A stretch of DNA of 64,000 nt from contig CAJAIJ010000020.1 of assembly GCA_903939845.1 (NCBI GenBank), positions 1 through 64,000 on the forward strand. The letters run 5' to 3'. Positions 1 to 64,000 of this stretch are shown here, one piece after another (position 1 is the first letter of the stretch; the number at the start of each line of letters is the position of its first letter). The DNA is from an uncultured Solirubrobacterales bacterium. GTDB taxonomy: Bacteria > Actinomycetota > Thermoleophilia > Solirubrobacterales > 70-9. The position numbers and the translations under genes were made by a program. Below the pieces are notes generated by a model, which was given only the letters and a program-made list of their open reading frames with translations, was not told the DNA's origin and searched no databases.

Positions 1-803
1 AGCTCGTCCATGATCGCTCGCCGGTTCGGCTCCGGCACCTCGGTTCCGGTCAGCTCGGCAAAGATCCATGGGTAACCGAACGAACCCCTCGCCACCATCA
101 GGGCGTCGGCCCCGGACTCCTCGTAGGCCCTTCTGGCCGCATCGGCATCACTCAGGCCGCCGGAGATGATCATCGGGACCGGGATCGAACGAGCCAGCTC
201 CCGTGCCAGCGCGTAATCGGGCGTGCCTTTGTGGCCCTTCCGGGCGACTCTGGGATGGAATGCGATCGCGGCGACATCGGCCTCCTCGACCAGACGGATG
301 GCAAGGTCGAAGCCGGACCGGTCGCCCGGCGCTATCCCGGACCTGATCTTGACCGTGACCGGAAGCCCGCTGCCCTCGCGCGCCGCCCTTGCCAGCTCGA
401 GGGCGAGCTCCGGATCGGCCAGGAGCTCGGCTCCGGCACCGGTCTTCATGACCTTCGGCACCGGGCAGCCCATGTTGATGTCGATCAGGTCGGGGCCGGA
501 GCGAGCCGCGACCTCTGCCGCCGAGCGCATGATCTCGGGGTCCTGCCCGAACAGCTGGATAGAGACCGGATGCTCGTCGGGGTGGATCCTCATCAGCTCC
601 GTGATGGTCTTGTCGTTGCCGTAGTGGAGTCCGTGGCTCGAGACCATCTCGGACACCGCCAGCCCGACGCCGTAACGCTTGGCCTGCATCCGGACGAACC
701 AGTTGCCGATCCCTGCAAGGGGAGCGAGCAGGACCCGGTTCGAGATCTGGATGCCTTCGATCTCGAAGGGCTCGGTCAAGGCCGGCTGGATCTCAGGCTT
801 CAC
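1..803 (-). CDS. dusB: tRNA-dihydrouridine synthase (DusB/NifR3 family), 3' end outside window
   Basis: FMN- and NADPH-dependent reductase of uridine in the tRNA D-loop. About 267 residues are visible and the frame runs off the left edge, so roughly the last fifth of the usual 320-340 residues is missing. The first barrel strand (VLLAPLAGIGN), the DINMGCPVPKV motif around residues 108-118 with the family's catalytic cysteine (about C113), KTGAGAELL, and the IISGG phosphate-binding segment are all seen. GTG at 803 was chosen; it lies inside the last 11 bases of coaX, so the two are probably translationally coupled. The first in-frame ATG comes about 38 codons later and would remove the first strand. 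Family assignment is firm; the DusB subfamily is inferred. Confidence 0.9.
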   Translation of the reverse strand, partial: MKPEIQPALTEPFEIEGIQISNRVLLAPLAGIGNWFVRMQAKRYGVGLAVSEMVSSHGLHYGNDKTITELMRIHPDEHPVSIQLFGQDPEIMRSAAEVAARSGPDLIDINMGCPVPKVMKTGAGAELLADPELALELARAAREGSGLPVTVKIRSGIAPGDRSGFDLAIRLVEEADVAAIAFHPRVARKGHKGTPDYALARELARSIPVPMIISGGLSDADAARRAYEESGADALMVARGSFGYPWIFAELTGTEVPEPNRRAIMDE

Positions 804-1563
804 GGTTTCGCTCTTCGATGATCCTGAGGCCCTTGAGGGTCAGGTGGGAGTCGATTTCCGAGAGGGTCTCCGTGAAGGGCACGATCGTGGCGGCAAAGCC
901 TCCCGTAGCGATGAAGCGAGCGCCGCCCCCGGTCTCGGCGTCGATCCTGCGCGCGATGCCGTCGACCAGACCGGCGAAGCCGAAAAGCACTCCTGACTGG
1001 ATCGCGGCCTTGGAACTGGTCCCGATCACCGAGCTCGGCTCGGCGAGATCGATCCTCGGGATTCTGGCCGCCCGCTCGGCCAGAGCAGATAGCGAGATCT
1101 CGATCCCGGGCGCGATCGCTCCGCCGAGGTAGGCGCCGTCGGCCGAGACGACGTCGAAGTTGATTCCGGTGCCGAAGTCGACCCCTACGCAGAGGTCGCC
1201 GACCTGGTCGTAGGCCGCGATCGCGTTGACAAGGCGGTCGGCACCGACCTCGGCCGGGTTGTCCACCTCGATCGACATCCCGGTCCTGATTCCGGGTCCG
1301 ACCATCAGACAGCGAGAGTCCAGATAGCGCTGGGCCAGGGACTCATACTCCGGAGCCAGGGACGGGACCACTGAAGAGACGACGACGGACTGGACCCGGT
1401 CGAAATCTATTTCCCTCAGGGCGAGCAGGCCCCGGATCTTCTCGGCCAGCTCGTCGGCGGTCGAACCGGCGACGGTTCTGAACCGCCAGTCCTCTGCCAG
1501 GGAGTCGCCCTCGAAGGCACCGATGTGGGTCTGGGTGTTTCCGACGTCGATCGCCAAAAGCAT
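793..1563 (-). CDS. coaX: Type III pantothenate kinase
   Basis: Phosphorylates pantothenate, the first step of coenzyme A synthesis. The 256-residue length is typical. The ASKHA-fold phosphate-binding motif DVGNT is at residues 6-10, and the second conserved segment reads VDFGTGINFDVV, where many homologues have DFGTxTxFD. The GGAIAPGIEIS segment and the late ATGG motif are present. It is the first gene of a minus-strand unit with dusB, whose start it overlaps. AAGGG stands just before the ATG but with a short spacer. Confidence 0.93.
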   Translation of the reverse strand: MLLAIDVGNTQTHIGAFEGDSLAEDWRFRTVAGSTADELAEKIRGLLALREIDFDRVQSVVVSSVVPSLAPEYESLAQRYLDSRCLMVGPGIRTGMSIEVDNPAEVGADRLVNAIAAYDQVGDLCVGVDFGTGINFDVVSADGAYLGGAIAPGIEISLSALAERAARIPRIDLAEPSSVIGTSSKAAIQSGVLFGFAGLVDGIARRIDAETGGGARFIATGGFAATIVPFTETLSEIDSHLTLKGLRIIEERNREA

Positions 1564-1763
1564 GGCCCTTCAGTTTGGCAGGCCTGCCGGGTTCGGGTGG
1601 TTCGTAGGGAGAGATGTTGAGGGGAGGTCGTTCGGGTAGGGACTCCCCGTTCGAACCCCGCGGTCTCGGTGCGGCCGGCCCGACCAAACCGATTCCGGGG
1701 CGGTTGGAGGGGTGGTGAGCCGGGGGAACGGGACCTACCGACACTCGATCCCCCGAGGGGCCA

Positions 1764-1769
1764 TATAGT
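1764..1769 (+). promoter_or_regulatory. Candidate -10 element of the GST-like gene
   Basis: TATAGT ends 10 bases before the ATG at 1780, leaving room for only a 3-4 base 5' leader. No Shine-Dalgarno sequence is visible, which fits a leaderless or nearly leaderless transcript. Confidence 0.4.
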
Positions 1770-1779
1770 GCGCTTCGCG

Positions 1780-2523
1780 ATGGCAGAAGCCACTCTTTTC
1801 ACCATTCCCGGTTCGCATCCAGGTATCTCCGTGGCCCTGATGCTCGAACGGAAAGGCATCGACTACCGGAGGGTGGACCTGCTCCCGGTCCTGTCGAAGG
1901 GCATCCTCAAAGGTCTGGGCTTCCCGTCCGTGACGGTTCCGGCCCTCAAGCTCGGTGGCCGGAGATTCCAGGGCTCGATCGAGATCGCAAGGGCTCTGGA
2001 CCGTTACGCGCCCGACGCGCCGCTCCTGCTCCCGAACGGCCCGGAGCGCGCCGGGATCGAGGAAGCCGAAGCTCTCGGCGAATCGGAGCTGCAGCATCCG
2101 ATCAGGCAGATCCTGTGGTGGCTGCTGAAGCGCGACCGGGATGCGATGCGAAGCTACGTCGAAGGCTCGAAGATCGGCCTGCCGGTCGGCCTTGCGGTCA
2201 AGACGGGAGGGCCTCTCGTTGCGGCTTCCGTCCATTTCAACAAGGCCGATGACGCGAACGTCCAGGCAGCAGTCGCAGCCCTGCCCGGACTGCTCGACCG
2301 GCTGGACGAGTTCGTCCTCTCGGGCGTGATCGGTGGTGAGGAGCCGAACGCGGCCGACTTCCAGATCGCGCCCTCGATCCGCCTCGCGATGACGGTCGGT
2401 GACCTCGAGCCCTTCATCGAGAGCCGGCCGATCGGCCACGCGGCGATGCGCCTGGTCCCCGACTACCCGGGATACATCCCGCCGGGGCTGCCACAGGCCT
2501 GGCTCGAACCCCTCAGAGGCTAG
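1780..2523 (+). CDS. Glutathione S-transferase N-terminal domain protein
   Basis: A 247-residue protein with a thioredoxin-like GST N-terminal domain at about residues 3-80: LFTIPGSHPGISVALMLE, the conserved VPAL turn, and an SIEIARALD helix matching the GST glutathione-binding ES/I region. The rest is helical, as in GST C-terminal domains. The glutathione-contacting Ser/Cys pattern is not clear, so the thiol substrate is unknown; actinobacteria often use mycothiol rather than glutathione. The gene is divergent from coaX and ends 6 bases before the convergent NTF2-like gene. An upstream GTG would lie inside the presumed -10 box, so ATG 1780 is preferred. Confidence 0.72.
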   Translation: MAEATLFTIPGSHPGISVALMLERKGIDYRRVDLLPVLSKGILKGLGFPSVTVPALKLGGRRFQGSIEIARALDRYAPDAPLLLPNGPERAGIEEAEALGESELQHPIRQILWWLLKRDRDAMRSYVEGSKIGLPVGLAVKTGGPLVAASVHFNKADDANVQAAVAALPGLLDRLDEFVLSGVIGGEEPNAADFQIAPSIRLAMTVGDLEPFIESRPIGHAAMRLVPDYPGYIPPGLPQAWLEPLRG

Positions 2524-2529
2524 CCCTCT

Positions 2530-2940
2530 TCACTCTCCCGAGGGGGCGGGATCGGAGGACCACAGACGGTCGATGAACCGCTGGTCCTCGTCGAACAGCC
2601 AGCACTCGCCGAGCTTTCCGTCGACCACCCGGTAGAGCAACAGCCGCCGAACGCGCTTCGGCGGGTCTCCGAGATCCTCGATTGCGACGATCGCCCCGAA
2701 TTCGTCGCCGGCGAGGACGTCCTCGACTTCGACGAGTTTCCGCGATGTCCTGAAGGAGGCGAGGCCAAGAATCTCGAAGACGGCCTCTCTGCCCTCGTGG
2801 GTTCCCGCCAGGGGACTCTCCCCCATGTAATGCAGGACGATTTCCTCGTGATAGGAGCCGAGGACCTTCTCGAGGTCGGCTGCCAGCCAGGCGTCGGCGT
2901 ATGCCCTGAGCACGGCCTCGGTCTCGGCCCGGTCGGTCAC
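2530..2940 (-). CDS. SnoaL/NTF2-like family protein
   Basis: A 136-residue protein with the cone-shaped NTF2-like fold signature: a first helix (EAVLRAYADAWLAADLEKV), an HEEIVLHYMGESPLAGTHEGREAV segment, and a final strand pair ending in WLFDEDQRFIDRLW. Proteins of this fold bind or isomerise small molecules, but the ligand cannot be read from sequence. GTG at 2940 overlaps the folK stop (GTGA), so it is translated as the last gene of the folate operon. A pteridine-related role would be guesswork. Confidence 0.75.
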   Translation of the reverse strand: MTDRAETEAVLRAYADAWLAADLEKVLGSYHEEIVLHYMGESPLAGTHEGREAVFEILGLASFRTSRKLVEVEDVLAGDEFGAIVAIEDLGDPPKRVRRLLLYRVVDGKLGECWLFDEDQRFIDRLWSSDPAPSGE

Positions 2941-3461
2941 TCGCCGGAACGGTCGAAGGGCAGAGGGCCGGACGGGGTGACGGCCTGATCGGGGTCGTCT
3001 TCGAGGACGGCAAGCAGGTCGGCGACCGGACTGCCGTCGGGGAGTTCGAGGTCCGGTGCGATCTCGAGCAGCGGCACCAGGACGAACCGGCGGGTAGAGA
3101 CCTCGCGGTGCGGAAGAGCGAGGCGGTCTGACTCGAAGACGACGTCGCCGAGCAGCAGCAGGTCGACATCGATGATCCTCGGTGAATGGCGCGGCAGGCC
3201 GGTCTCGCGACCCATCTCGGCCTCGACCGATTTGCAGAGGTCGAGCAGCCCCTGGGGCTCGAGGTCGGTCTCGACCGCGACCACGGCATTCAGGAAATCG
3301 GGCTGATCGAGGATCTCGCCGACCGGCTGGGTCCGGTAGCCCTCCGATACGGCCCTCACGATCAGGCCCTTTCCGGCGAGCATCTCGATCGCGCGAGCGA
3401 GATTCGTCGGTGGATCACCGACGTTCGAGCCCAGTCCGAGGTAGGCGGTTCTGGCCGTCAA
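2937..3461 (-). CDS. folK: 2-amino-4-hydroxy-6-hydroxymethyldihydropteridine pyrophosphokinase
   Basis: Transfers pyrophosphate from ATP to 6-hydroxymethyl-7,8-dihydropterin in folate synthesis. The 174-residue protein opens with AYLGLGSNVGDP and carries the signature PRIIDVDLLLLGD followed by LPHREVSTRRFVLVPLLEIAPD, which includes the magnesium-binding Asp pair. The start is TTG 3461, overlapping the folB stop (TTGA); no ATG lies near the conserved N-terminus. The product feeds FolP, encoded two genes upstream. Confidence 0.93.
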   Translation of the reverse strand: MTARTAYLGLGSNVGDPPTNLARAIEMLAGKGLIVRAVSEGYRTQPVGEILDQPDFLNAVVAVETDLEPQGLLDLCKSVEAEMGRETGLPRHSPRIIDVDLLLLGDVVFESDRLALPHREVSTRRFVLVPLLEIAPDLELPDGSPVADLLAVLEDDPDQAVTPSGPLPFDRSGE

Positions 3462-3850
3462 CCGTCTTCGCCCGGGGCCTCGACCGTCACCTCGACCGAG
3501 GCGCCGTCCATGACCTGGGGAACCGGGGGCTCGGGCTTCGTCGCCCGGACCGTGACCGAGGAAACCGGGAACCGGTCGACGATGGCCTCGGCTATCTCGG
3601 TCACGAGGCACTCGAGGGTAAGACGGCTCCGCTCCGTGGCCATGCTCGCGAGCATCCCGGAGACCTCTCCGTAGTCGACCGTGTCCTCGACCCGGTCGGT
3701 ACCGGTAGCGCCACAACCGGGAACGGTCATTGCCAAGTCGAACACCATTCGCTGGCCGATCTCGCGCTCGGCCTCGGACACCCCGTGGTTGGTGCGCACG
3801 GAGACCCCGTCGAGGCGGATCAGTACATCGCGGCTTTCTGGCTCGCTCAT
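3458..3850 (-). CDS. folB: Dihydroneopterin aldolase
   Basis: Converts dihydroneopterin to 6-hydroxymethyldihydropterin and glycolaldehyde. The 130-residue length is usual. Seen: IRLDGVSVRTNHGVSEAE near the start, the DTVDYGEVSGML segment, LTLECLVTEIAEAI with the catalytic-region Glu, and the final VTVRATKPEPPVP strand. ATG 3850 gives a 19-base gap after folP; an alternative ATG at 3889 would overlap folP and adds an unconserved Pro/Gly-rich leader, so 3850 was chosen. Confidence 0.92.
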   Translation of the reverse strand: MSEPESRDVLIRLDGVSVRTNHGVSEAEREIGQRMVFDLAMTVPGCGATGTDRVEDTVDYGEVSGMLASMATERSRLTLECLVTEIAEAIVDRFPVSSVTVRATKPEPPVPQVMDGASVEVTVEAPGEDG

Positions 3851-3869
3851 TGGTGGAACGGTACTTCCG

Positions 3870-4694
3870 TCATGACCCGGAGGGGTCATCGGTCCGGCCT
3901 GCGGCCGATATTTCCCGTTCGACCGCGAAGGCCTGGGCAACCGGTCCCACATCATGGACCCGAACGGCCCGGGCTCCCTGCCGGGCTGCAGCGAGGCAGG
4001 CCGCGACCGTCCCACCCACCCTTTCGGTCTCGGACGATCCGTCGAGCGAGCCGATGAAGCGCTTCCGTGACGGACCGATCAGGACCGGGTAACCGGTCTC
4101 GACCAGGATCGCGGTCGCGCCAAGCAGGGCGAAGTTGTGCTCCGGGGTCTTCCCGAAGCCGATCCCGGGATCGATCCAGATCTTCGTCCTCTCGATCCCG
4201 GCCTGTTCGGCCACGGCCGCGCGGTCGAGCAGGAATTCCGTGACCTCGGTGACGACATCGCCGTATTCGGGATGCTCCTGCATCGTTCGGGGACTGCCGA
4301 GCATGTGCATCAGCACGACCTCCACCCCTCCCTCGGCGCAGACCCGGGCCATCTCTGGATCGCCTCCGAGCGCGGTCACGTCGTTGACGATTCCGGCTCC
4401 GGCCGCGATCGCGGCCTCGGCCACCGCGGCCTTCGAGGTATCGACCGAGACCACAGCCCGACTCGAGAGCGCTTCGATCACCGGGGTAACCCTGGCGAGT
4501 TCCTCGTCCTCGGAAACGGGTTCGGACCCAGGACGGGTCGACTCGCCACCTATGTCGAGGATGTCGGCCCCCTGCTCGAGCAGTGCGAGTCCGTGCCCGA
4601 TCGCGGCTTCGGGGTCGAGGAAGAGTCCGCCGTCGGAGAACGAGTCCGGGGTGACGTTGACGATCCCCATGATCTTCGGCATTTCCGGAATCAC
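3870..4694 (-). CDS. folP: Dihydropteroate synthase
   Basis: Condenses p-aminobenzoate with dihydropterin pyrophosphate and is the sulfonamide target. All family motifs are present: IMGIVNVTPDSFSDGG, DIGGESTRPGS, VSVDTSKAAVAEAA with GIVNDVTAL, LMHMLGSP, IDPGIGFGKTPEHN, GPSRKRFIG and the final RVHDVG. From GTG 4694 the protein has 274 residues; that GTG overlaps the stop of the amine oxidase gene (GTGA). ATG 4682 is a possible alternative. The fol order P-B-K matches other actinobacteria, but folE is not in this window. Confidence 0.95.
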   Translation of the reverse strand: MIPEMPKIMGIVNVTPDSFSDGGLFLDPEAAIGHGLALLEQGADILDIGGESTRPGSEPVSEDEELARVTPVIEALSSRAVVSVDTSKAAVAEAAIAAGAGIVNDVTALGGDPEMARVCAEGGVEVVLMHMLGSPRTMQEHPEYGDVVTEVTEFLLDRAAVAEQAGIERTKIWIDPGIGFGKTPEHNFALLGATAILVETGYPVLIGPSRKRFIGSLDGSSETERVGGTVAACLAAARQGARAVRVHDVGPVAQAFAVEREISAAGRTDDPSGS

Positions 4695-6040
4695 AGCGAA
4701 GCCACCACCTCTCCGGCTGCCTTCCTGCCTGACCGGATTGCACCGTCCATGTAGCCCGTCCAGCGGGTCGCGACCTCGGCCCCGGCCCAGTGGATCGGGC
4801 CGACCGGCTCGGACAGCGCACGGCCCCATCTGGTCCAGGCCCCAGGCGGCATGAAGGCCCCGTAACACCCGGCGGAGTAGGCCTCCTCGGCCCAGCAGCG
4901 GTCGATGTAGCCGGTCGGCCGCCCGGCCCTCTCGCCGAACAGCCTCGTCAGATTCCCGATGACGAGCTCGCGCCTCTCTGAATCGGTCATCGCACCGGCC
5001 AAGTCGGCCGCCCCGGCCTCGAAGAAGGAGACGAGTACGCCCGGAGTTCCTCCCGGGGGCGAGTTATCGAAGACCATGGTGACCGGAGAACCGACGCTGG
5101 TGACGCTCCCCGACAGTCCTTCATCCCGCCAGAAGGGACTCTCGTAGGAAGCCATTGCCTTGACGACCCGTCCCGGAAGCATGCTCGCGGTCAGCCCGGC
5201 CCGGGATTCCGGCATCGCCGGTCGCCACTCGATCCGGCCGGCGAGGACGGGTGGGATCGTGACGATCGCGCGTCGGGCCCGGAACGAGGTCCCTGCGGCC
5301 TCCAAAGTGACGGCATCCCCATCCCACTCGACCGCCGAGATCGGCGTTCCGGTCCGGACCCGTTCCCCGAGCTCCTCGGCCATCCGGTCCGAGATTGCCT
5401 GCGACCCGCCGACGATCCGGGCGTCCTGCGCTCCACCCTCCGTGTCGAGCAGGGACTCGATCGATCCCCCTGAGCGTGCGTAGGCGAGGAAGTGGAGCAT
5501 CGAGATCTCCTCGGGCTCGGCCGCCCAGACGGCATGGACGGCGAGTCTGATCAGGTCCCTGGCCGTTCCCGTCAGGACGGTCCCGGAAATCCAGTCGGCG
5601 ACGGTGGTCGAATCCCACTTCAGGGCCTTCTTCGCAGTCCAGGGTGCCGCCGGATCCATGTGACGCGAGAGGCGATCGATTCGCTTCAGGGCTATCCCGA
5701 TCTCGGCCAGCGCGACGGGGTTCACCTTCGGGATCGTGCCCCGGTAGCGACGGATCGAACCGTTCAGGTCGAACAGGTTCTCTCCCGCGGTCCAGGTCGG
5801 AAAGGTCTCGAGCCCGAGCTCTTCGATCAGTCCGAGGACCTCGTCCTGACCGGGACCGACCCACTGGCCTCCGAGCTCGACCGGCTCGCCTCCGAGTACT
5901 CCGTTCTCGGTCCTTCCTCCGACCCGGTCCCGGGCCTCGACGACCGTCACGTCCACGCCCTCGCCGGCGAGGACCCGAGCCGCGCTCAGCCCGGCAAGCC
6001 CTGCCCCGACCACGACCACTTCGGCTTCTAGTCGCTCCAT
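4691..6040 (-). CDS. FAD-dependent flavin monoamine oxidase family protein
   Basis: A 449-residue oxidase of the MAO/polyamine oxidase fold. The N-terminal Rossmann motif VVVGAGLAGLSAARVL is followed by VVEARDRVGGRTEN and LGGQWVGPGQDE, the GG-motif block that binds FAD; the C-terminal FAD motif GPIHWAGAEVATRWTGYMDGAIRSG is complete. The substrate is not predictable. The gene heads the folP-folB-folK unit through a GTGA overlap, an odd companion for folate genes. A GATAAT-like hexamer 6 bases before the ATG and no ribosome-binding site suggest a leaderless transcript. Confidence 0.85.
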   Translation of the reverse strand: MERLEAEVVVVGAGLAGLSAARVLAGEGVDVTVVEARDRVGGRTENGVLGGEPVELGGQWVGPGQDEVLGLIEELGLETFPTWTAGENLFDLNGSIRRYRGTIPKVNPVALAEIGIALKRIDRLSRHMDPAAPWTAKKALKWDSTTVADWISGTVLTGTARDLIRLAVHAVWAAEPEEISMLHFLAYARSGGSIESLLDTEGGAQDARIVGGSQAISDRMAEELGERVRTGTPISAVEWDGDAVTLEAAGTSFRARRAIVTIPPVLAGRIEWRPAMPESRAGLTASMLPGRVVKAMASYESPFWRDEGLSGSVTSVGSPVTMVFDNSPPGGTPGVLVSFFEAGAADLAGAMTDSERRELVIGNLTRLFGERAGRPTGYIDRCWAEEAYSAGCYGAFMPPGAWTRWGRALSEPVGPIHWAGAEVATRWTGYMDGAIRSGRKAAGEVVASL

Positions 6041-6046
6041 CCAACC

Positions 6047-6052
6047 ATTATC
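6047..6052 (-). promoter_or_regulatory. Candidate -10 element of the amine oxidase-fol operon
   Basis: On the minus strand this reads GATAAT (5 of 6 to the TATAAT consensus) and ends 6 bases before the ATG at 6040, the geometry expected for a leaderless mRNA. Confidence 0.45.
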
Positions 6053-6176
6053 GAGTGAGCCCCAGACTCTGTGGAGTTCGATGCCGGGCCTTGCGGAGCG
6101 CACTGGGCAATTGGCCGAGCGCTCGAAAGGGATGACGAGGCAGTAGCACCCGCACTGCCAAATCCAGTCTATGATT

Positions 6177-6196
6177 TCGAATCGAGTTCAATTCAA
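6177..6196. promoter_or_regulatory. 20-base site shared with 10777-10796 (candidate operator)
   Basis: TCGAATCGAGTTCAATTCAA lies between a TATGAT -10-like hexamer (6170-6175) and the ribosome-binding site of the barrel lipoprotein gene. It matches 19 of 20 bases with 10777-10796, upstream of another exported-protein locus. A shared regulator is inferred; the TetR gene at 11536 is the nearest candidate. Confidence 0.45.
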
Positions 6197-6215
6197 GATC
6201 CAGAAGGAGAAGCTG

Positions 6216-6734
6216 ATGCGAAACAAGCGAACGGCGTTTCTGTCCATGGCAACGGCAGGAGCTTTGGCGACAGTCGGCCTGCTTGCCGGATGCAGCAGCG
6301 ACGACAGCGGCCTCGACGACTTCACGGTGGTCTCGGCCAAGCCGGACCAGACACTGATCGACACGGGAAAGGGCGATTACTCGCTGGGGGACTACACCGT
6401 CTTCAGCGCCCCGGTCACGAAGGATGGTGATGGCTTCGGCACTCTCTACGGCACGAAGCTCGCCGTCGCGGAGCCGCCCGTTGATAGCGCCCCCTCCAGT
6501 GATCTCGGTCTCTTCCAGAATCAGCTGACCTTCGTGCTGCCCGATGGCACGATTTCGATCAACGGAGTCCAGTACTTCACGACCGATGGCTCGATTCCAG
6601 ACCCCTCGCTGGGAGAGGGTGAAGTCAGGGCGATCGTTGGCGGCACCGGCGCCTATGCCGGTGCGAGCGGCACCCTGAAGACGACGGCTCGCCCGGACGG
6701 AACCAGGCAGCAGGAGTTCGACTTCGAGGACTAG
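6216..6734 (+). CDS. Exported lipoprotein with allene-oxide-cyclase/dirigent-like barrel
   Basis: A 172-residue protein with a signal peptide ending in the lipobox LLAGC (mature N-terminus C23 or thereabouts), then SSDDS and a domain whose tail, VRAIVGGTGAYAGASGTLKTT, is the hallmark GGTGxYxGAxG turn of the AOC-like/dirigent barrel fold. Enzymatic activity is not implied; bacterial members are mostly uncharacterised. ATG 6216 was chosen because AAGGAGA sits at ideal spacing; the earlier in-frame ATG at 6171 lies inside the presumed promoter. It ends in a strong hairpin terminator. Confidence 0.72.
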   Translation: MRNKRTAFLSMATAGALATVGLLAGCSSDDSGLDDFTVVSAKPDQTLIDTGKGDYSLGDYTVFSAPVTKDGDGFGTLYGTKLAVAEPPVDSAPSSDLGLFQNQLTFVLPDGTISINGVQYFTTDGSIPDPSLGEGEVRAIVGGTGAYAGASGTLKTTARPDGTRQQEFDFED

Positions 6735-6745
6735 CCCCTACCTCT

Positions 6746-6787
6746 GGCGCCGGTCCCCGAGCATTGGGCCGGCGCCGGAGTTTCTTT
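6746..6787 (+). terminator. Hairpin terminator after the barrel lipoprotein gene
   Basis: Perfect 8-base stem GGCGCCGG/CCGGCGCC (6746-6753 and 6769-6776) followed by a T-rich TTTCTTTC stretch. It lies between two convergent genes. Confidence 0.7.
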
Positions 6788-6793
6788 CGGGCC

Positions 6794-8131
6794 TCACTTC
6801 CGGCTCATTTCGAGTGTTTCGGAGAAAACCGGCTTCGCACTCCCTGCCCCTTCGGCTACAGGCCAATCGGGACTCTTGAAGGCCGAATAGGTGGCAGTTT
6901 CCCGGCAGTCGCCTTCCGACCCGCAATCGATGGGTCCGGACAAGCCATCCCAGGGTGCAAGCGCCTCGATGGCGTCCCTGATTTCGGACCTCGGAATGGC
7001 CAGGGATCCGTCATCCTCCTCGATTGCCACCTTCTCGACCGCAGCGAGAATCAGTTCGGCCGCGTCGTAGGCCTCTGCGTGATAAGTCGAGGTTGGGTCC
7101 GAACCAAACCGTTTCCGATATGCCGGAAGGAACTCTTCTGTGTATTCCTTCCGGTCGAAACGGTCGTCGGAGTCGAGCAGGGTGATGAACACCGTCACCC
7201 CGAGCTCCTTTACCTGATCGAGGACCGCAGTCGAGATGCAGCCGTCTGAGGTGATGAGCATGTCCGGGACCGGGCGGAGAGTCTTGACGATGGCATCGAG
7301 GGCCGTGAGGCAGCTACCCCCCAGAGCAGGGAAGTAGGCGACAGATGGGCCCTCACCGCCCATAGCGCCGGGGAGTTTCTCCTCGATGGCCGATGCCGAT
7401 GCGGCCGAGGGGACCGTCACCCGTCGAACTGGAACCTCGGGCTCTAGTTCGGCCCAGGCCTCGACAAATCGGGAACCGAGTGAGCTGCTGTAGATGTCAT
7501 CGGTATCGACCATCAGCACATTCGCTTCCGGGTGACGCTCGTCGATGAAGTTGGCAACGAATCGGCTCTGGAGAAGATCGTTTGCTGAGGTCCGAAAGAA
7601 GAACGGTGCTCGCTTCCCCGGCTCGGTGAGCTCGGCGAGTGTGTTGGAGGGAGACACGATCACGGTCCCGGCGTTCGATGCCGCCTCGGCCGCCGCCCGA
7701 TACGAAGAAGCCGAACAGCTGGTACCGACGATCCCCACGACTTCACCGCCGGTCAAGAGTCTCCTGGCGCCCTTTCTTCCTCCGGAGGCCGTGCATCCTT
7801 CGTCGACCTCGACGACCTCTACCTCATGGCCCAGCAGGGCACCTTCACCGTCGAAGGACCGATCGAACCCATCGACAGCAAGCTCCACGCCGCGGAACGA
7901 GTCCCGACCGCCTACGGTCGGGTCGTCCCAGAGGAGGGCCCCGATCTGGACCGGCTCGTCCGGCCCAACACGAACGCAGCCGAAGGGATCCTCACCGCAG
8001 GCCTGCGCGGCCGAACGAACAACGGGTTCGGAGCCGCCGCATCCCGAAAGAACTCCGGCCGTCGCAATGATCACGATTCCAGCCACAACGGCACGGCCCC
8101 GGCCACCGAATCTCACCAACTGGACACCCAC
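6794..8131 (-). CDS. ABC transporter substrate-binding lipoprotein (type 1 periplasmic-binding fold, Leu/Ile/Val family)
   Basis: A 445-residue extracytoplasmic solute-binding protein. The N-terminal hydrophobic segment ends in the lipobox VLSGC followed by GGS. The body has family features: IGALLWDDPTVGGRDSFRGVELAVDG, a GIVGTSCSASSYRAAAEAA segment, VIVSPSNTLAEL, and YHAEAYDAAELILAAVE. GTG 8131 was chosen because GGTAGGGC precedes it and it starts 5 bases after the upstream stop. No permease or ATPase genes lie nearby, so it is an orphan binding protein; the ligand is unknown. Confidence 0.82.
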   Translation of the reverse strand: MGVQLVRFGGRGRAVVAGIVIIATAGVLSGCGGSEPVVRSAAQACGEDPFGCVRVGPDEPVQIGALLWDDPTVGGRDSFRGVELAVDGFDRSFDGEGALLGHEVEVVEVDEGCTASGGRKGARRLLTGGEVVGIVGTSCSASSYRAAAEAASNAGTVIVSPSNTLAELTEPGKRAPFFFRTSANDLLQSRFVANFIDERHPEANVLMVDTDDIYSSSLGSRFVEAWAELEPEVPVRRVTVPSAASASAIEEKLPGAMGGEGPSVAYFPALGGSCLTALDAIVKTLRPVPDMLITSDGCISTAVLDQVKELGVTVFITLLDSDDRFDRKEYTEEFLPAYRKRFGSDPTSTYHAEAYDAAELILAAVEKVAIEEDDGSLAIPRSEIRDAIEALAPWDGLSGPIDCGSEGDCRETATYSAFKSPDWPVAEGAGSAKPVFSETLEMSRK

Positions 8132-8136
8132 ACGCC

Positions 8137-8895
8137 CTACCTGTACTCCGGGTTCGGGTGTTCGGGGTCTGAAAGGTCCCAATCGTTCGCGTTGTTGCCG
8201 TGGCCGGGGATCCCTCCTGCGTCCTTCAGCATCCTCGCCAGGTGCAGCAGGTTCCATGCCATGAAGACCGCGTTTCGATTGGTCCAGGCGTTGTGCTGTC
8301 CGCCTTCCTCTCCGTCCAGATATGACGGGCCCGGTCCGGCCTCACCGTTCCAGTAGGAATCCGACTGGGGGGGCACCACCATCCCGATGTGCTGGAGGGA
8401 GTAGAGGACCATCGCGCTGACGTGCTTGCCTCCGTCTTCATTGCCCGTCGTGAGCGCTGCCCCGACCTTTCCGTAGTAGGCCCACTGGCCCTTCTCGTTC
8501 GTTTCGCCCGAGTACGCGTAGAGCCGTTCGATGATCTTGCGAGTCATCGAGCTCTGGTCGCCGAGCCAGATCGGTCCGGCAATGATCACGATGTCGGCCG
8601 GGACGACCAGGTCTCGGTAGATCCGGGGAAACTCGTCCTCTTCCCAGCCGTGCTCGGACATGTCCGGCCATACGCCCGGGGGAATCGTGTGGTCGATGGT
8701 CCTGACGACATCCACCCTTGCTCCGACCGACTCGAAGATCTCCAGTGGGACCTTCAACAGACCCTCCGTGTTGCTTTCCTCCGGCGACCGTTTCAGAGTC
8801 CCGTTGAACACGAGGACCCTCAGGTCGTCGTAGCGGGAAGGCGCGCCTTTCGAGAGCGCATCGATGTAGTTGGTGGTCTCCTCCGGAATTGACAT
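8137..8895 (-). CDS. Flavodoxin-like NAD(P)H-dependent oxidoreductase
   Basis: A 252-residue flavoprotein of the NADPH-dependent FMN reductase/flavodoxin fold. Seen: the first strand and phosphate loop region LRVLVFNGTLKRSPEESNTEG, the second strand with ADIVIIAGPIWLGDQSSMTRKIIERL (the WlG and GxMK-like FMN edge), and GKVGAALTTGNEDGGKH. The physiological electron acceptor is unknown. GAAGGGA precedes ATG 8895. The downstream binding-protein gene begins 5 bases after its stop, so the two are probably cotranscribed. Confidence 0.8.
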   Translation of the reverse strand: MSIPEETTNYIDALSKGAPSRYDDLRVLVFNGTLKRSPEESNTEGLLKVPLEIFESVGARVDVVRTIDHTIPPGVWPDMSEHGWEEDEFPRIYRDLVVPADIVIIAGPIWLGDQSSMTRKIIERLYAYSGETNEKGQWAYYGKVGAALTTGNEDGGKHVSAMVLYSLQHIGMVVPPQSDSYWNGEAGPGPSYLDGEEGGQHNAWTNRNAVFMAWNLLHLARMLKDAGGIPGHGNNANDWDLSDPEHPNPEYR

Positions 8896-8917
8896 GGCTT
8901 CCCTTCTTTTGACTGGT

Positions 8918-8934
8918 CGGGGCGCAACGCCCCG
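8918..8934 (-). terminator. Short hairpin between the secreted-protein gene and the flavoprotein gene
   Basis: CGGGGCG/CGCCCCG with a 3-base loop. There is no clear T tract, so it may be an attenuating or factor-dependent terminator rather than a strong one. Confidence 0.4.
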
Positions 8935-8941
8935 AGGACCG

Positions 8942-10723
8942 CTATCGCTTGACCTTGACCTGGACCTGCCTGGCGAGGTTGCCCGACTTGGCCTTGAAAG
9001 TGATCTTCTTCCCGGCCTTCCGGGTGATGGTCGCCTTGACCGTCCGGCGGACGGTATTCCCGGGCGCAATGCGGAGGGTCAGCTTCGAGGTGACCTTTGC
9101 GGCCTTGCTCGGGCTGGGGAGAAGCCGGACCTTTGCGGTGCCTGTCGCGGTGCCCGAGTTGGTGACCGAAACGGTGAGCTTGACCTTGGCGCCACGCCGC
9201 ACCTTGGAAGGCCCGGCCTTAAGGCGAAGAGCCGTGAAGCGGGGCTGTGGCGGCTTCGGCGTCGAACGGACGTAAGTCGCGCCCTGCCTTTGCGACAGCA
9301 CGGTGTAAGTGACCGCCGTGCTTCCCGAAGGAAGTATTACCGAAGTGATGGGGTCACTTGCCCATGGCTGATTGTTGAAGGCCAGCAGCGGTCCCCAGAG
9401 GTTCTCTGCGGGAAGGAGGAATGCACCGTCGCCCGCATCCCGCAGGACCCCGGCCACGGCGACTTCATCGTCGTCGCGGTTCGGGGCGAAAATTCTCTGT
9501 TCCCAGACCGCCACCGCCTGACCGGAAGGGGATACCGCCAAAGAAGGATCTACGGCCCACCCGAGATCGAGGGGATCGGGAGACGAGAGGAGCTCGGGAT
9601 CACCAAAGGAGGTTTCTCCTGTCTGCACTGCGGCGAAGAGCGAAAAAATGCGACCTTCGTCGAGACTGTCATCTCCCGTCCACAGGACCGTCAACCGACC
9701 GGAGCCGTCGAAGGCGAGCCCCCCGTTTCCGACGGCGTACTCGGTCTCCGGGTTGACACGAACCGGCGGGAGAAACCCTGTGGAGTTCGCGGGCCTGATC
9801 TGAACTCCATAACCCTGGATCTCGGACTCATCCTCGAAGCCTTCCACCCATGAAACGGCCGCCGAGCCGTCGCTCGCTATTGCTGCTCGGGGATCATCGA
9901 AGGCCTCCTCTCCAGTTCCTCCAGAAGTCAACTGCTCTTCAGGTCCGAATTGGACCGTGGAGGAGGGCCGTGACGTGGTGTAGACCTGCCCATCGAGGTC
10001 GTCGACCCAGGTCGCGAGTGCACTGCCGCCGGGGCCGACGGCCAGGTCTGGGAGGGCGTAAACCTCAGAGGTGGCCAGTTCCTCCGGTGTCCCGAAGGTG
10101 GCGCTCCCGGCAGTTCGAGTCGCGACTTCAGAAAAGTACTCTCCGGCATCTTGGTCGTATGCCAGCCAGATCGCTGTGGTCGACCCATCGGGCCCGGCGA
10201 CCAATTCGAGCTCGTCCAATCTTGCGGATGGGCGAAGGTCGCCGGAGATGACTTCGGGTCCCTCGAACTCGGCCTCGCCTGCCGGCCTGGTGATCGTCTC
10301 GACATCCCTCTCGAAGAAGAACGTGTCGCCGCTCATCCAGCCGAGAGTGATCGTTCCGTCGGGGGTGATAACGCCGCTGAACCGGCGAGCCGCCGGAGCA
10401 TCGATCGTTTGCACGGTCTCGGAAGGTCCAAAGGTCTCCGTACCAGCGGGCCGCTCGGAAACCCTGACCTGGTAGCCATCAACCGTGCTGTAGAGGGTTG
10501 CAACTGTCAGTGACCCGTCGGGACCTGCGAGCGGAATCGAATCTTGGAGCCCCTGGCCCAGGTCCAGATCGAAGGCAGTCCCGGGAACTTCGACCGAGCT
10601 CGGATTCCAGGTCCAGTCGGCCCGAGCCGCAGTGGCGCCGCCGATCAGTAGTGCCGGGATCAACACCAAGCCGAAGACGAGAGCGACGACACGGGTGTCA
10701 AACATTTTCTTCCGGTGGCTCAT
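8942..10723 (-). CDS. Large secreted protein with propeller-like repeats and CARDB-like C-terminal domain
   Basis: A 593-residue exported protein. An N-terminal membrane/signal segment (residues about 10-34) ends in ATAARA. Residues 35-490 contain many degenerate blade-like repeats built on the pattern gpdGsatavW (for example VGPGGSALATWVDD, VSPSGQAVAVWEQR), consistent with a beta-propeller. Residues about 500-593 form a basic CARDB-like immunoglobulin domain (LTVSVTNSGTATGTAKVRL). Such proteins are common in Thermoleophilia; function unknown. ATG 10723 has AAAGGG upstream; ATG 10705 with GGAAG is an alternative. It is divergent from a lipoprotein gene across an operator-like region. Confidence 0.72.
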   Translation of the reverse strand: MSHRKKMFDTRVVALVFGLVLIPALLIGGATAARADWTWNPSSVEVPGTAFDLDLGQGLQDSIPLAGPDGSLTVATLYSTVDGYQVRVSERPAGTETFGPSETVQTIDAPAARRFSGVITPDGTITLGWMSGDTFFFERDVETITRPAGEAEFEGPEVISGDLRPSARLDELELVAGPDGSTTAIWLAYDQDAGEYFSEVATRTAGSATFGTPEELATSEVYALPDLAVGPGGSALATWVDDLDGQVYTTSRPSSTVQFGPEEQLTSGGTGEEAFDDPRAAIASDGSAAVSWVEGFEDESEIQGYGVQIRPANSTGFLPPVRVNPETEYAVGNGGLAFDGSGRLTVLWTGDDSLDEGRIFSLFAAVQTGETSFGDPELLSSPDPLDLGWAVDPSLAVSPSGQAVAVWEQRIFAPNRDDDEVAVAGVLRDAGDGAFLLPAENLWGPLLAFNNQPWASDPITSVILPSGSTAVTYTVLSQRQGATYVRSTPKPPQPRFTALRLKAGPSKVRRGAKVKLTVSVTNSGTATGTAKVRLLPSPSKAAKVTSKLTLRIAPGNTVRRTVKATITRKAGKKITFKAKSGNLARQVQVKVKR

Positions 10724-10776
10724 TGGGCCCTTTCCCCTGGTCTTGAAACTGGCTCCGAGCCGCTCGGGACTCTGGA

Positions 10777-10800
10777 TCGAATCGAGTTCAGTTCAACTCG
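10777..10800. promoter_or_regulatory. Candidate operator in the divergent promoter region
   Basis: Contains the 20-base element shared with 6177-6196 (one mismatch) and, overlapping it at 10783-10800, the inverted repeat CGAGTT-6-AACTCG. It sits between the divergent genes 8942-10723 and 10894-11406. The symmetry suits a dimeric repressor such as the TetR-type protein encoded at 11536. Confidence 0.5.
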
Positions 10801-10893
10801 GTAAAGTAACAGCCTGCCGTGACCTTTGTTTCGGTCGCCCGACCGACGCTCGCCACGGCGCATACCTATAGGCCCCTGCTGCGAAAGGGAGAG

Positions 10894-11406
10894 ATGTCGT
10901 TGATTCGAGATCACCAGGATGATGAGAAGCGCATCGTATGCCGGGGGGTCCCCTCGGCCAGACACGGGAAGGGCGGCATCCTGAGGCGCTCGGGACCGTT
11001 CGCCCTTCTGATTTCCGTGACGGCGCTGGCCATCGCGGTGGCTGGTTGTGGTGGGACGAATGAGTCTCAGCCGAGCTCGATGACCGGTACCTGGATCGGA
11101 AGCGGAGAGGGATTCGTCAACGGAAGCCCCCGCGAAGGCCTCCGCGAGCGATTGGTGATCAGGGAACCGGTGGGCCGGGCCTTCGCCGGAACGGCCGAGT
11201 GGCGGGTCGCCGACGGACCATGGAGCAAGCCCGAGACCATCCACGGCACCATCGAGACCGACGGGGAGGTCCTGGTCATCGATGGGGACGGTTTCCTGAT
11301 CGGGCGTCTCGACGGCGACGAGATGGAGCTCAGCTACCTCGAACACGGCAGGGTCGGGGGCGGAGCCGACTATGCGATCGACTACCAGTTGAAGAGGATC
11401 GAGTAG
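10894..11406 (+). CDS. Small exported lipoprotein of unknown function
   Basis: A 170-residue protein. After a charged N-terminus of about 32 residues there is a hydrophobic segment ending in the lipobox AVAGC (GGTNES follows), so it should be lipid-anchored outside the membrane. The mature part is beta-rich (GTWIGSGEGFV, AGTAEWRVADGP, LIGRLDGDEMELSYLEHG) and resembles small lipocalin-like or calycin barrels, but I recognise no family. AAAGGGAGAG precedes ATG 10894 at good spacing, deciding this start over ATG 10819. It is the first of three rightward genes here. Confidence 0.65.
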   Translation: MSLIRDHQDDEKRIVCRGVPSARHGKGGILRRSGPFALLISVTALAIAVAGCGGTNESQPSSMTGTWIGSGEGFVNGSPREGLRERLVIREPVGRAFAGTAEWRVADGPWSKPETIHGTIETDGEVLVIDGDGFLIGRLDGDEMELSYLEHGRVGGGADYAIDYQLKRIE

Positions 11407-11535
11407 GGCGCCGCCGAACCCGGACGGCTCTCTACGCCTGCACCGAGGCCCCCGTGCGGCCGGGCTGAGTGCTCGGATCGATGCGGCTTGGGATCATGTG
11501 GTTCTCCACCCGAAGGCGAGGGTGGCAGAACCTTC

Positions 11536-12318
11536 ATGAACGAATCAGCCGAACCCAGAGACGAACCCGGAGGCAAAAGGAGCTCGGACTCCTCGAAGAC
11601 CCGCGCGCAGCTCATCGAGACCACTTCGGTGCACCTCGGACGCTACGGCCCCCGTGCTGTCGAATTCCGGGCGGTCTGTCTGGAACTGGGTATTTCCCCA
11701 AGCCTGGTCAACTACCACTTCGAGGCACCCTCGGAGCTGATCTGGGAAGCGGCCCTCTTCGGCTACCGGGAACACGTGAAAGGCCAACGGCATTCCTTCG
11801 AGCGGGCGCCTGACGGCAAACTGGCGGTCGAGAACTGGGTCCTGAACTCGATCGAATGGAAACGGACCGCCCCGGGAGTCACAGCGGTAATCGACTACCC
11901 GATGCTGGCGCTCAGCACCGAGGACGCCAAGACTTCCAACCGGTATGTCAAGGATCTCAGCGGCCCGAGTCGGGAGAACGTGACCACCCTCGGGTCCGGC
12001 ATCTACTCCTTGATGACCGGAAAGGAACCGAAGAGGCTTTCATCGGCACGCGTGGCTGCCCTGATCACCCTCAACGGGCAGTTTGCCTTCTGGATCTCGG
12101 CTGTCGGGTTCGGTGGACTCGGGGCCGCGACATGGATCGCCGGGAGGAAGCCCTACCGACCGGTCTGGAAGGCGTTCGGTTTCGACGCGGACAAGCAGAT
12201 CAAGTCGACTCTCGGAGAACTCGTCGCCGGCATCGCCGCGGCCGGTGGATCTGATTTGCCCTCGGAAGAGGTTCTCTCCGATGCCGAGCAGAACGAGCCG
12301 TCTGATCCCACCGGGTAG
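11536..12318 (+). CDS. TetR/AcrR-family transcriptional regulator
   Basis: A 260-residue regulator. Residues about 19-65 form the TetR helix-turn-helix: TRAQLIETTSVHLGRYGPRAVEFRAVCLELGISPSLVNYHF, with the recognition helix ending in the usual S-x-x-x-Y-HF. The C-terminal domain is divergent and helical; its ligand is unknown. The usual start, ATG 11536, is preceded only by a weak GGTGG. Sites with TetR-like symmetry are found upstream of the neighbouring exported-protein genes (10783-10800 and 12429-12443), which makes local regulation plausible. A stem-loop follows the gene. Confidence 0.82.
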   Translation: MNESAEPRDEPGGKRSSDSSKTRAQLIETTSVHLGRYGPRAVEFRAVCLELGISPSLVNYHFEAPSELIWEAALFGYREHVKGQRHSFERAPDGKLAVENWVLNSIEWKRTAPGVTAVIDYPMLALSTEDAKTSNRYVKDLSGPSRENVTTLGSGIYSLMTGKEPKRLSSARVAALITLNGQFAFWISAVGFGGLGAATWIAGRKPYRPVWKAFGFDADKQIKSTLGELVAGIAAAGGSDLPSEEVLSDAEQNEPSDPTG

Positions 12319-12381
12319 TCGGTCCGACCCCCGCAGATCCAGAGAGTCTTCATCTCTCGCTGCGTATCTCGACGAGGATCG

Positions 12382-12405
12382 ACCTCTTGCCACCAGGCAA
12401 GAGGT
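12382..12405 (+). terminator. Stem-loop after the TetR gene
   Basis: A 10-base perfect stem ACCTCTTGCC/GGCAAGAGGT with a 4-base loop, followed by GGTTTGG. The T tract is poor, so termination strength is uncertain. Confidence 0.5.
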
Positions 12406-12428
12406 GGTTTGGACTTCAGTAGGCTGTT

Positions 12429-12443
12429 TTGAATGCAATTCAA
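12429..12443. promoter_or_regulatory. Inverted repeat over the start of the exported NTF2-like gene
   Basis: TTGAAT-GCA-ATTCAA is a 6-base inverted repeat spanning the ATG at 12433. It shares the GAAT...ATTC core with the site at 6180-6194. An operator for the adjacent TetR protein is possible but unproven. Confidence 0.35.
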
Positions 12444-13062
12444 ATCCCGCCTCTCCCACCGTTCCTGGAAGACGTTGCTTTCCTCAGCCCTCCTCACTGC
12501 CGCAGTCCTCGGTACGGCAGCGCCGGCCGGCGCCGATCCCCCCACTGAGTTCCGAGTCGGAACGGCGGCAGGATCGACAGGAGCCTCGGTGGTGCCGGGA
12601 TCTCCCAGCTCCGTTTCCTTTCACCCCGGCAATGGCACCCGGGACGGTGGCCATGACCGAGGAACCCTTTCCGGTATTGCATCCCGCAAGGCACCGACCG
12701 CGCTCGGTAAGCAACTGACGACCAGGTTCTTCCGGCTTCTGGTGAAGAAGGACAGGTCGGGTCTGAAGCGATTTCTGGCCAAGGGGTGGCAGATACAGCG
12801 GTCGGACGGGACCGGATCCACAGGCCGCAAGGCCTACCTCAGGGAACTGGGAAGCATCAACGTCAAGCGTTTCAGGCTGAGCAGGTTCCGGGTAACGCGG
12901 GCCGAAGGGGTCCTGATCGTCCGTTACCGGTCGCAGGTCACCGAGTCGGTCAATGAGTCACCACTGACCCAGAGCGAAGCCCCTCGGCTGAGCACCTTCC
13001 AGCTCCATGACGGAAGGTGGCGCATGACCTCTCACGCCAACTTCGCGCCCCTGCCGAAGTAG
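12433..13062 (+). CDS. Exported protein with C-terminal NTF2/SnoaL-like domain
   Basis: A 209-residue protein. The signal peptide (SWKTLLSSALLTAAVLG) ends at about APAGA-DP, residue 35. A low-complexity Gly/Ser linker runs to about residue 80, followed by a domain of about 120 residues (TTRFFRLLVKKDRSGLKRFLAKGWQIQRSDG ... QLHDGRWRMTSHANF) whose layout matches NTF2-like/DUF4440-type proteins. No Shine-Dalgarno is visible and the start lies in an inverted repeat. Function unknown; it follows the TetR gene, which may control it. Confidence 0.62.
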   Translation: MQFKSRLSHRSWKTLLSSALLTAAVLGTAAPAGADPPTEFRVGTAAGSTGASVVPGSPSSVSFHPGNGTRDGGHDRGTLSGIASRKAPTALGKQLTTRFFRLLVKKDRSGLKRFLAKGWQIQRSDGTGSTGRKAYLRELGSINVKRFRLSRFRVTRAEGVLIVRYRSQVTESVNESPLTQSEAPRLSTFQLHDGRWRMTSHANFAPLPK

Positions 13063-13194
13063 ACCGCGGCAGAATAGTGGCCCGGGCTAGCTCTCGGTCA
13101 CTCGAGGGCTCCGCCAGGGCCGGAAGGTTGAGGCCAGGCCGAGAAGGCCCGGTGAACCGATAGAGGATTGTGGCTCGAACTGGAGCTGTCGGCC

Positions 13195-14061
13195 TTAGCC
13201 GAGTTCCAGGCTCGTGATCCCGAAGATCTGGTCGAGGGGCAAGTCCGGGGTACCGCCGCTATAGATGCGGGCGGTCTCGAACTCGGGGGTAAGGCCGAGT
13301 TCGGTCAGCATTTCGACGGCAGCCTCGTTCGGAAGGGGTGCATCCACCGCGATCCTTCCCTCGTGGTTCCTCGAAAGAGAGAGGACGAGGGCCCGCGCAT
13401 CTTCCGGATTAGAGCTGAATACCGGACCTATTCGCATCCCGAGACCGCTCATCCGGGAGGCGGCAAAGCCCGTGACGGTACCGGCCTCATCGGCAAGCAC
13501 CACCGAGGCCCGACCCTCTCCTTCGATCCAGCGGCGCAGGAATTCCGGCCGTGGGCCGAAGCAGTGTCGTCCATCGAACTCGACCAGATCATCGAAGGAG
13601 ACATCCGTGGCGGGAAGGATCTCTCCATGTGTCGGGTCGGGCCCGGATCCGGAAGACGGGCCGGCGAAACGGGCGTTCCGGTAGGCCACCGTGAAGCCTT
13701 CGCTCTCGTAATTGGGGATCTGGGCAGGCACGGCGTCGCCGGCCAGGACGAACCGCCCGAGGCCCGCGAGGGTGCGATCCCAAAGGGCCTTTCCTATGCC
13801 ACTCCCCCTCAATTCCGGGCGCACGATGTAGAACCCGAGGAAGGCAACCGTTTCGGATACCCGAACTGCCGACATCGTCGCGGCAAGCTCGCCATCGAGA
13901 TCGGCTCGGAAGAACCCGTCTGGATCGGCGGCGAAGAAAGCGTCAGCATCGGTCAGGCCGGGCTCCCACCCCTCTGAATCGACCCACCGTACTGCCTCCT
14001 GAACCCCGTCTGGATCGAGCTTGCCGAACTCGACGGCAGTACCGTCCTGGCCCAGCGCCAA
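13195..14061 (-). CDS. GNAT-family N-acetyltransferase, two-domain type
   Basis: A 288-residue protein. The N-terminal half holds a GNAT core with the acetyl-CoA loop RPELRGSGIGKALWDRTL (R/QxxGxG/A pattern) after strand VAFLGFYIV. The C-terminal half (FGPRPEFLRRWIEGEGRASVVLADE ... GPVFSSNPEDARALV) resembles the second domain of the YitH/Acetyltransf_18 type. The substrate is unknown. The start is TTG 14061, three bases after the ftsH stop, implying readthrough from ftsH. It is convergent with the exported NTF2-like gene. Confidence 0.75.
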   Translation of the reverse strand: MALGQDGTAVEFGKLDPDGVQEAVRWVDSEGWEPGLTDADAFFAADPDGFFRADLDGELAATMSAVRVSETVAFLGFYIVRPELRGSGIGKALWDRTLAGLGRFVLAGDAVPAQIPNYESEGFTVAYRNARFAGPSSGSGPDPTHGEILPATDVSFDDLVEFDGRHCFGPRPEFLRRWIEGEGRASVVLADEAGTVTGFAASRMSGLGMRIGPVFSSNPEDARALVLSLSRNHEGRIAVDAPLPNEAAVEMLTELGLTPEFETARIYSGGTPDLPLDQIFGITSLELG

Positions 14062-14064
14062 TGC

Positions 14065-16062
14065 TCAGTCCGAGTGGGTCTCGGTGATGCCGCCGGCGTA
14101 GCCGGGACGCGGCGGGGAAGGCGAGGGCTCGGTGGTCGGGTGGTGGATCGGCTCGGGCTCCGAGGGGTAATCCTCGACCTCGGCCTTCTCCTCACCCGGC
14201 GGGAAGACCTCTTCCTCGCTCTTGCCCTCGAGCAGTGCCACGAACTGATCGGCATCGATCGTCTCCCGGACCAGGAGGATCTCGGAGATCCGCTCGAGGT
14301 CATCCCGACGCTGGTCGAGGAGGTCCCTCGCAGTCTGGTGGGCGTTCTCGACGATGCGCCGGATCTCGTCGTCGATCTCGCGGGCGATCTCGTCCGAGTA
14401 GTCCGGCTCGGAGCCCATGTCGCGACCGAGGAATGGCTGGCCGCGATCGTGTCCGAAGACCCGCGGCCCGAGGCGCTCGGACATCCCGAACCTCATCACC
14501 ATCTGCTTTGCGGTCGCGGTGACCTTCTCGAGATCGTTCGAGGCACCGGTCGTGATCTCGTCGAAGACGAGCTCCTCGGCGGCACGGCCGCCCAGAGTCA
14601 TAGCCATCGTCTCGGCGAGCTCGGCCCGGGTGGTGAGGAACTTGTCCTCTGTCGGAAGCGAGATCGTGTAGCCGAGGGCCTGACCACGGCTGATGACCGA
14701 GATCTTGTGGACCGGATCGCAGTTCGGGAGCAGGTGGCCGACGATCGCGTGGCCCATCTCGTGGTAGGCCGTGATCTTGCGTTCCTTCTCCGACAGGATC
14801 CGGGTCTTCTTCTCGGGACCGGCGACGACCCGCATGATCCCCTCTTCGAGCTCGTCCTGAGTGATCTCCTTCTTGCCGGAGCGGGCACTCAGGAGGGCGG
14901 CCTCGTTGATCAGGTTCGAGAGATCCGCTCCGGTGAAGCCCGGGGTCTGACCGGCCAGGGCGTCGAGGTCGATGTGGCCTGCGAGCGGCTTGCCCCGGGA
15001 GTGGACCTCGAGGATCTTCTTGCGGCCCTCGCGATCGGGGCGATCCACCGCCACCTGACGGTCGAAACGGCCCGGCCTGAGCAGAGCCGGATCGAGGATG
15101 TCGGGCCGGTTGGTTGCGGCGATCAGGATGATGTTGTCCTTTACCTCGAAGCCGTCCATCTCGACCAGCAGCTGGTTGAGGGTCTGCTCGCGCTCATCAT
15201 GGCCCCCACCCATTCCGGCACCCCGGTGGCGGCCGACGGCATCGATCTCGTCCATGAAGATGATGCAGGGAGAGTTCTGCTTCGCCTGCTCGAACAGGTC
15301 ACGCACACGGCTGGCACCGACGCCCACGAACATCTCGACGAAGTCGGAGCCGGAGATCGAGAAGAACGGAACCCCTGCCTCGCCGGCGACGGCGCGGGCC
15401 AGAAGCGTCTTGCCGGTTCCGGGAGGTCCGTAGAGGAGTACCCCCTTGGGGATCCGGGCGCCGAGCGACTGGAACTTCTTCGGGTTCTGCAGGAACTCCT
15501 TGATCTCGTGGAGCTCCTGAACCGCCTCGTCGGCCCCGGCCACGTCCTTGAAGGTGATCTTCGGAGCATCCACGGCCATCTTCTTGGCCTTGGACTTGCC
15601 GAAGCTCATGACCCGGGAGCCGCCGCCTTGCATCTGGTTCATCAGGAAGATCCAGAAACCGAAGAACAGCAGGAAGGGAAGGACGTAGATCAGTATCGAG
15701 AGAATGCCGCCGCCGCCCGATCCCTTCACGGTCACGGCGACCTCATTGGTGTCGAGCTGGTTGAGCAGGCTCTGTTCCGTGTTCGGCGGGAACCCGGTCT
15801 CGAACTTCTCCCCTGTCTGCTCGCCGGACTGTGCGTCGGCGCCACCATCCGCTGGCTTGGCCGGCTGCTCGGTGACTTCGAGCGTGTTGTCCTTGGTGTT
15901 GATGGTGACTTCGGCGATATCGCCCTTCTCCACCATCTGGAGGAACTCGTTGTAGGTCGGCGGCTTCTCCCCGGTGTCAGGGCTGATCAGCCGCTGGGCA
16001 ACGAATGCCAGCACGACCACGAGCAATATCGGGAACGCCGCACTCTTGAAAAAACGCTTCAA
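14065..16062 (-). CDS. ftsH: ATP-dependent zinc metalloprotease FtsH
   Basis: Membrane-anchored AAA+ protease that degrades membrane and regulatory proteins. The 665-residue protein has TM1 at about 9-27, an extracytoplasmic loop, TM2 at about 120-142, Walker A GPPGTGKT at 212-219, Walker B IIFMDEID at 268-275, the second region of homology [20 protein letters not shown], and the zinc site HEMGH at 434-438 (most family members have HEAGH). The C-terminus is acidic and Pro-rich. The start is TTG 16062 with GGAGG just upstream; no ATG lies near the conserved N-terminus. It is followed three bases later by the GNAT gene. Confidence 0.97.
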
Positions 16063-16159
16063 ACCGCCTCCAGCTGTCAGTTCGGGTCGCCCCGCGGGAA
16101 AAAACCCGTCAAATGAGGGCTTTCCAGCCTAGCAGGGACCCGACTGCGCCCGACGGGGC

Positions 16160-16714
16160 TCAGGGCACCGGGGCTACGTCCTCCGGAAGCCTCGTTATGT
16201 AGTCGAGATTCCGGTACTTCTGGGCGTAGTCGAGTCCGTAACCGATCACGAACTCGTCCGGGATGTCGAAGCCCGTGTACTTGACCGGAACATCGGAACG
16301 CCGGCGTCCAGGCTTGGCCAGGAGCGAACACACTTCCAGCGACGCCGGACCCCGGGCCTTCAGGTTCTTCATCAGGTAGGAAAGAGTCAGGCCGGAATCG
16401 ACGATGCCCTCGACGATCAGGACGTCCCGGCCGGTGATCGGGTCATCGAGGTCCTTGAGGATCCGGACCACTCCGGAGGAATCGGTGGAGGATCCGTAGG
16501 AGGAAACCGCCATGAAGTCGATCTCGCACGGGACCGAGATCGCCCGGAGCAGGTCGGCCATGAAGACCACGGCCCCCCTCAGAACTCCCACGAGAACCAG
16601 GTCGCGCCCGTCGTAATCGGCGCTGATCGTCGAGCCGAGTTCGGCGACCCTCGCCGAGAGCCGATCGGAATCGATCATGACCTCGCCCACCATAGTCTGG
16701 TTCCCCCGCGTCAT
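16160..16714 (-). CDS. hpt: Hypoxanthine phosphoribosyltransferase
   Basis: Purine salvage enzyme making IMP/GMP from hypoxanthine/guanine and PRPP. Seen: LVLVGVLRGAVVFMADLLR, the SSYGSSTDSSG flexible loop, and the late KYTGFDIPDEFVIGYGLDYAQKYR block. The PRPP motif reads VLIVEGIVDSGLTL; the second acidic residue of the usual VEDIxDSG is Gly here. ATG 16714 is preceded by TAGACT 8 bases upstream (leaderless pattern); ATG 16693, with GGGGGA upstream, is an equally fair start. The order tilS-hpt-ftsH is conserved across many bacteria. The length of 184 residues is normal. Confidence 0.93.
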   Translation of the reverse strand: MTRGNQTMVGEVMIDSDRLSARVAELGSTISADYDGRDLVLVGVLRGAVVFMADLLRAISVPCEIDFMAVSSYGSSTDSSGVVRILKDLDDPITGRDVLIVEGIVDSGLTLSYLMKNLKARGPASLEVCSLLAKPGRRRSDVPVKYTGFDIPDEFVIGYGLDYAQKYRNLDYITRLPEDVAPVP

Positions 16715-16725
16715 CCCGGGGCAGT

Positions 16726-18087
16726 CTAGGGAGCGCCGGTGTTGCCGGAGCGGTCGGCCGTGAGCAGGACGACCTCCGGGGTGTCCGGCGCGATGCGAAG
16801 CCGATCCGCCACCGCCATGCCGGGAACCCAGACGACCTCTCCGGCCGCCACTACCACCGGGTGCGAGCGCCGCTCGGTACGCCTGATGCCACGCTCGGCG
16901 AGGATGTCGGCGACCGGCTTCGAGCCTGCCATCCCGAGCTGTCTGATCCTGTCCCCCTCGCACCAGGCCCTGACCTCGATCCGGTCGGGAAGACCGGCAG
17001 CGTCCAGGGTCGCGACCTCGGGGCCACGGGCCCGGACCGGCCCCGGGATCCTCTCGGCAGCAAGGCGCCAGGCCCCCCACTCCACCTCGCCGGGCAGGTC
17101 GAGGATCGCGGGCTCGGGTCCCTGGCGGATCTCCCCGGACTCGAGAACGACCACCATCCCCGACTCGACTGCGATCGTGACCCCTCCACCGAGGTCGACC
17201 GACCCGCCTTCCGGTCGTCCACAGAGGCGTCGGATCTCGGCCGTCCTCGGAATCGATGCCGAGCCGTGTCCGGCGATCGCGACCTCGACCAGCATCCGGA
17301 TCGCGTGTCTCGCCACGGCCGGATGGGCCTCGGCCAGGACTCCGGCCGCGATGAACGGCTCTCCATCCGAGTCCCTCGAGATCAGGCCCTCTGCGATCGA
17401 GCCGGCCAGATCGGACTCTTCTTCCACCTCGCGACGGGTCCTGACGATGTTCTCGACGGCGGCCGGGTTGATGTCCTCCAGGACCGGCAGGACCTCCCCC
17501 CTGATCCGGGACCGGGCGAAGGACGGATCGAGGTTCGAAGGGTCATCGACGAAGGGAAGTCCGGACTCGATCGCGGCCGTCCTCACGGTGGCCCTGTCCA
17601 GAGCGAGCAGCGGCCTGATCAGATGACCACGCCGGGCGGGCATCGCGGCCAGCGCCCGGGTCCCGGGGGAGCTGGCCAGTCGGTAGAGGACGGTTTCGGC
17701 CAGATCCGTGGATGTATGGCCGACTGCGATCCATTCGAGATCACGCTCGCTTCGGAGAGACTCGGCGGCCCGGTAGCGCTCTCGCCGGGCCCAGTCGTGC
17801 ATGTTCCCGTCGCGCTGGCCGGGGCGTCGAACGATCAGCTCTACCCCGAGCTGCCTGCAGGTTCGGTCGCACGCAGCCTGGTCTTCATCGGAGTCGGATC
17901 TGAGTCCGTAGTTGAGATGGATCGCAACGAGTCCGTCCGAACCGAGAAGACGGACCAGCCCGACCAGCATCGCGGTCGAGTCGGGGCCACCCGAGAGCAT
18001 CACCACACCACGGCTCGCCTCCGTAACCAGACCTGAGCCCCGGATCGCCGCCCGGACCCGGTCGATTGCTGGCCCGACCTCAGGCAC
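16726..18087 (-). CDS. tilS: tRNA(Ile)-lysidine synthetase
   Basis: Adds lysine to C34 of the AUA-decoding tRNA-Ile; an essential N-type ATP pyrophosphatase. The PP-loop reads MLSGGPDSTAML at residues about 30-41, followed by AIHLNYGLR, the AVGHTSTDLAETVLYRLASSPGTRALAAMP block and LLALDRATVR, all typical. The 453-residue length includes the TilS C-terminal domain ending with GIRRTERRSHPVVV. GTG 18087 overlaps the stop of the cyclase gene by 8 bases, so the two are coupled, which is unusual for this otherwise conserved tilS-hpt-ftsH group. Confidence 0.94.
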   Translation of the reverse strand: MPEVGPAIDRVRAAIRGSGLVTEASRGVVMLSGGPDSTAMLVGLVRLLGSDGLVAIHLNYGLRSDSDEDQAACDRTCRQLGVELIVRRPGQRDGNMHDWARRERYRAAESLRSERDLEWIAVGHTSTDLAETVLYRLASSPGTRALAAMPARRGHLIRPLLALDRATVRTAAIESGLPFVDDPSNLDPSFARSRIRGEVLPVLEDINPAAVENIVRTRREVEEESDLAGSIAEGLISRDSDGEPFIAAGVLAEAHPAVARHAIRMLVEVAIAGHGSASIPRTAEIRRLCGRPEGGSVDLGGGVTIAVESGMVVVLESGEIRQGPEPAILDLPGEVEWGAWRLAAERIPGPVRARGPEVATLDAAGLPDRIEVRAWCEGDRIRQLGMAGSKPVADILAERGIRRTERRSHPVVVAAGEVVWVPGMAVADRLRIAPDTPEVVLLTADRSGNTGAP

Positions 18088-19267
18088 GAACCTTCACCAG
18101 GTAGAGCGGAGTCGGCTCCGGAAAGCCCTTCAGCGGGACCTCCCCGATCCCCTCCAGGTCGATGTCGGGGTGGTCTGCGAGCGAGTCGGCAACCACATCC
18201 GTGACCAGCACCTCTCCCCCGAGAGCGCGGTTGACCACGCGATGGGTCAGGTTCACCTGACCGCCGAAGTAGTCGCCGTCCCGGAAGAAGGCACCTGCGT
18301 AGTGGATTCCGGCCCGGGGCTTCGGGCGGTCCTGGAAGAACGAGATGAACCCGACGGCCCACTCGGCCAGAGAGGCAGGATCTGGAGATACGACCATGAC
18401 CTCGTCACCGATCGTCTTGACCAGAGTGGCCTTCGGCGGCAGGGTCGCCTCCACGGCCTCGGTGAAGCCCTCGATCACCGACAGCGCCTCTACATCACCC
18501 TCCTCCTCGGTGAACCGGGTGAACCCGGTCAGGTCGATGAAACAGATTGCGATCTTGACCTGGCCGATGTCGTCCAGGCCGGAGAACTCGTCCTCCATGT
18601 GACCGACGACGTCCTGCTCCATGAAGAACCGGAGGTAGCGCTCGTGCAGATATCGGAACAGCGGGACCGAGGTAGGGGCGGTGGCGGCCACCAGGCCGCC
18701 GAGTTCCTCGGCGATCTCCAGCGAGGTCTTGCCCTCCCGGATCATCGGTTCATGTGCGAAGAGGTGGAACAGCCGGACCTCGGCGTCGGCGATCCGGCGA
18801 ACTGACTGGGCGTAGACACGAACGAGCTGGAGCACGGCCTCCTCCGGCAGGCCGGCTTCGGCCACGGAGGCCAGGCGGGCGATCGCGGCCCGGTCGGTCT
18901 CGGTCAGAACACGGTCCTCCCCCAGGGGCGTTCCGAGCAGGTCCATGACCTTCTCGACGAAGGATTCGTCGAGACCACTGCGCTGGGCCGCCTCGGCCAC
19001 GGTCATCGTCTCGGAATCGTCGACGAAGACATCCTCGGCAAAGCCGAAGGCGAGACGCCCTTCCTTCGCGGCATCGCGAAGCTCATCATGGGTGTGCCCC
19101 CGCTCCCTCATCCGGCCGATCACCCGGGCCTGAGCGGCGGCGGCCGGAGTCCACTTGCCATCGGTCAGCGGGACGAGCTTCTCCTCGGCCCATCTCGTCA
19201 AGGTGCTGGCCGGAACCCCCGACCTGCGTGATGCCTCACTGAGGCTGATCGTCTCCTGCTCCGCCAT
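18080..19267 (-). CDS. MerR-type HTH / class III adenylate cyclase fusion
   Basis: A 395-residue protein. Residues 7-50 match a MerR-like helix-turn-helix (LSEASRRSGVPASTLTRWAEE), residues about 88-110 look like a second, degenerate one, residues about 115-225 form a helical region resembling the regulatory domain of mycobacterial cyclases such as Rv1264, and residues 235-395 are the class III catalytic domain. Metal ligands D245 (CFIDLTGFT) and D288 (KTIGDEV), specificity K284 and D332, and transition-state N339 and R343 are all present, so it should make cAMP as a homodimer. It precedes tilS with an 8-base overlap; a TAGCCT box lies 9 bases before the ATG. Confidence 0.85.
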   Translation of the reverse strand: MAEQETISLSEASRRSGVPASTLTRWAEEKLVPLTDGKWTPAAAAQARVIGRMRERGHTHDELRDAAKEGRLAFGFAEDVFVDDSETMTVAEAAQRSGLDESFVEKVMDLLGTPLGEDRVLTETDRAAIARLASVAEAGLPEEAVLQLVRVYAQSVRRIADAEVRLFHLFAHEPMIREGKTSLEIAEELGGLVAATAPTSVPLFRYLHERYLRFFMEQDVVGHMEDEFSGLDDIGQVKIAICFIDLTGFTRFTEEEGDVEALSVIEGFTEAVEATLPPKATLVKTIGDEVMVVSPDPASLAEWAVGFISFFQDRPKPRAGIHYAGAFFRDGDYFGGQVNLTHRVVNRALGGEVLVTDVVADSLADHPDIDLEGIGEVPLKGFPEPTPLYLVKVRA

Positions 19268-19315
19268 CAGAAGACGAGGCTACCGCCGGATGTGATCCGA
19301 CGGGTGAAGACATAG

Positions 19316-19345
19316 GAAAGGCGGGGCCGCCGGAGCGACCCCGCC
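19316..19345 (-). terminator. Rho-independent-like terminator after glnK
   Basis: On the minus strand a 7-base stem GGCGGGG/CCCCGCC with a 12-base loop is followed by TTTCCT. It separates the amt-glnK unit from the cyclase-tilS-hpt-ftsH unit. Confidence 0.65.
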
Positions 19346-19366
19346 CTGTTCCCAGTCAGCTCCCCG

Positions 19367-19720
19367 CTACTCAGCGTGGGTTTGAGTTACTTCGTCTCCT
19401 CGTTCGCCGGTCCGGATCCTGATCGCCTCCTCGACCGGGATCACGAAGATCTTGCCGTCTCCGATCTCACCGGTCCTGGAGTGACGCAGAATCGTCTCGA
19501 CGATGAGGTCCTTGTCCTCGTCGGCCACCACGACCTCCAGCTTGAGCTTCGGCCGGATGTTGACCTGAACCGTCGATCCTCGATACTGCTCGACGATCCC
19601 CTTCTGCCTTCCCGATCCCTTTGCCTCGAGGACCGAGACCGAGGGAAAGCCCTTCTCGAGTAGCTCGGCCCGAATCGGCTCGAACGCCTCATGTCTTATG
19701 AATGCTTCGATCTTCTTCAT
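19367..19720 (-). CDS. glnK: PII nitrogen regulatory protein
   Basis: Trimeric sensor of ATP/ADP and 2-oxoglutarate that plugs the ammonium channel. The 117-residue protein begins MKKIEAFIRHEAFEPIRAEL; the T-loop runs GSGRQKGIVEQYRGSTVQVN with the modifiable tyrosine (Y51 region), and the C-terminal signature TGEIGDGKIFVIPVEEAIRIRTGE is complete. Against the common ELYRGAEY the loop is EQYRGSTV. AGGAGGAG at good spacing precedes ATG 19720. It follows amt by 19 bases, the classical amtB-glnK pair; which one it regulates is thus clear from context. Confidence 0.96.
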   Translation of the reverse strand: MKKIEAFIRHEAFEPIRAELLEKGFPSVSVLEAKGSGRQKGIVEQYRGSTVQVNIRPKLKLEVVVADEDKDLIVETILRHSRTGEIGDGKIFVIPVEEAIRIRTGERGDEVTQTHAE

Positions 19721-19739
19721 CTGACTGGACTCCTCCTTT

Positions 19740-21200
19740 TCAGCGGTCTTCCGGCGTTGCCACCGGAGTTCCGGCCATCATCGGCTGGTAGTTGCCCACG
19801 GGGTATTCCTCCTGGGGGATGAATGCCTCGGGGTAGCCATACATCCCGTGACTCGAGATATCGAGCCCGGCGATCTCCTCCGACTCCGGAACCCTCAGGC
19901 CCATCACGGCCTTGATGATCGCGAAGGTGACGTAGGAAAGGATGAACACGACCACGAAGGTCGCGACCACTGCCAGGGTCTGAACCCCGAACTGGCCGAT
20001 CGTGCTCGAGAACGACTGGTCCCCGAAGATGCTGTACCAGATGCCGGCACCCGCTCCGTCGAGGATCAGCCTCGGCGAGGCGAATATCCCGACTGCCAGG
20101 GTTCCCCAGATTCCGGCCAGACCGTGCGCCGAAAGCGCCCCGATCGGATCGTCGAGGTACTTCTCGATCGCCAGGACTCCCCAGACGACTACGAACCCGG
20201 CGATCAGACCGATGATCGGTGCCGCCCAGTACTCGACGAATCCACAGCCGGCCGTGATTCCGACCAGGCCCGCGATGGCGCCGTTGCCGGACATGCCGAC
20301 GTCGAGCGCCTTCGTCTTCAGGTAGATCAGGATGCTTGCCCCGATCACCCCGGCGGCGGCCGCGAGCATCGTGTTCAGCATCACCTCGCCGAAGAACGCA
20401 TCCTCGGTGACGAAGGTCGAGCCTCCGTTGAAGCCGAACCAGCCGACCCAGAGGATGATCACTCCGAGGCCGACCAGCGGCATCGAGTGACCCGGGATCG
20501 CCCGTGGCTTGCCGTCAGCCCCGTACTTGCCCCTACGGGCACCGAGCAGGAGCAGGCAGGCCAGGGCCGCCGTCGCTCCGGTGAGATGGACCACCGAGGA
20601 CCCGGCGAAGTCCATCACGGGCTTGCCACCGACGTCCGAGAGCAGTCCGCCACCCCATACGGAGTGGGCGACGATCGGGTAGATGAGGGCGCCGAAAACG
20701 ACCGCGAAAGCGGCATAGGCACCGAACTTGATCCGCTCCAGGGTCGTGCCCCAGACGATCGCCAGCGAGACCGCACAGAACGCGAGGCCGAACAGCATCA
20801 GCATCGCCGTGTCTGCCGTCACTGCGGTGCCGAGGATGTCCTGGCCGTAGTGGAAGAAGAAGCCATCGGTCCCGACGAAGTTCGAGATGTTGCCTTCACC
20901 GAAGCCGGCGATCCCGTAACCGACCGCCCACCACGCGATCGTCACCACCGAAAGGTTGATGAATATCTTGGCGACCCCGGTTCCGGCATTCTTCTGCCTG
21001 GAAAACCCGATCTCGAGAAACATGAACCCGGCCTGCATGAAGAACACGAGCACGGTCGCCAGAGCGACCCAGACCATGTCCAGCTCCAGTGCCTTTGCCT
21101 CGAGGTCGGCGGCCACATCTGCGAAGGCGACCGACGGCAGGGCAAGTGCTGCCAACGTCACCCCCAATGCTGCGGCGAAGCCCTTCTTCCTACCGCTCAT
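19740..21200 (-). CDS. amt: Ammonium transporter
   Basis: Trimeric ammonium channel of the inner membrane, 486 residues. A signal peptide (LGVTLAALALPSVAFA) is followed by eleven hydrophobic helices. The twin-histidine pore is present: DFAGSSVVHLTG and SAHGLAGIWGTLAVG. The FMQAGFMFLEIGFSR opening and the WVGWFGFNGGS gate helix are typical. AGGAGG precedes ATG 21200, and a perfect palindrome lies immediately upstream of it. The cytoplasmic C-terminal tail is long (about 50 residues) with the ESEEIAGLDISSHGMYGYPE motif that communicates with GlnK. Confidence 0.96.
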   Translation of the reverse strand: MSGRKKGFAAALGVTLAALALPSVAFADVAADLEAKALELDMVWVALATVLVFFMQAGFMFLEIGFSRQKNAGTGVAKIFINLSVVTIAWWAVGYGIAGFGEGNISNFVGTDGFFFHYGQDILGTAVTADTAMLMLFGLAFCAVSLAIVWGTTLERIKFGAYAAFAVVFGALIYPIVAHSVWGGGLLSDVGGKPVMDFAGSSVVHLTGATAALACLLLLGARRGKYGADGKPRAIPGHSMPLVGLGVIILWVGWFGFNGGSTFVTEDAFFGEVMLNTMLAAAAGVIGASILIYLKTKALDVGMSGNGAIAGLVGITAGCGFVEYWAAPIIGLIAGFVVVWGVLAIEKYLDDPIGALSAHGLAGIWGTLAVGIFASPRLILDGAGAGIWYSIFGDQSFSSTIGQFGVQTLAVVATFVVVFILSYVTFAIIKAVMGLRVPESEEIAGLDISSHGMYGYPEAFIPQEEYPVGNYQPMMAGTPVATPEDR

Positions 21201-21215
21201 GACGAAATACCTCCT

Positions 21216-21230
21216 GTTTCACTGTGAAAC
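21216..21230. promoter_or_regulatory. Palindrome next to the amt ribosome-binding site
   Basis: GTTTCAC-T-GTGAAAC is a perfect 7-base inverted repeat abutting the AGGAGG of amt. It may be an operator for a nitrogen regulator, or in the mRNA a hairpin that masks the ribosome-binding site. The regulator is not identifiable from this window. Confidence 0.5.
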
Positions 21231-21296
21231 GGCGGACGAGACCACCGATCACTGATTTCGAACAGCTGACCGGGGAAACCTAGGTCCGAAGCGAAG

Positions 21297-21313
21297 CCGG
21301 GCTGTTAGCCCGG
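21297..21313. other. Hairpin in the plsC-amt intergenic region
   Basis: CCGGGCT-GTT-AGCCCGG, a perfect 7-base stem without a T tract. The 21201-21437 gap otherwise holds the amt leader; no gene or recognised riboswitch was found in it. Confidence 0.35.
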
Positions 21314-21437
21314 TGGAGGAAAAGCCGGGCGACCCGTTGTTCAGATGTTCAGGAGGGCCACTGCCTGCCGGTTCCCTGCGGATCGGGAATCCCGGTCAGG
21401 ACCTCTTCTCTGGCGGTCCTGGCCCAGGCGTCGCGGC

Positions 21438-22322
21438 TTATATGAAGGCCGGGCCGCGCTCGACCAGGCCGTGATAGATGCCCTGCTGGATCCGCTCCCG
21501 AATCTCCTCCGAGAGATCGAAGACGAGTGACGGGTCGTCGGCCGCTTCGGGAGGGTAGGCGGAGAGGTCGACCGGTTCGAGGAATTCGATCCGCCACCGG
21601 GACGGCAGCGGAACCAACCCGGCAGGCCCGAGGAACGGAAACGTCGGAGTGAGCGGGAAGTAGGGAGCTCCGGTGAGCCGGGCGAGCAACTCGGACTCGC
21701 CGAGCTTGGGATAGATCTCCTCGGATCCGACCACGGCCACCGGCACGATCGGGGTGCGATTACGTATCGCTACCTCGACGAATCCGCCCCGGCCGAATCG
21801 CTGGGTCCGATAGCGCTCCGAGAAGGGCTTTCCGAAACCCTTGACCCCCTCCGGGAAGACCATGACCGGCTCATCCTGCTGGAGCAGCCTCTCGAGGTTG
21901 GCCGGATTGGCGGGTATCCCTCCGACCCGCCGCATGAACCAGGAGACGAAGGGCAACTGCCAGACCCAGTTCAGGACCAGTGCCCTGGTCCAGCGAGGGA
22001 GTGGATGGAGCTTCTGGATCGCGGTCCCGATCATGATCGCGTCGAAGGGAAAGATGGTCCCGGCGTGATTGGCGACGATCAGCACCCGGCCGTGGCCGGG
22101 AACGTTGCGGACTCCCTCGACTTCGACCCTCCACCACTTCGAGAAGAGGAAATCGAATGAGGGAAACACGGCCTCCGCGAACTCCTCGTCGAAGCCCCAC
22201 TCGTCCTCGGTGTATTCCCCGGTCACCCGCCTGAGCGCTCGCTCCCAGACGTCGAGGACCTCGTTGGCCCAGACGACTTCGGATCCGATCCCGCCCGACC
22301 TGCCCGAGTCGCCGGCGGTCAC
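21438..22322 (-). CDS. 1-acyl-sn-glycerol-3-phosphate acyltransferase-like (PlsC domain)
   Basis: A 294-residue membrane-associated acyltransferase. The acceptor-site block reads VANHAGTIFPFDAIM (the H...D pair is spaced more widely than the textbook HxxxxD, as in related lysophospholipid acyltransferases), and VMVFPEGVKGFGKPF is the FPEG motif. FGRGGFVEVAIRNRTPIVPVAVVGSEE completes the family pattern. GTG 22322 overlaps the stop of the upstream SDR-like gene (GTGA). The substrate (lysophosphatidate or another lysolipid) is inferred from the family only. Confidence 0.83.
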   Translation of the reverse strand: MTAGDSGRSGGIGSEVVWANEVLDVWERALRRVTGEYTEDEWGFDEEFAEAVFPSFDFLFSKWWRVEVEGVRNVPGHGRVLIVANHAGTIFPFDAIMIGTAIQKLHPLPRWTRALVLNWVWQLPFVSWFMRRVGGIPANPANLERLLQQDEPVMVFPEGVKGFGKPFSERYRTQRFGRGGFVEVAIRNRTPIVPVAVVGSEEIYPKLGESELLARLTGAPYFPLTPTFPFLGPAGLVPLPSRWRIEFLEPVDLSAYPPEAADDPSLVFDLSEEIRERIQQGIYHGLVERGPAFI

Positions 22323-23356
22323 GGAACGACCCTCACTCCGGCCCCGGGCCGTGGCGGGTGGACGAACCTGGCCGGTCCCGGTCGACCCGAGGCGAAGTCC
22401 CGAGCAGCACCCTCGGTGTTGAAGGCGAACCGGTAACCCACCTCCTTCCGGATCCGGGTGTTGTCGCAGCCCCTGCCGAACCGCATCAGGAGCTCTCCGT
22501 CCCGGTACATGTCGGCACCGTCGAGCAGGCCTCCGAGTCTCTTGAACAGGGCACCGGAGACGATCGGGGGTAGAGGGATGGCGATCTTGCCGGCCAGCCT
22601 GAGCAGGCGCGAGAGCGACATCGAGCCGTCCGGTGCGACATTCACCGGTCCGTCGACCGGATTCACGACCGCAGCTGCGAGCGCCCCGGTCGCGTCGACC
22701 GGGTGGAGGATCTGCAGGAGCGGGTCGAACCCGAGCTGGACCGGAACCACCGGAAGGGAGAGGTAGCGAACCAGAGGGCTGTCGAGGTCGGGACCGACCT
22801 CTGCCTGAAACCTCAACATGCAGCAGGTCACTCCGGGGCGGCGACGGGTGAAGTTCTCGAAGTAGCCCTCCAGCTCGCCGATGTCCCGCTGGAACCTCGT
22901 CACGAGCGGGAGATCCCGGGCCATCTCCTCGGTGAAGAAGACGGGTCGGGCCGGAGCGGTTCCGTAGATCGCGGCCGACCCACGGACGACCACTGCCGAG
23001 AGGTTCTCGACCTTCTCGCAGGCCGCCAGCAGGTTCAGCGTTCCGATCACGTTGATGTCGTGGAGAGCCCTCGAGGGCCTGCCCTCTTCCGGGTACCAGA
23101 TGATCCCGCAGTGGACGACTACATCCGGGGCGAGGTCGGGGAGCAGACGGGTGATGACTGGATTGCGGATGTCGGCCTCGATGAACTCGACCCCTTCGGG
23201 CAGGGAGTCGGGCGGTCGGGTGTCGATCCCGATGATCGAGCCGATCCGTTCATCGTGGGCCAGAACCTCTGCCAGTTCGCGGCCCCAATAGGTCGATACC
23301 CCGACTATCGCGACCCGTTCGATCTCCCTCGAATCGGCCCCCGACACCGAGGTCAT
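22319..23356 (-). CDS. NAD-dependent epimerase/dehydratase-like protein without the catalytic Tyr/Lys
   Basis: A 345-residue extended-SDR fold protein. The nucleotide loop is VGVSTYWGRELA, a G-x5-G variant of GxxGxxG; IIGIDTRPP supplies the adenosine-ribose Asp; HDINVIGTLNLLAACEK and VVVRGSAAIYG follow the SDR pattern. Where YxxxK is expected the sequence reads RFQRDIGELE, so the usual proton-transfer pair is absent. It may bind NAD(P) without oxidoreductase chemistry, as NmrA-like members do. ATG 23356 overlaps the upstream coiled-coil gene (ATGA), and its own stop overlaps plsC. Confidence 0.75.
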   Translation of the reverse strand: MTSVSGADSREIERVAIVGVSTYWGRELAEVLAHDERIGSIIGIDTRPPDSLPEGVEFIEADIRNPVITRLLPDLAPDVVVHCGIIWYPEEGRPSRALHDINVIGTLNLLAACEKVENLSAVVVRGSAAIYGTAPARPVFFTEEMARDLPLVTRFQRDIGELEGYFENFTRRRPGVTCCMLRFQAEVGPDLDSPLVRYLSLPVVPVQLGFDPLLQILHPVDATGALAAAVVNPVDGPVNVAPDGSMSLSRLLRLAGKIAIPLPPIVSGALFKRLGGLLDGADMYRDGELLMRFGRGCDNTRIRKEVGYRFAFNTEGAARDFASGRPGPARFVHPPRPGAGVRVVP

Positions 23357-23751
23357 TCCTCCGGGTTCGTTCCGGCCGTCAACTCGAGGGCCTCGAGTCG
23401 GGACTCGATCTCCTCGAGCCGTCCCGAGAGGTCGGCGATCTCGTCGCGGCTGACCAGCCGCATGCCATCGAATGCCTCGCGGGCGTCGCGACCCAGCCGG
23501 GAGACCTCTCCGACCAGGTCCTGGGCCCGATCGCGGGTCCGGTCACTCAGATCCTGGGCCTTGTCCCTGGTCAGTCCGGTCGCTGCGAACGCACCCTCGA
23601 CTGCCTCTCTGAGGCTGTCGGAGATCGGGCGGCTTCCGGCCGAAGAACCGTCTCCGGAACCACCGTTTTCGGGTCGATTTTCAGGTCGGTTTTCGGGCGG
23701 CAGAGGCACCGGCCGAGTGTATTCGGTTTGATTCGGGGCGGCGAGAGGCAT
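23353..23751 (-). CDS. Small coiled-coil, phasin-like protein
   Basis: A 132-residue protein. Residues 1-40 are low-complexity with an ENRP repeat; the rest is amphipathic helix (DSLREAVEGAFAATGLTRDKAQDLSDRTRDRAQDL) ending in a heptad coiled coil (IADLSGRLEEIESRLEALEL). This layout resembles small phasin/PHA-granule-associated proteins of actinobacteria, but similarity is general and no PHA synthase is nearby. The start at 23751 is uncertain, being only 13 bases from the divergent start at 23765; a shorter product is possible. It is coupled to the SDR-like gene by ATGA. Its tail resembles that of the protein at 24492. Confidence 0.55.
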   Translation of the reverse strand: MPLAAPNQTEYTRPVPLPPENRPENRPENGGSGDGSSAGSRPISDSLREAVEGAFAATGLTRDKAQDLSDRTRDRAQDLVGEVSRLGRDAREAFDGMRLVSRDEIADLSGRLEEIESRLEALELTAGTNPEE

Positions 23752-23764
23752 TCGCCACGATCCC

Positions 23765-24460
23765 ATGCCCATCCGAATCGAGCCCCTGATCGATCCCTCA
23801 CCCGAGGCCATCCTGGTCGGCGACCCCAGGCGGGCCTTCGCCCTGGCGCAGGCCTTCACCGAAGAGCCGAAGATGACCCATCTGGCGCGAGGACTGTGGG
23901 GCTATGGGGGCCAGACTCCGGACGGGAGGGGCCTGACGGTCCAGTCGACGGGCGCCGGGGGTCCTGCCGCTGCCGCGGTCCTTTCCGATCTGGCCGTAGC
24001 AGGGGTCGAGACTGCCGTGAGGATGGGCACCTGCGAGTCGGTCGAGGGCGGCCCCCGGCCGGGCCGGGTCGTCCTGGTCACCGGGGCCTTCGCCCTGGAC
24101 GGAGCCGGGAGGGCGCTGATCGGTGAGCGAGACGCCGGAGCCGACGTCCGGGTCGAGCCGGATTCCGAGATCACGGAGCGGCTTCGGGTCGAGCTGGGGG
24201 ATCTGGTCCTTCCGGCCGAGGTCTCCAGCCACGACCTCGTCGCGAGGCTCGATCGAAATGCGGCGGAGGGTACGAAGGCTCCGGTCAGAGACCTTCAGAC
24301 GGCGGCATTCTTCGCCACTTCAGCCAGGACAGGGGTTCGGGCGGCGGCGCTTCTTGTCGTCGTCGAGGACGCTTCCGGCACCCGCCTCGCCGAGAGCGAG
24401 ATCGAAGACGGCCTGATCGCGCTCTGGCCGGGAGTCGCCCGGGCGTTGGGCAAAGCCTAA
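23765..24460 (+). CDS. Nucleoside phosphorylase-like protein (PNP_UDP_1 fold)
   Basis: A 231-residue protein with the phosphorylase fold markers: AILVGDPRRAFALAQ (the GDPxR phosphate site), VQSTGAGGPAAAAVLSDL and VETAVRMGTCES (RxGT). A late VVVEDASGTRLAESE strand follows. The usual purine-site E-M-E-x-A segment is not obvious (LQTAAFFATSARTGVRAAALLVV is in its place), so the nucleoside specificity, or even activity, is uncertain. The start codon has no convincing ribosome-binding site. It lies between two small coiled-coil genes on the other strand. Confidence 0.68.
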   Translation: MPIRIEPLIDPSPEAILVGDPRRAFALAQAFTEEPKMTHLARGLWGYGGQTPDGRGLTVQSTGAGGPAAAAVLSDLAVAGVETAVRMGTCESVEGGPRPGRVVLVTGAFALDGAGRALIGERDAGADVRVEPDSEITERLRVELGDLVLPAEVSSHDLVARLDRNAAEGTKAPVRDLQTAAFFATSARTGVRAAALLVVVEDASGTRLAESEIEDGLIALWPGVARALGKA

Positions 24461-24483
24461 ACCTTAGGTTGAGCCTTAGGCTT
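24453..24483. terminator. Bidirectional stem-loop between convergent genes
   Basis: AAGCCTAA (24453-24460) pairs with TTAGGCTT (24476-24483); the intervening ACCTTAGGT is itself palindromic. It includes the stop codon of the phosphorylase gene. There is no strong T run. Confidence 0.5.
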
Positions 24484-24491
24484 GAGGAGGG

Positions 24492-24839
24492 TCAGGATCC
24501 CGCCGACGGCGAGTTCAGCTCCGACCTCAGCAGCCTGAGTTCCTCGACCAGTCGGTCCAGACGATCCTCGGTCTCCTCCAGCCTCTCGGAAATCGAGCGC
24601 AATCTGCGCTCGAGTCGCTCGGCCTCGTCCTGCGAGGAGACGTTGAGGGCGTCCATGGCGGCCTTCTGTGCCCCGCCGGCGAGGTTCCTGGCAGCGACGG
24701 CGGCCGAGACCGCCTGTCCGAAGGCCGGGTTAGTGATGACCGCCTGTGCGAGGTCGGCAGCCGCCTTCTCGCTGCGGGACTGGACCTTGTCCCGAATGCC
24801 TGCCTCGTCTTCGAAGTCCCGCTCGGTCTCGTCTTCCAT
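24492..24839 (-). CDS. Small acidic coiled-coil protein
   Basis: A 115-residue protein: a charged N-terminus (MEDETERDFEDEAGIRDKVQSR), an alanine-rich helix (NPAFGQAVSAAVAARNLAGGAQKAAMDALN) and a C-terminal heptad coiled coil (ERLERRLRSISERLEETEDRLDRLVEELRLLRSEL). The organisation mirrors the coiled-coil protein at 23353, suggesting paralogy. No enzymatic motif is seen. TAGGAT ends 6 bases before the ATG, consistent with a leaderless message. Confidence 0.62.
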   Translation of the reverse strand: MEDETERDFEDEAGIRDKVQSRSEKAAADLAQAVITNPAFGQAVSAAVAARNLAGGAQKAAMDALNVSSQDEAERLERRLRSISERLEETEDRLDRLVEELRLLRSELNSPSAGS

Positions 24840-24845
24840 GAGGGC

Positions 24846-24851
24846 ATCCTA
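24846..24851 (-). promoter_or_regulatory. Candidate -10 element, leaderless coiled-coil gene
   Basis: Reads TAGGAT on the minus strand and ends 6 bases before the ATG at 24839. Confidence 0.4.
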
Positions 24852-25013
24852 GGCCAGTCGGCGATCGGCCGCGATCGGTCTTTTCGGTCGTGTCGGCTGT
24901 TTCGGGGGCAGGACGGTTGCCGAAGGCGGAGAAATGGTGTTCGACTGCGATACTTTTCCTGTTCCTGACTCGAAGATCCCATCCGGGATCGAGAGCCGAT
25001 TCCAAGAGGGCGC

Positions 25014-27374
25014 ATGAGAGAGGCGTTGGATCAGAAGGCCGGTTTCGGAAGGACCGCATTCGCGGGTCTCCTTGCCCTGCTCGTCTCGGTCCTGATCGCC
25101 GGTCCGGCCGAGGCGATCGAAGGAGACGAGGCTCAGGCTCCGACGGGGTCGAAGCCGGGGAAGACTACGAGTCCAGCCGAGGCTCCGGCATCGGGTGGCT
25201 TCGATCCCTCTACACCCCCGCGACCGGCAGACGAGACACCTGCACCGGTCAGGCCGCCGGACGATGGCCCGGCCTTCGTCGAAGAGGACGCTGCAGCTTC
25301 GGGTGGGGTCTCTCCGGATGGCGCCGACACCACCATCGATGACCCGCTCGCGGTCGAGCCGACGACCGTGCCGAACTTCCTGATCGACAGCTTCGAGATC
25401 CCCCCGTTCCTGTTGCCGATCTATCAGGCCTGCGGAAGCGAATACGGAATTCCGTGGCAGGTACTCGCCTCGATCAACCGGATCGAGACCGCCTTCGGAA
25501 CGAACCTCTCGGTCTCCTACGCCGGGGCCCAGGGATGGATGCAGTTCATGCCGCCGACCTGGGAGGCATACGGAGTCGATGCCAACGGCGACGGCAAGAG
25601 GGACCCATACAACCCGGTCGACGCGATCTGCTCGGCAGCGAACTACCTCGATGCCAGCGGTTACTCGGAGGACGCCTACGGGGCGATCTTCGCCTACAAC
25701 AGGGCCGACTGGTATGTCCAGGACGTTCTCGAGGGCGCCCGCTCCTACGCGAGGATCCCCGAAGAGCTGATCACGGCGCTGACCGGCCTCACCGAGGGGG
25801 CGAGGTTCCCGGTGGTCGGAGATGCGACCTACGAAGGCCAGGTCACGACGACCGGACCCGACCGGGACCGGCAGGTCGAATCGAGCTCCGGTCGGACGTC
25901 GATCGAGATCGAGGCACCGGCCGGCTCGCCCGCGATCGCCGTGAATGACGGAGTCGTATCGGAGATCGATCCGGTCAATGGGCGGGTCGTCCTGCGCGAT
26001 GTCTACGGCAACTCCTACGAGTACTCCGGGCTCGGCTCGATCGCCCGCCTCCACCCGGTCCCCCGCAAGGGTCAGGGTTCGTCCGCCACCGAAACCTTCA
26101 CGGCCGACCAGACCGTCGCGCCCGACCGAGGCACCGAGATGGGCGCGGCCAAGGCCGCGGAAGACCCCCGGCGAGATGCCCGGCCCGAGACGGACGAGCA
26201 GGCGATCTCGGAGGTCAAGGTCGACCCGGACGCAGCCGACCAGGCCGAGGGCGATCCGTCCCTGGTCGCCGCCGGCGAGCGCAGGGCGGTGCAGGAGGAG
26301 ATCGGCGAGTTCCGTGACAGCGCCGCCGCACAGCAGGGTCCGGCCAACACCGAGGATCTTCGGGGCAGGGTCTACGCCAATCCGCTTCGGCCGCAGAACC
26401 AGAGCCGGGCTGCGGTGGATGGGCAGTCGACCGAGACTCCGGTCAGCAGCTCCATCGAGGGCAGGCCCGGTGACTATGTCGTCTACGGCCGCAGCGGGAT
26501 ATTCAGATTCGACCCGGAGACCACGGATCTGATGCCCCTCAAGGAGGGCTCGAGAGTGATCGCCGGAACGGTCCTGGGCAGGCTGGCAGAGACCCCGACC
26601 GCCTCGATCGAGTTCTCGATCAGGCCCGGGACGGGCGCGGACGATCCCGCACCCCGGATCGATCCGAAACCCTTCCTCGACGGCTGGAGACTGCTGGCCG
26701 AGACCAACATCTACAACGCCCGCGGCCAGAACCGGTTTGCCGACCGGCTAGGGGCGGGCGGGGTGCTCCTGCTCTCGAAGTCGGCCCTCCAGAAGCGGGT
26801 CCTGGCCGATCCCGACATCAGCATTCACGAATGTGGCCGTCAGGACATCGCCAACGGCTCGATCGACCGGCGGGTCCTGGCAACCCTGGCCTATCTGAGC
26901 GCCAAGGACTACTCGCTGATGATCACCTCCCTTTATTGCGGCAGGGAGGCCTCGATCACTACCTCCGGCAACGTCTCCAACCACTCCCGGGGCACCGCCG
27001 TGGACATCGCCGCCATCAACGGCGAGGTGATCTCTTCGGCGACCCAGGGTCCGGGTTCGCTGACCGACCGGGTAGTGCGCGAGGTCCTGGCGCTCCAGGG
27101 CACGATGGCGCCCAGCGAGGTGATCACCCTGCTCGACTACCCGCAGCCGGCCGGCTTCGCGATGGCAGATCACGATGACCACATCCACATCGGCTTCAGC
27201 AGCTTCGGCGACGACCAGCTGACAGGCGGCTATGTGGGCGCCACACTGGGGGCGGACCAGTGGGAACGACTGATCGAGCGGCTCGGGCAGATCCGCAATC
27301 CGGAAGTTCCGGACGGCGTATCGGGCTCGGCCCTTCCGGCCGCTGAGGACGAGCGGGCCGGCGGCGGGCAATAG
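25014..27374 (+). CDS. Multidomain secreted murein hydrolase: lytic transglycosylase + degenerate M23-like + M15-like domains
   Basis: A 786-residue exported protein. Signal peptide residues about 13-34 (ending AEA) and a Pro/Ala-rich linker to about 118. Residues about 128-245 are a MltB-like lytic transglycosylase domain with catalytic-position E158 (NRIETAFG), the AQGWMQFMPPTW block and FAYNRADWY. Residues about 295-345 and 470-560 look like the two halves of an M23/LytM barrel split by a charged insert, without its zinc motifs. Residues about 600-735 are M15-like: HSRGTAVD (H657, D664) and HIH (H723, H725). It probably cleaves both glycan and peptide parts of the wall. AGAGGG precedes the ATG. 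Confidence 0.82.
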   Translation: MREALDQKAGFGRTAFAGLLALLVSVLIAGPAEAIEGDEAQAPTGSKPGKTTSPAEAPASGGFDPSTPPRPADETPAPVRPPDDGPAFVEEDAAASGGVSPDGADTTIDDPLAVEPTTVPNFLIDSFEIPPFLLPIYQACGSEYGIPWQVLASINRIETAFGTNLSVSYAGAQGWMQFMPPTWEAYGVDANGDGKRDPYNPVDAICSAANYLDASGYSEDAYGAIFAYNRADWYVQDVLEGARSYARIPEELITALTGLTEGARFPVVGDATYEGQVTTTGPDRDRQVESSSGRTSIEIEAPAGSPAIAVNDGVVSEIDPVNGRVVLRDVYGNSYEYSGLGSIARLHPVPRKGQGSSATETFTADQTVAPDRGTEMGAAKAAEDPRRDARPETDEQAISEVKVDPDAADQAEGDPSLVAAGERRAVQEEIGEFRDSAAAQQGPANTEDLRGRVYANPLRPQNQSRAAVDGQSTETPVSSSIEGRPGDYVVYGRSGIFRFDPETTDLMPLKEGSRVIAGTVLGRLAETPTASIEFSIRPGTGADDPAPRIDPKPFLDGWRLLAETNIYNARGQNRFADRLGAGGVLLLSKSALQKRVLADPDISIHECGRQDIANGSIDRRVLATLAYLSAKDYSLMITSLYCGREASITTSGNVSNHSRGTAVDIAAINGEVISSATQGPGSLTDRVVREVLALQGTMAPSEVITLLDYPQPAGFAMADHDDHIHIGFSSFGDDQLTGGYVGATLGADQWERLIERLGQIRNPEVPDGVSGSALPAAEDERAGGGQ

Positions 27375-27379
27375 AACCT

Positions 27380-28240
27380 CTGTTCATAGCCGTCCAGCTG
27401 GAGCTACCGGGCGCAATCGGCCCTGACGACGGCCGATATCTCGACGAGATCGGTGGCGGCGAGCGGATCACCGTGATCGAGACCGTCGGTGCCCTGCCGC
27501 CCGGCCGGAGGCGCCGACGCAAGCCCGAGCGCGAACGGGTCGAGGACGACCGCCCGAGCCAGGTGCCGGTAACGGTCGCGACCGTGATCCTCGCCGACGA
27601 CCCTTTCGAGTCCGAGGAACAGGCCTCGGTCTGGCTGGAGGGAATCGACCAGGAGCAGAGCGACGAACTCCTGAGCGAGGCATTCGCCGTCCTCGACCGG
27701 CTCCTCGCGACCACCGCGGCCGCAACCGGGCGGCCGTACGTGACCATCTGGGGGGACGATCAGGCCCTGGCCGCGAGGATCGGAATTGCCGACGGAACCG
27801 AGGCGGCCGATGGCAGGTTCAGAGATGCGGTCAGGATCGACGTCAGGGGCGGCACCGCGACGCCCCGCAGAGACCGGGCCGCGAGAACGATGCCGCTCTC
27901 GAGGATCGCCGCCGTGCTCAGGGGCCGGGACAGGCCGCGGAGTTGCGAGCTCCTGATCCCCAGGGTCTCTTCAGATCTCCGGGCCGGTCGCCAGCTCGCC
28001 GCCGCATGCGCGATCGAGACTGCGATCGCCGTGACGGTGAGGGAGATGGCCGACGCGATGGACGAGCCCTCGCACCGGGACGACCTCGAGGCGCTCCGGG
28101 CAATGCTTCCCAACCTGACCGAACTCACCGATGCGGCGATCGAGGCAACGGAGCCGTGGCCCGGACTGGACGAAGCACTCGGGGAGCCGCTCGAGATCGC
28201 AGAGCGGGTGATCAGAAGGGTGAGGCTTCTCGACCCCTGA
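27380..28240 (+). CDS. Conserved hypothetical protein with no canonical start codon (CTG proposed)
   Basis: Coding character is clear upstream of the first ordinary start (GTG 27473): the in-frame segment FIAVQLELPGAIGPDDGRYL leads into the strand ERITVIETVGA without a break and with high GC at third positions. No ATG, GTG or TTG lies between the in-frame stop at 27344-27346 and 27473. CTG 27380, six bases after the upstream gene's stop, is the best candidate; ATA 27371 is another. The product (about 286 residues) has an N-terminal beta-rich part, a basic GRRRRRKP stretch, and a helical C-terminal half. The function is not recognised. A single base error restoring an ATG is also possible. Confidence 0.55.
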   Translation: MFIAVQLELPGAIGPDDGRYLDEIGGGERITVIETVGALPPGRRRRRKPERERVEDDRPSQVPVTVATVILADDPFESEEQASVWLEGIDQEQSDELLSEAFAVLDRLLATTAAATGRPYVTIWGDDQALAARIGIADGTEAADGRFRDAVRIDVRGGTATPRRDRAARTMPLSRIAAVLRGRDRPRSCELLIPRVSSDLRAGRQLAAACAIETAIAVTVREMADAMDEPSHRDDLEALRAMLPNLTELTDAAIEATEPWPGLDEALGEPLEIAERVIRRVRLLDP

Positions 28241-28246
28241 CCGGTT

Positions 28247-28924
28247 CTACGGACCGGTCGGTCGGGTCGCGGGCTCGATCCCGAGCCTGACCAGGACGGC
28301 AGGATCCTCCAATGTCGAGGCGACCAGATCGGCCCGGTCGAGAACGATTCCCGGAACCGACGGGATGCCGATCGTGAAGAGGCCGGCGGCCACCGCCGCC
28401 GAGACGCCGGACGGAGAATCTTCGAGCGCGACTGCGTCGGGACCCGGCGGGACCCCCAGCCTCCTGCATGCCTCCAGGTAGGGGTCGGGGGCCGGCTTGG
28501 CCTCCGCAACCTCGTGGGCGCTGATCACGACATCGAAGGGCAGCCCGGTGTCGGCTACCTCATGTGATCTGAGGATGAATCGCATCGGCGAGTTCGAGAC
28601 GAGCCCGACCGGGATGCCGGCCGCCCTGATCGAGGCCAGGAGCTCCAGGGCGCCGACCATGGGGTCGACCCCGGACTCGAGCTCTGCGTAGACGATCTCG
28701 TGCAGCTCACTCATGATCGCCGCCTCGTTACCCGGCTCCTCCAGAAAACGTGCGAGCTTGATCCCGGCAGACCTGTCGGACGACCCGACCAGGGAACGCT
28801 TGTGCTCGATCGTGAACTCCCGACCACGGCGCTCGAAGAGCTCCTGCTCGGCCCTGCTCCAGGCCGACTCGGTGTCGAGCAGGAGGCCGTCGTTGTCGAA
28901 GAGGACTGCGGTCGGCGAGTGCAC
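28247..28924 (-). CDS. HAD-superfamily phosphatase/phosphomutase (PGMB/CbbY-like)
   Basis: A 225-residue HAD hydrolase with cap type C1. Motif I DNDGLLLDTE (nucleophile D10 and acid/base D12 positions), motif II VGLVSNSP, the catalytic Lys in EVAEAKPAPDPYL and motif III VALEDSPSGVSAAVAAG are all intact. The sugar phosphate substrate is not predictable. The start is GTG 28924 with TACGCT ending 6 bases upstream (leaderless pattern). It converges with the hypothetical gene ending at 28240. Confidence 0.86.
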   Translation of the reverse strand: MHSPTAVLFDNDGLLLDTESAWSRAEQELFERRGREFTIEHKRSLVGSSDRSAGIKLARFLEEPGNEAAIMSELHEIVYAELESGVDPMVGALELLASIRAAGIPVGLVSNSPMRFILRSHEVADTGLPFDVVISAHEVAEAKPAPDPYLEACRRLGVPPGPDAVALEDSPSGVSAAVAAGLFTIGIPSVPGIVLDRADLVASTLEDPAVLVRLGIEPATRPTGP

Positions 28925-28930
28925 GCCTGA

Positions 28931-28936
28931 AGCGTA
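28931..28936 (-). promoter_or_regulatory. Candidate -10 element of the HAD gene
   Basis: Reads TACGCT on the minus strand, 6 bases before the GTG start at 28924. Confidence 0.35.
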
Positions 28937-29031
28937 TTCGGGACGGGGGCGACCGGAATCGCTTCTTCAGATCTGGACGAGATCGGGCGAAGGAGCGGCT
29001 CGGGCCGATACCCTCGGCCCTGAGGCGGGTT

Positions 29032-30756
29032 ATGGAAACGATGGACCGAAGTCGAAGGCAACGTTCGACCGGGAGCCCAGGGGCATCCCGGCAGGTATCG
29101 GCGCGCACCGGGCGTCCGTTTGTCGCTGTCACGATTGCGCTCCTTCTGGGACTGTGCGCCGCGCTTGCTCCCGGCGCAACTGCCGTAGAACCATCGGCGC
29201 CCGAGACGATCCTCCCGGGCGATCCGGCCGTCAGCTCGACGCCCGGACTCACTGGTTCGACCGGTGGCTGGATCGTCGCCGGGAAGTCGGGAGATCGGGC
29301 CCGCGCGATAGCGGCCGTCCACCGGGCGGATGCCATCTCCGGTCCGGACAACACCTGGGTCATCGAAACCTCCCGGGCGACCGCCTTCGCACGGGATCTC
29401 GAGAACCGGGGCCTGCTCCTGTACGCCGAGCCGAACCTGCCGGTCACTCCTGCCGCCTATCCGAAGGACCGGTTGGCCGACGAGCAGTGGTGGCTGCCGA
29501 TGATCGTCGATGTCGAGAAGACGACCCCTCCCAAGGTGACCCCCTCCAGCCCGTCCCTGGCACTGATCGAACGGTCGGCCGACCCCCTCCATCCCGACCT
29601 GGCGACGGCAAAGCTCGAGGATCCGGCCCCGATCGGTCCGGTCGCCGACCTGCACGGAACGATCGTCGCCGCCATCGCCGGGTCCCCGGCGGAAGGCGGC
29701 GGGATCCGCGGGGTATGGCCGGGCATGAAGATGAGGCTCTTCGAACAGGGAGAGACCTGCAGCTCTGCCACCGAAGCTGTCTACGCAGCGGCTCGCAACG
29801 GAGCCCCGGTGATCAACATGAGTTACGGATTCCCGGCCGACAGGTGCGAGATCCACTATCAGGCGACCGAGTTCGCCGTTTACCGGGGTTCGCTTCCGGT
29901 CGCCGCCGCGGGCAACACCTTCCTCGACGCGAACAACCTCGCGATGAGGCCAGCTACCGATCCCCATGTCGTCTCGGTTTCGGCCGTCGACGAACTCGAG
30001 CAGGTTGCCGACTTCGCGACCAGGAACGCCCAGGTCGATCTGACCGCTCCCGGCGTTGCCCTGCTCGCACCGAATGTCTCGACCACGAACGGGATCGTGG
30101 TCAGGGACCACGGCTACAGCAGCGGCACGAGCTTCTCCGCCCCGATGGTCTCCGCAGCGGCGACCTGGCTGAGCCAGGCCAGGAGCGACCTCTCGGCCCG
30201 TCAGATATCCCGCCTGCTGACCAGTTCGGCAAGGGACCTCGGTCCGAAGGGCTGGGACAGGGAATACGGAGCCGGCCTCCTGAACATAGATGCCGCCCTG
30301 AAGGCCGTCTCGCCGCCGGACGATCCGAGAGAGCCGAACGACGACATCGAATGGATCAACGGCTCGAAGCTCAAGAACAGGGGACGGCCGATCGTGGCGC
30401 CGCGCATCTACAGGCCGGGCTTCGAGGCCCGGGAGCTGGTGCGGGCCACGCTCTCGACCAGAGACGATCCGGTCGACGTCTACAGGATGCGGATCGGACG
30501 CGAGGCAACGGTCGTCTACCGGGTGGATCAACTCTCCGGAGACGTCGCTGTCCAGACCTTCCAGGTCGGTACCGGATCGGTGGAGAATGTCAGGAAGGCC
30601 TTCGCATCCTCCGACAAGAAGGCTCCCGACCCCGAGGGGATCAGGGTCGTCAACAGGTCGAGGAAGGCGCGCGACTTCTACCTCGCAATCAAGCCGGGCC
30701 GCAACCAGGACGGCGTCTACGCCAGGTACCGGGTCACGGTCCAGTCGATCAGGTAG
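29032..30756 (+). CDS. Secreted S8-family (subtilisin-like) protease with altered catalytic Asp position
   Basis: A 574-residue exported protein. Signal segment at about 29-51. Residues about 75-140 form an inhibitor-I9-like prodomain. The subtilase core has H208 (DLHGTIVAAIAG), oxyanion N295 (AAAGN) and S367 (SSGTSFSAPM). At the Asp position the sequence is ALIERSADPLHPDL, giving Glu180 where ALIDxGVD...HPDL is usual. Residues about 400-574 resemble a pre-peptidase C-terminal domain (REPNDDIEWINGS). It may be a weak protease or a pseudoenzyme. ATG 29032 follows GAGGCGGG; ATG 29041 is an alternative. It is divergent from the HAD gene. Confidence 0.83.
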   Translation: METMDRSRRQRSTGSPGASRQVSARTGRPFVAVTIALLLGLCAALAPGATAVEPSAPETILPGDPAVSSTPGLTGSTGGWIVAGKSGDRARAIAAVHRADAISGPDNTWVIETSRATAFARDLENRGLLLYAEPNLPVTPAAYPKDRLADEQWWLPMIVDVEKTTPPKVTPSSPSLALIERSADPLHPDLATAKLEDPAPIGPVADLHGTIVAAIAGSPAEGGGIRGVWPGMKMRLFEQGETCSSATEAVYAAARNGAPVINMSYGFPADRCEIHYQATEFAVYRGSLPVAAAGNTFLDANNLAMRPATDPHVVSVSAVDELEQVADFATRNAQVDLTAPGVALLAPNVSTTNGIVVRDHGYSSGTSFSAPMVSAAATWLSQARSDLSARQISRLLTSSARDLGPKGWDREYGAGLLNIDAALKAVSPPDDPREPNDDIEWINGSKLKNRGRPIVAPRIYRPGFEARELVRATLSTRDDPVDVYRMRIGREATVVYRVDQLSGDVAVQTFQVGTGSVENVRKAFASSDKKAPDPEGIRVVNRSRKARDFYLAIKPGRNQDGVYARYRVTVQSIR

Positions 30757-30763
30757 CGGTACG

Positions 30764-30802
30764 AAAAAGGGCGGCCCGCCTCCCGCAGGAGACGAACCGC
30801 CC
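30764..30802 (-). terminator. Rho-independent terminator of the hydroxyacyl-CoA dehydrogenase fusion gene
   Basis: On the minus strand GGGCGG (outer stem) and an inner CTCC/GGAG hairpin close with CCGCCC and are followed immediately by TTTTT. A second hairpin, TCCGGGGC/GCCCCGGA, lies at 30815-30832. Confidence 0.75.
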
Positions 30803-30840
30803 GTAAACATTCAGTCCGGGGCGAGCCCCGGAGAGACGTC

Positions 30841-32844
30841 CTACTTGCCCTGCCAGCGAGGACTGCGCTTGCCGAGGAAGGCCGAGATGCCCTCCTTGCC
30901 GTCCTCGCTGAGGAACGCCGTAGCGAAGCCCTGCTTCTCGGCGTCGATGCCCTCGTCGGTGTCGCCACCCGAGAACGAGACCTTCTTGACCTGCTCGACC
31001 GCCAGAGGGGCCTGACCGGCCAGCTTCCTGCCCCAGTTCAGGGCCGTGTCGAACAGTTCCTGATCCGGGCAGACCCGATTGACGAGGCCGAAGTCGAGTG
31101 CCTCGAGTGAGGAGATCGGATCGCCGACCAGGTTCATCTCGAGGGCCTTGGACGAACCCACGAGACGCGGCAGCCTCTGAGTGCCACCGAACCCCGGGAT
31201 GATCCCGAGCTTGATCTCGGGCTGGCCGAACACGGCCGACTCGGCCGCGATCCGGAAGTCGCAGGCCATCGCCAGCTCGCAACCGCCGCCGAATGCCAGC
31301 GAGTTGACGGCCGCAATCGTGACGACCCGGTCCTCGCCGAAGTCCTTCAGGAGTTCGTGGCCCTTGTTGATCAGCTCGGCTCCACCCTCCATGTCCATCT
31401 GGGTGAAGGCCTTGATGTCGGCGCCGGCCGAGAAGACGATCGGCATCGAGGAGGCGACGACCATCGCCCCGATCGAAGGATCGGCCTTGACCTTTGCCCA
31501 GACGGTCGAGAGATCCTCGATCACCTGGGGCGAAATCGCGTTCATCGGCGGGTTGGCAAGCCACGCGATCGCAACTTCACCGCGAGTCTCGAGCTTGACC
31601 TTCTCGGGCTGGTCGCCCTCGTCGGGCTGCGGGTACGGATAGAAGCCCTGACCGGACTTCAGGCCGAGCCTTCCCTGTGCGACCAGGCGCTTGAGGGTGA
31701 CCGGGGGCGCAAACCGCTCGCCGTGCTTTTCGTGCAGTCGCTCGATCCTCTCCAGGGAGACGTCGAGCCCGTCGATGTCGGCCTTCCAGAACGGCGGGAA
31801 GAGGCCCCTTCGCGGGTCCAGACCGGCACCGGCCATCATCCCGACGTCGATGTCACGAACCGAAGCGACACCCTCTTCGAGCAGCAGGCATGCCTCGATC
31901 AGGGACTTGGCGGTGAAGAGGTCTGCCAGCTCCTGGGGATCCGGCTCGCCGTCTCCCGCTACCTGAGCCACTCCATCCTTGTAGAGCCCGTCCCCACCGG
32001 ACTTGGCTCCGAGCTTGCCTTCGGAGACCAGCTGCTTCATGCCCTGATGGACATAGAAGGAGTCGCCGTAGGAGTCGTTGAGGTGCTCGGCGACGTGGTA
32101 GACGGTGTCGAGGCCGAGCAGGTCGACCAGGATGAACGGGCCCATCGGGGCGACGTTGGCCGCACCGACACCCTCGTCGATCTTCTGAATCGAGAGTCCC
32201 TGCTCCTCCTGGGCGCGCCAGATCTCGCCGACGGCCGAGTTGAGGATCCTGTTGACGACGAAGCCCGGGACCTCCCCGCAGATGATCGGCTGCTTGCCGA
32301 TCGCCTGGGCGAAGTTGAAGGAGACCTGGGCGGTATCCGAGGTCGTCTCGTCGCCGACGATCACTTCGACCAGCGGCATGACGGATGCCGGGTAGAAGAA
32401 GTGGAAGCCGACCACCTTGTCCGGCCTGAGGGTCGCCTCGGCCATTTCGGAGATCGAGAGCGAAGAGGTGTTCGAGGAGAGGATCGCGTGACCGGGCGTG
32501 ACCCTGTCGAGCTCCGCAAAGACGGCCTTCTTGATCTCCATCTTCTCGGGAACTGCCTCGATCACGAAGTCGACGTCGCCGAACTCGTCATAGGTGACGG
32601 TCCCGGTGACGAGGCCCATGACCTCCTCGAGGCGGGCGTCGGCCTGCTCCTGGGTGATCTTTTCCTTCTTGACCAGTCCACCGAGCTGGCCCGAGGTCAC
32701 GTTGCGGACCTCTTCGAGAGCGTGATCGATGAACTTCTGATCGACATCCTTGACGACGACGGGGATGTCGGAGGAGGCGATGGCCTGGGCGATCTGCCCT
32801 CCCATGGTGCCTCCACCTACGACGGCTGCCTTGTGTACGAACAT
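30841..32844 (-). CDS. 3-hydroxyacyl-CoA dehydrogenase / enoyl-CoA hydratase fusion
   Basis: A 667-residue bifunctional enzyme for hydration and oxidation of acyl-CoA thioesters. The dehydrogenase comes first: NAD loop AAVVGGGTMGGQIAQAIA, SSNTSSLSISEMA, VVGFHFFYPASVMPLVEV with the catalytic His, and EVPGFVVNRIL; a second 3HCDH C-terminal domain ends near residue 405 (GLKSGQGFYPY). The crotonase domain (about 420-667) has the oxyanion GGGCELAMACD and FGQPEIKLGIIPGFGGTQRL with both catalytic glutamates. This domain order is the reverse of FadB. AGGAGG supports ATG 32844. It lacks a thiolase neighbour. Confidence 0.92.
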   Translation of the reverse strand: MFVHKAAVVGGGTMGGQIAQAIASSDIPVVVKDVDQKFIDHALEEVRNVTSGQLGGLVKKEKITQEQADARLEEVMGLVTGTVTYDEFGDVDFVIEAVPEKMEIKKAVFAELDRVTPGHAILSSNTSSLSISEMAEATLRPDKVVGFHFFYPASVMPLVEVIVGDETTSDTAQVSFNFAQAIGKQPIICGEVPGFVVNRILNSAVGEIWRAQEEQGLSIQKIDEGVGAANVAPMGPFILVDLLGLDTVYHVAEHLNDSYGDSFYVHQGMKQLVSEGKLGAKSGGDGLYKDGVAQVAGDGEPDPQELADLFTAKSLIEACLLLEEGVASVRDIDVGMMAGAGLDPRRGLFPPFWKADIDGLDVSLERIERLHEKHGERFAPPVTLKRLVAQGRLGLKSGQGFYPYPQPDEGDQPEKVKLETRGEVAIAWLANPPMNAISPQVIEDLSTVWAKVKADPSIGAMVVASSMPIVFSAGADIKAFTQMDMEGGAELINKGHELLKDFGEDRVVTIAAVNSLAFGGGCELAMACDFRIAAESAVFGQPEIKLGIIPGFGGTQRLPRLVGSSKALEMNLVGDPISSLEALDFGLVNRVCPDQELFDTALNWGRKLAGQAPLAVEQVKKVSFSGGDTDEGIDAEKQGFATAFLSEDGKEGISAFLGKRSPRWQGK

Positions 32845-33128
32845 GGGGTCAGGATCCTCCTGATGGTTGGGTTCGAAAGTTCTGGTTAAGGGGTTCTCGG
32901 GCCTCGGCCCTGATGCAACTCGCGGAAGGCTATCGCCCGGGGTGACGATCCGGTCTTGCGGTTGCGGGTGCAGCTTCTCGGGAGGGTCCACCGACCGACG
33001 CTGGTAGGTTGGTTGGGTCGCTGGTCCCCGACGGACCGGCGCCGAGATTCTGTTGCTTCCCCGTCACAGGCGGATCAGGGGTTACCGGATCTCTCCTGAC
33101 CCCTCATAAAGAAACGGGAAGTGAATAG

Positions 33129-34376
33129 ATGTCCAAGCAGTCTTTTGCCGATCTCGGCATTTCGGGATCGATCGTGTCCGCGCTCGAGGAGCGTGGAATA
33201 GAAAAGCCCTTCGCGGTGCAGAGCCTCGTGATCGGCGACGTGCTCGCCGGACGCGACGTCCTGGTCCAGTCTCCGACCGGTTCGGGCAAGACCCTGGCCT
33301 TCGGCATACCGCTGGTCGAAGCCGTGAGCACAGAGGCCCGTCGCCCTTCCGCACTCGTCCTGGCGCCGACCAGGGAGCTTGCCTCCCAGATCGTCGATGA
33401 GCTGGAATCGATCTGCCGAAGCCGTGCGCTTTCGATCACGGCCGTCTACGGTGGCGTCGGGATCCAGGCCCAGGCAAAGAGGGCCGCTAGGGCCCACATC
33501 CTGGTCGCCTGTCCCGGCCGCCTCGAAGACCTGATCCAGCGGGGCGAGATAACCCTCGAACACATTCAGTATCTCGTCCTCGACGAGGCCGACCGGATGC
33601 TCGACATGGGCTTCAAGCCGGCAGTCGACCGAATCGTCCGCCAGACCCCGAAGGACCGTCAGACGCTCTTCTTCTCCGCAACGCTCGAGGGCGAGGCCGG
33701 TCGGGTCGCTGAGTCGTACACGACAGACCCGGTCACGAGGGTCAACAGGGCCGAGGCCTCTTCGACCAGGGGCAGGCTGCGCTACGAGTTCGTCTCGGTA
33801 GGCAGGGAGACCAAGGTCAGCAGCCTGCTCGAGCAGCTCGACGAGCCGGGCCGAGGCCGAACTCTGGTCTTCGTCAGGACGAAGCACGGCGCCGATCGCC
33901 TGGTCAAGAAGATCACGAGGGCTCCGGGCGTGCACGCCGCCGCCATTCACGGCAACAAGTCGCAGAACCAGCGAAACCGGGCGCTCGCCGACTTCGAGAG
34001 CGGCAAGGTCGACACCCTGGTGGCGACCGACGTCGCGGCGCGAGGCATCGACGTCGCCGAGGTGACCCACGTCATCAACTACGACATACCCGTAGACAGC
34101 GACACCTTCATCCATCGGGTCGGCCGGACGGCCAGGGCCGGAGCCGACGGAGTCGGGGTCAGCTTCGTGGCCGAGGGTCAGGAGAGCGAGATGCGGAAAA
34201 TTGCGAAGTCGGTCGGCATCTCCTCGGAGTACGAGGCTGCCGGCATTCCCCGGGGCCACTCGGGCTCCGGCCAGAAACCATCCCGAACCGAAACGACGAA
34301 CGGTCAGGGCGGGCGTGGCAGGTCCCGTTCGCGCAGGTCGCGCTCGAACCGGAACGGCCAGAAGCCCCGTAGCTGA
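33129..34376 (+). CDS. DEAD-box RNA helicase (RhlE/CsdA-like)
   Basis: A 415-residue ATP-dependent RNA helicase. Q motif (FADLGIS ... KPFAVQ), motif I SPTGSGKT, Ia APTRELA, II DEAD (VLDEADRMLDMGF), III SAT, IV VFVRTK, V ATDVAARGIDV and VI HRVGRTARAG are all present. A basic Gly/Ser/Arg tail ([17 protein letters not shown]) likely binds RNA. GGGAAGTGA precedes ATG 33129. The leader has a possible AGGGGT/ACCCCT stem. It lies immediately upstream of a cold shock protein, as is common for cold-adaptation helicases. Confidence 0.94.
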   Translation: MSKQSFADLGISGSIVSALEERGIEKPFAVQSLVIGDVLAGRDVLVQSPTGSGKTLAFGIPLVEAVSTEARRPSALVLAPTRELASQIVDELESICRSRALSITAVYGGVGIQAQAKRAARAHILVACPGRLEDLIQRGEITLEHIQYLVLDEADRMLDMGFKPAVDRIVRQTPKDRQTLFFSATLEGEAGRVAESYTTDPVTRVNRAEASSTRGRLRYEFVSVGRETKVSSLLEQLDEPGRGRTLVFVRTKHGADRLVKKITRAPGVHAAAIHGNKSQNQRNRALADFESGKVDTLVATDVAARGIDVAEVTHVINYDIPVDSDTFIHRVGRTARAGADGVGVSFVAEGQESEMRKIAKSVGISSEYEAAGIPRGHSGSGQKPSRTETTNGQGGRGRSRSRRSRSNRNGQKPRS

Positions 34377-34396
34377 GGCCCGGAACCGGCCGGGCC
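34377..34396 (+). terminator. Hairpin after the helicase gene
   Basis: GGCCCGG/CCGGGCC stem with a 6-base loop directly after the stop codon; no T tract. A second small palindrome, GTGCCA-AA-TGGCAC, follows at 34411-34424. Confidence 0.4.
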
Positions 34397-34431
34397 ATCT
34401 AGCCGGATAAGTGCCAAATGGCACACGGCTG

Positions 34432-34437
34432 TTGACT
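34432..34437 (+). promoter_or_regulatory. Candidate -35 element of the cold shock gene
   Basis: TTGACT lies about 135 bases before the cold shock start. The best downstream TAnnnT (TAGGTT, 34459-34464) is 21 bases away, too far for a standard promoter, so the pair is uncertain. The 34377-34571 gap then holds a leader of about 100 bases, as is usual for cspA genes. Confidence 0.3.
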
Positions 34438-34571
34438 TTCCTGCTACGGTCGCCGGGTTAGGTTGAGCCAATAGGTTCGACGAGAAGGTGTTTCGCGCTC
34501 GCAGTCGTTGCTTCGCACCAGTCGTGTTCAGCATCATCCGCGTTTCGCAGCACCCGCATTTGGAGGAATAA

Positions 34572-34775
34572 ATGCCGACTGGCACAGTGAAGTGGTTCAG
34601 CGATGAAAAGGGTTTCGGGTTCATTACCCCGGACGACGGATCCAAGGATGTCTTCGTACATCACTCGGCCATCCAGGCCGATGGGTTCCGCACCCTCGCT
34701 GAAGGCGCCAAGGTCGAGTACGAGGCAGAGGACGGACCCAAGGGTCCGGCCGCAGCTTCGGTCTCTGCGATCTAG
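34572..34775 (+). CDS. Cold shock domain protein (CspA family)
   Basis: A 67-residue single-stranded nucleic acid-binding protein. RNP1 (KGFGFI) and RNP2 (VFVHHSAI) are intact in the frame [27 protein letters not shown] precedes the ATG at good spacing. It acts as an RNA chaperone or antiterminator; a long untranslated leader suggests post-transcriptional control. It is paired with the DEAD-box helicase upstream and closed by a strong terminator. Confidence 0.97.
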
Positions 34776-34803
34776 GCAGCTGCCAAAAGCAGTTCGTGCG
34801 AGC

Positions 34804-34830
34804 GCGCCCGCCATTCGGCGGGCGCTTCGC
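34804..34830 (+). terminator. Terminator of the cold shock gene
   Basis: Perfect 9-base stem GCGCCCGCC/GGCGGGCGC with a 4-base loop (ATTC), followed by TTCGCGTTTC. Confidence 0.7.
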
Positions 34831-34866
34831 GTTTCAGGGGCCGAACGCATGGCTGGCCTCTCCCCC

Positions 34867-34872
34867 TACTCT
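34867..34872 (+). promoter_or_regulatory. Candidate -10 element for a leaderless upstream ORF
   Basis: TACTCT ends 6 bases before the ATG at 34879, which opens a 19-codon reading frame leading into the metallo-hydrolase gene. Confidence 0.35.
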
Positions 34873-34878
34873 TGGCCC

Positions 34879-34938
34879 ATGAGAGGTTTCGTGATCCCGA
34901 TCTCGGTTTCCCCGGGCCCCGCCAGAGGTTCAGCATGA
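34879..34938 (+). CDS. Possible 19-residue leader peptide coupled to the metallo-hydrolase gene
   Basis: ATG 34879 opens a short frame (MRGFVIPISVSPGPARGSA) whose TGA overlaps the ATG of the next gene (ATGA). A TACTCT box 6 bases upstream would give a leaderless mRNA starting at this ATG. It may serve only to deliver ribosomes to the metallo-hydrolase. It could equally be chance. Confidence 0.3.
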   Translation: MRGFVIPISVSPGPARGSA

Positions 34939-35834
34939 GCGTGGAGCCGGTCGCGATCGACGCGATGATGTTCGGTGACCCGAACCGGCTATCGCCATGG
35001 GTGATCCCGGCCGACTGCCCTGCGGTCATCGATCCCGGCCCGACGTCCTCCGCCGCGACCGTGCTCGAAGAGCTCGAACGACTGGGCATCGAGAGCCTCG
35101 GGGCGATCGTGATGACTCACATCCACCTCGACCATGCCGGCGGTGCCGGAGTCCTGGCCGAGGCCCACCCCGAGGCGAAGCTGTTCATCCACGAACGGGT
35201 TGCCGGACTACTGGTCGAGCCTGCCCGACTGGTCGAGGGCGTCAGGGAGGTTTGGGGTGAGGTGGTCGAGTCGGCTTTCGGCCTTCCCGTCCCGGTAGAG
35301 GCCGAACGGGTGGTGGCGCTGGATGAAGGGGGCCGGGTCGACCTCGGCAACGTGACCCTCGAGGCGATTGCCACCCCGGGCCACACGAGGGCCCATCTGG
35401 CCTTCCTTGAACCCGGCGGAGGATCGCTCTTCGTCGGTGATGCGATCGGAGTCCAGGTCGCGGGGAGCGAAGTCATCCGATCCTCCACTCCTCCCTCCGA
35501 CTACTCGCGCCCGGCAGCCGAGGAATCGATCCGGAAGCTCTCCGGAATCGGGGCCGGACGAATACTCCTCCCCCACTTCGGCGAAGCCCGACCCGACCCC
35601 GATACCGTCCTCGACTCGGCGCTCGAGGCGCTGGGCCGGTGGCACGAAGCCTTCGAACGGGCCGGTGGCGATCCCTCTGCAGAGGCCCCGGAAGTCATCT
35701 TCGAGGACCTGGTCGAAGAAATCGAAGAGGTGCCGGAGGGCGTGCGGTCGGCATTCGATGCAGTCAACCCGGCCTGGCTGAACTTCGCCGGAATGACGGC
35801 CGAGCGTGAACGCCTGGAACGGAAGGCTCGATGA
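34935..35834 (+). CDS. MBL-fold metallo-hydrolase
   Basis: A 299-residue metallo-beta-lactamase-fold protein. Metal motif THIHLDHAGG (HxHxDH), second His in IATPGHTRAHLAF, Asp in LFVGDAIGVQV and the last His in ILLPHFGEA are all present, so a dinuclear site is expected. The C-terminal 60 residues are acidic and helical. Substrate unknown; glyoxalase II-like or quinolone-lactonase-like roles are possible. AGAGG precedes ATG 34935. Its last codons overlap the aminotransferase start (ATGA), so the two form an operon. Confidence 0.86.
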   Translation: MSVEPVAIDAMMFGDPNRLSPWVIPADCPAVIDPGPTSSAATVLEELERLGIESLGAIVMTHIHLDHAGGAGVLAEAHPEAKLFIHERVAGLLVEPARLVEGVREVWGEVVESAFGLPVPVEAERVVALDEGGRVDLGNVTLEAIATPGHTRAHLAFLEPGGGSLFVGDAIGVQVAGSEVIRSSTPPSDYSRPAAEESIRKLSGIGAGRILLPHFGEARPDPDTVLDSALEALGRWHEAFERAGGDPSAEAPEVIFEDLVEEIEEVPEGVRSAFDAVNPAWLNFAGMTAERERLERKAR

Positions 35835-36991
35835 ACCCCGGAACCGGGCACGATCCCGAAACGTTGGATCTGGAGACGCTGCGAGGACGACAGAGCCTGA
35901 AGTGGACCGCGTTCGAGCGGGATGTCCTGCCGGCCTGGGTGGCAGAGACCGATTTCCGACCGCCCGAAGCTGTCCGTGATGCCCTGTTCGAAGCCATCGA
36001 GATCGGCGATACCGGATACCCGAATCCCGGTGCGGCGGGACTCGACCGGGCCTTCGCCGGCTTCGCCGAAAGACAGTTCGGATGGAGGGTGCAGCCCGGA
36101 CGGGTGACCGCCGTGGCCGACGTCGTAGGCGGGATCTCGTCGCTGCTCGATCTCGTAACCGAACCTGGCGACGGAGTGATCATCAATCCACCGGTCTATC
36201 CCCCTTTCTTCACCGTGGTCGAACAGCTCGGCAGGAGAGTGGTCGAGGTCCCGCTGGCAGATGGAGACTCGCTCGACCTCGCCGGGATCGAGAGAGCGAT
36301 TGACGGGGGTGCGAAGGCCATCCTTCTCTGCAACCCGCACAACCCGACCGGAACCGTCTTCGACGGCGATGACCTCCGGTCCCTGGCCGAGATCGCAGAC
36401 GCCTCCGATGTCGAGGTGATCAGTGACGAAATCCATGCCCCGCTCGTACTCGACCTCATCCCCCACACACCCTGGTTGACCGTCTCCGAAGAAGCAAGAA
36501 AGACCGGGTTCTGTGTCACGTCGGCCTCGAAGGCATTCAACCTCCCGGGGCTGTCCTGCGCGGTGATCGCCACCGCCAGCGACGAGAAGGCCGCCACGGT
36601 CGAGCGACTTCCTTTCGTCGCGAAGCACCCCTCGCACCTCGGCGTGATCGCCTCTTCCACGGCCTTTCGGGAGTGCGACGACTGGCTGGAAGGCCTGAGG
36701 AGGCGACTCAGAAGCAACCGGGATCTACTCGGAGAGCTGCTGGCCGAGAGGGTCCCGGCCGTCGGCTGGACGCCGCCCGCTGCCGGCTACCTGGCCTGGC
36801 TCGACTTCCGGGGGCTCGGGCTCGGCGAGGACCCGGCGGCCCTGATCCTGGAGCGCGGCAGGGTGGCCCTGAGCGGCGGGGTTCCTTTTGGCCCTGGGGG
36901 CGAAGGCTACTGTCGACTCAACTTCGGAACCTCGCCGGATTTGATCGAGATGGCCGTAGACGGGATCGCCCGGGCCCTGGTCAGAACCTGA
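35831..36991 (+). CDS. MalY/PatB-family aminotransferase (cystathionine beta-lyase-like)
   Basis: A 386-residue PLP enzyme of fold type I. Seen: LKWTAFERDVLPAWVAETDF at the start (the MalY/PatB W-x-x-x-D/E opening), INPPVYPPFF, ILLCNPHNPTGTVF, VISDEIHAPLVL with the pyridine-N Asp, and Schiff-base Lys in TSASKAFNLPGL. These features favour C-S beta-lyase activity on cystathionine or cysteine conjugates over transamination. It is coupled by ATGA to the metallo-hydrolase. It converges on cfa with a 10-base gap. Confidence 0.88.
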   Translation: MNPGTGHDPETLDLETLRGRQSLKWTAFERDVLPAWVAETDFRPPEAVRDALFEAIEIGDTGYPNPGAAGLDRAFAGFAERQFGWRVQPGRVTAVADVVGGISSLLDLVTEPGDGVIINPPVYPPFFTVVEQLGRRVVEVPLADGDSLDLAGIERAIDGGAKAILLCNPHNPTGTVFDGDDLRSLAEIADASDVEVISDEIHAPLVLDLIPHTPWLTVSEEARKTGFCVTSASKAFNLPGLSCAVIATASDEKAATVERLPFVAKHPSHLGVIASSTAFRECDDWLEGLRRRLRSNRDLLGELLAERVPAVGWTPPAAGYLAWLDFRGLGLGEDPAALILERGRVALSGGVPFGPGGEGYCRLNFGTSPDLIEMAVDGIARALVRT

Positions 36992-37001
36992 CCTGAAGCG
37001 T

Positions 37002-38312
37002 TCAGCCGTCGACCTCTGCCCCTTCGGGCAGGCGCTCGACGAAGGATGGTCTGGCCAGCGGGAGGCCGTGGTCGGCCCCCGGGACCGTGGTCAGGAGCTG
37101 GAATATCGATACGTCGCCCCGCTCGAAGGCCAGAGCGCTTGCCGCCATGTAGAGCCGCCAGACCCGCTCGCGTTCGGGGCCGACCTCGGCGATCGCGGCA
37201 TCCCGGGAATCGACCAGGTTGGCAACCCAGTGGCGCAGGGTGAGGGCGTAATGCTCGCGCATCGACTCGGCATCCCGTAGCTCCTGACCGGAGCGTTCGA
37301 TCGCATCGATCACGTGGTTGACCTCATGGAGCTCGCCGTCCGGGAAGACGTAGCGCTCGATGAAGGTGTTGGGCATGTCCTCGTCCTCGTGGATCTGACA
37401 GATGCCGTGGTGCAGGGCCAGACCTCCGGGCCGCACCAGGTCATGCACAACCTGCATGTAGCGATCGAGCTGGCTGGCACCGACGTGCTCGAACATCCCC
37501 ACGGAGACGACCTTGTCATAGGGGCCGTCCGAGACTTCGCGGTAGTCCTGGATCCGGACCTCGAGGCGATCCGAGAGCCCGGCGTCCCGGATCGCTGCAC
37601 GGGCGTACTCGGCCTGGGCCTCCGACAGCGTCACACCCACACCCCTCACCCCGTAATTCCGGGCAGCGTGGATCAGGAGGGAACCCCAGCCGCACCCGAT
37701 GTCCAGCATGCGGTCCTCCGGTGTGAGCCTCAGCTTCCGGCAGATCACGTCCAACTTCCGGGTCTGGGCGTCTTCGAGCGAGTCGTCGGGCGTCTCGAAG
37801 TAGGCGCATGAATAGACCATCGTCGGGCCTAGGAACATCCGGTAGAAGTCGTTGGAGACGTCGTAGTGGTGGCTGATCACTTCACGATCGCGTCGCAGCG
37901 AATGCAGACCGCCACTCGGACGGGCCTCGCACTCGGGCGGACTCGGCGGCGGGACCTTGATCGCGCCAAGTCCGACAATGATCCTCAGCGCCTCGAGCTT
38001 CTCGCGCATGGTGAAGTCGAATCCGTAAAGCCTCGAACCCTTGGACATGACCCGATAGAGGTCGCCCTCCAGTTCGACATCACCGGCTACCCAGGCCCGA
38101 CCGATTCCGAGCTGATCAGGCCTCATCACTGCGTACTGGAGGGCCCTTTTGTTGTTGACGACGATGGTGTCTTCGGCCTCGCCCTGGCTGCCGGGGCCGA
38201 ACTCCGAACCGTCCCAGAAGCGAACGGCCGCAGGGAGCGGCCCATCGATCCTCTTCTCGACACCCTCGACCAGACCTCTGAACCGATCCGCGATACCGCC
38301 CGTTGAGTACAT
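37002..38312 (-). CDS. cfa: Cyclopropane-fatty-acyl-phospholipid synthase
   Basis: A 436-residue SAM-dependent enzyme that methylenates double bonds of membrane lipid acyl chains. The N-terminal lipid-binding domain is followed by ISHHYDVSNDFYRMFLGPTMVYSCAYF, the SAM motif LDIGCGWGSLLIHAA, GVTLSEAQAEYA, SVGMFEHVG and the catalytic-region HHGICQIHEDEDMPNTFIERYVFPDGEL. All core residues of the family are in place. TAACCT ends 7 bases before the ATG (leaderless pattern). It is divergent neither from padR nor coupled to it; the padR gene lies 52 bases upstream on the same strand. Confidence 0.94.
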   Translation of the reverse strand: MYSTGGIADRFRGLVEGVEKRIDGPLPAAVRFWDGSEFGPGSQGEAEDTIVVNNKRALQYAVMRPDQLGIGRAWVAGDVELEGDLYRVMSKGSRLYGFDFTMREKLEALRIIVGLGAIKVPPPSPPECEARPSGGLHSLRRDREVISHHYDVSNDFYRMFLGPTMVYSCAYFETPDDSLEDAQTRKLDVICRKLRLTPEDRMLDIGCGWGSLLIHAARNYGVRGVGVTLSEAQAEYARAAIRDAGLSDRLEVRIQDYREVSDGPYDKVVSVGMFEHVGASQLDRYMQVVHDLVRPGGLALHHGICQIHEDEDMPNTFIERYVFPDGELHEVNHVIDAIERSGQELRDAESMREHYALTLRHWVANLVDSRDAAIAEVGPERERVWRLYMAASALAFERGDVSIFQLLTTVPGADHGLPLARPSFVERLPEGAEVDG

Positions 38313-38319
38313 GTTGCCG

Positions 38320-38325
38320 AGGTTA
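38320..38325 (-). promoter_or_regulatory. Candidate -10 element of cfa
   Basis: Reads TAACCT on the minus strand, 7 bases before the cfa ATG at 38312. Confidence 0.4.
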
Positions 38326-38364
38326 CCCCGACCGGCTTCCCGTTTCCACCCTTGCGGGATTCGG

Positions 38365-38820
38365 TCAGGACCCGTACACCTCGGACTTGATCAACCCGAT
38401 CGACCTGATCGCCGAATCGAGGAACGGCTCCATCTCGGTCCTGAGCCGCCCGTACTCGGCCTCGCCCTGGTCCGTAATCGAGTAGAACCGCCTGGTGCGA
38501 CGGTCTGGATGCTCCCAGTCGCCGACGATCAGGCCCCGCTCCTCGAGAGACCTGAGTAGTGGATACATCGTGTTCGGGTTGACCGAGACCAGGCCCTGAG
38601 TCATGCCCTCGATCGAATCGATCAGGTGGTTTCCGTAAGAGGGCTCTTCCCTGATGAGATGGAGGACGAGGAGCGGAAAGAGGTCCCTGCGGCGCATCTC
38701 GCCTCCGAACACGTCGGAGGGCCTCCCGCCCTGCCTGCGGGTCCGGCCGGGGGCTCCGGGGGCCCGGCTGGTCGCCTCGGCGACGGCTTCGCTGAGGGGT
38801 TCTGCGCTCTTCTCGGCCAT
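38365..38820 (-). CDS. PadR-family transcriptional regulator
   Basis: A 151-residue winged-helix regulator. After an Ala/Pro-rich N-terminus of about 45 residues comes the PadR domain: RRDLFPLLVLHLIREEPSYGNHLIDSIE, NPNTMYPLLRSLEERGLIVGDWE and RRFYSITDQGEAEYGRL. The recognition helix pattern (N-T-x-Y-P-L-L) is typical. A TAGACT box 7 bases before ATG 38820 suggests a leaderless message. It is divergent from recD2 and just upstream of cfa; either could be its target. Confidence 0.88.
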   Translation of the reverse strand: MAEKSAEPLSEAVAEATSRAPGAPGRTRRQGGRPSDVFGGEMRRRDLFPLLVLHLIREEPSYGNHLIDSIEGMTQGLVSVNPNTMYPLLRSLEERGLIVGDWEHPDRRTRRFYSITDQGEAEYGRLRTEMEPFLDSAIRSIGLIKSEVYGS

Positions 38821-38827
38821 CGCGACG

Positions 38828-38833
38828 AGTCTA
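38828..38833 (-). promoter_or_regulatory. Candidate -10 element of the PadR gene
   Basis: Reads TAGACT on the minus strand, 7 bases before the ATG at 38820. Confidence 0.4.
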
Positions 38834-38905
38834 CGCACCGGAGCCGTGGTTCCGATCGGAGTCGACCGGAGAGTCGCTCCGGGCCTGCCACTACCCTCAG
38901 ATGAG

Positions 38906-41050
38906 ATGCCCGACCGACTGTTCGAAGACGAATCCCGTTTCGAAGGCGTCGTCGAGGTCCTCCACCGGATCTTCGTCGCCGACGACGACGGCTTCGCGAT
39001 CCTCGAAGTCAGGGACGGCGACGGGGAAGAGATCACCCTGACCGGGACGGTGGCCCATCTGTCACCGGGCGAGAAGGCCCGGGTGGTGGGAACCTGGGAG
39101 CACCACGACAGATACGGACCCCAGCTCAAGGCCGAGACTGCGCTGCCGATGGATCCAGAGGATCGCGAGGGCCAGGTCGCCTACCTGAGCACGCTCAAAC
39201 ACATCGGACCGGTCCGGGCCGAAAGGCTCTGTGACAAATTCGGGGTCGAGGTGCTGGATCGGATCGCGGCCGACCCGGCCGGTGCCTTCGGCTCCCTGCC
39301 GCGGATGAGCCGCAAACAGGCCGAAGCTGCAGCAGAGAGCTGGTACGAGTCCCGTGCGGTCCGGGACCTCCATGTCGAGCTGGCGCCCTACGGACTGGCC
39401 CACCTGGCCCACCGGATCCATTCCCGCTTCGGAGATCGGGCGATGAAGACGATCCAGGAGGACCCTTATGCACTGACAGAGGTCGAGGGGGTCGGCTTCA
39501 AGCGGGCGGACACGATCGCACTCGGGTCAGGGGTCCCGCCGGAGTCCGACCGGCGGGCTCAGGCCGCAGCCGTGTTTCTGCTCGGCGAGTCAGAGAAGCG
39601 TGGGCATACCCACCTGCCCGAGAACGTCCTCGCCCGGGATCTGGCAGGAATGCTGGGCTACCGGCCCGAGCAGTCCGTGATCCTCTCTGCACCGGGACTG
39701 TCGGAAGAGGAAGGCCGCCTGTACAGGACGGTCACGCTCGAGCGCGAAAGGCGGGTGGCCGACGACCTCGCCGAGCGGGCCGCGGAGCCGGCCTGGCTCG
39801 AGCTGGAACCGATCGCTCCATCGGACGGGGAGTTGACCGACGAGCAGTGGCGTGCGGTCGAGGGCGCCTTCGCGGCAAGGGTTTCGGTCGTGACCGGTGG
39901 CCCCGGCGTCGGCAAGACGGTCTGCACCGAGGCGATCGTCTCGGTCGCCCTCGAGAACGACCTCCGGATCTCGCTCTGTGCCCCGACCGGGAGGGCGGCC
40001 CGCCGCCTCACCGAAGCGACCGGCAAAGAAGCCGAGACGATCCACCGGCTGCTCGAGTGGCGGCCCGGGAGCGAGCCCACCTTCAAACCGGGACATCCGC
40101 TGCCGACCGACATGGTGGTGGTCGACGAGGCCTCGATGATCAACCTCCACATGGCCGAGGTCCTGCTTGCCGGCATCGGCCCCGAAACCCACATCGTCTT
40201 CGTCGGTGATGCCGACCAGCTGCCACCGGTCGGAGCGGGTCGTCCCTTTGCCGACCTGGTCGATTCCGGGGTGGTGCCGGTGACCCGTCTGACTCACATC
40301 TTCCGTCAGGCCGCCCGGTCGATGATCACCACGGCGGCCCACGAGGTGAACCGGGGCAATCCCCCTCACCTCGAACCTGGAGCGGATCAGGAGCGTGACT
40401 TCTTCTTTCTCGAGCGGCAGACCCCGGAGAAGGTCAGAGACGCCGTGGTCGACCTGGTCGCCGAACGGGTCGGGGCGGGCCTCGGCCTCGACCCGGTCCG
40501 TGATGCCCAGGTCCTGGCGCCGATCTACCGGGGCGAGGCCGGGATCGATGCACTCAACGAACTGCTGCAGGACCGGCTGAACCCCGACGGAGCCCCGGCT
40601 CTCGACGATCGGTTCCGGCTGGGAGACCGCCTGATCCAGACCAGGAATTCCCACGAACTCGGTCTGATGAACGGGACGATCTGCTTCCTGGTCGAAGACG
40701 ATCCCGAGGAGAGCACCGCGATTCTCGAGACTGACGACGGCGAGACCGTAGTGATGCCCTACGAGGAGGCCGACGATCTGAAACTTGCCTATGCCATCTC
40801 GGTCCACAAATCCCAGGGATGCGAGATACCGGTCGTCGTCTTCGTCTGCCACCGGTCTCACTCCGGGATGCTCACGCGGCCGCTGATCTACACGGCCATC
40901 ACCCGTGCAAAGAAGATGTGCGTCCTGGTCGGCGACAGGCCCGCCCTGGATCGGGGCGTCACCAGGGACGAGTCGGGCAGCCGCCACTCATCTCTGGCCG
41001 AGCGACTGACACGTGCCAGCTCGGACCGCTCGGCAGGTATGCACGAATAG
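38906..41050 (+). CDS. recD2: RecD2-type ATP-dependent DNA helicase
   Basis: A 714-residue SF1B 5'-3' helicase. The N-terminal OB-like domain (FEGVVEVLHRIFVADDDGFAILEV) and tandem helix-hairpin-helix modules (TLKHIGPVRAERLCDKFG; PYALTEVEGVGFKRAD) mark RecD2 rather than RecBCD RecD. Motor motifs: I TGGPGVGKT, Ia LCAPTGRAA, II VVVDEASM, III VGDADQLPPVGAG, and late AYAISVHKSQGCEIPVVV and YTAITRAK. TACCCT lies 8 bases before ATG 38906. RecBC partners are absent here, as usual for RecD2 in repair of replication forks. Confidence 0.92.
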   Translation: MPDRLFEDESRFEGVVEVLHRIFVADDDGFAILEVRDGDGEEITLTGTVAHLSPGEKARVVGTWEHHDRYGPQLKAETALPMDPEDREGQVAYLSTLKHIGPVRAERLCDKFGVEVLDRIAADPAGAFGSLPRMSRKQAEAAAESWYESRAVRDLHVELAPYGLAHLAHRIHSRFGDRAMKTIQEDPYALTEVEGVGFKRADTIALGSGVPPESDRRAQAAAVFLLGESEKRGHTHLPENVLARDLAGMLGYRPEQSVILSAPGLSEEEGRLYRTVTLERERRVADDLAERAAEPAWLELEPIAPSDGELTDEQWRAVEGAFAARVSVVTGGPGVGKTVCTEAIVSVALENDLRISLCAPTGRAARRLTEATGKEAETIHRLLEWRPGSEPTFKPGHPLPTDMVVVDEASMINLHMAEVLLAGIGPETHIVFVGDADQLPPVGAGRPFADLVDSGVVPVTRLTHIFRQAARSMITTAAHEVNRGNPPHLEPGADQERDFFFLERQTPEKVRDAVVDLVAERVGAGLGLDPVRDAQVLAPIYRGEAGIDALNELLQDRLNPDGAPALDDRFRLGDRLIQTRNSHELGLMNGTICFLVEDDPEESTAILETDDGETVVMPYEEADDLKLAYAISVHKSQGCEIPVVVFVCHRSHSGMLTRPLIYTAITRAKKMCVLVGDRPALDRGVTRDESGSRHSSLAERLTRASSDRSAGMHE

Positions 41051-41057
41051 AGCCGCC

Positions 41058-41654
41058 CTAGCGGGCTCGGGGATCAGGCCCGAAGAGGACCTCGACCCGA
41101 TATCTGGTCGCCTTCTCCGATGTCCCGAAGGCAGTGCAGAGCGAAGGGACGTCGATGCCGTTGATCTCGACGTGCTCCCTGACGAGGTGCTCGGGCATCA
41201 ACATCGCGGCGGCGAAGGCGTCGGCCTCTCGCTCGACCGGGATCGACACCCGGCCGGCACCCTCGAGGTCTTCTTCGACCTCGACCTTGCGACAGAAGAT
41301 CGTGGGCCTCGCTCGCTCCTGATGCATCACGTAGTGGCCCAGCTCGTGGCCGATCGTGAACCTCTTGCGCCCTTCCCACTGACGTGCCTCGGCCGCATTC
41401 ACCCAGATCTCTCCATCGGCAACGAGCAGCAGCCCCGAAACGTTCTCGCTCCGTTCAGCCGCCAGGCCCGGCGCCCTGGTCATGTCCTCGACCAGCCTGA
41501 TCAGGAGTCCGAACGAGTTCGAGACGATCTGCTCGACCGGAACCGGAAGGCTCTCACCGTCCCAGATGAACTCGGGGACCCGGTCGAGGAGTCCGTAGAC
41601 GGTGTTCTCGATCGACTCCCTGTGATCGGGAGCCGGGAGGCGATCTCCGCTCAA
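41058..41654 (-). CDS. ImmA/IrrE-family metallo-endopeptidase
   Basis: A 198-residue zinc protease. The active site is FTIGHELGHYVMH (HExxH), with the third ligand region in the downstream EREADAFAAAMLMPEHLV helix typical of ImmA/IrrE. Family members cut a partner regulator to switch on genes (ImmR in ICEBs1, DdrO in Deinococcus). The start is TTG 41654, overlapping the upstream stop (TTGA), so it is translationally coupled to the 222-residue unknown protein, the obvious candidate substrate or partner. It converges with recD2, 7 bases apart. Confidence 0.88.
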   Translation of the reverse strand: MSGDRLPAPDHRESIENTVYGLLDRVPEFIWDGESLPVPVEQIVSNSFGLLIRLVEDMTRAPGLAAERSENVSGLLLVADGEIWVNAAEARQWEGRKRFTIGHELGHYVMHQERARPTIFCRKVEVEEDLEGAGRVSIPVEREADAFAAAMLMPEHLVREHVEINGIDVPSLCTAFGTSEKATRYRVEVLFGPDPRAR

Positions 41655-42319
41655 TCGCCCGCCCCGGCCGACGGACCTCCGGTGAAGAGGCGATCGATCC
41701 GCTCGGAGCCCCGGTGTGGTTCGGAATCGAACCCGGACGGCACCCCGTACGCCACGGTCTGTCCGGGATCGGTGGGAGTCCTGGCGTAGACGAGCCCTTC
41801 GCCCTCGCCGCCCGGGACCTTCCTCCCGATTGCCCGACCTGCATCTCCCAGCGCCTCCCCACTCGTCCTGAGGATCTTCCCGAGAGCATCGAGTACTCGG
41901 TTCGAAACACCCGAGGAATCGAGCGTCCCCCATGTCATCCGGTGAAAGTACTCGCCGACCTGTTCGAGCTCATCCGGTGTGTCGGCACCGAGATCGCCTG
42001 CGAGCTCGGCCACTACCTGCTCCCGCTTGAGTCGGTTCTCGTGCATCAGGGCCGGGATCAGTTCGGGCCAGTCACCGGAGGGACATCTCGCCGCCTCGAA
42101 GACCCGCTCGGTGATCCGCTCCGCCCTCGACATCGCGAATCCGTCCGGATCCCACCTCCGCGGAGGAGTGGTCATGAGGAACAGGTCCATCTGTTCCTCG
42201 AGGTCGCCCCTCTCGTGCTCGGAAACCATCTCGAGGTAGGGCGTGGGGTCGACGTCGCCCTCCTTCCATGCGGCGGCGAACCTCTTCATTACCTGGTCGA
42301 TCTTGGTCTGCCGGTCCAT
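41651..42319 (-). CDS. Unknown protein between sigma factor and ImmA protease (candidate anti-sigma or repressor)
   Basis: A 222-residue soluble protein with no recognised full-length family. Residues 1-50 are helical and acidic (MKRFAAAWKEGDVDPTPYLEMV). Residues about 88-150 have the spacing of an Xre-like helix-turn-helix (NRLKREQVVAELAGDLGADTPDELEQVGEYFHRMTWG). The C-terminal 60 residues are loop-rich. It starts 15 bases after the sigma-factor gene and overlaps the protease gene. By analogy with ImmR/DdrO it may be the regulated, protease-sensitive element, but this is inference. Confidence 0.55.
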   Translation of the reverse strand: MDRQTKIDQVMKRFAAAWKEGDVDPTPYLEMVSEHERGDLEEQMDLFLMTTPPRRWDPDGFAMSRAERITERVFEAARCPSGDWPELIPALMHENRLKREQVVAELAGDLGADTPDELEQVGEYFHRMTWGTLDSSGVSNRVLDALGKILRTSGEALGDAGRAIGRKVPGGEGEGLVYARTPTDPGQTVAYGVPSGFDSEPHRGSERIDRLFTGGPSAGAGD

Positions 42320-42334
42320 GTTGGTGCGTTCCGC

Positions 42335-42991
42335 CTACGCGTTCCCGGAATCTCCGGCCAGGGAATCCCGGCTGTCCCTCTTGAACCGGGAGTAGACCTG
42401 ATTGACGTTGGCAACGGTCAACTCGTCTGCCCCGTCGATTCCGTCGTCCTGCATCAGCTCGATGACCTCTTTCGCACTGTAGCCCTGAGCACGCAGTCGG
42501 ACTATCTCGACGTTCCGAGGAGACATGTCGGCAATGACCTTCCCCCACTCCTCCCTGAGGACGAAACCGTCCACGAAATCGCCTCCACCGGCCGGAGTGA
42601 CGTCGTACGGATCGGGCTTGCCGTCGTCATAGGAATCGAGCGAACTCGTCTGGGGCGACCGCCCCTGCTTGCGCAGGAAGTCGATTATCCGACGGTCGAG
42701 GATGGTCCAGACCCGACTGAAGAATTCCCCTGCCGATCCGCCACTGAAGGTCGGATTGATGGCGTGTGCAATGGCCTGGCCGACGATGTCCTCGGCGTCG
42801 ACTATCCGTGTGATCTTCTCGTGCTTCATCGTGTAGCCGAGCATCGCTTCGTAACGGCGAAAGACGAGGATCCCGGTCGCCCGGACGAACTCGTCGGTCT
42901 CTCCGGCCTCGCGAGCCGAGACCACGTAATGAACGAGGTCGTCATCGTCGAGTTGGTCGAGTTCGGATTCATTCTTCGGTCTGAAAGTCAA
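42335..42991 (-). CDS. ECF-like sigma-70 family RNA polymerase sigma factor
   Basis: A 218-residue protein. The region-2-like part includes VDAEDIVGQAIAHAINPTF and RVWTILDRRIIDFLRKQGR; the region-4-like helix-turn-helix is MSPRNVEIVRLRAQGYSAKEVIELM, with an extended loop (DDGIDGADELTVANVNQVYSRFKR) in place of the usual compact turn. It lacks the canonical N-terminal ECF start. TTG 42991 with GGAG at 9 bases was chosen; no in-frame ATG fits. It heads a three-gene unit with the unknown protein and the ImmA-type protease. Confidence 0.75.
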   Translation of the reverse strand: MTFRPKNESELDQLDDDDLVHYVVSAREAGETDEFVRATGILVFRRYEAMLGYTMKHEKITRIVDAEDIVGQAIAHAINPTFSGGSAGEFFSRVWTILDRRIIDFLRKQGRSPQTSSLDSYDDGKPDPYDVTPAGGGDFVDGFVLREEWGKVIADMSPRNVEIVRLRAQGYSAKEVIELMQDDGIDGADELTVANVNQVYSRFKRDSRDSLAGDSGNA

Positions 42992-43116
42992 GATTCCATT
43001 CTCCGGTCGTATCGGGAGGACGGTTTCTGACAGAAGCCCCGAATTCTTTCGAGATCACCTGTGGCGCCGAAGAACCTCCCCGAGCGAACGCCGTCCAAGA
43101 TAGCGAGGCGTTCGGC

Positions 43117-43122
43117 TACAGT
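43117..43122 (+). promoter_or_regulatory. Candidate -10 element of the DAO-family oxidase gene
   Basis: TACAGT ends 6 bases before GTG 43129. On the opposite strand TATCTT (43097-43102) could serve the divergent sigma-factor unit. Confidence 0.4.
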
Positions 43123-43128
43123 CGTTTC

Positions 43129-44574
43129 GTGTCACGGGAACTGACGAAGTCCGGAGTCTGGCCGACCACCCCGCCGACCGGCGAGGAGCGGGCTGCATAC
43201 GCCGATGCCGCTCCGATCCCGTTCTGGCTGGACCGGGACGGTCGCCCGGCACCGAGGCCACCGCTGGAAGGCGAGGTCGAAGCCGACCTGGTGGTCGTGG
43301 GGGGCGGCCTCACGGGCCTCTGGGCTGCCCTGAGGGCGGTCGAGGAAGAACCCGACCGATCGGTCGTGGTGATCGAGTCGGAGGGAGTCGGGACGGGTGC
43401 CAGCGGCCGCAACGGGGGCTTCATGTCCTCGTCGCTCGTCCACGGCATCAGCAACGGGCTCAGCCGGTTTCCGAAAGAGGTCGGACGACTCGAGCAGCTG
43501 GGGCTCGAGAACCTGGACGGGATCGGGCAGACGATCGAACGGCTGGGGATCGAGTGCTCGCTGACCCGACCAGGGGCGATCGAGGTCGCGATGACGGATG
43601 GTCAGATGGCCGAGCTGGCGGGCAAGGTCGAAGAACTCGAGAAGTACGGCCACGAAGCCGCGCTGCTCGACCGGGACGAGATGGCGGCCGAGGTCGACTC
43701 GCCGCTCTTCACCGGAGGGCTTTGGCAGAAGACGGGCGAGTGGGCGGTAGATCCGGTCGCGCTCTGTGACGGCCTCGCGTCGGCGATCGAGCGCGCCGGT
43801 GGCCGTATCTTCGAATCGACCCGGATGACCTCTCTCGAAAAGGACGGAGCCGGCGTCGCCGTGGTCTGCGAAGGGGGCCGGATCCGGGCCCGTAATGCCC
43901 TGCTCGCGACGGCGGCCTTCCGGAGTCCGGTGAGAGCGATCCGCTCGAGAGTGATCCCGGTCTTCGACTACGTGCTGGTGACCGAACCCCTCTCTGACGC
44001 CCAGTGGGATGCGGTCGGATGGAGTCGGGGCCAGGGCCTGTCCGATTCGGCCAACCGGTTCCACTACTACCGGCCGCTGCCGGGGGGAAGGATCCTGTGG
44101 GGCGGATACGACGCGATCTACCACTACGGAGGCCGGGTCGAGGAGAGCCACTACCAGCGTGACGCCAGCTTCGCCGGCCTCTCCCAGAGGTTCTTCACCG
44201 CGTTCCCCCAGCTGGAGGGCATCCGGTTCACACACCGGTGGGGCGGCGCGATCGACACCTGCTCGCGATTCTTCGCCTTCTACGGAACCGCCCTGGACGG
44301 CCGGGTCTCATACGCGGTCGGCCATACCGGACTCGGCGTCGGCGCAAGCCGTTTCGCTGGCCGGGTCGGCCTGGCCCTGCTCGACGGGTCCGATCCCGAT
44401 CTGCTCGCCATGGACTACGTCCGCAGCAGGCCGGTCCCCTTCCCTCCCGAGCCACTCCGGTGGGCGACGATCGAGCTGACCCGAAACCGTTTGGCCGAAG
44501 CCGATCGCCGGGACGGCGAAGAGGGACTCTGGCTCAGGCTCCTGACCCGCCTCGGGCTCGGTTTCGACAGCTGA
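43129..44574 (+). CDS. FAD-dependent oxidoreductase of the DAO (glycine/D-amino acid/gamma-glutamylputrescine oxidase) family
   Basis: A 481-residue flavoenzyme. The Rossmann loop VVVGGGLTGLWAALRAVEE and VVVIESEGVGTGASGRNGGF are typical; the latter SGRNGG block resembles covalent-flavin and PuuB-like members. Also seen: LLATAAFRSPVRAIRSRVIPVFDYVLVTEPL, GGYDAIYHYG and the C-terminal YAVGHTGLGVGASRFAGRVGLALL FAD contact. The amine substrate is unknown. The start is GTG 43129, leaderless by context. A CCCTG/CAGGG hairpin follows the gene. It marks the left border of the restriction island. Confidence 0.85.
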   Translation: MSRELTKSGVWPTTPPTGEERAAYADAAPIPFWLDRDGRPAPRPPLEGEVEADLVVVGGGLTGLWAALRAVEEEPDRSVVVIESEGVGTGASGRNGGFMSSSLVHGISNGLSRFPKEVGRLEQLGLENLDGIGQTIERLGIECSLTRPGAIEVAMTDGQMAELAGKVEELEKYGHEAALLDRDEMAAEVDSPLFTGGLWQKTGEWAVDPVALCDGLASAIERAGGRIFESTRMTSLEKDGAGVAVVCEGGRIRARNALLATAAFRSPVRAIRSRVIPVFDYVLVTEPLSDAQWDAVGWSRGQGLSDSANRFHYYRPLPGGRILWGGYDAIYHYGGRVEESHYQRDASFAGLSQRFFTAFPQLEGIRFTHRWGGAIDTCSRFFAFYGTALDGRVSYAVGHTGLGVGASRFAGRVGLALLDGSDPDLLAMDYVRSRPVPFPPEPLRWATIELTRNRLAEADRRDGEEGLWLRLLTRLGLGFDS

Positions 44575-44646
44575 ACCCTGCGGAGAACAGGGACAGCTCA
44601 CGAAGCTTCTGAGCCAAAGACCTGATCGTCCGCCCGAGTGGAACTC

Positions 44647-45363
44647 CTAATCCAAGAAGGCGCTCAATCCGTATTTGTCGTCTGAGGACATCCAAACCCC
44701 TGCTCTTTCGGGGGCGGGAATCTCGTAGACCCCGGTTCCCATGCGCTGATTCTGGGTCTGGCCCGGGACCCGACCACTCCCTAACTCACGAATGTGGCTG
44801 ATGTCTCTAATCAGGAGCGCTCTGTCTCTCACCAAGTCGAGGCAAAGAACCGAGTAGTCGGACTCACCCTGAAGCCTTCGAAACTTGGCTGGCTTGAGGC
44901 TAATCACGCCTTGCCTTCCCCAGTAGCCGTCGAAATCGGTAAAGAGCTCCAAGCTTCTGCCGCCAACGAGAAAATCAGCGGACCCACCGGGAGCATCCCT
45001 GAACTCTCTGGCTTCATCGTCCCCCGAGAACCCGATGCGCAGCCCAAAGTCTTCAGACACGAGGTTGTAGAAGGCATCTTCCACAAGCCACCCGGCTACA
45101 AGGGAGAAGGCGTAGTCATAGGGGGAGCGGTTCTGTCGGTAAAAGGAATTCCCTCGGCTTCCCGCGGTGTCAAGCAGGTGGGCTTTGGCGGGCGCGGACA
45201 ACTCGCCCGTACGAGTCAAGATGACCTTGAAGAACGCTGCCTTGTCCTCGGCGAGGGACGGGGTAACTTGAACTCCACCGTAAAAGTCATCGATCGCTTG
45301 ATTCAGCGAGGGCCACCGGTGCCGGGCCAACCAGCGCTCAAGGTTCCGGACCTTTGACTTCAT
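44647..45363 (-). CDS. Candidate type II restriction endonuclease (PD-(D/E)XK-like)
   Basis: A 238-residue protein. The region around 90-160 has a helix with Glu (GWLVEDAFYNLVSEDF), then SADFLV (D130), RSLELFTDFDGYW (E139) and LKPAKFRRL. The spacing D...ELxTDxxxYW followed by a Lys-bearing element resembles several type II nucleases such as MjaI-like enzymes; a clean D/E-x-K triad is not visible. Neighbours (vsr and a C5 methyltransferase) make a nuclease role likely. Codon use is less GC-biased than outside the island. ATG 45363 was preferred over TTG 45375. The recognition site is unknown. Confidence 0.5.
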   Translation of the reverse strand: MKSKVRNLERWLARHRWPSLNQAIDDFYGGVQVTPSLAEDKAAFFKVILTRTGELSAPAKAHLLDTAGSRGNSFYRQNRSPYDYAFSLVAGWLVEDAFYNLVSEDFGLRIGFSGDDEAREFRDAPGGSADFLVGGRSLELFTDFDGYWGRQGVISLKPAKFRRLQGESDYSVLCLDLVRDRALLIRDISHIRELGSGRVPGQTQNQRMGTGVYEIPAPERAGVWMSSDDKYGLSAFLD

Positions 45364-45448
45364 TCTGTCGGTCAAATCCTCGATCGACGAATGGTTTCAC
45401 ATATTCACCTCGGTTTCGCCCGCCCGACCTCTCTTCTCGCCTTCAGGG

Positions 45449-45898
45449 ATGCCCAAGGGTCCCAGACCAGCGCCAGAGGCAAGTCCGGAGGCAGCTAGGG
45501 CCACCATGGTCTCGAACCGTGGCCGTGACACCAAGCCCGAACGGGAGATCCGATCAGCCCTCCACCGATCTGGACTTCGCTTTCGAAAGCACTCAGGGCT
45601 CCTGCCAGATTTGCGCTGTGAGGCAGACATCCTTTTCCCCGGGGAACCGATTGCCGTGGTCGTTGATGGCTGCTTCTGGCAGCTCTGCCCAAGGCATGGA
45701 CAAATTCCAAAAGCAAACGAGACCTGGTGGAGGGGCAAGTTCCATGCGACCAAATAGCAAGATCGCCGAAACGCCCGCATCCTCTCGGAGCATGGCTGGG
45801 AGGTAATCCGCATCTGGGAGCACGAGTCAGTTTCGGATACATCAAGGAAGGTCGAAGAAGCTGTGAAGCGACGGCGATCCGTCCCCATCCCGCAATAG
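45449..45898 (+). pseudogene. vsr: Very-short-patch repair endonuclease gene interrupted by an in-frame TAG
   Basis: Vsr nicks T:G mismatches that arise at 5-methylcytosine sites. Codons 1-102 give the N-terminal part (RGRDTKPEREIRSALHRSGL, then ADILFPGEPIAVVVDGCFW with C-x...CPRH zinc-site residues), then TAG at 45755-45757. The same frame continues without gap to TAG 45896: QDRRNARILSEHGWEVIRIWEHE, the conserved Vsr C-terminal block. So a single nonsense codon divides an otherwise full-length 149-codon gene. The usual His after GCFW is Gln. The stop lies 10 bases before the methyltransferase start. Readthrough or a sequencing error is possible. Confidence 0.82.
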
Positions 45899-45901
45899 AC
45901 T
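45896..45901 (+). promoter_or_regulatory. Candidate -10 element of the cytosine methyltransferase gene
   Basis: TAGACT, overlapping the vsr terminal stop codon, ends 7 bases before the ATG at 45909, so the methyltransferase may have its own leaderless transcript. Confidence 0.4.
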
Positions 45902-45908
45902 CGCCTTA

Positions 45909-47048
45909 ATGAGCGGGTCGGATCCCTTCACCCAACTTCCCCCAGTTCTAGACCTCTTCTCCGGAGCGGGGGGGCTTTCTCAAGGTTTCGCGAATGCCGG
46001 CTTTGCCGTACCGTATGCCGTCGACAATTGGGATGTGGCGTGCGAGACTCACCGCCTCAACCACCCCCGTTCGGAGACGCTTTGCGGCGACATACGCGAG
46101 GTGAGCGACAAAGAGATCGAAAGACGGTTCGCTGATGCCGGAATCGTCGTCGGAGGACCGCCTTGCCAGGGTTTCTCCACTGCCGGGAAACAGCTTCTTG
46201 ACGACCCAAGGAACCGACTCGTCGAGGAGTTCATCCGAGTCGTGGCGATTGTCCAACCAGAGGCCTTCTTACTGGAGAATGTCGAAGGGCTCGCAAAACG
46301 CTCAGGCGGACAGCTAGTTGCAGAGCTTCGATCACGGTTCGAAGCCATGGGCTACTTAGTGGCACAACAGATCTTGGCTGCGGTTGACTTCGGAATACCG
46401 CAAAAAAGGCGGAGGTTCATGATGCTGGGCCTCCGTGCGGGACTGCCCGTCTTCCCGGTCCCAACCCACCACTTCCGAAGGGGTGGGCAGCAGCCGCTCG
46501 GACTCGAACCCGCGCCCACCTTTGATGATGCGACTTCGGATCTACCTGCTGTCGCTGCCGGAGAGGAGAACGGCACCTATGCGGGGCCACCGAGGAACCG
46601 CTTCCAGGAATCCATGCGCGAAGGAGCGACGGACCTCACTCTCCATAAGGCCCCTTCCCACAAGCCGCATATGGTTGCGTTGATGAAACATATCCCTCAA
46701 GGGGCCTCGGCGTTCGATGTACCCGACCAGATTCCTGACGAATTGATGCCCAAGAGCGGTTTTCCAAACTCCTACGCTCGAATTCGCCCCGATCAGCCAG
46801 GGCCTACCATTACTCGAAACTTCACAACGCCGAGTTCGGCCAATTGCATTCATCCGCACCATGACCGAGCCCTAACGCTCCGGGAGGGTGCGCGCCTGCA
46901 GACATTTCCCGACCGCTACCGATTCGCTGGGAACTTTGGAGACATGCGCCTCCAGATCGGAAATGCAGTACCACCAAACCTGGCCGAGGCCGTCGCCCGG
47001 CATGTGGCCTCTGCACTGAGGCAACAGGAAACCTTAAGGGCCTCTTAG
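45909..47048 (+). CDS. DNA (cytosine-5-)-methyltransferase
   Basis: A 379-residue modification enzyme. Motif I PVLDLFSGAGGLSQGF binds SAM, motif IV GGPPCQGFSTAG carries the catalytic Cys, motif VI is LLENVEGL, motif VIII IPQKRRRFMMLGL, then a target-recognition region at about 185-270, motif IX IRPDQPGPTITRNF and motif X RLQIGNAVPPNLAEAVA. It is complete. Codon use includes TTA and other A/T-rich codons rare elsewhere in the window. Vsr lies directly upstream, and nuclease candidates flank on both sides, so it is most likely the modification subunit of a type II system with a Dcm-like specificity that cannot be read here. Confidence 0.94.
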   Translation: MSGSDPFTQLPPVLDLFSGAGGLSQGFANAGFAVPYAVDNWDVACETHRLNHPRSETLCGDIREVSDKEIERRFADAGIVVGGPPCQGFSTAGKQLLDDPRNRLVEEFIRVVAIVQPEAFLLENVEGLAKRSGGQLVAELRSRFEAMGYLVAQQILAAVDFGIPQKRRRFMMLGLRAGLPVFPVPTHHFRRGGQQPLGLEPAPTFDDATSDLPAVAAGEENGTYAGPPRNRFQESMREGATDLTLHKAPSHKPHMVALMKHIPQGASAFDVPDQIPDELMPKSGFPNSYARIRPDQPGPTITRNFTTPSSANCIHPHHDRALTLREGARLQTFPDRYRFAGNFGDMRLQIGNAVPPNLAEAVARHVASALRQQETLRAS

Positions 47049-47064
47049 AACCATCTCGCCCGAG

Positions 47065-47937
47065 TCAACGAATCGGGGTGATAGCGGAGATGCTCCCGAG
47101 CTTGTGGTGGAACTGAATCTGCCCTTGATGGTATTGAAGCCAACCGAATGGCATGTGGATGGTCGAACCACCATTTCGGCTCCCTGGCGCAACCAATCCA
47201 CCATTATTCGCAACGGCCAGCTTGAGGTCATCGACGGCTACCACGGAGTCGAGGTCCTGAGAATCTGGGTCGACCAGATTCCGATACCACAAAAAGTCAG
47301 CCCAGTCTTGGTGGTCGGCAGCCAGACCCCTGGAAAAACAGAACTCACAGATCTCACCGATTGAATCCGTCAGCCATTCCAGTAATGCCCTCGCAATACG
47401 CTTGTCAAAGCGCTGAAGCGTTTCCCAGACCATTCGACTCTGGTAACGGGTCTCCATGGCCCTGATCCGCGAATCATATGGCGTCACATTGTTCAAAGCT
47501 TCATCCGACTCGTCAGAACCGCCGATGAACAGTGACAACCCCCTCGCTACATCCGGTGGCACTGCGCTGAAATGCCTACCAAAGCCTTCAAGAAACCGTT
47601 CGACCGTGATCAGGAACACCTGCCCGCCCTCACTTTTCTTGACTGAGATTTGCGAAGTGCTCTCGACGCCACTCCAAGAAACCCTCACATCTGCCTTTGA
47701 CTTGGTCGTGTCTCCCAAGATGGACGGAACGCCAACTTCTGACTTCCCAGCATGGGCCATTTCCACAGAGCCGCCAGGTGCGCTTACACCGACCCGTTGG
47801 GCTAGAGCGCTCATCCCCTCAGGAGACTTGAGGCATTGAACGAGAAGTATCTCGTTCTCATGTCCGGAGGCCTTTGCGTACTTCCAGCCGTCAGCCCGAT
47901 TTCGGTTCCCACTTGACACCGAATCGAATCCTCCCAT
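47065..47937 (-). CDS. Candidate restriction endonuclease convergent with the methyltransferase
   Basis: A 290-residue protein with no family I can name. Residues about 80-110 (TKSKADVRVSW ... STSQISVKKSEGGQVFLI) place an Asp (D83) before a strand with Lys-Lys and GGQ, a pattern found in PD-(D/E)XK restriction enzymes; the N-terminal NRADGWKYAKASGHENE helix is also seen in some. No enzyme class is certain. It ends 16 bases from the methyltransferase stop. The start is uncertain: ATG 47937 was chosen, ATG 47994 is possible. The base composition matches the rest of the island. Confidence 0.48.
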   Translation of the reverse strand: MGGFDSVSSGNRNRADGWKYAKASGHENEILLVQCLKSPEGMSALAQRVGVSAPGGSVEMAHAGKSEVGVPSILGDTTKSKADVRVSWSGVESTSQISVKKSEGGQVFLITVERFLEGFGRHFSAVPPDVARGLSLFIGGSDESDEALNNVTPYDSRIRAMETRYQSRMVWETLQRFDKRIARALLEWLTDSIGEICEFCFSRGLAADHQDWADFLWYRNLVDPDSQDLDSVVAVDDLKLAVANNGGLVAPGSRNGGSTIHMPFGWLQYHQGQIQFHHKLGSISAITPIR

Positions 47938-48026
47938 GAACAGAATGTGAACGATTGCCGGTTCGGCCCACGGTTGGGGGCAAGAGGGCATCACAACATC
48001 GGCACCTACCGCCTCATCCCTTTGAA

Positions 48027-48043
48027 CATGTGCAGCTCACATG
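48027..48043. repeat. Inverted repeat at the right edge of the restriction island
   Basis: CATGTG-CAGCT-CACATG, a 6-base inverted repeat in the 47938-48081 gap. It may be an operator, or a weak terminator of the flanking leftward ABC operon whose stop is at 48082. The gap otherwise holds nothing recognised. Confidence 0.3.
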
Positions 48044-48081
48044 ATTTCGTTGCGAGACGCGGAAGTAGGGCCGCTCTCCCC

Positions 48082-50637
48082 CTACTCGTAGGAGATCGCC
48101 TCGAGTACATCCAGCTTTGCGGCCTTGCGGGCCGGGTAGACCGCGGCCAATACGCCGGCGAGGGCGCTGAGGACGAGGATCAGGGCGAGAGTCCCGATCG
48201 GATAGCTCAGCACGAAGCCCTCGCCCTCCAGCGGAATTCCCATCAGGAAGGCGAACAGGATGCCGAGGATCAGTCCTGCGATCGCCCCGAGCACGGCCGT
48301 GATCACTGCCTCGTAGGTGACCATCCGACGGACCTGCCGGCGGGACATGCCGATGGCCCTCACCATTCCGAGCTCACGGGTGCGCTCGTAGATGGAGAGG
48401 ATGAGGGTGACCACGATCCCGACGAGAGAGACCACTACGGCCAGCGCAAGCAGGACATAGATCAGTGCCAGGAGGGCATTGATCTGCTCCTTCTGGCGGT
48501 CCTTCAGCTCCTCCTGATTGAGGACCTCCACGGTCGGGAAGTTCGTCCGATCGAGCCTGTCGGCCACCCGGTTCTTGACCTCTTCGACATCGGCTCCGGA
48601 ATCGACCCGGGCCAGGGCGAACTGGTCCTCGGCCACGCCGAAGTTCTCGAGCATCGAGGGTTCGGCCACCACGATGTCCCCGAGCAGATCGAGGTTGCCC
48701 GATGCCATGATCCCGATCACCTCGAGCTTCGTCCTCGTGCCGGTGGGAGAGAGAACCCGGAAGTCGTCGCCGATAGCCAGACGTTCGGCGCTGGAAAGAC
48801 CCTGCGAGATCACTGCCTTGTCTCCCGAGAGCTCGGCCAGGGCCCTGGGGGAGCCCTCGGCCCAGTCGACCTGGATCACCTGGTCGACCGTGTCCGGCTG
48901 GACCGAAGAGAGCTGGCGCTCGCCAGACCCGGCAACCTTGATCTGGGCGAAGCGGATCCCCGAGGCGGCCCTGACGCCGTCGACCTTTGCGGCCTCACGC
49001 ACCGCTTCCGGCGGAATCGGAACGAATCCGCCGGGACCCTGGAGCACGATCTCGCCCTCGAGGTTCTGGTCGATGACGTCGGTCACCGAGCTGTTCAGGC
49101 CGGAGGCGAAGATCGAGACGAAGGCGACCAGGGCTATGCCGATCATCAAGGCGGCCGAGGTGACGGCGGTCCGCGAAGGACTGCGGAGTGCATTCTCGGT
49201 CGCCAGCCTTCCAGTCAGGCCGCCGACGGCACGAACGGGGATTCCGATCAATCTGACCATCGGCTGGATCAGGCGGGGGCTGAAGATCGAAATCGCGACC
49301 ACCAGCGCCACGGCGCCGCCTCCGATGCGAGCGGCCCCTGCCCCGCCCTCTATGTCGTCGACCAGGACCGAGGCGATGAGCGCTACTCCGATGACGGCAA
49401 GAACGATCGCGACCAGGGCACGAATCCAGAGTCGGGTCCGGCCCGTCTGGAGGACGTTCTCGGAGAGGGCCGCAATCGGCGGCACCCTCGTTGCCCGGAA
49501 GGCCGGAATCAGGGAGGAGACCAGGGTCACTCCGACTCCGACGATGAACGAGGCCACGATCGTTCGAGGTGCGATCACGAGTGACTTGCTCGGAAGCTCG
49601 GCCCCGAAAACACTGAGCAGGGCACTGAGGCCCTCGGCCAGAGCAATGCCCACCAGCAGGCCGAGTCCCGAAGCGATCAAACCGATCAGGACTCCCTCGG
49701 CCAGAACCGTGGCGAGGATCTGCCGTCGGGATGCACCGAGGGTTCGCAGCATCCCGAATTCACGGGTCCGCTGGGCGACCGTGATCGAGAAGACGTTGAA
49801 GATCACGAAGGATCCGACCAGCAGCGAAATCGCGGCAAATGCGAACAGGGCGATCGTCAGGAAGCTGAGGCCGTCGCGAATGTCGCTCGCCTGGCGGTCG
49901 GCATTCTCCTGGCCGGTCTCGACCAGGAGGTCGGCCGGCAGGACCTCGGCGATCCGATCCCTCAGCTCTTCGTCGCTGACCGTGCCGTCACCACCGACGG
50001 AGATCTGGTCGAACCTGCCTTCCCGACCGGTCAGGGACTGAGCCTCGGAAAGGGTGACCTGTGCGATCGAGGTTCCGCCGAAAGAGGCTCCACCGAGCTG
50101 AGTGAGCCCGACCACCTCGAAGAGTCGGGCCGGACCCGACCCGATCAGGCGGATCCTTCCCCCGATCTCGACCCCTCCCCGCTTGGCCGCCTCGAGATCG
50201 AGCGCGGCCTCTCCCGGCCGGTCGGCCTTCCGACCCTCCACGTACTCGATCGAGGAGAGCCGGGATGGCAGCCCGGAGGAGATGAACTGGGGCGCGAAGG
50301 GTGCCCCGGTGGACTCGTTCTCGAGGTTGAGGATCGAGCCGGTCGCGAAGACCGAGCCCTGGGCGACCTCGACGCCCTGGACCGAACGAACCCGCTTCAG
50401 ATAGCTCTCGGAGAAGGCCGGGACGCTGCCGTCGAACTGGCGGACCTGCTCCTGCCGGGTGACCGTCACGTCTATCCGCTCGTTGGAGCGGACGAAGATG
50501 TCGTCGAAGGCCCCGTTGGTGGTGTCGGTCAGGACATAGGTGCCCGAAACAAGAGCGATGCCGAATACGACCGCAATCGCGGTCATCGCAGTCCGCCACT
50601 TGCGGGCGAAGAGGTTCTTCAGGCTTAGCCGGAGCAA
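48082..50637 (-). CDS. MacB/FtsX-type ABC transporter permease
   Basis: An 851-residue membrane protein with two FtsX domains. An N-terminal helix (MTAIAVVFGIALVSG) leads into a large extracytoplasmic MacB-periplasmic-core domain. Three helices with the FtsX pattern (TVAQRTREFGMLRTLGASRRQI) end the first half; a duplicate half follows, ending with IYERTRELGMVRAIGMSRRQVRRMVTYEAV and three helices. Such exporters act mechanically on lipoproteins, peptides or antibiotics. The start is TTG 50637, 10 bases after the ATPase gene; no better start exists near the conserved N-terminus. Confidence 0.9.
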   Translation of the reverse strand: MLRLSLKNLFARKWRTAMTAIAVVFGIALVSGTYVLTDTTNGAFDDIFVRSNERIDVTVTRQEQVRQFDGSVPAFSESYLKRVRSVQGVEVAQGSVFATGSILNLENESTGAPFAPQFISSGLPSRLSSIEYVEGRKADRPGEAALDLEAAKRGGVEIGGRIRLIGSGPARLFEVVGLTQLGGASFGGTSIAQVTLSEAQSLTGREGRFDQISVGGDGTVSDEELRDRIAEVLPADLLVETGQENADRQASDIRDGLSFLTIALFAFAAISLLVGSFVIFNVFSITVAQRTREFGMLRTLGASRRQILATVLAEGVLIGLIASGLGLLVGIALAEGLSALLSVFGAELPSKSLVIAPRTIVASFIVGVGVTLVSSLIPAFRATRVPPIAALSENVLQTGRTRLWIRALVAIVLAVIGVALIASVLVDDIEGGAGAARIGGGAVALVVAISIFSPRLIQPMVRLIGIPVRAVGGLTGRLATENALRSPSRTAVTSAALMIGIALVAFVSIFASGLNSSVTDVIDQNLEGEIVLQGPGGFVPIPPEAVREAAKVDGVRAASGIRFAQIKVAGSGERQLSSVQPDTVDQVIQVDWAEGSPRALAELSGDKAVISQGLSSAERLAIGDDFRVLSPTGTRTKLEVIGIMASGNLDLLGDIVVAEPSMLENFGVAEDQFALARVDSGADVEEVKNRVADRLDRTNFPTVEVLNQEELKDRQKEQINALLALIYVLLALAVVVSLVGIVVTLILSIYERTRELGMVRAIGMSRRQVRRMVTYEAVITAVLGAIAGLILGILFAFLMGIPLEGEGFVLSYPIGTLALILVLSALAGVLAAVYPARKAAKLDVLEAISYE

Positions 50638-50647
50638 ATCGAGGAAC

Positions 50648-51412
50648 TCAGGCCAGGGTCTTGAGCAGCTCGATCACGGCGTCGGCCGAGACCGGCGGGG
50701 CATCATGGACCAGACGACCGTCCCGGAGGGCGATCAGTCGATCGCCGTGGGCGGCCGCATCGGGCTCGTGGGTAACCATGATCACGGTCTGGTCGAACTC
50801 GTCGACCGCGCCCCTGAGCAACTCGAGAACATCGGCCGAGGATTTCGAATCCAGGTTTCCGGTTGGCTCGTCGGCAAACAGCACGGCCGGCTTGGTGACG
50901 AGCGCCCGGGCTACGGCGACTCGCTGCTGCTGGCCTCCCGAGAGCTCGGCCGGACGGTGGCTGCGACGGTCCGAGAGACCGACACGCTCGACCACCGTGT
51001 CGACCCATTCCGGGTCGGGGGCCCTCTTGGCGATCGTGAGCGGCAGGAGGATGTTCTCCTCGGCGGTCAGGACCGGCAGGAGGTTGAAGAACTGGAAGAC
51101 GAAGCCGAGCTTGTCCCGGCGAAGCTCGGTCAACTCACCGTCATCGAGATCGGTGATCTCGACGCCGTCGATCTCGACAGTCCCGGCAGTCGGGCGATCG
51201 AGCCCGGCGAGGATGTGCATCAGGGTCGACTTTCCGGAGCCGGACGGACCCATGATCGAGGTGAAACGACCCTTCTCGAACTCGACGTCCACCCCGTCGA
51301 GGGCACGGACGGCGGCCTCTCCCTCGCCATAGACCCTCTCGAGCCCCCGGGCAGTAACGATCGAACCGCCGGGCGCCCCTTTCTGCTTGTCCTGCTCCAT
51401 CGTTGCTTCCAT
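50648..51412 (-). CDS. ABC transporter ATP-binding protein (MacB/LolD type)
   Basis: A 254-residue ATPase. Walker A GPSGSGKST, Q-loop FVFQFFNLLPVLTAEEN, signature LSGGQQQRVAVARAL, Walker B AVLFADEPTGNLD and the H-loop VTHEP are complete, with the LolD-like spacing. It precedes and energises the FtsX-type permease. A TAGCCT box ends 7 bases before ATG 51412 (leaderless pattern); ATG 51400 is an alternative start. Confidence 0.95.
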   Translation of the reverse strand: MEATMEQDKQKGAPGGSIVTARGLERVYGEGEAAVRALDGVDVEFEKGRFTSIMGPSGSGKSTLMHILAGLDRPTAGTVEIDGVEITDLDDGELTELRRDKLGFVFQFFNLLPVLTAEENILLPLTIAKRAPDPEWVDTVVERVGLSDRRSHRPAELSGGQQQRVAVARALVTKPAVLFADEPTGNLDSKSSADVLELLRGAVDEFDQTVIMVTHEPDAAAHGDRLIALRDGRLVHDAPPVSADAVIELLKTLA

Positions 51413-51419
51413 CCGGTGG

Positions 51420-51425
51420 AGGCTA
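51420..51425 (-). promoter_or_regulatory. Candidate -10 element of the ABC exporter operon
   Basis: Reads TAGCCT on the minus strand, 7 bases before the ATG at 51412. Confidence 0.4.
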
Positions 51426-51478
51426 CCCTTCCGGCCCCGCGGACCACCGGTCCCCGGGCGCTGACGGTCCCGGGGCAG

Positions 51479-51509
51479 AAAAAGGGACGGCGCCCGAAGG
51501 CGCCGTCCC
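51479..51509 (-). terminator. Rho-independent terminator of the acyl-CoA dehydrogenase gene
   Basis: On the minus strand an 11-base perfect stem GGGACGGCGCC/GGCGCCGTCCC with a TTCG tetraloop, followed by TTTTT. This is the strongest terminator in the window. Confidence 0.9.
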
Positions 51510-51534
51510 GGTGAAGCGTCGGTGTTGCGTCTGC

Positions 51535-52683
51535 CTAGACGTTGCGCGGCAGCAGCACCTCGCGGGCGATGACCATCCGCTGAATCTGGCTGGTGCCTTC
51601 GTAGAGCTGCATGATCTTGGCGTCACGCATGAACTTCTCGACCGGGTACTCCTTGATGAAGCCGTAGCCCCCGAACACCTGGACGGCGTCGGTGGTGACT
51701 TCCATCGCGGAGTCGGCCGCAAACCGCTTGGCCTGAGACGAGGAGAGCGTGTTGCGCAAGCCGTTGTCGAGCTGCCAGGCAGAGAGCCAGGTCAGCAGAC
51801 GGGCCGCATCGACCTTGACCGACATGTCGGCAATCAGGAACTGGATCGCCTGATGCATTGCGATCGGCACCCCGAACTGCTGACGCTCCTTGGAGTAGTC
51901 GGCGGCGGCCTCCATCGCGGCCCGGGCGATGCCCACGGCCATCGCGGCAACGCCGGGACGGGTCCGGTCGAGGGTCATCATCGCGAGCTTGAAGCCCTTG
52001 TTCTCCTCGCCCAGCATGTTCTCGGCCGGAACCTCGACGTCATTGAAGGTGACGGTCGCGGTGTTGGATGCCCGCTGGCCCATCTTGTCTTCCTTCTTGT
52101 CGATCGTGACGCCGTCCTGACGGTCGACCACGAAGGCCGTGATCCCGCGACTGCCCGCGTCCGGATCGGTCTTGGCGTAGACCGTGTACCAATCGGCGTA
52201 CTGACCGTTGGTGATGAAGCACTTGGAACCGTTGAGGACGTACTTGTCGCCCTTCTTGACGGCTCTGGTCTTCATTCCGGCAACGTCGGATCCGGCGTCG
52301 GGCTCGGTCAGGCAGAAGGAGGCCAGCTTCGGCGCCTCGGCGAGCATGCCGAGGTACTTCTTCTTGGTCTCTTCCGATCCACCCAGCTCGACCGGCGCGG
52401 CGGCGAGGCCGTTGGCGCCGATGCTGGTGCCGATCCCCGAGCATCCCCAGGCCAGCTCTTCCTCGATCAGACAGCCCGACAGGTAGTCGAGACCGGCTCC
52501 GCCGTACTCGACGTTGAGGTGGTTGTTCATGAGGCCGAGCTCCCAGGCCTTGTCCAGAACTTCCTGGGGCCAGGTGCCGTCCTTGTCGTATTCCCAGGCG
52601 ACCGGTCGCATCTCGTTCTCGGCGAAGTTGTGCGCCATCTCCTGGAGGTCCTTCTGCTCATCTGTAAGTGTGAAATCGACCAC
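51535..52683 (-). CDS. Acyl-CoA dehydrogenase
   Basis: A 382-residue FAD enzyme for alpha-beta oxidation of acyl-CoA. Seen: FAENEMRPVAWEYDKDGTWP, the FAD-binding SFCLTEPDAGSDVAGMKTRAV and FITNGQYADWYTVYAKTD, the ERQQFGVPIAMHQAIQFLIADM helix, and the catalytic-base region VQVFGGYGFIKEYPVEKFMRDAKIMQLYEGTSQIQR (Glu in YEGT, as in short- and medium-chain types). GTG 52683 was chosen with weak GAAGAA upstream. A palindromic operator lies about 80 bases upstream. It fits with the hydroxyacyl-CoA fusion at 30841 in fatty acid or branched acid degradation. Confidence 0.93.
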   Translation of the reverse strand: MVDFTLTDEQKDLQEMAHNFAENEMRPVAWEYDKDGTWPQEVLDKAWELGLMNNHLNVEYGGAGLDYLSGCLIEEELAWGCSGIGTSIGANGLAAAPVELGGSEETKKKYLGMLAEAPKLASFCLTEPDAGSDVAGMKTRAVKKGDKYVLNGSKCFITNGQYADWYTVYAKTDPDAGSRGITAFVVDRQDGVTIDKKEDKMGQRASNTATVTFNDVEVPAENMLGEENKGFKLAMMTLDRTRPGVAAMAVGIARAAMEAAADYSKERQQFGVPIAMHQAIQFLIADMSVKVDAARLLTWLSAWQLDNGLRNTLSSSQAKRFAADSAMEVTTDAVQVFGGYGFIKEYPVEKFMRDAKIMQLYEGTSQIQRMVIAREVLLPRNV

Positions 52684-52764
52684 TGTTCTTCGACTCTCTT
52701 TCGTTCGGTGAGGTCTTTCTGAACTCTGCCCGGTTCCCGACCCACGGCCTCGGAACCGACCTGA

Positions 52765-52780
52765 TTGACTCGTCAGTCAA
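52765..52780. promoter_or_regulatory. Palindromic operator upstream of the acyl-CoA dehydrogenase
   Basis: TTGACT-CGTC-AGTCAA, perfect 6-base arms, also containing a TTGACT -35-like hexamer on each strand. The symmetry is typical of TetR-family regulators of acyl-CoA metabolism; no such regulator is adjacent. Confidence 0.55.
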
Positions 52781-52821
52781 CTTGTATTACCGAAGGGTAG
52801 CGGAACCCTGCCGGACCGGCG

Positions 52822-52827
52822 TAACCT
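52822..52827 (+). promoter_or_regulatory. Candidate -10 element of the repeat-helix protein gene
   Basis: TAACCT ends 6 bases before GTG 52834, which therefore is the likely start rather than ATG 52837. Confidence 0.4.
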
Positions 52828-52833
52828 TTCACC

Positions 52834-53304
52834 GTGATGATTGCGGCGACATCGGCTTCGGATTTCGGCCTGGTGGTCCTCTTGACCGTAGTCGTCGTCG
52901 CCCCGATCGCGGCCGTGATGTTTGCCCGGTCCGGAAAGAGCCTCGAACAACTAGGCAAGGGCCCGTGGGCCATCGATCGGGACTCGGACGCCCACCCGCA
53001 CGGTCCAGGGGACCCTGCCCTCGAGAGGCGCGAGACCGAGGAGGAGATCCGGCAGATGGTTATCGCCTCCGACTACCGCAGAAGGGCAAGGGGCGAGGAT
53101 GGGATCGAGATCGAGGAAGAGGTCACGAGGCTGCTGGCGACGAGAGACACCGTGTCCGGTCCGGCCGGAGAGGTCGAACACGCCGAGATCAGGATCGAGA
53201 TCCGCCAGCTGGTGGTCGCCAACAACGAACGGCGGGCAAGGCGCGGCGAGGAACCGCTCGACGTCGAGACCGAAGTCGAGAAACGGATCAGGGAATGGAC
53301 CTGA
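52834..53304 (+). CDS. Membrane-anchored small protein with a duplicated charged helix
   Basis: A 156-residue protein. Residues about 10-32 are one transmembrane helix (FGLVVLLTVVVVAPIAAVMF). The cytoplasmic part carries two copies of a motif of about 32 residues, EEIRQMVIASDYRRRARGE then RIEIRQLVVANNERRARRGEE, each followed by an (I/V)E-x-EV-x-R-L helix. Similar single or double copies are common in Thermoleophilia, without known function. GTG 52834 is chosen from the leaderless geometry. It may form a unit with the next two genes. Confidence 0.65.
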   Translation: MMIAATSASDFGLVVLLTVVVVAPIAAVMFARSGKSLEQLGKGPWAIDRDSDAHPHGPGDPALERRETEEEIRQMVIASDYRRRARGEDGIEIEEEVTRLLATRDTVSGPAGEVEHAEIRIEIRQLVVANNERRARRGEEPLDVETEVEKRIREWT

Positions 53305-53321
53305 CCGCCAACCGGTCCGGC

Positions 53322-53327
53322 TAAGAT
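53322..53327 (+). promoter_or_regulatory. Candidate -10 element of the acidic protein-bcp unit
   Basis: TAAGAT ends 7 bases before the ATG at 53335. Confidence 0.4.
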
Positions 53328-53334
53328 CGGTGTC

Positions 53335-53667
53335 ATGAGCGATCCGGGCGAAAAACTTGAACTCGAAGATCTGGCGGTCCAGCCGGGCACCTACTTCAAC
53401 CCCCAGACAGAGGTGATTCTGGTGGTCGACGATTCGGTCTCGATCGACCAGGAGATCTTCAACATGGAGGAATTCGAGGGCGCCGACTGGGTCCGGATAT
53501 CGGAGGAGGTTCCGGTCGACGAGCACGGCCGCGACGAGCTGCTCGAGACCTTCCAGACCCACTACCACGCGGGCGGCCCGGGATCGGTGTCCGAGACTGC
53601 CCTCGAACAGGGCGACGACGAAGTCGACGAGGACGAAGAGGGCCAGGAGCCCGGTCGGGAGGACTGA
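53335..53667 (+). CDS. Conserved acidic protein of unknown function
   Basis: A 110-residue soluble protein. The first 60 residues (LELEDLAVQPGTYFNPQTEVILVVDDSVSID) are conserved in pattern with small actinobacterial proteins of unknown role; the tail is very acidic (DDEVDEDEEGQEPG). Its stop is immediately followed by the bcp ATG, so the two are cotranscribed. No catalytic motif is seen. Confidence 0.7.
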   Translation: MSDPGEKLELEDLAVQPGTYFNPQTEVILVVDDSVSIDQEIFNMEEFEGADWVRISEEVPVDEHGRDELLETFQTHYHAGGPGSVSETALEQGDDEVDEDEEGQEPGRED

Positions 53668-54132
53668 ATGCTCGAAGAAGGCGACGTGGCTCCGAGCTTC
53701 ACTCTCGACGACCAGGGCGGCAAGCCCGTCTCCCTCTCGGATTTCGAGGGACAGACCGTGGTCCTCTACTTCTATCCACGAGCCAGCACCCCCGGGTGCA
53801 CGACCCAGGCCTGCGGAGTTCGAGACCGGAAGGCCGACTACGAGGCCGCCGGAGCGACCGTGATCGGCGTCTCGCCGGACGAGGTCGCCGACATCGCGAA
53901 GTTCGCCGACAATCAGGACCTCGACTTCACCCTGCTGGCCGATCCCGACCACTCGGTCGCCGAGGCCTACGGCACCTGGGTCGAGAAGTCGATGTACGGC
54001 AAGAAGTACATGGGAGTCCAACGGGCGACCTTCATCATCGGCCCCGACGGGAGGGCCGCCAGGGTCTTTCCCAAGGTCCAGCCGAAGAAGCACGATGACC
54101 TCGTGCTGGGGGCCCTGGCCGAGCTCTCCTGA
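53668..54132 (+). CDS. bcp: Thioredoxin-dependent peroxiredoxin (Bcp/PrxQ)
   Basis: A 154-residue peroxidase. The peroxidatic Cys is in FYPRASTPGCTTQACGVRD, with the resolving Cys five residues on, the usual PrxQ alpha-type arrangement. APSFTLDDQGGKPVSLSDF, VIGVSPD, DFTLLADPDHSVAEAYG and QRATFIIGPDGR complete the family pattern. It starts directly after the acidic-protein stop. It reduces hydroperoxides using thioredoxin. Confidence 0.94.
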   Translation: MLEEGDVAPSFTLDDQGGKPVSLSDFEGQTVVLYFYPRASTPGCTTQACGVRDRKADYEAAGATVIGVSPDEVADIAKFADNQDLDFTLLADPDHSVAEAYGTWVEKSMYGKKYMGVQRATFIIGPDGRAARVFPKVQPKKHDDLVLGALAELS

Positions 54133-54168
54133 TTTCCCTGATCGGGGTCGGAGCCCCGAGGCCCGACG

Positions 54169-55170
54169 CTAGACCGTCACGAAGATGATGAACGAGGCAT
54201 AGAGGGCGGCCCAGATCGCCACCGCCGGCAGGCCGAATGACCCTTTCAGGCGCAGGGCCCAATAGGCAACCACGCCGCCGGCCAGGCCGAGGAACATCGA
54301 GAACAGGGCGGTCGAGTCGAGGCTCCACTCGATGAAGACCATTCCGAAGAACACCGGAACCATCGACTGGAAGACCATCGCCCCGGTGATGTTGCCGAGT
54401 GCCAGGGAATCCTTGCCCTCCCTGACCCAGAAGAAGGAGTTGGCCTTTTCGGGCAGCTCGGTCGCAAGCGGAGCGAGGATCAGGGACAGGACGACCGCCG
54501 AGGCTCCGAGGGCGTCGGCGAGGATGACCAGCTCGTGGACGAACAGGTGGGCTCCACCGACCATCGCCCCGAGGCCGACCAGGGCCTGAATCGCGATGAT
54601 CCCGTTCGGAGGGGGAGCGTCGTGGCGCTCCTTGCGGCGATCCATGATCAGGACGTCCATCTCGTGATGTTCGGCGGCCTCTCCACCGTTTCTCAGAGTC
54701 ACCGCCACGTAGCCGAGGTAGCCGAGAAGGAAGGCCACGCCAACCGCAATCTCGACCCAGGCCGGGGTGTCGATCGCACCGACCACGAGCGCGACCGAAA
54801 AGAAGGCCAGGAAGACGAGCAGGTCACGGTCGAGGGTTTCGACGTGGACGTCCAGCCTGCGTCCGGTCGGCCGCCTCTTCGCGTAGGCGAGTGCAGACAG
54901 CCCGACCAGAGCCATGGCGATCGTGGCGAGGAGGAACGGGGCGCCGACGATCGCGCCGACCGCCACTTCGTCGCTGCCGGCAGCTCCTCCGATGATCGCG
55001 ACGATCGGGATCAGGGTTTCCGGCATTGCGGTGCCGACGGCTGCGAGCAAACTCCCGACGGCGCCCTGGCCCATGTCGAGTTTGTGGCCGGCCCACTCGA
55101 TCGCATTCGTGAACAGGAGGGCACCGGCGAGGATGATCGCGAAGCTGGTCAGGAGGAGGACGATGTTCAT
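54169..55170 (-). CDS. Sodium/calcium exchanger family (CaCA) membrane protein
   Basis: A 333-residue antiporter with ten predicted helices in two inverted halves. The alpha-1 repeat reads AVGTAMPETLIPIVAIIGG and the alpha-2 repeat APLATELPEKANSFFWVREGKDSLALGNITGAMVFQS, both holding the Glu and Asn residues of the family. The central loop is short. The ion (Ca, Na, H or K) cannot be fixed. ATG 55170 overlaps the upstream lipoprotein stop (ATGA). Confidence 0.86.
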   Translation of the reverse strand: MNIVLLLTSFAIILAGALLFTNAIEWAGHKLDMGQGAVGSLLAAVGTAMPETLIPIVAIIGGAAGSDEVAVGAIVGAPFLLATIAMALVGLSALAYAKRRPTGRRLDVHVETLDRDLLVFLAFFSVALVVGAIDTPAWVEIAVGVAFLLGYLGYVAVTLRNGGEAAEHHEMDVLIMDRRKERHDAPPPNGIIAIQALVGLGAMVGGAHLFVHELVILADALGASAVVLSLILAPLATELPEKANSFFWVREGKDSLALGNITGAMVFQSMVPVFFGMVFIEWSLDSTALFSMFLGLAGGVVAYWALRLKGSFGLPAVAIWAALYASFIIFVTV

Positions 55171-55811
55171 TGGACTCCATTGTCCTCTACGCGAGCGGCG
55201 TCGCGAGGTGCATCGAGCCTGAAACGGATTCTGGACGGAGGCAGAGCGTTGCCAGGGTCGTCGAGTTCGACCGTGAGGTCGAGCCTCTCGAGCGCTTCCG
55301 TATCGGTCGAGATCCAGGCCTCGAACCCGACGCCCCGCAAGGTCCTCTCGAGCGAGTCCCGTCCACCGACCCCCAGATCCTGGCCCAGGCCTGCCCCGTC
55401 GCCTTCCCTCAGTGCCTCCAGCAGGTCTCCGGTCTCGATCGTCCCCGAAACGGGCCAGGCCTCGACACCGTTGACCTCTCCCCTCTCCCCTGTCTCGAGA
55501 TCACTGGCGAGCGAGACCAGTCCGATCGCTGCCCCGTCGGAAGAGGCACTCGAGGCGAGCGCCTCGAGCAGCTCCCGGTGGGTCGAGGCTGCGACGGCGA
55601 CTTCCCGGGCCTCGAGCACCCTGTCCCGAAAACCGAGCGAAGCCACTTCGACCGTGGTCGGACCGACCCCTCCGGCCAGGAGCGAGGATCGGGAGAAGGC
55701 CTGATCGAGAAGGGTTTCGGGATCCGGTCGATCGCCTCCGGCACAGCCGGACAGTCCCAGTGCCAAAGCGATGAGAATCGGGGCGATCTTGGGGAATCTC
55801 GGGGTTCTCAG
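55167..55811 (-). CDS. Lipoprotein (possibly LppX/LprG-like) with a non-canonical start
   Basis: The frame encodes an N-terminal RTPRFPKIAPILIALALGLSGC signal peptide with positive charges and a lipobox, then about 190 residues (TTVEVASLGFRDRVLEARE ... GEVNGVEAWPVSGTIETGDLLEAL) of beta-rich sequence resembling the lipid-binding LppX/LprA/G fold loosely. No ATG, GTG or TTG lies at the right place: CTG 55811 is the likely start, since TTG inside the hydrophobic stretch would destroy the signal peptide. It is coupled to the antiporter gene by ATGA, and divergent from the ArsA-type ATPase. Confidence 0.6.
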   Translation of the reverse strand: MRTPRFPKIAPILIALALGLSGCAGGDRPDPETLLDQAFSRSSLLAGGVGPTTVEVASLGFRDRVLEAREVAVAASTHRELLEALASSASSDGAAIGLVSLASDLETGERGEVNGVEAWPVSGTIETGDLLEALREGDGAGLGQDLGVGGRDSLERTLRGVGFEAWISTDTEALERLDLTVELDDPGNALPPSRIRFRLDAPRDAARVEDNGVQ

Positions 55812-55840
55812 GGTCGGGCAGCCTATACCCTCGGCCGACG

Positions 55841-57016
55841 ATGCCGCCGAGGACGATCCTCTATACGGGCAAGGGAGGAGTTGGCAAGACCAGCGTCGCG
55901 GCAGCGACGGCCGGCCGCTGCGCAGACTCGGGCATGAAGACACTCGTCCTCTCCACCGATCCGGCCCACAGCCTCGCCGACTCGCTCGGAGTCGAGCTCG
56001 GTCCCGACCCGATAGAGGTCGGATCCGGCCTCTGGGGGCAGGAGGTGACCGCGATCAACGGCATGAGGGAGAACTGGGACCGGGTCTCGACCTGGATGAG
56101 CGGGGTCCTGGCCTCGCAGGGAGTGGACCGGGTCCGGGCCGAGGAGCTGACGGTTCCTCCCGGAATGGATGAGTTGTTCGCACTCCTGGAGATCAAGCGA
56201 CACTGGGACTCGGGCGAGTTCGACGTGCTGGTGATCGACTGTGCTCCGACCGGGGAGACGCTCAAGCTGCTCGGGTTCCCCGAGATCGCCCGTTGGTGGA
56301 TGAAGAAGGTGTTCCCGTGGAATCGGAACCTGCTGAGCACGGCCGCGCCGCTGGCCAAGGCGCTGGATATCTCGCTTCCGGAGCCGGAGATGATCGAACA
56401 GGTCGAGGACCTGGTCGAGCGACTGGTCGACATGGACGAGATCCTCAAGACTTCAGAGGCGACCTCGATCCGCCTGGTCATGAACCCCGACAGGATGGTT
56501 ATCGACGAAGCCCGCAGGACATTCACCCACCTCTGCCTCTACGGATACCGGACCGACGCCGTGGTGGTCAACAGGGTCTTTCCCGACGAGGTCGAGGGAA
56601 CCTATTTCGATGCCTGGCGAACACGGCAGGCAGCCCACCTCGAAGAGGTCGAGGACGCCTTCGCCCCGATCACCGTCCTGACCGCGCGGTACTTCGACCG
56701 GGAGGTCCGCGGCACCGGGATGCAGGCCGAGTTGGCCGACGATCTGTTCGGCGACCTCGACCCGGCGGCAGCCCTTTCCGACGGCCCCGGACGTGAGGTG
56801 CTGAGCGAAGAGGGACGAACGGTGATCAGGATTTCGGTCCCGTTCGTCGAGAAGGGAGACCTCGGGTTACGGCACGAAGGCGATGAGCTGATCGTCACCC
56901 TCGGCGATCTCAGGCGGACTATCATGCTCCCCTCCGGCCTCAGGTCGCGGCAACCGACCCGGGCCTCTTTCGAGGACGGGATGCTCGAAGTCTTCTATGA
57001 GGATGATCAGGGATGA
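55841..57016 (+). CDS. ArsA-family ATPase with C-terminal HSP20-like domain
   Basis: A 391-residue P-loop ATPase of the ArsA/GET3 group. The deviant Walker A is TGKGGVGKT, switch I LVLSTDPAHSLADSLG, switch II VIDCAPTGETLKLLGFPE and the A-loop region VVNRVFP are present; residues about 310-391 (VIRISVPFVEKGDLGLRHEGDELIVTLGDLRRTIMLP) form an HSP20-like fold found in actinobacterial members. The Cys residues of arsenite-sensing ArsA are not evident, so the role is probably not arsenite export. TACCCT lies 9 bases before the ATG. Followed by a zinc-motif protein. Confidence 0.88.
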   Translation: MPPRTILYTGKGGVGKTSVAAATAGRCADSGMKTLVLSTDPAHSLADSLGVELGPDPIEVGSGLWGQEVTAINGMRENWDRVSTWMSGVLASQGVDRVRAEELTVPPGMDELFALLEIKRHWDSGEFDVLVIDCAPTGETLKLLGFPEIARWWMKKVFPWNRNLLSTAAPLAKALDISLPEPEMIEQVEDLVERLVDMDEILKTSEATSIRLVMNPDRMVIDEARRTFTHLCLYGYRTDAVVVNRVFPDEVEGTYFDAWRTRQAAHLEEVEDAFAPITVLTARYFDREVRGTGMQAELADDLFGDLDPAAALSDGPGREVLSEEGRTVIRISVPFVEKGDLGLRHEGDELIVTLGDLRRTIMLPSGLRSRQPTRASFEDGMLEVFYEDDQG

Positions 57017-57429
57017 ATATGAATGCGAGTGAGGCCGGACGGGCCGGCGAAACGGCCAGCGCCAATGGCGACCCTTCGACGCTCCCTCCCGGGGCCGACA
57101 GGTTCTGGGGCGAGTTCTCCCGAACCCGTGCCGGCCGCTCGAACAGGAGCTCGGGAAGCGCCGAAGGCCACGGCCGACCGGGTTCCGGTCAGGAGTGCCT
57201 CGAGTGGTGCCCGATCTGTCGCTCTGCCGAGTTGGTCAGGACGGCGGCTCCGCCGGACCTGAAGAGCCAGCTGGAGGCGATCCAGAACGAGGCCTTCAAC
57301 GTGATGCGTGCCTTCCTCAACGCCTACTCGGACAAGACCTCGGGCGTCTGGCAGGGGCAACCGGACCGCTCACCGGGCTCCGATTCGGATCGACCGGAAG
57401 AGACCGGGACCGACATCCCGATCCAGTAG
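57013..57429 (+). CDS. Small zinc-motif partner of the ArsA-type ATPase
   Basis: A 138-residue protein. The first 55 residues are low complexity; then ECLEWCPICRSAELVRTAAPP, with three Cys in C-x3-C-x2-C spacing, and a helix (LKSQLEAIQNEAFNVMRAFLNAY). Similar CxxC-helix proteins accompany this ATPase in other actinobacteria. ATG 57013 overlaps the ArsA stop (ATGA). The function is unknown; a hairpin, GTACTC/GAGTAC, follows at 57449-57466 between the convergent genes. Confidence 0.65.
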   Translation: MNMNASEAGRAGETASANGDPSTLPPGADRFWGEFSRTRAGRSNRSSGSAEGHGRPGSGQECLEWCPICRSAELVRTAAPPDLKSQLEAIQNEAFNVMRAFLNAYSDKTSGVWQGQPDRSPGSDSDRPEETGTDIPIQ

Positions 57430-57448
57430 CGGCGGAGGGCAATCCTCA

Positions 57449-57466
57449 GTACTCAGTAGGGAGTAC
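57449..57466. terminator. Small hairpin between convergent genes
   Basis: GTACTC and GAGTAC with a 6-base loop; no T tract. It lies between the zinc-motif gene and ppk2. Confidence 0.35.
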
Positions 57467-57472
57467 CGACGC

Positions 57473-58234
57473 TCAGGCGTGATCGGGCGGATCGATGCCC
57501 CACCGCTTCATCCCGGCCTCGATCCTGGCGTTGACCGTCTCTATCACTGCCACCCGCGCGTAACGCTTCGATTCCCCGGGAATCACGAACCACGGGGCAT
57601 GCTCGGTATCGGTCTTGTCGAGCATCTCCTCGACGGCGGCCTCGTAATCGGCACGGCGCTTCCTGTTTCGCCAGTCCTCGTCGGTGAGCTTCCACTGCTT
57701 GAGCGGATCCTTCTCTCTGGCCTCGAACCGCTTGAGCTGCTCTTCCGGCGAGATATGCAGCCAGAACTTGATCACGATGGCGCCCTCCTCGGCCAGACCC
57801 CGCTCGAAGCCCGAGATCTCCCGATAGGCACGTTTCCAGACCTTCTTCTCGGTCAGCTCTTCGACCCGCTCGACCAGGACCCGTCCGTACCAGCTGCGAT
57901 CGAGAACGGCCATGCCGCCCCAGCCGGGAAGCGCCCACTGGAAGCGCCACAGGAAGTGATGCCTCAGCTCGTCCGGCGTCGGTGCCGCAAACTGGGCCAC
58001 CCTGACGTGACGCGGATCGAGCGGGAAGACGAGGCGCTTGATCGCGCCACCTTTGCCCGAAGCGTCCCACCCCTCCATCAGGATCAGGACCGGCGGTCCG
58101 AGTTCACCCGTGCCGAGCTGTCCACCGAGCGTGAGCCGCAGTGCCGTAAGGCGGGCCTGCGCCCTTGCCAGCTTCTTCAGTGCCTTCTGCTTCGAATAGT
58201 CGAGCGTCAGGTCGACGTCGTCGAGCCTTCCCAT
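57473..58234 (-). CDS. ppk2: Polyphosphate kinase 2 family protein
   Basis: A 253-residue kinase using polyphosphate to phosphorylate nucleotides or the reverse. Walker A-like LMEGWDASGKGGAIKR, lid FWRFQW-type segment LWRFQWALPGWGGMAVLDRSWYGRVLVER, and WKLTDEDWRNRKRRADYEAAVEEML match PPK2. The Asp of DRSWYG and the Arg of the lid are kept. TACCCT lies 7 bases before the ATG (leaderless). A class (I, II or III) cannot be settled from sequence reading. Confidence 0.93.
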   Translation of the reverse strand: MGRLDDVDLTLDYSKQKALKKLARAQARLTALRLTLGGQLGTGELGPPVLILMEGWDASGKGGAIKRLVFPLDPRHVRVAQFAAPTPDELRHHFLWRFQWALPGWGGMAVLDRSWYGRVLVERVEELTEKKVWKRAYREISGFERGLAEEGAIVIKFWLHISPEEQLKRFEAREKDPLKQWKLTDEDWRNRKRRADYEAAVEEMLDKTDTEHAPWFVIPGESKRYARVAVIETVNARIEAGMKRWGIDPPDHA

Positions 58235-58241
58235 GCCCGCA

Positions 58242-58247
58242 AGGGTA
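58242..58247 (-). promoter_or_regulatory. Candidate -10 element of ppk2
   Basis: Reads TACCCT on the minus strand, 7 bases before the ATG at 58234. Confidence 0.4.
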
Positions 58248-58290
58248 GTCCGATCCGACCGACGGGAGGCGGCTCCGGAAGTACCTGCCC

Positions 58291-58296
58291 TATCCT
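58291..58296 (+). promoter_or_regulatory. Candidate -10 element of the MoxR-CoxE pair
   Basis: TATCCT ends 7 bases before the ATG at 58304. Confidence 0.45.
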
Positions 58297-58303
58297 TGCC
58301 CGG

Positions 58304-59233
58304 ATGCCCGAACTCGAATCGGACCTGCCCGCCTCACCGACAGAGGTCTCCGCAGCGCTGAGGGATTCCTCCTATCTGGCCGACGATTCGGCCGCACTGA
58401 TCGCGTTCCTGGCGCAGCGACTGGGGAAGCCGATCCTGGTCGAGGGACCGGCCGGAGTCGGGAAGACGGAGCTGGCCAAGGCGCTGGCGAGGTCGACCGG
58501 CAGGGAGCTCGTGCGGCTCCAGTGCTACGAGGGTCTCGACGAGGCCAAGGCGCTCTACGAGTGGAACTACCGGAAGCAGCTGCTCCAGATCCAGGCGAGC
58601 TCGGCAGGTGGTGAAGGCGAGGGAGGCCTCGACACGGTCTTCTCCGACGAGTTCCTGCTGGAGAGACCCCTGATGCGGGCGATCGCAAGTCCGGAGCCGG
58701 TGGTCCTGCTGATCGACGAGCTCGACAAGACGGACCAGGAGTTCGAGGCGATGCTGCTGGAGCTCCTGTCGGATTTCCAGATCACGATCCCGGAGTTGGG
58801 ACGGGTCGAGGCGACGACCCACCCGATCGTGGTGATCACCTCGAACAACTCGCGGGAGCTGACCGAGGCACTGAAGAGGAGATGTCTTTACCTCTGGATC
58901 GACTATCCGGAACCGGAGCTGGAGGCCGAGATCGTCAGGCTCCACGAGCCCGACATCGACGCCCGTCTGGCCGAGAGGCTGGTCGAGGTGATCGCGATGG
59001 TCAGGGCCCTCGACCTGAAGAAGCCACCTTCGATCTCGGAGTCGATCGACTGGGCGAGGACCCTGATCCTGATGGGCGCCGAGGACATCGACGAGACGAC
59101 ATTCAGGGAGTCGCTCTCAATCATCGTCAAGCACCGTTCCGACCTCGACGCGGTAGCCGAGAAGATTGCCCCGATGCTCGGGAACGGGTCGAGGCGAGCC
59201 GGACCCGGCCCATCCGGGAACGGGACTGCGTGA
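58304..59233 (+). CDS. MoxR-family AAA+ ATPase
   Basis: A 309-residue ATPase. Walker A EGPAGVGKTELAKALA, Walker B VLLIDELDKTDQEFEAMLLELL, sensor 1 VVITSNNSRELTEALKRRC and the Arg-finger region LYLWIDYPEPE identify the CoxD-like MoxR branch. Such ATPases work with a VWA partner in metal insertion or complex maturation; the partner is encoded 35 bases downstream. The start is ATG 58304, leaderless by its TATCCT box. Confidence 0.92.
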   Translation: MPELESDLPASPTEVSAALRDSSYLADDSAALIAFLAQRLGKPILVEGPAGVGKTELAKALARSTGRELVRLQCYEGLDEAKALYEWNYRKQLLQIQASSAGGEGEGGLDTVFSDEFLLERPLMRAIASPEPVVLLIDELDKTDQEFEAMLLELLSDFQITIPELGRVEATTHPIVVITSNNSRELTEALKRRCLYLWIDYPEPELEAEIVRLHEPDIDARLAERLVEVIAMVRALDLKKPPSISESIDWARTLILMGAEDIDETTFRESLSIIVKHRSDLDAVAEKIAPMLGNGSRRAGPGPSGNGTA

Positions 59234-59268
59234 CCGGACCGGGCGACCCTGACCGCCGAGGAGGCGGC

Positions 59269-60654
59269 ATGGCCGACCGGTTGATCGAGTTCACCGATCG
59301 ACTTCGGTCGGAAGGGGTGCCGGTAGGGACTTCCGAGCTCCTCGACGCGACCCTGGCCCTCGAGGCGATCCCCTGGCAGGAGCCGGCCGACTTCAGGGAG
59401 GCGATCGCGACCACCGTCGCGAAGTCGAGGAAGGACCGGGAGGTGTTCGACCTCGTGTTCGACGACTTCTTCTTCAGGGCGACCGAAACGGCCGCTCTGG
59501 AGCACGAAGATGGCGACCCGAGACCACAGGGAGAGCGACTGGATCCGGAGCTCCGCGAAGAGATCGACATGGATGCCCTCTCCGACGCCGTGATCGAGGC
59601 GATCCGATCCGGAAACGAATCGGCGATGGCCGATCTGGCGAGGCTTGCGATCGAGGTCTTCGCCAGGGAAGGCGAGCGTTCAGGTGTGGTCGGCGTCGAC
59701 CTGCAGCGGATCAGGCGAGGGCTCGACCTGTCGCCGGCCGATGCCGCTGACGCCGGCGGCGACGGACCGACGACGGCCGAGCGAATGAGATTCGAGCGTC
59801 ACCTGAGGAACGAACTCCGCCGGGAGCAGATCCGCAAACAGGGCGAGCTGCCTCCACCGAAGCCGCTCTCGGACCTCAACAGGAGCCTGCCGATGCGAGG
59901 CGCAGCCGACCTCGCCGAGGTCCAGCGCTCGGTGGCACGGATGAAGCGGCGCCTGGCGACGATCGGTCATGACCAGAGGGGTGCCACCCGTGGGCGGGTC
60001 GTCGACTTCCGTCGAACGGCCCGGGCATCGCTCCAGACGGGCGGAGTGCCGCTGGACCTCAGATATCGACCCCGCCGTCCACGCAAGCCCGAGATCTACG
60101 TCCTCTGCGACGTCTCTACTTCGGTCAGCTCGGCATCGACCTTCTTCCTCTCGGTCATCCATGCCATGCACGACGCCTTCCGGCGGCTGAGGAGCTTCGT
60201 CTTCATCGAGCGGATATCCGAGGTGACCGAACTGTTCGAGACCGAGCGGGACTTCGCCCGGGTCTCGGAGCGGATCACTGCGGAGGGCGGTGTTGCCGAC
60301 GTATCCGGTTACACCGACTACGGCCGGGTCTGGCAGGCATTCCTCGAGCAGGTCTCATCCGATCTCGGGCCCCGCTCGACCGTGATCGTCCTCGGCGACG
60401 CGAGGACGAACGGGCGGCCACCGGCCACCGCTGCCTTCGCCTCCGTCACCGACCGCGCGAACCGGACCTTCTGGCTCAATCCCGAACCAGAGCCCTACTG
60501 GAACTACGGCGACTCGGTCATGAGCAGCTACATCCCGTTCTGCGACGGCGCTTTCGAATGCTGGAAGACCGAGCACCTCGAGCAGTTCGTGGACGTGATC
60601 GCGACCGGCAGACCCCCGGTCGAACGGGCACCGGGGCGCCGCACCCGGCGCTAG
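59269..60654 (+). CDS. VWA domain protein, CoxE-like
   Basis: A 461-residue protein. The N-terminal half (FTDRLRSEGVPVGTSELLDATLAL ... VFDLVFDDFF) follows the CoxE pattern; residues about 275-460 are a von Willebrand A domain with MIDAS LCDVSTSVSSAS (DxSxS) and VTEL..DYGRVWQ. A basic middle region (RRTARASL) precedes it. AGGAGG supports ATG 59269 over an in-frame GTG at 59230 that overlaps the MoxR stop. It partners the MoxR ATPase, and no carbon monoxide dehydrogenase genes are near. Confidence 0.88.
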   Translation: MADRLIEFTDRLRSEGVPVGTSELLDATLALEAIPWQEPADFREAIATTVAKSRKDREVFDLVFDDFFFRATETAALEHEDGDPRPQGERLDPELREEIDMDALSDAVIEAIRSGNESAMADLARLAIEVFAREGERSGVVGVDLQRIRRGLDLSPADAADAGGDGPTTAERMRFERHLRNELRREQIRKQGELPPPKPLSDLNRSLPMRGAADLAEVQRSVARMKRRLATIGHDQRGATRGRVVDFRRTARASLQTGGVPLDLRYRPRRPRKPEIYVLCDVSTSVSSASTFFLSVIHAMHDAFRRLRSFVFIERISEVTELFETERDFARVSERITAEGGVADVSGYTDYGRVWQAFLEQVSSDLGPRSTVIVLGDARTNGRPPATAAFASVTDRANRTFWLNPEPEPYWNYGDSVMSSYIPFCDGAFECWKTEHLEQFVDVIATGRPPVERAPGRRTRR

Positions 60655-60672
60655 TGGGCCGGCACGCAGGGG

Positions 60673-62301
60673 TCAGTCGAAGCGGACCTGCTTGACCGTC
60701 GCCGAACGGTTGCCCTTGAGGTCGGTGGCCTCGACCACGAGCCTGGCTCTGACCCCCCTGAGCCTCCTGAGGCGTGACCCGTACCTGCCGGCGGGCCTCA
60801 ACCGCACGACCTTCTCGCCAGGGCGTTCGAATCGGAGCGGAACCCGTGCCAGGGTGACCTCGCCGGCCCCCTTTCCGGCCGCCCTCTTCAGCCTCGTGAC
60901 CAACCTGGCCTCGGCCTCGACCGGATACGAGAGGTCCGAAACCGAGATCGCGAAGCCCTGTCCGGACTTGATCAGGCCGCGCAGACCCGGCTTGCCGAGG
61001 GTCCGGATCCGGGTGACTGGGGCGGCGGTATCGAACACCGGCTCTCCCCTGGTCCGCCGGAACGGACCCGAGATCTCGAAGACGATGCCGCCCCCGGTCG
61101 CCCTCTGGGACGAGAAGTAGAGCCGGTTGCCGGTCGGATCGAAGACCGGACCGGTCAACTCCGATGAGGAGTGCTCGGGACCGGGCAGCTGGAGGAATGG
61201 AGCCGCCTGACCTTCGGTGCTGATGATGCAAATCTGGTGTTCGCCGGCGTCCTCGGCGACATAGAGATCGCCCGAGACCGGCGAGACCGTGACGTTGTCG
61301 GTGTCGTGGAGCGGGGCCTCCTCCCCGAGGGCTACCCCGTCATAGAGGACCTCGAGCATCTCCGATGCGCAGTGATAGGCGTAGACCCGATCGTCCTGGG
61401 TGGTGGCGAAGTAGACGACTCCATCGTCGTACCAGGCGCCCTCGCCCCGCTTGAAGGTCGTCGCCTCCGGAACCTGCTTGCGGGTCGGGACCGAGCCTGT
61501 GTATTCGGGGTCCGGAACCTCTGCCCACTCGACCTTTCCGTCGGGGTCCACGACCGCAACCTCCAACCGGCCCTTCGAAAGGTCCGGGTAACGGTCGGGG
61601 ACGAAGCGGTAGAAACAGCCGTCACCGAGATCCTCGGTCAGGAAGGCCTGCCTCCCGACCGGATCGATCACCGATGCCTCGTGCTTGAAGACCCCCATCG
61701 CCGGGTGGACGATCGCCTCCTTCTCGCCGAAGGGGTCGCACTCGAAGACCTGTCCGCGATCGAACTCCTCGCAGGAAAGCCAGGTGTTCCACGGAGTGGT
61801 GCCACCGGCACAGTTGATCGAGGTTCCCTCCAGGATCGGGTAGGCATCGGTGACCTCGAAGTCCCGGTCGAACCGGATCGCCGCGGTGCCGATCGTCCAG
61901 AGGGGTGGAACATCCGGGGCTTCGCTGTTGGAGACCAGGATGAACCCCCCATCTTTGGTGCGGTAGGTCCCCATGCCGTCGGGGAGCGTGTGGAAGGTGT
62001 AGGGCCGCGGTCCGATCTGCTGACCGGCCCGGGCAATCAACCTGGAGCTGAATCCATCCGGTAGCCGAACCCCGTTTCCATCGGGCGATCCGAGCGGGCC
62101 GTAGGGCCCTGCGCCCGGAACGGCCGGCGCCGCCATCGCCTCCAGTGCTCTCGAGAGGAGCCCACCGGACACCGCGGCTCCGGCCGCCGTCCCGACTCCG
62201 GCCCGAACCAGATCGCGTCTGGTGATCACACCACCACCCTGTGACCCTCCCTGATCGACATCGGCCTTCGGCTCCACTCCGGTTCCCTTCCGGGGCGACA
62301 T
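60673..62301 (-). CDS. PhoX-like (DUF839) secreted protein with a Tat signal
   Basis: A 542-residue exported protein. A twin-arginine motif (TRRDLVRAG) with a following hydrophobic stretch to about residue 58 indicates Tat export. The body has PhoX/DUF839 features: TFHTLPDGMGTYRTKDGGFILVSNSE, INCAGGTTPWNTWLSCEE (the cluster-binding region with Cys and Glu), GVFKHEASVIDP, and YFATTQDDRVYAY. A C-terminal 120-residue beta domain (VEATDLKGNRS) is extra. Phosphatase activity on phosphoesters with Ca/Fe is expected by family. No clear ribosome-binding site is seen. Confidence 0.82.
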   Translation of the reverse strand: MSPRKGTGVEPKADVDQGGSQGGGVITRRDLVRAGVGTAAGAAVSGGLLSRALEAMAAPAVPGAGPYGPLGSPDGNGVRLPDGFSSRLIARAGQQIGPRPYTFHTLPDGMGTYRTKDGGFILVSNSEAPDVPPLWTIGTAAIRFDRDFEVTDAYPILEGTSINCAGGTTPWNTWLSCEEFDRGQVFECDPFGEKEAIVHPAMGVFKHEASVIDPVGRQAFLTEDLGDGCFYRFVPDRYPDLSKGRLEVAVVDPDGKVEWAEVPDPEYTGSVPTRKQVPEATTFKRGEGAWYDDGVVYFATTQDDRVYAYHCASEMLEVLYDGVALGEEAPLHDTDNVTVSPVSGDLYVAEDAGEHQICIISTEGQAAPFLQLPGPEHSSSELTGPVFDPTGNRLYFSSQRATGGGIVFEISGPFRRTRGEPVFDTAAPVTRIRTLGKPGLRGLIKSGQGFAISVSDLSYPVEAEARLVTRLKRAAGKGAGEVTLARVPLRFERPGEKVVRLRPAGRYGSRLRRLRGVRARLVVEATDLKGNRSATVKQVRFD

Positions 62302-62418
62302 CCGGATCCGGACCGGGCGCCCCTCGTCGGCTATCTCGCTAACCCGGAACGATAGGTGAATATTCGGGCGGTCCGGGGAAAATCTCGTTATCCATCCGGC
62401 CCGAGTGGAGACGGAGGA

Positions 62419-62886
62419 TCAGGGAAGCGACCGGCGCGTCACCCAGGCGTCATCTGGACGGGCCAGCGATGTGACCTCCTCGGGGAGATCGCCCGACACG
62501 ATCTGGTCGAGGGTCACTGACTCCAGGACCTGCCTGAGGCTCGCCCTCACTGCGATCCAGACCTCCTGGAGGCTGGCGGCGTTGCCCCTGTAGGTGATCG
62601 ACTCGGGCGGCGCCGACTGGACGTTTGCGATCGGACCCTCGACCGCCCTGATGACTTCGGCCAGGTTCACCTCGGAAGACGGCTTCGCCAGCCAGTAGCC
62701 ACCTTTTGCGCCCCGACGAGTCCTCACTATTCCGGCCTTCTTCAGTTCGAGCAGGATCTGTTCGAGGAACTGCAGGGGGATGTCCTGGGCCTCGGCGAGG
62801 TGTTCGCCCTTGATCGGCTCGCCATCCGAGCTGGCCAGCTCGGCGGCAGCCCGGATCGCGTAGTCGGCTTTGGCTGAGACCCTCAC
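62419..62886 (-). CDS. Rrf2-family transcriptional regulator
   Basis: A 155-residue winged-helix regulator. VRVSAKADYAIRAAAELA, IKGEHLAEAQDIPLQFLEQILLELKKAGIVRTRRGAKGGYWLA is the Rrf2 DNA-binding core. The three Cys of IscR-type cluster ligands are absent, so it is an NsrR/CymR-like or cluster-free member. GTG 62886 was chosen because the conserved domain starts right there; TTG 62898 would add four residues. It is upstream of the PhoX-like gene on the same strand. Confidence 0.88.
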   Translation of the reverse strand: MRVSAKADYAIRAAAELASSDGEPIKGEHLAEAQDIPLQFLEQILLELKKAGIVRTRRGAKGGYWLAKPSSEVNLAEVIRAVEGPIANVQSAPPESITYRGNAASLQEVWIAVRASLRQVLESVTLDQIVSGDLPEEVTSLARPDDAWVTRRSLP

Positions 62887-62948
62887 CCGGCCATTCAATC
62901 AGGGGGATCGATCAGGGGCGTCGATCAGGGGCACGGCCAGCGCCGTCG

Positions 62949-63914
62949 TCACATTCCCCGGCCACGCCGACCGCTTGCCCTCAGCTTCCGTCGCTCGCGG
63001 GCGGGAGGCGGCGCCGAACCGTCCTGCTCCTCGCTGCGGATTCGAAAAGCGGTGATCTCGGTCTCTACCTCTCCGATCGAGGACTTGAGCTCGGCCAGCC
63101 GGTCGAGGGCGTTCTGGAGGGGGTCCGCCGCGATGCCCGACTCCTGCGCGGCCTGCAGCCGCTCTTCTGCCTCGTGGGTCCGCTCGGCGTCCCGGGCCTC
63201 CTCGACCGCATTGATGATGATCGCGATCAGGATGTTGATCAGCAGGAACGAAGCGATCAGGACGAAGCTGACGAAGAAGACCCAGGACCATCTGGTCACC
63301 TCCTGGCCTGCGAAGAGGATCTCGTTCCAGCCCTCGAGGGTCAGCACGGTGAAGAGGGTGAGCATGGCGCTGCCGATGTCACCCCACCGCTCGGGCAACT
63401 CCTCGCCGAAGATCTTCCACCCGACCATTCCGTAGATGAAGAGGAGCAGCACCGCCATCGCGGCCATCGAGGCGATCGGGGGAAGGGCCCTGCCCATCCC
63501 CGAGATCAGGACGCGAAGGTCTGGAAGGACGCTGACGACCCTCACGACCCGGAGCAGGCGGACCAGCCTCAGGAGCGAGGCGTTCTGGCGGACGCCCGGG
63601 ATGAAGACCGCGAAGACGACGACGAAGTCGAAGACGTTCCAGCCGTTCCGGAAGTAGTTCCAGGGCTCCTTCCCGTAAGAGGCGATCCTGAGCGAGACCT
63701 CGACGATGAAGACCCCCAGGAAGATCTCGTTGAGCAGATAGAGAGTGTCGCCGTAGCGATCGGTTATCCCGTTGTAGGTCTCGAGGCCGAGGACGATCGC
63801 GTTGAGCACGATGACGACGAAGATGAAGGCCTGAAACTTTCCGGAATCGACGATCCGGGCGATCGCCGGTATCCGGTGCACTCCGTCGCCAGGATCGATG
63901 CCTTCGCGTTCCAT
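62949..63914 (-). CDS. Voltage-gated ion channel, NaChBac/BacNav-like
   Basis: A 321-residue six-helix channel subunit. S1 (AFIFVVIVLNAIVLGLE), S2, S3 with NVFDFVVVFA, S4 with Arg every third residue (R116, R119, R122, R125 in LLRLVRLLRVVRVV), S5 at about 150-168, a pore loop, and S6 (WVFFVSFVLIASFLLINILIAIIINAV). The filter is TLEGWNEI at 192-199, against TLESWxx in NaChBac. The C-terminal coiled coil (LQNALDRLAELKSSIGEVETEI) fits a tetramer. TACCCT lies 9 bases before ATG 63914. Sodium or calcium selectivity is undecided. Confidence 0.9.
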   Translation of the reverse strand: MEREGIDPGDGVHRIPAIARIVDSGKFQAFIFVVIVLNAIVLGLETYNGITDRYGDTLYLLNEIFLGVFIVEVSLRIASYGKEPWNYFRNGWNVFDFVVVFAVFIPGVRQNASLLRLVRLLRVVRVVSVLPDLRVLISGMGRALPPIASMAAMAVLLLFIYGMVGWKIFGEELPERWGDIGSAMLTLFTVLTLEGWNEILFAGQEVTRWSWVFFVSFVLIASFLLINILIAIIINAVEEARDAERTHEAEERLQAAQESGIAADPLQNALDRLAELKSSIGEVETEITAFRIRSEEQDGSAPPPARERRKLRASGRRGRGM

Positions 63915-63973
63915 CGAAACGAAAGGGTATCCGAGCGGTCCATGGCCTCCCGGTGCGACATCGGCGGCCGACC

Positions 63974-63979
63974 TAGACT
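63974..63979 (+). promoter_or_regulatory. Candidate -10 element at the right edge
   Basis: TAGACT, 8 bases before ATG 63988, the same geometry as the leaderless genes elsewhere. Confidence 0.3.
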
Positions 63980-63987
63980 GCCCGGAA

Positions 63988-64000
63988 ATGGGCGACGGGA
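63988..64000 (+). CDS. Start of a gene running off the right edge
   Basis: ATG GGC GAC GGG follows a TAGACT box and is divergent from the channel gene. Only four codons are visible, so nothing can be said about its product. Confidence 0.3.

What the first reader, a model, noticed from the sequence alone, without database searches (positions are those of the whole stretch)
45755..45757. Single in-frame TAG splits an otherwise intact vsr gene
The frame is open for 102 codons, meets TAG, and continues in the same frame for 46 codons with the full conserved Vsr C-terminus (QDRRN ... GWEVIRIWEHE). There is no frameshift. This may be a recent loss of mismatch repair, which would raise C-to-T mutation at the methylated site, a translational readthrough, or a sequencing error.
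Basis: seen in the sequence. Interest (0 to 1): 0.62.

Follow-up and report, generated by a model that had tools for sequence, protein, structure and literature searches.

The report
Doubly broken vsr repair gene
A bacterial DNA-repair gene that sits beside a DNA-methylating enzyme has been put out of action by a premature stop codon and by the loss of a catalytic amino acid, which makes it an ordinary decaying gene and not a case of stop-codon readthrough.

Summary
The TAG at 45755-45757 is real and in frame: 102 codons before it, 46 after it, no frameshift. "Otherwise intact" is wrong. Codon 78 (CAG, Gln) stands where the catalytic His of Vsr (E. coli H69) is found in 183 of 183 homologues, and codon 104 (CAA, Gln) stands where Arg is found in 181 of 182. 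Even if read through, the protein would lack an active-site residue. Readthrough is unlikely: TAG ends 14 of 39 genes called in the window and also the next gene of the same cassette; the assembly has no CUA-anticodon tRNA; and no other vsr found in 232 genomes of the order has a stop inside. The gene lies in a 3.5-kb low-GC cassette (unknown gene A, vsr, cytosine-5 methyltransferase, unknown gene B) inserted between two genes that lie next to each other in 14 congeners. The methyltransferase keeps every near-invariant position. Best reading: a vsr pseudogene in a horizontally acquired methylation cassette, leaving an apparently intact m5C methyltransferase without its repair partner. A raised C-to-T rate is plausible but unshown, since the target motif is unknown. 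An error at the TAG cannot be excluded without reads, but it would not rescue the gene.

The parts
45449..45898 (+). vsr pseudogene (frame read across the internal TAG to its second stop, TAG 45896-45898)
   Evidence: TIGR00632 hit on both sides of the stop; only vsr in the genome
45755..45757 (+). in-frame premature TAG, codon 103
   Evidence: no other vsr in 232 genomes of the order has an internal stop in its matched stretch
45680..45682 (+). codon 78 CAG (Gln) at the position of the catalytic His (E. coli H69)
   Evidence: His in 183 of 183 homologues; alignment; active-site residues as listed in PMC12907096
45758..45760 (+). codon 104 CAA (Gln) at a position that is Arg in 181 of 182 homologues, next to the active-site Asp (E. 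coli D97)
45909..47048 (+). cytosine-5 DNA methyltransferase, 379 aa, apparently intact; the only PF00145 protein in the genome; ends in TAG
   Evidence: PF00145 E 5.6e-67; all near-invariant positions kept; single copy
44647..45375 (-). gene A of the cassette, 242 aa, no family known; possible restriction component (inference from position only)
   Evidence: no hit in Pfam, NCBIfam, PADLOC, PHROGs, PDB; one weak match in 396 genomes of the phylum
47065..47994 (-). gene B of the cassette, 309 aa, no family known; possible restriction endonuclease (inference from position and a D...SVK-like stretch)
   Evidence: no significant hit
44575..48081 (.). inserted cassette between the FAD oxidoreductase (43129-44574) and the ABC permease (48082-50637)
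   Evidence: the two flanking genes adjoin with gaps of 8-780 bp (13 of 14 at most 150 bp) in 14 congeners; GC 54-60% against mostly 63-69% outside; GC3 0.61-0.69 against 0.76-0.88 in the other genes called

Best explanation
The gene is a vsr pseudogene. A small methylation cassette (vsr, m5C methyltransferase, two unknown flanking genes) was inserted between two convergent genes of this actinobacterial lineage. Its vsr then lost function through at least two changes: replacement of the catalytic His by Gln and a premature TAG; a third change, Arg to Gln, sits beside the stop. The product now made would be at most a 102-aa fragment without the C-terminal active-site Asp and the last conserved strand. 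The methyltransferase is still predicted active, so T:G mismatches at its methylated sites would lack VSP repair. Shown here: the lesions, the insertion, the intact methyltransferase motifs, the single copy. Inferred: loss of activity, the order of events (the lesions could also predate the insertion), the mutational effect.
For: TAG in frame. Catalytic His lost, 0 of 183 homologues share Gln; Arg lost; most private changes at conserved columns among 146 close homologues. 169 of 174 homologues that cover them keep all five active-site positions. No ORF from an in-frame start behind the TAG in the six-frame list, so no sign of reinitiation. TAG is a normal stop, 14 of 39 genes in the window. 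47 tRNA genes, none with anticodon CUA, in 1,901,821 of 1,901,919 bases. Methyltransferase motifs all kept. Cassette absent from 14 congeners. No second vsr.
Against: No reads and no second genome of the species were available, so the TAG itself is a single observation from what looks like a metagenome-assembled genome. The frame has no indel and no second internal stop, so the decay is slight. Gln at the catalytic position has not been tested biochemically here.
Confidence: 0.87

Rival explanations
1. Sequencing or assembly error: the TAG, and perhaps the neighbouring Gln codon, are consensus errors and the gene is full length.
For: Draft assembly in 59 contigs; no reads available; a single-base change is enough for the TAG.
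Against: The catalytic His-to-Gln change 75 bases upstream is a separate lesion, so a full-length protein is still predicted inactive; several errors in one short stretch of one gene are unlikely while the methyltransferase beside it has none at conserved positions.
Confidence: 0.08
2. Programmed or suppressor readthrough of TAG makes a functional Vsr.
For: The frame beyond the stop is open for 46 codons and conserved; the readthrough frame passes the TIGR00632 cut-off.
Against: No CUA tRNA; TAG ends 36% of the genes called in the window and the next gene of the cassette; none of the other vsr places in the order has a stop inside its matched stretch; the product would lack the catalytic His.
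Confidence: 0.03
3. The truncated or Gln-variant protein has a new non-catalytic role, for example binding T:G mismatches or regulating the methyltransferase.
For: The N-terminal half, with the conserved Phe-Trp, is kept; the catalytic change could precede the stop.
Against: No relative with the same change was found; nothing shows selection on the fragment.
Confidence: 0.02

Closest known systems
Vsr mismatch endonuclease (TIGR00632, PF03852), E. coli Vsr with Dcm
   Same: Homologous over the full profile when read through; lies next to an m5C methyltransferase, as 22 of 30 vsr loci of the order do in the flank held.
   Different: Catalytic His replaced by Gln, premature TAG, Arg next to the active-site Asp replaced.
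Neisseria NgoAXIII, a vsr followed by a truncated methyltransferase (PMC6789123)
   Same: A vsr-methyltransferase pair in which one partner has decayed.
   Different: There the methyltransferase is truncated and vsr is kept; here it is the other way round.
E. coli dcm-6 (nonsense allele that also removes vsr activity; PMC4444293)
   Same: A nonsense mutation that removes VSP repair.
   Different: A laboratory mutant, with the stop in dcm; here a natural genome with the stop in vsr and the methyltransferase kept.

Membership tests
Vsr endonuclease | Full-length match to the curated profile | tested here: met
   Only when the stop is read as X: 99.2 bits against 97.85; the real 102-aa product scores 69.5 bits and fails.
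Vsr endonuclease | Active-site residues equivalent to E. coli E25, D51, H64 (Asp in most relatives), H69, D97 | tested here: not met
   E31, D60, D73 present; H69 equivalent is Gln; the D97 equivalent lies after the stop (residues from PMC12907096).
Vsr endonuclease | Uninterrupted reading frame | tested here: not met
   TAG at codon 103.
Vsr endonuclease | Nicks at T:G mismatches in the methylated motif | not testable with these tools
   Needs biochemistry.
Cytosine-5 DNA methyltransferase (PF00145) | Catalytic motifs (PCQ, ENV, QxRxR, GNAVP) and full length | tested here: met
   All positions conserved at 85% or more are kept; PF00145 13-366.
Type II restriction-modification system | A restriction endonuclease beside the methyltransferase | tested here: inconclusive
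   Genes A and B have no known family and single-sequence folds failed, mean pLDDT 35 and 32.
Stop-codon readthrough or TAG recoding | Decoding tRNA, or TAG not used as a stop | tested here: not met
   No CUA tRNA; TAG ends 14 of 39 genes in the window.

The most novel reading that the evidence does not exclude
A Vsr with Gln at the catalytic position is made by UAG readthrough and serves as a non-cutting mismatch-binding protein for the adjacent methyltransferase.
Probability: 0.02. Interest if true: 0.5.

Novelty: new member of a known kind. Interest (0 to 1): 0.13.

Why it matters
It is a natural instance of an m5C methyltransferase that has lost its dedicated repair partner, in a genome where no NucS was found either, so conspecific genomes could show whether C-to-T change rises at the methylated motif. 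Otherwise it is an ordinary pseudogene.

Tried and rejected
Close relatives of the cassette: none in genome contigs with the methyltransferase, and in 61 relatives nothing nearer than 45% identity, so no orthologous base at the TAG could be read. Structure predictions of genes A and B from single sequences are useless, so no fold search was run. Relatives of genes A and B in plasmids, phages and viral contigs: none where searched. Motif depletion over the whole assembly: CTAG and GTAC are the lowest palindromic tetramers, with no clear sign that points to this methyltransferase; the motif is unknown and the cassette young, so this is no test. Counting private substitutions over the whole set of homologues did not single out this gene, because distant relatives have more; restricted to 40% identity or more it ranks first. 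No RNA family in or near the cassette and no tRNA in the window. No terminal repeats that would mark an insertion mechanism stood out.

Full report
What is there. The frame that starts at ATG 45449 runs 102 codons to TAG 45755-45757 and goes on for 46 codons to a second TAG at 45896-45898, without a frameshift. The two parts match consecutive parts of the Vsr profile TIGR00632 (5-92 and 98-119 of 119). Read with X at the stop the frame scores 99.2 bits, just over the curated 97.85; the 102-aa piece alone scores 69.5. It is the only vsr in the 1.9-Mb assembly.

More than one lesion. An alignment with relatives from the same order showed that the motif CFWH reads CFWQ here. Over 184 distinct homologues from three collections, the position is His in 183 of 183 that cover it, and codon 104 is Arg in 181 of 182; this gene has Gln at both. 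The His corresponds to E. coli H69, listed among the active-site residues E25, D51, H64, H69 and D97 (PMC12907096); the mapping to this sequence rests on our alignment and on the known E. coli motif. The search patterns allowed His or Gln at this place, or lay elsewhere in the protein, so the tally is not forced. Of 174 homologues that cover all five active-site positions, 169 keep them. Within the 146 sequences of at least 40% identity this one has the most private changes at conserved columns: 3, against 0 in 117 sequences, 1 in 25 and 2 in 3. Over the whole set, distant relatives have more, so the strength of the case is the catalytic residue and not the count.

Not readthrough. TAG ends 14 of 39 genes called in the window, and also the methyltransferase that follows in the cassette. 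ARAGORN on 1,901,821 of 1,901,919 bases finds 47 tRNA genes and none with anticodon CUA. In 232 genomes of the order, 47 have a vsr; this is the only place with a stop codon inside its matched stretch. There is no ORF from an in-frame start directly behind the TAG in the six-frame list, so reinitiation of the C-terminal part is not expected.

The surroundings. GC falls to 54-60% between about 44,600 and 48,050, against mostly 63-69% outside, and GC3 is 0.61-0.69 in the four genes of this stretch against 0.76-0.88 in the other genes called. The genes on either side, an FAD oxidoreductase and an ABC permease, lie next to each other with gaps of 8 to 150 bp in 13 congeners and 780 bp in a fourteenth; here 3,507 bp lie between them. 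The stretch is therefore most simply a recent insertion in this lineage. It holds gene A (-), vsr (+), a cytosine-5 methyltransferase (+) and gene B (-). The methyltransferase keeps every position that is conserved at 85% or more in its relatives and is the only PF00145 protein of the genome. Genes A and B have no known family and almost no relatives; a restriction role is a guess from position. Vsr genes of the order commonly adjoin an m5C methyltransferase: 22 of 30 in the flank held, median gap 90 bp.

What it means. Vsr repairs T:G mismatches left when 5-methylcytosine deaminates (established for E. coli Vsr and Dcm). With vsr broken and the methyltransferase intact, those mismatches would go without VSP repair; no NucS was found (the assembly is 92% complete), and three proteins of the uracil-DNA glycosylase superfamily are present, whose substrate range was not tested. 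Whether C-to-T change is raised could not be tested: the motif is unknown and no relative carries the cassette.

Verdict. An ordinary vsr pseudogene with at least two independent disabling changes in a horizontally acquired methylation cassette. An error at the TAG cannot be excluded without reads, but would leave a Vsr without its catalytic His.

Noticed in passing
G082:C1:1181006-1181343 (another genome of the order): A vsr in two overlapping pieces in different frames (profile 7-69 and 67-119), probably a frameshifted copy or a sequencing error.
   Followed up: no
window 47065-47994 (-) and 44647-45375 (-): Two genes without known family that flank vsr and the methyltransferase in the cassette; candidates for an undescribed restriction component.
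   Followed up: partly
whole assembly G000: No NucS (PF01939) match, although the control actinobacterium Corynebacterium glutamicum has one; the assembly is 92% complete.
   Followed up: no
whole assembly G000: CTAG at 0.27 and GTAC at 0.50 of the Markov expectation.
   Followed up: no
L215, match 3001-3285: A Vsr relative in a viral contig with Ala at the position of the active-site Asp (E. coli D97) and a changed GW motif.
   Followed up: no
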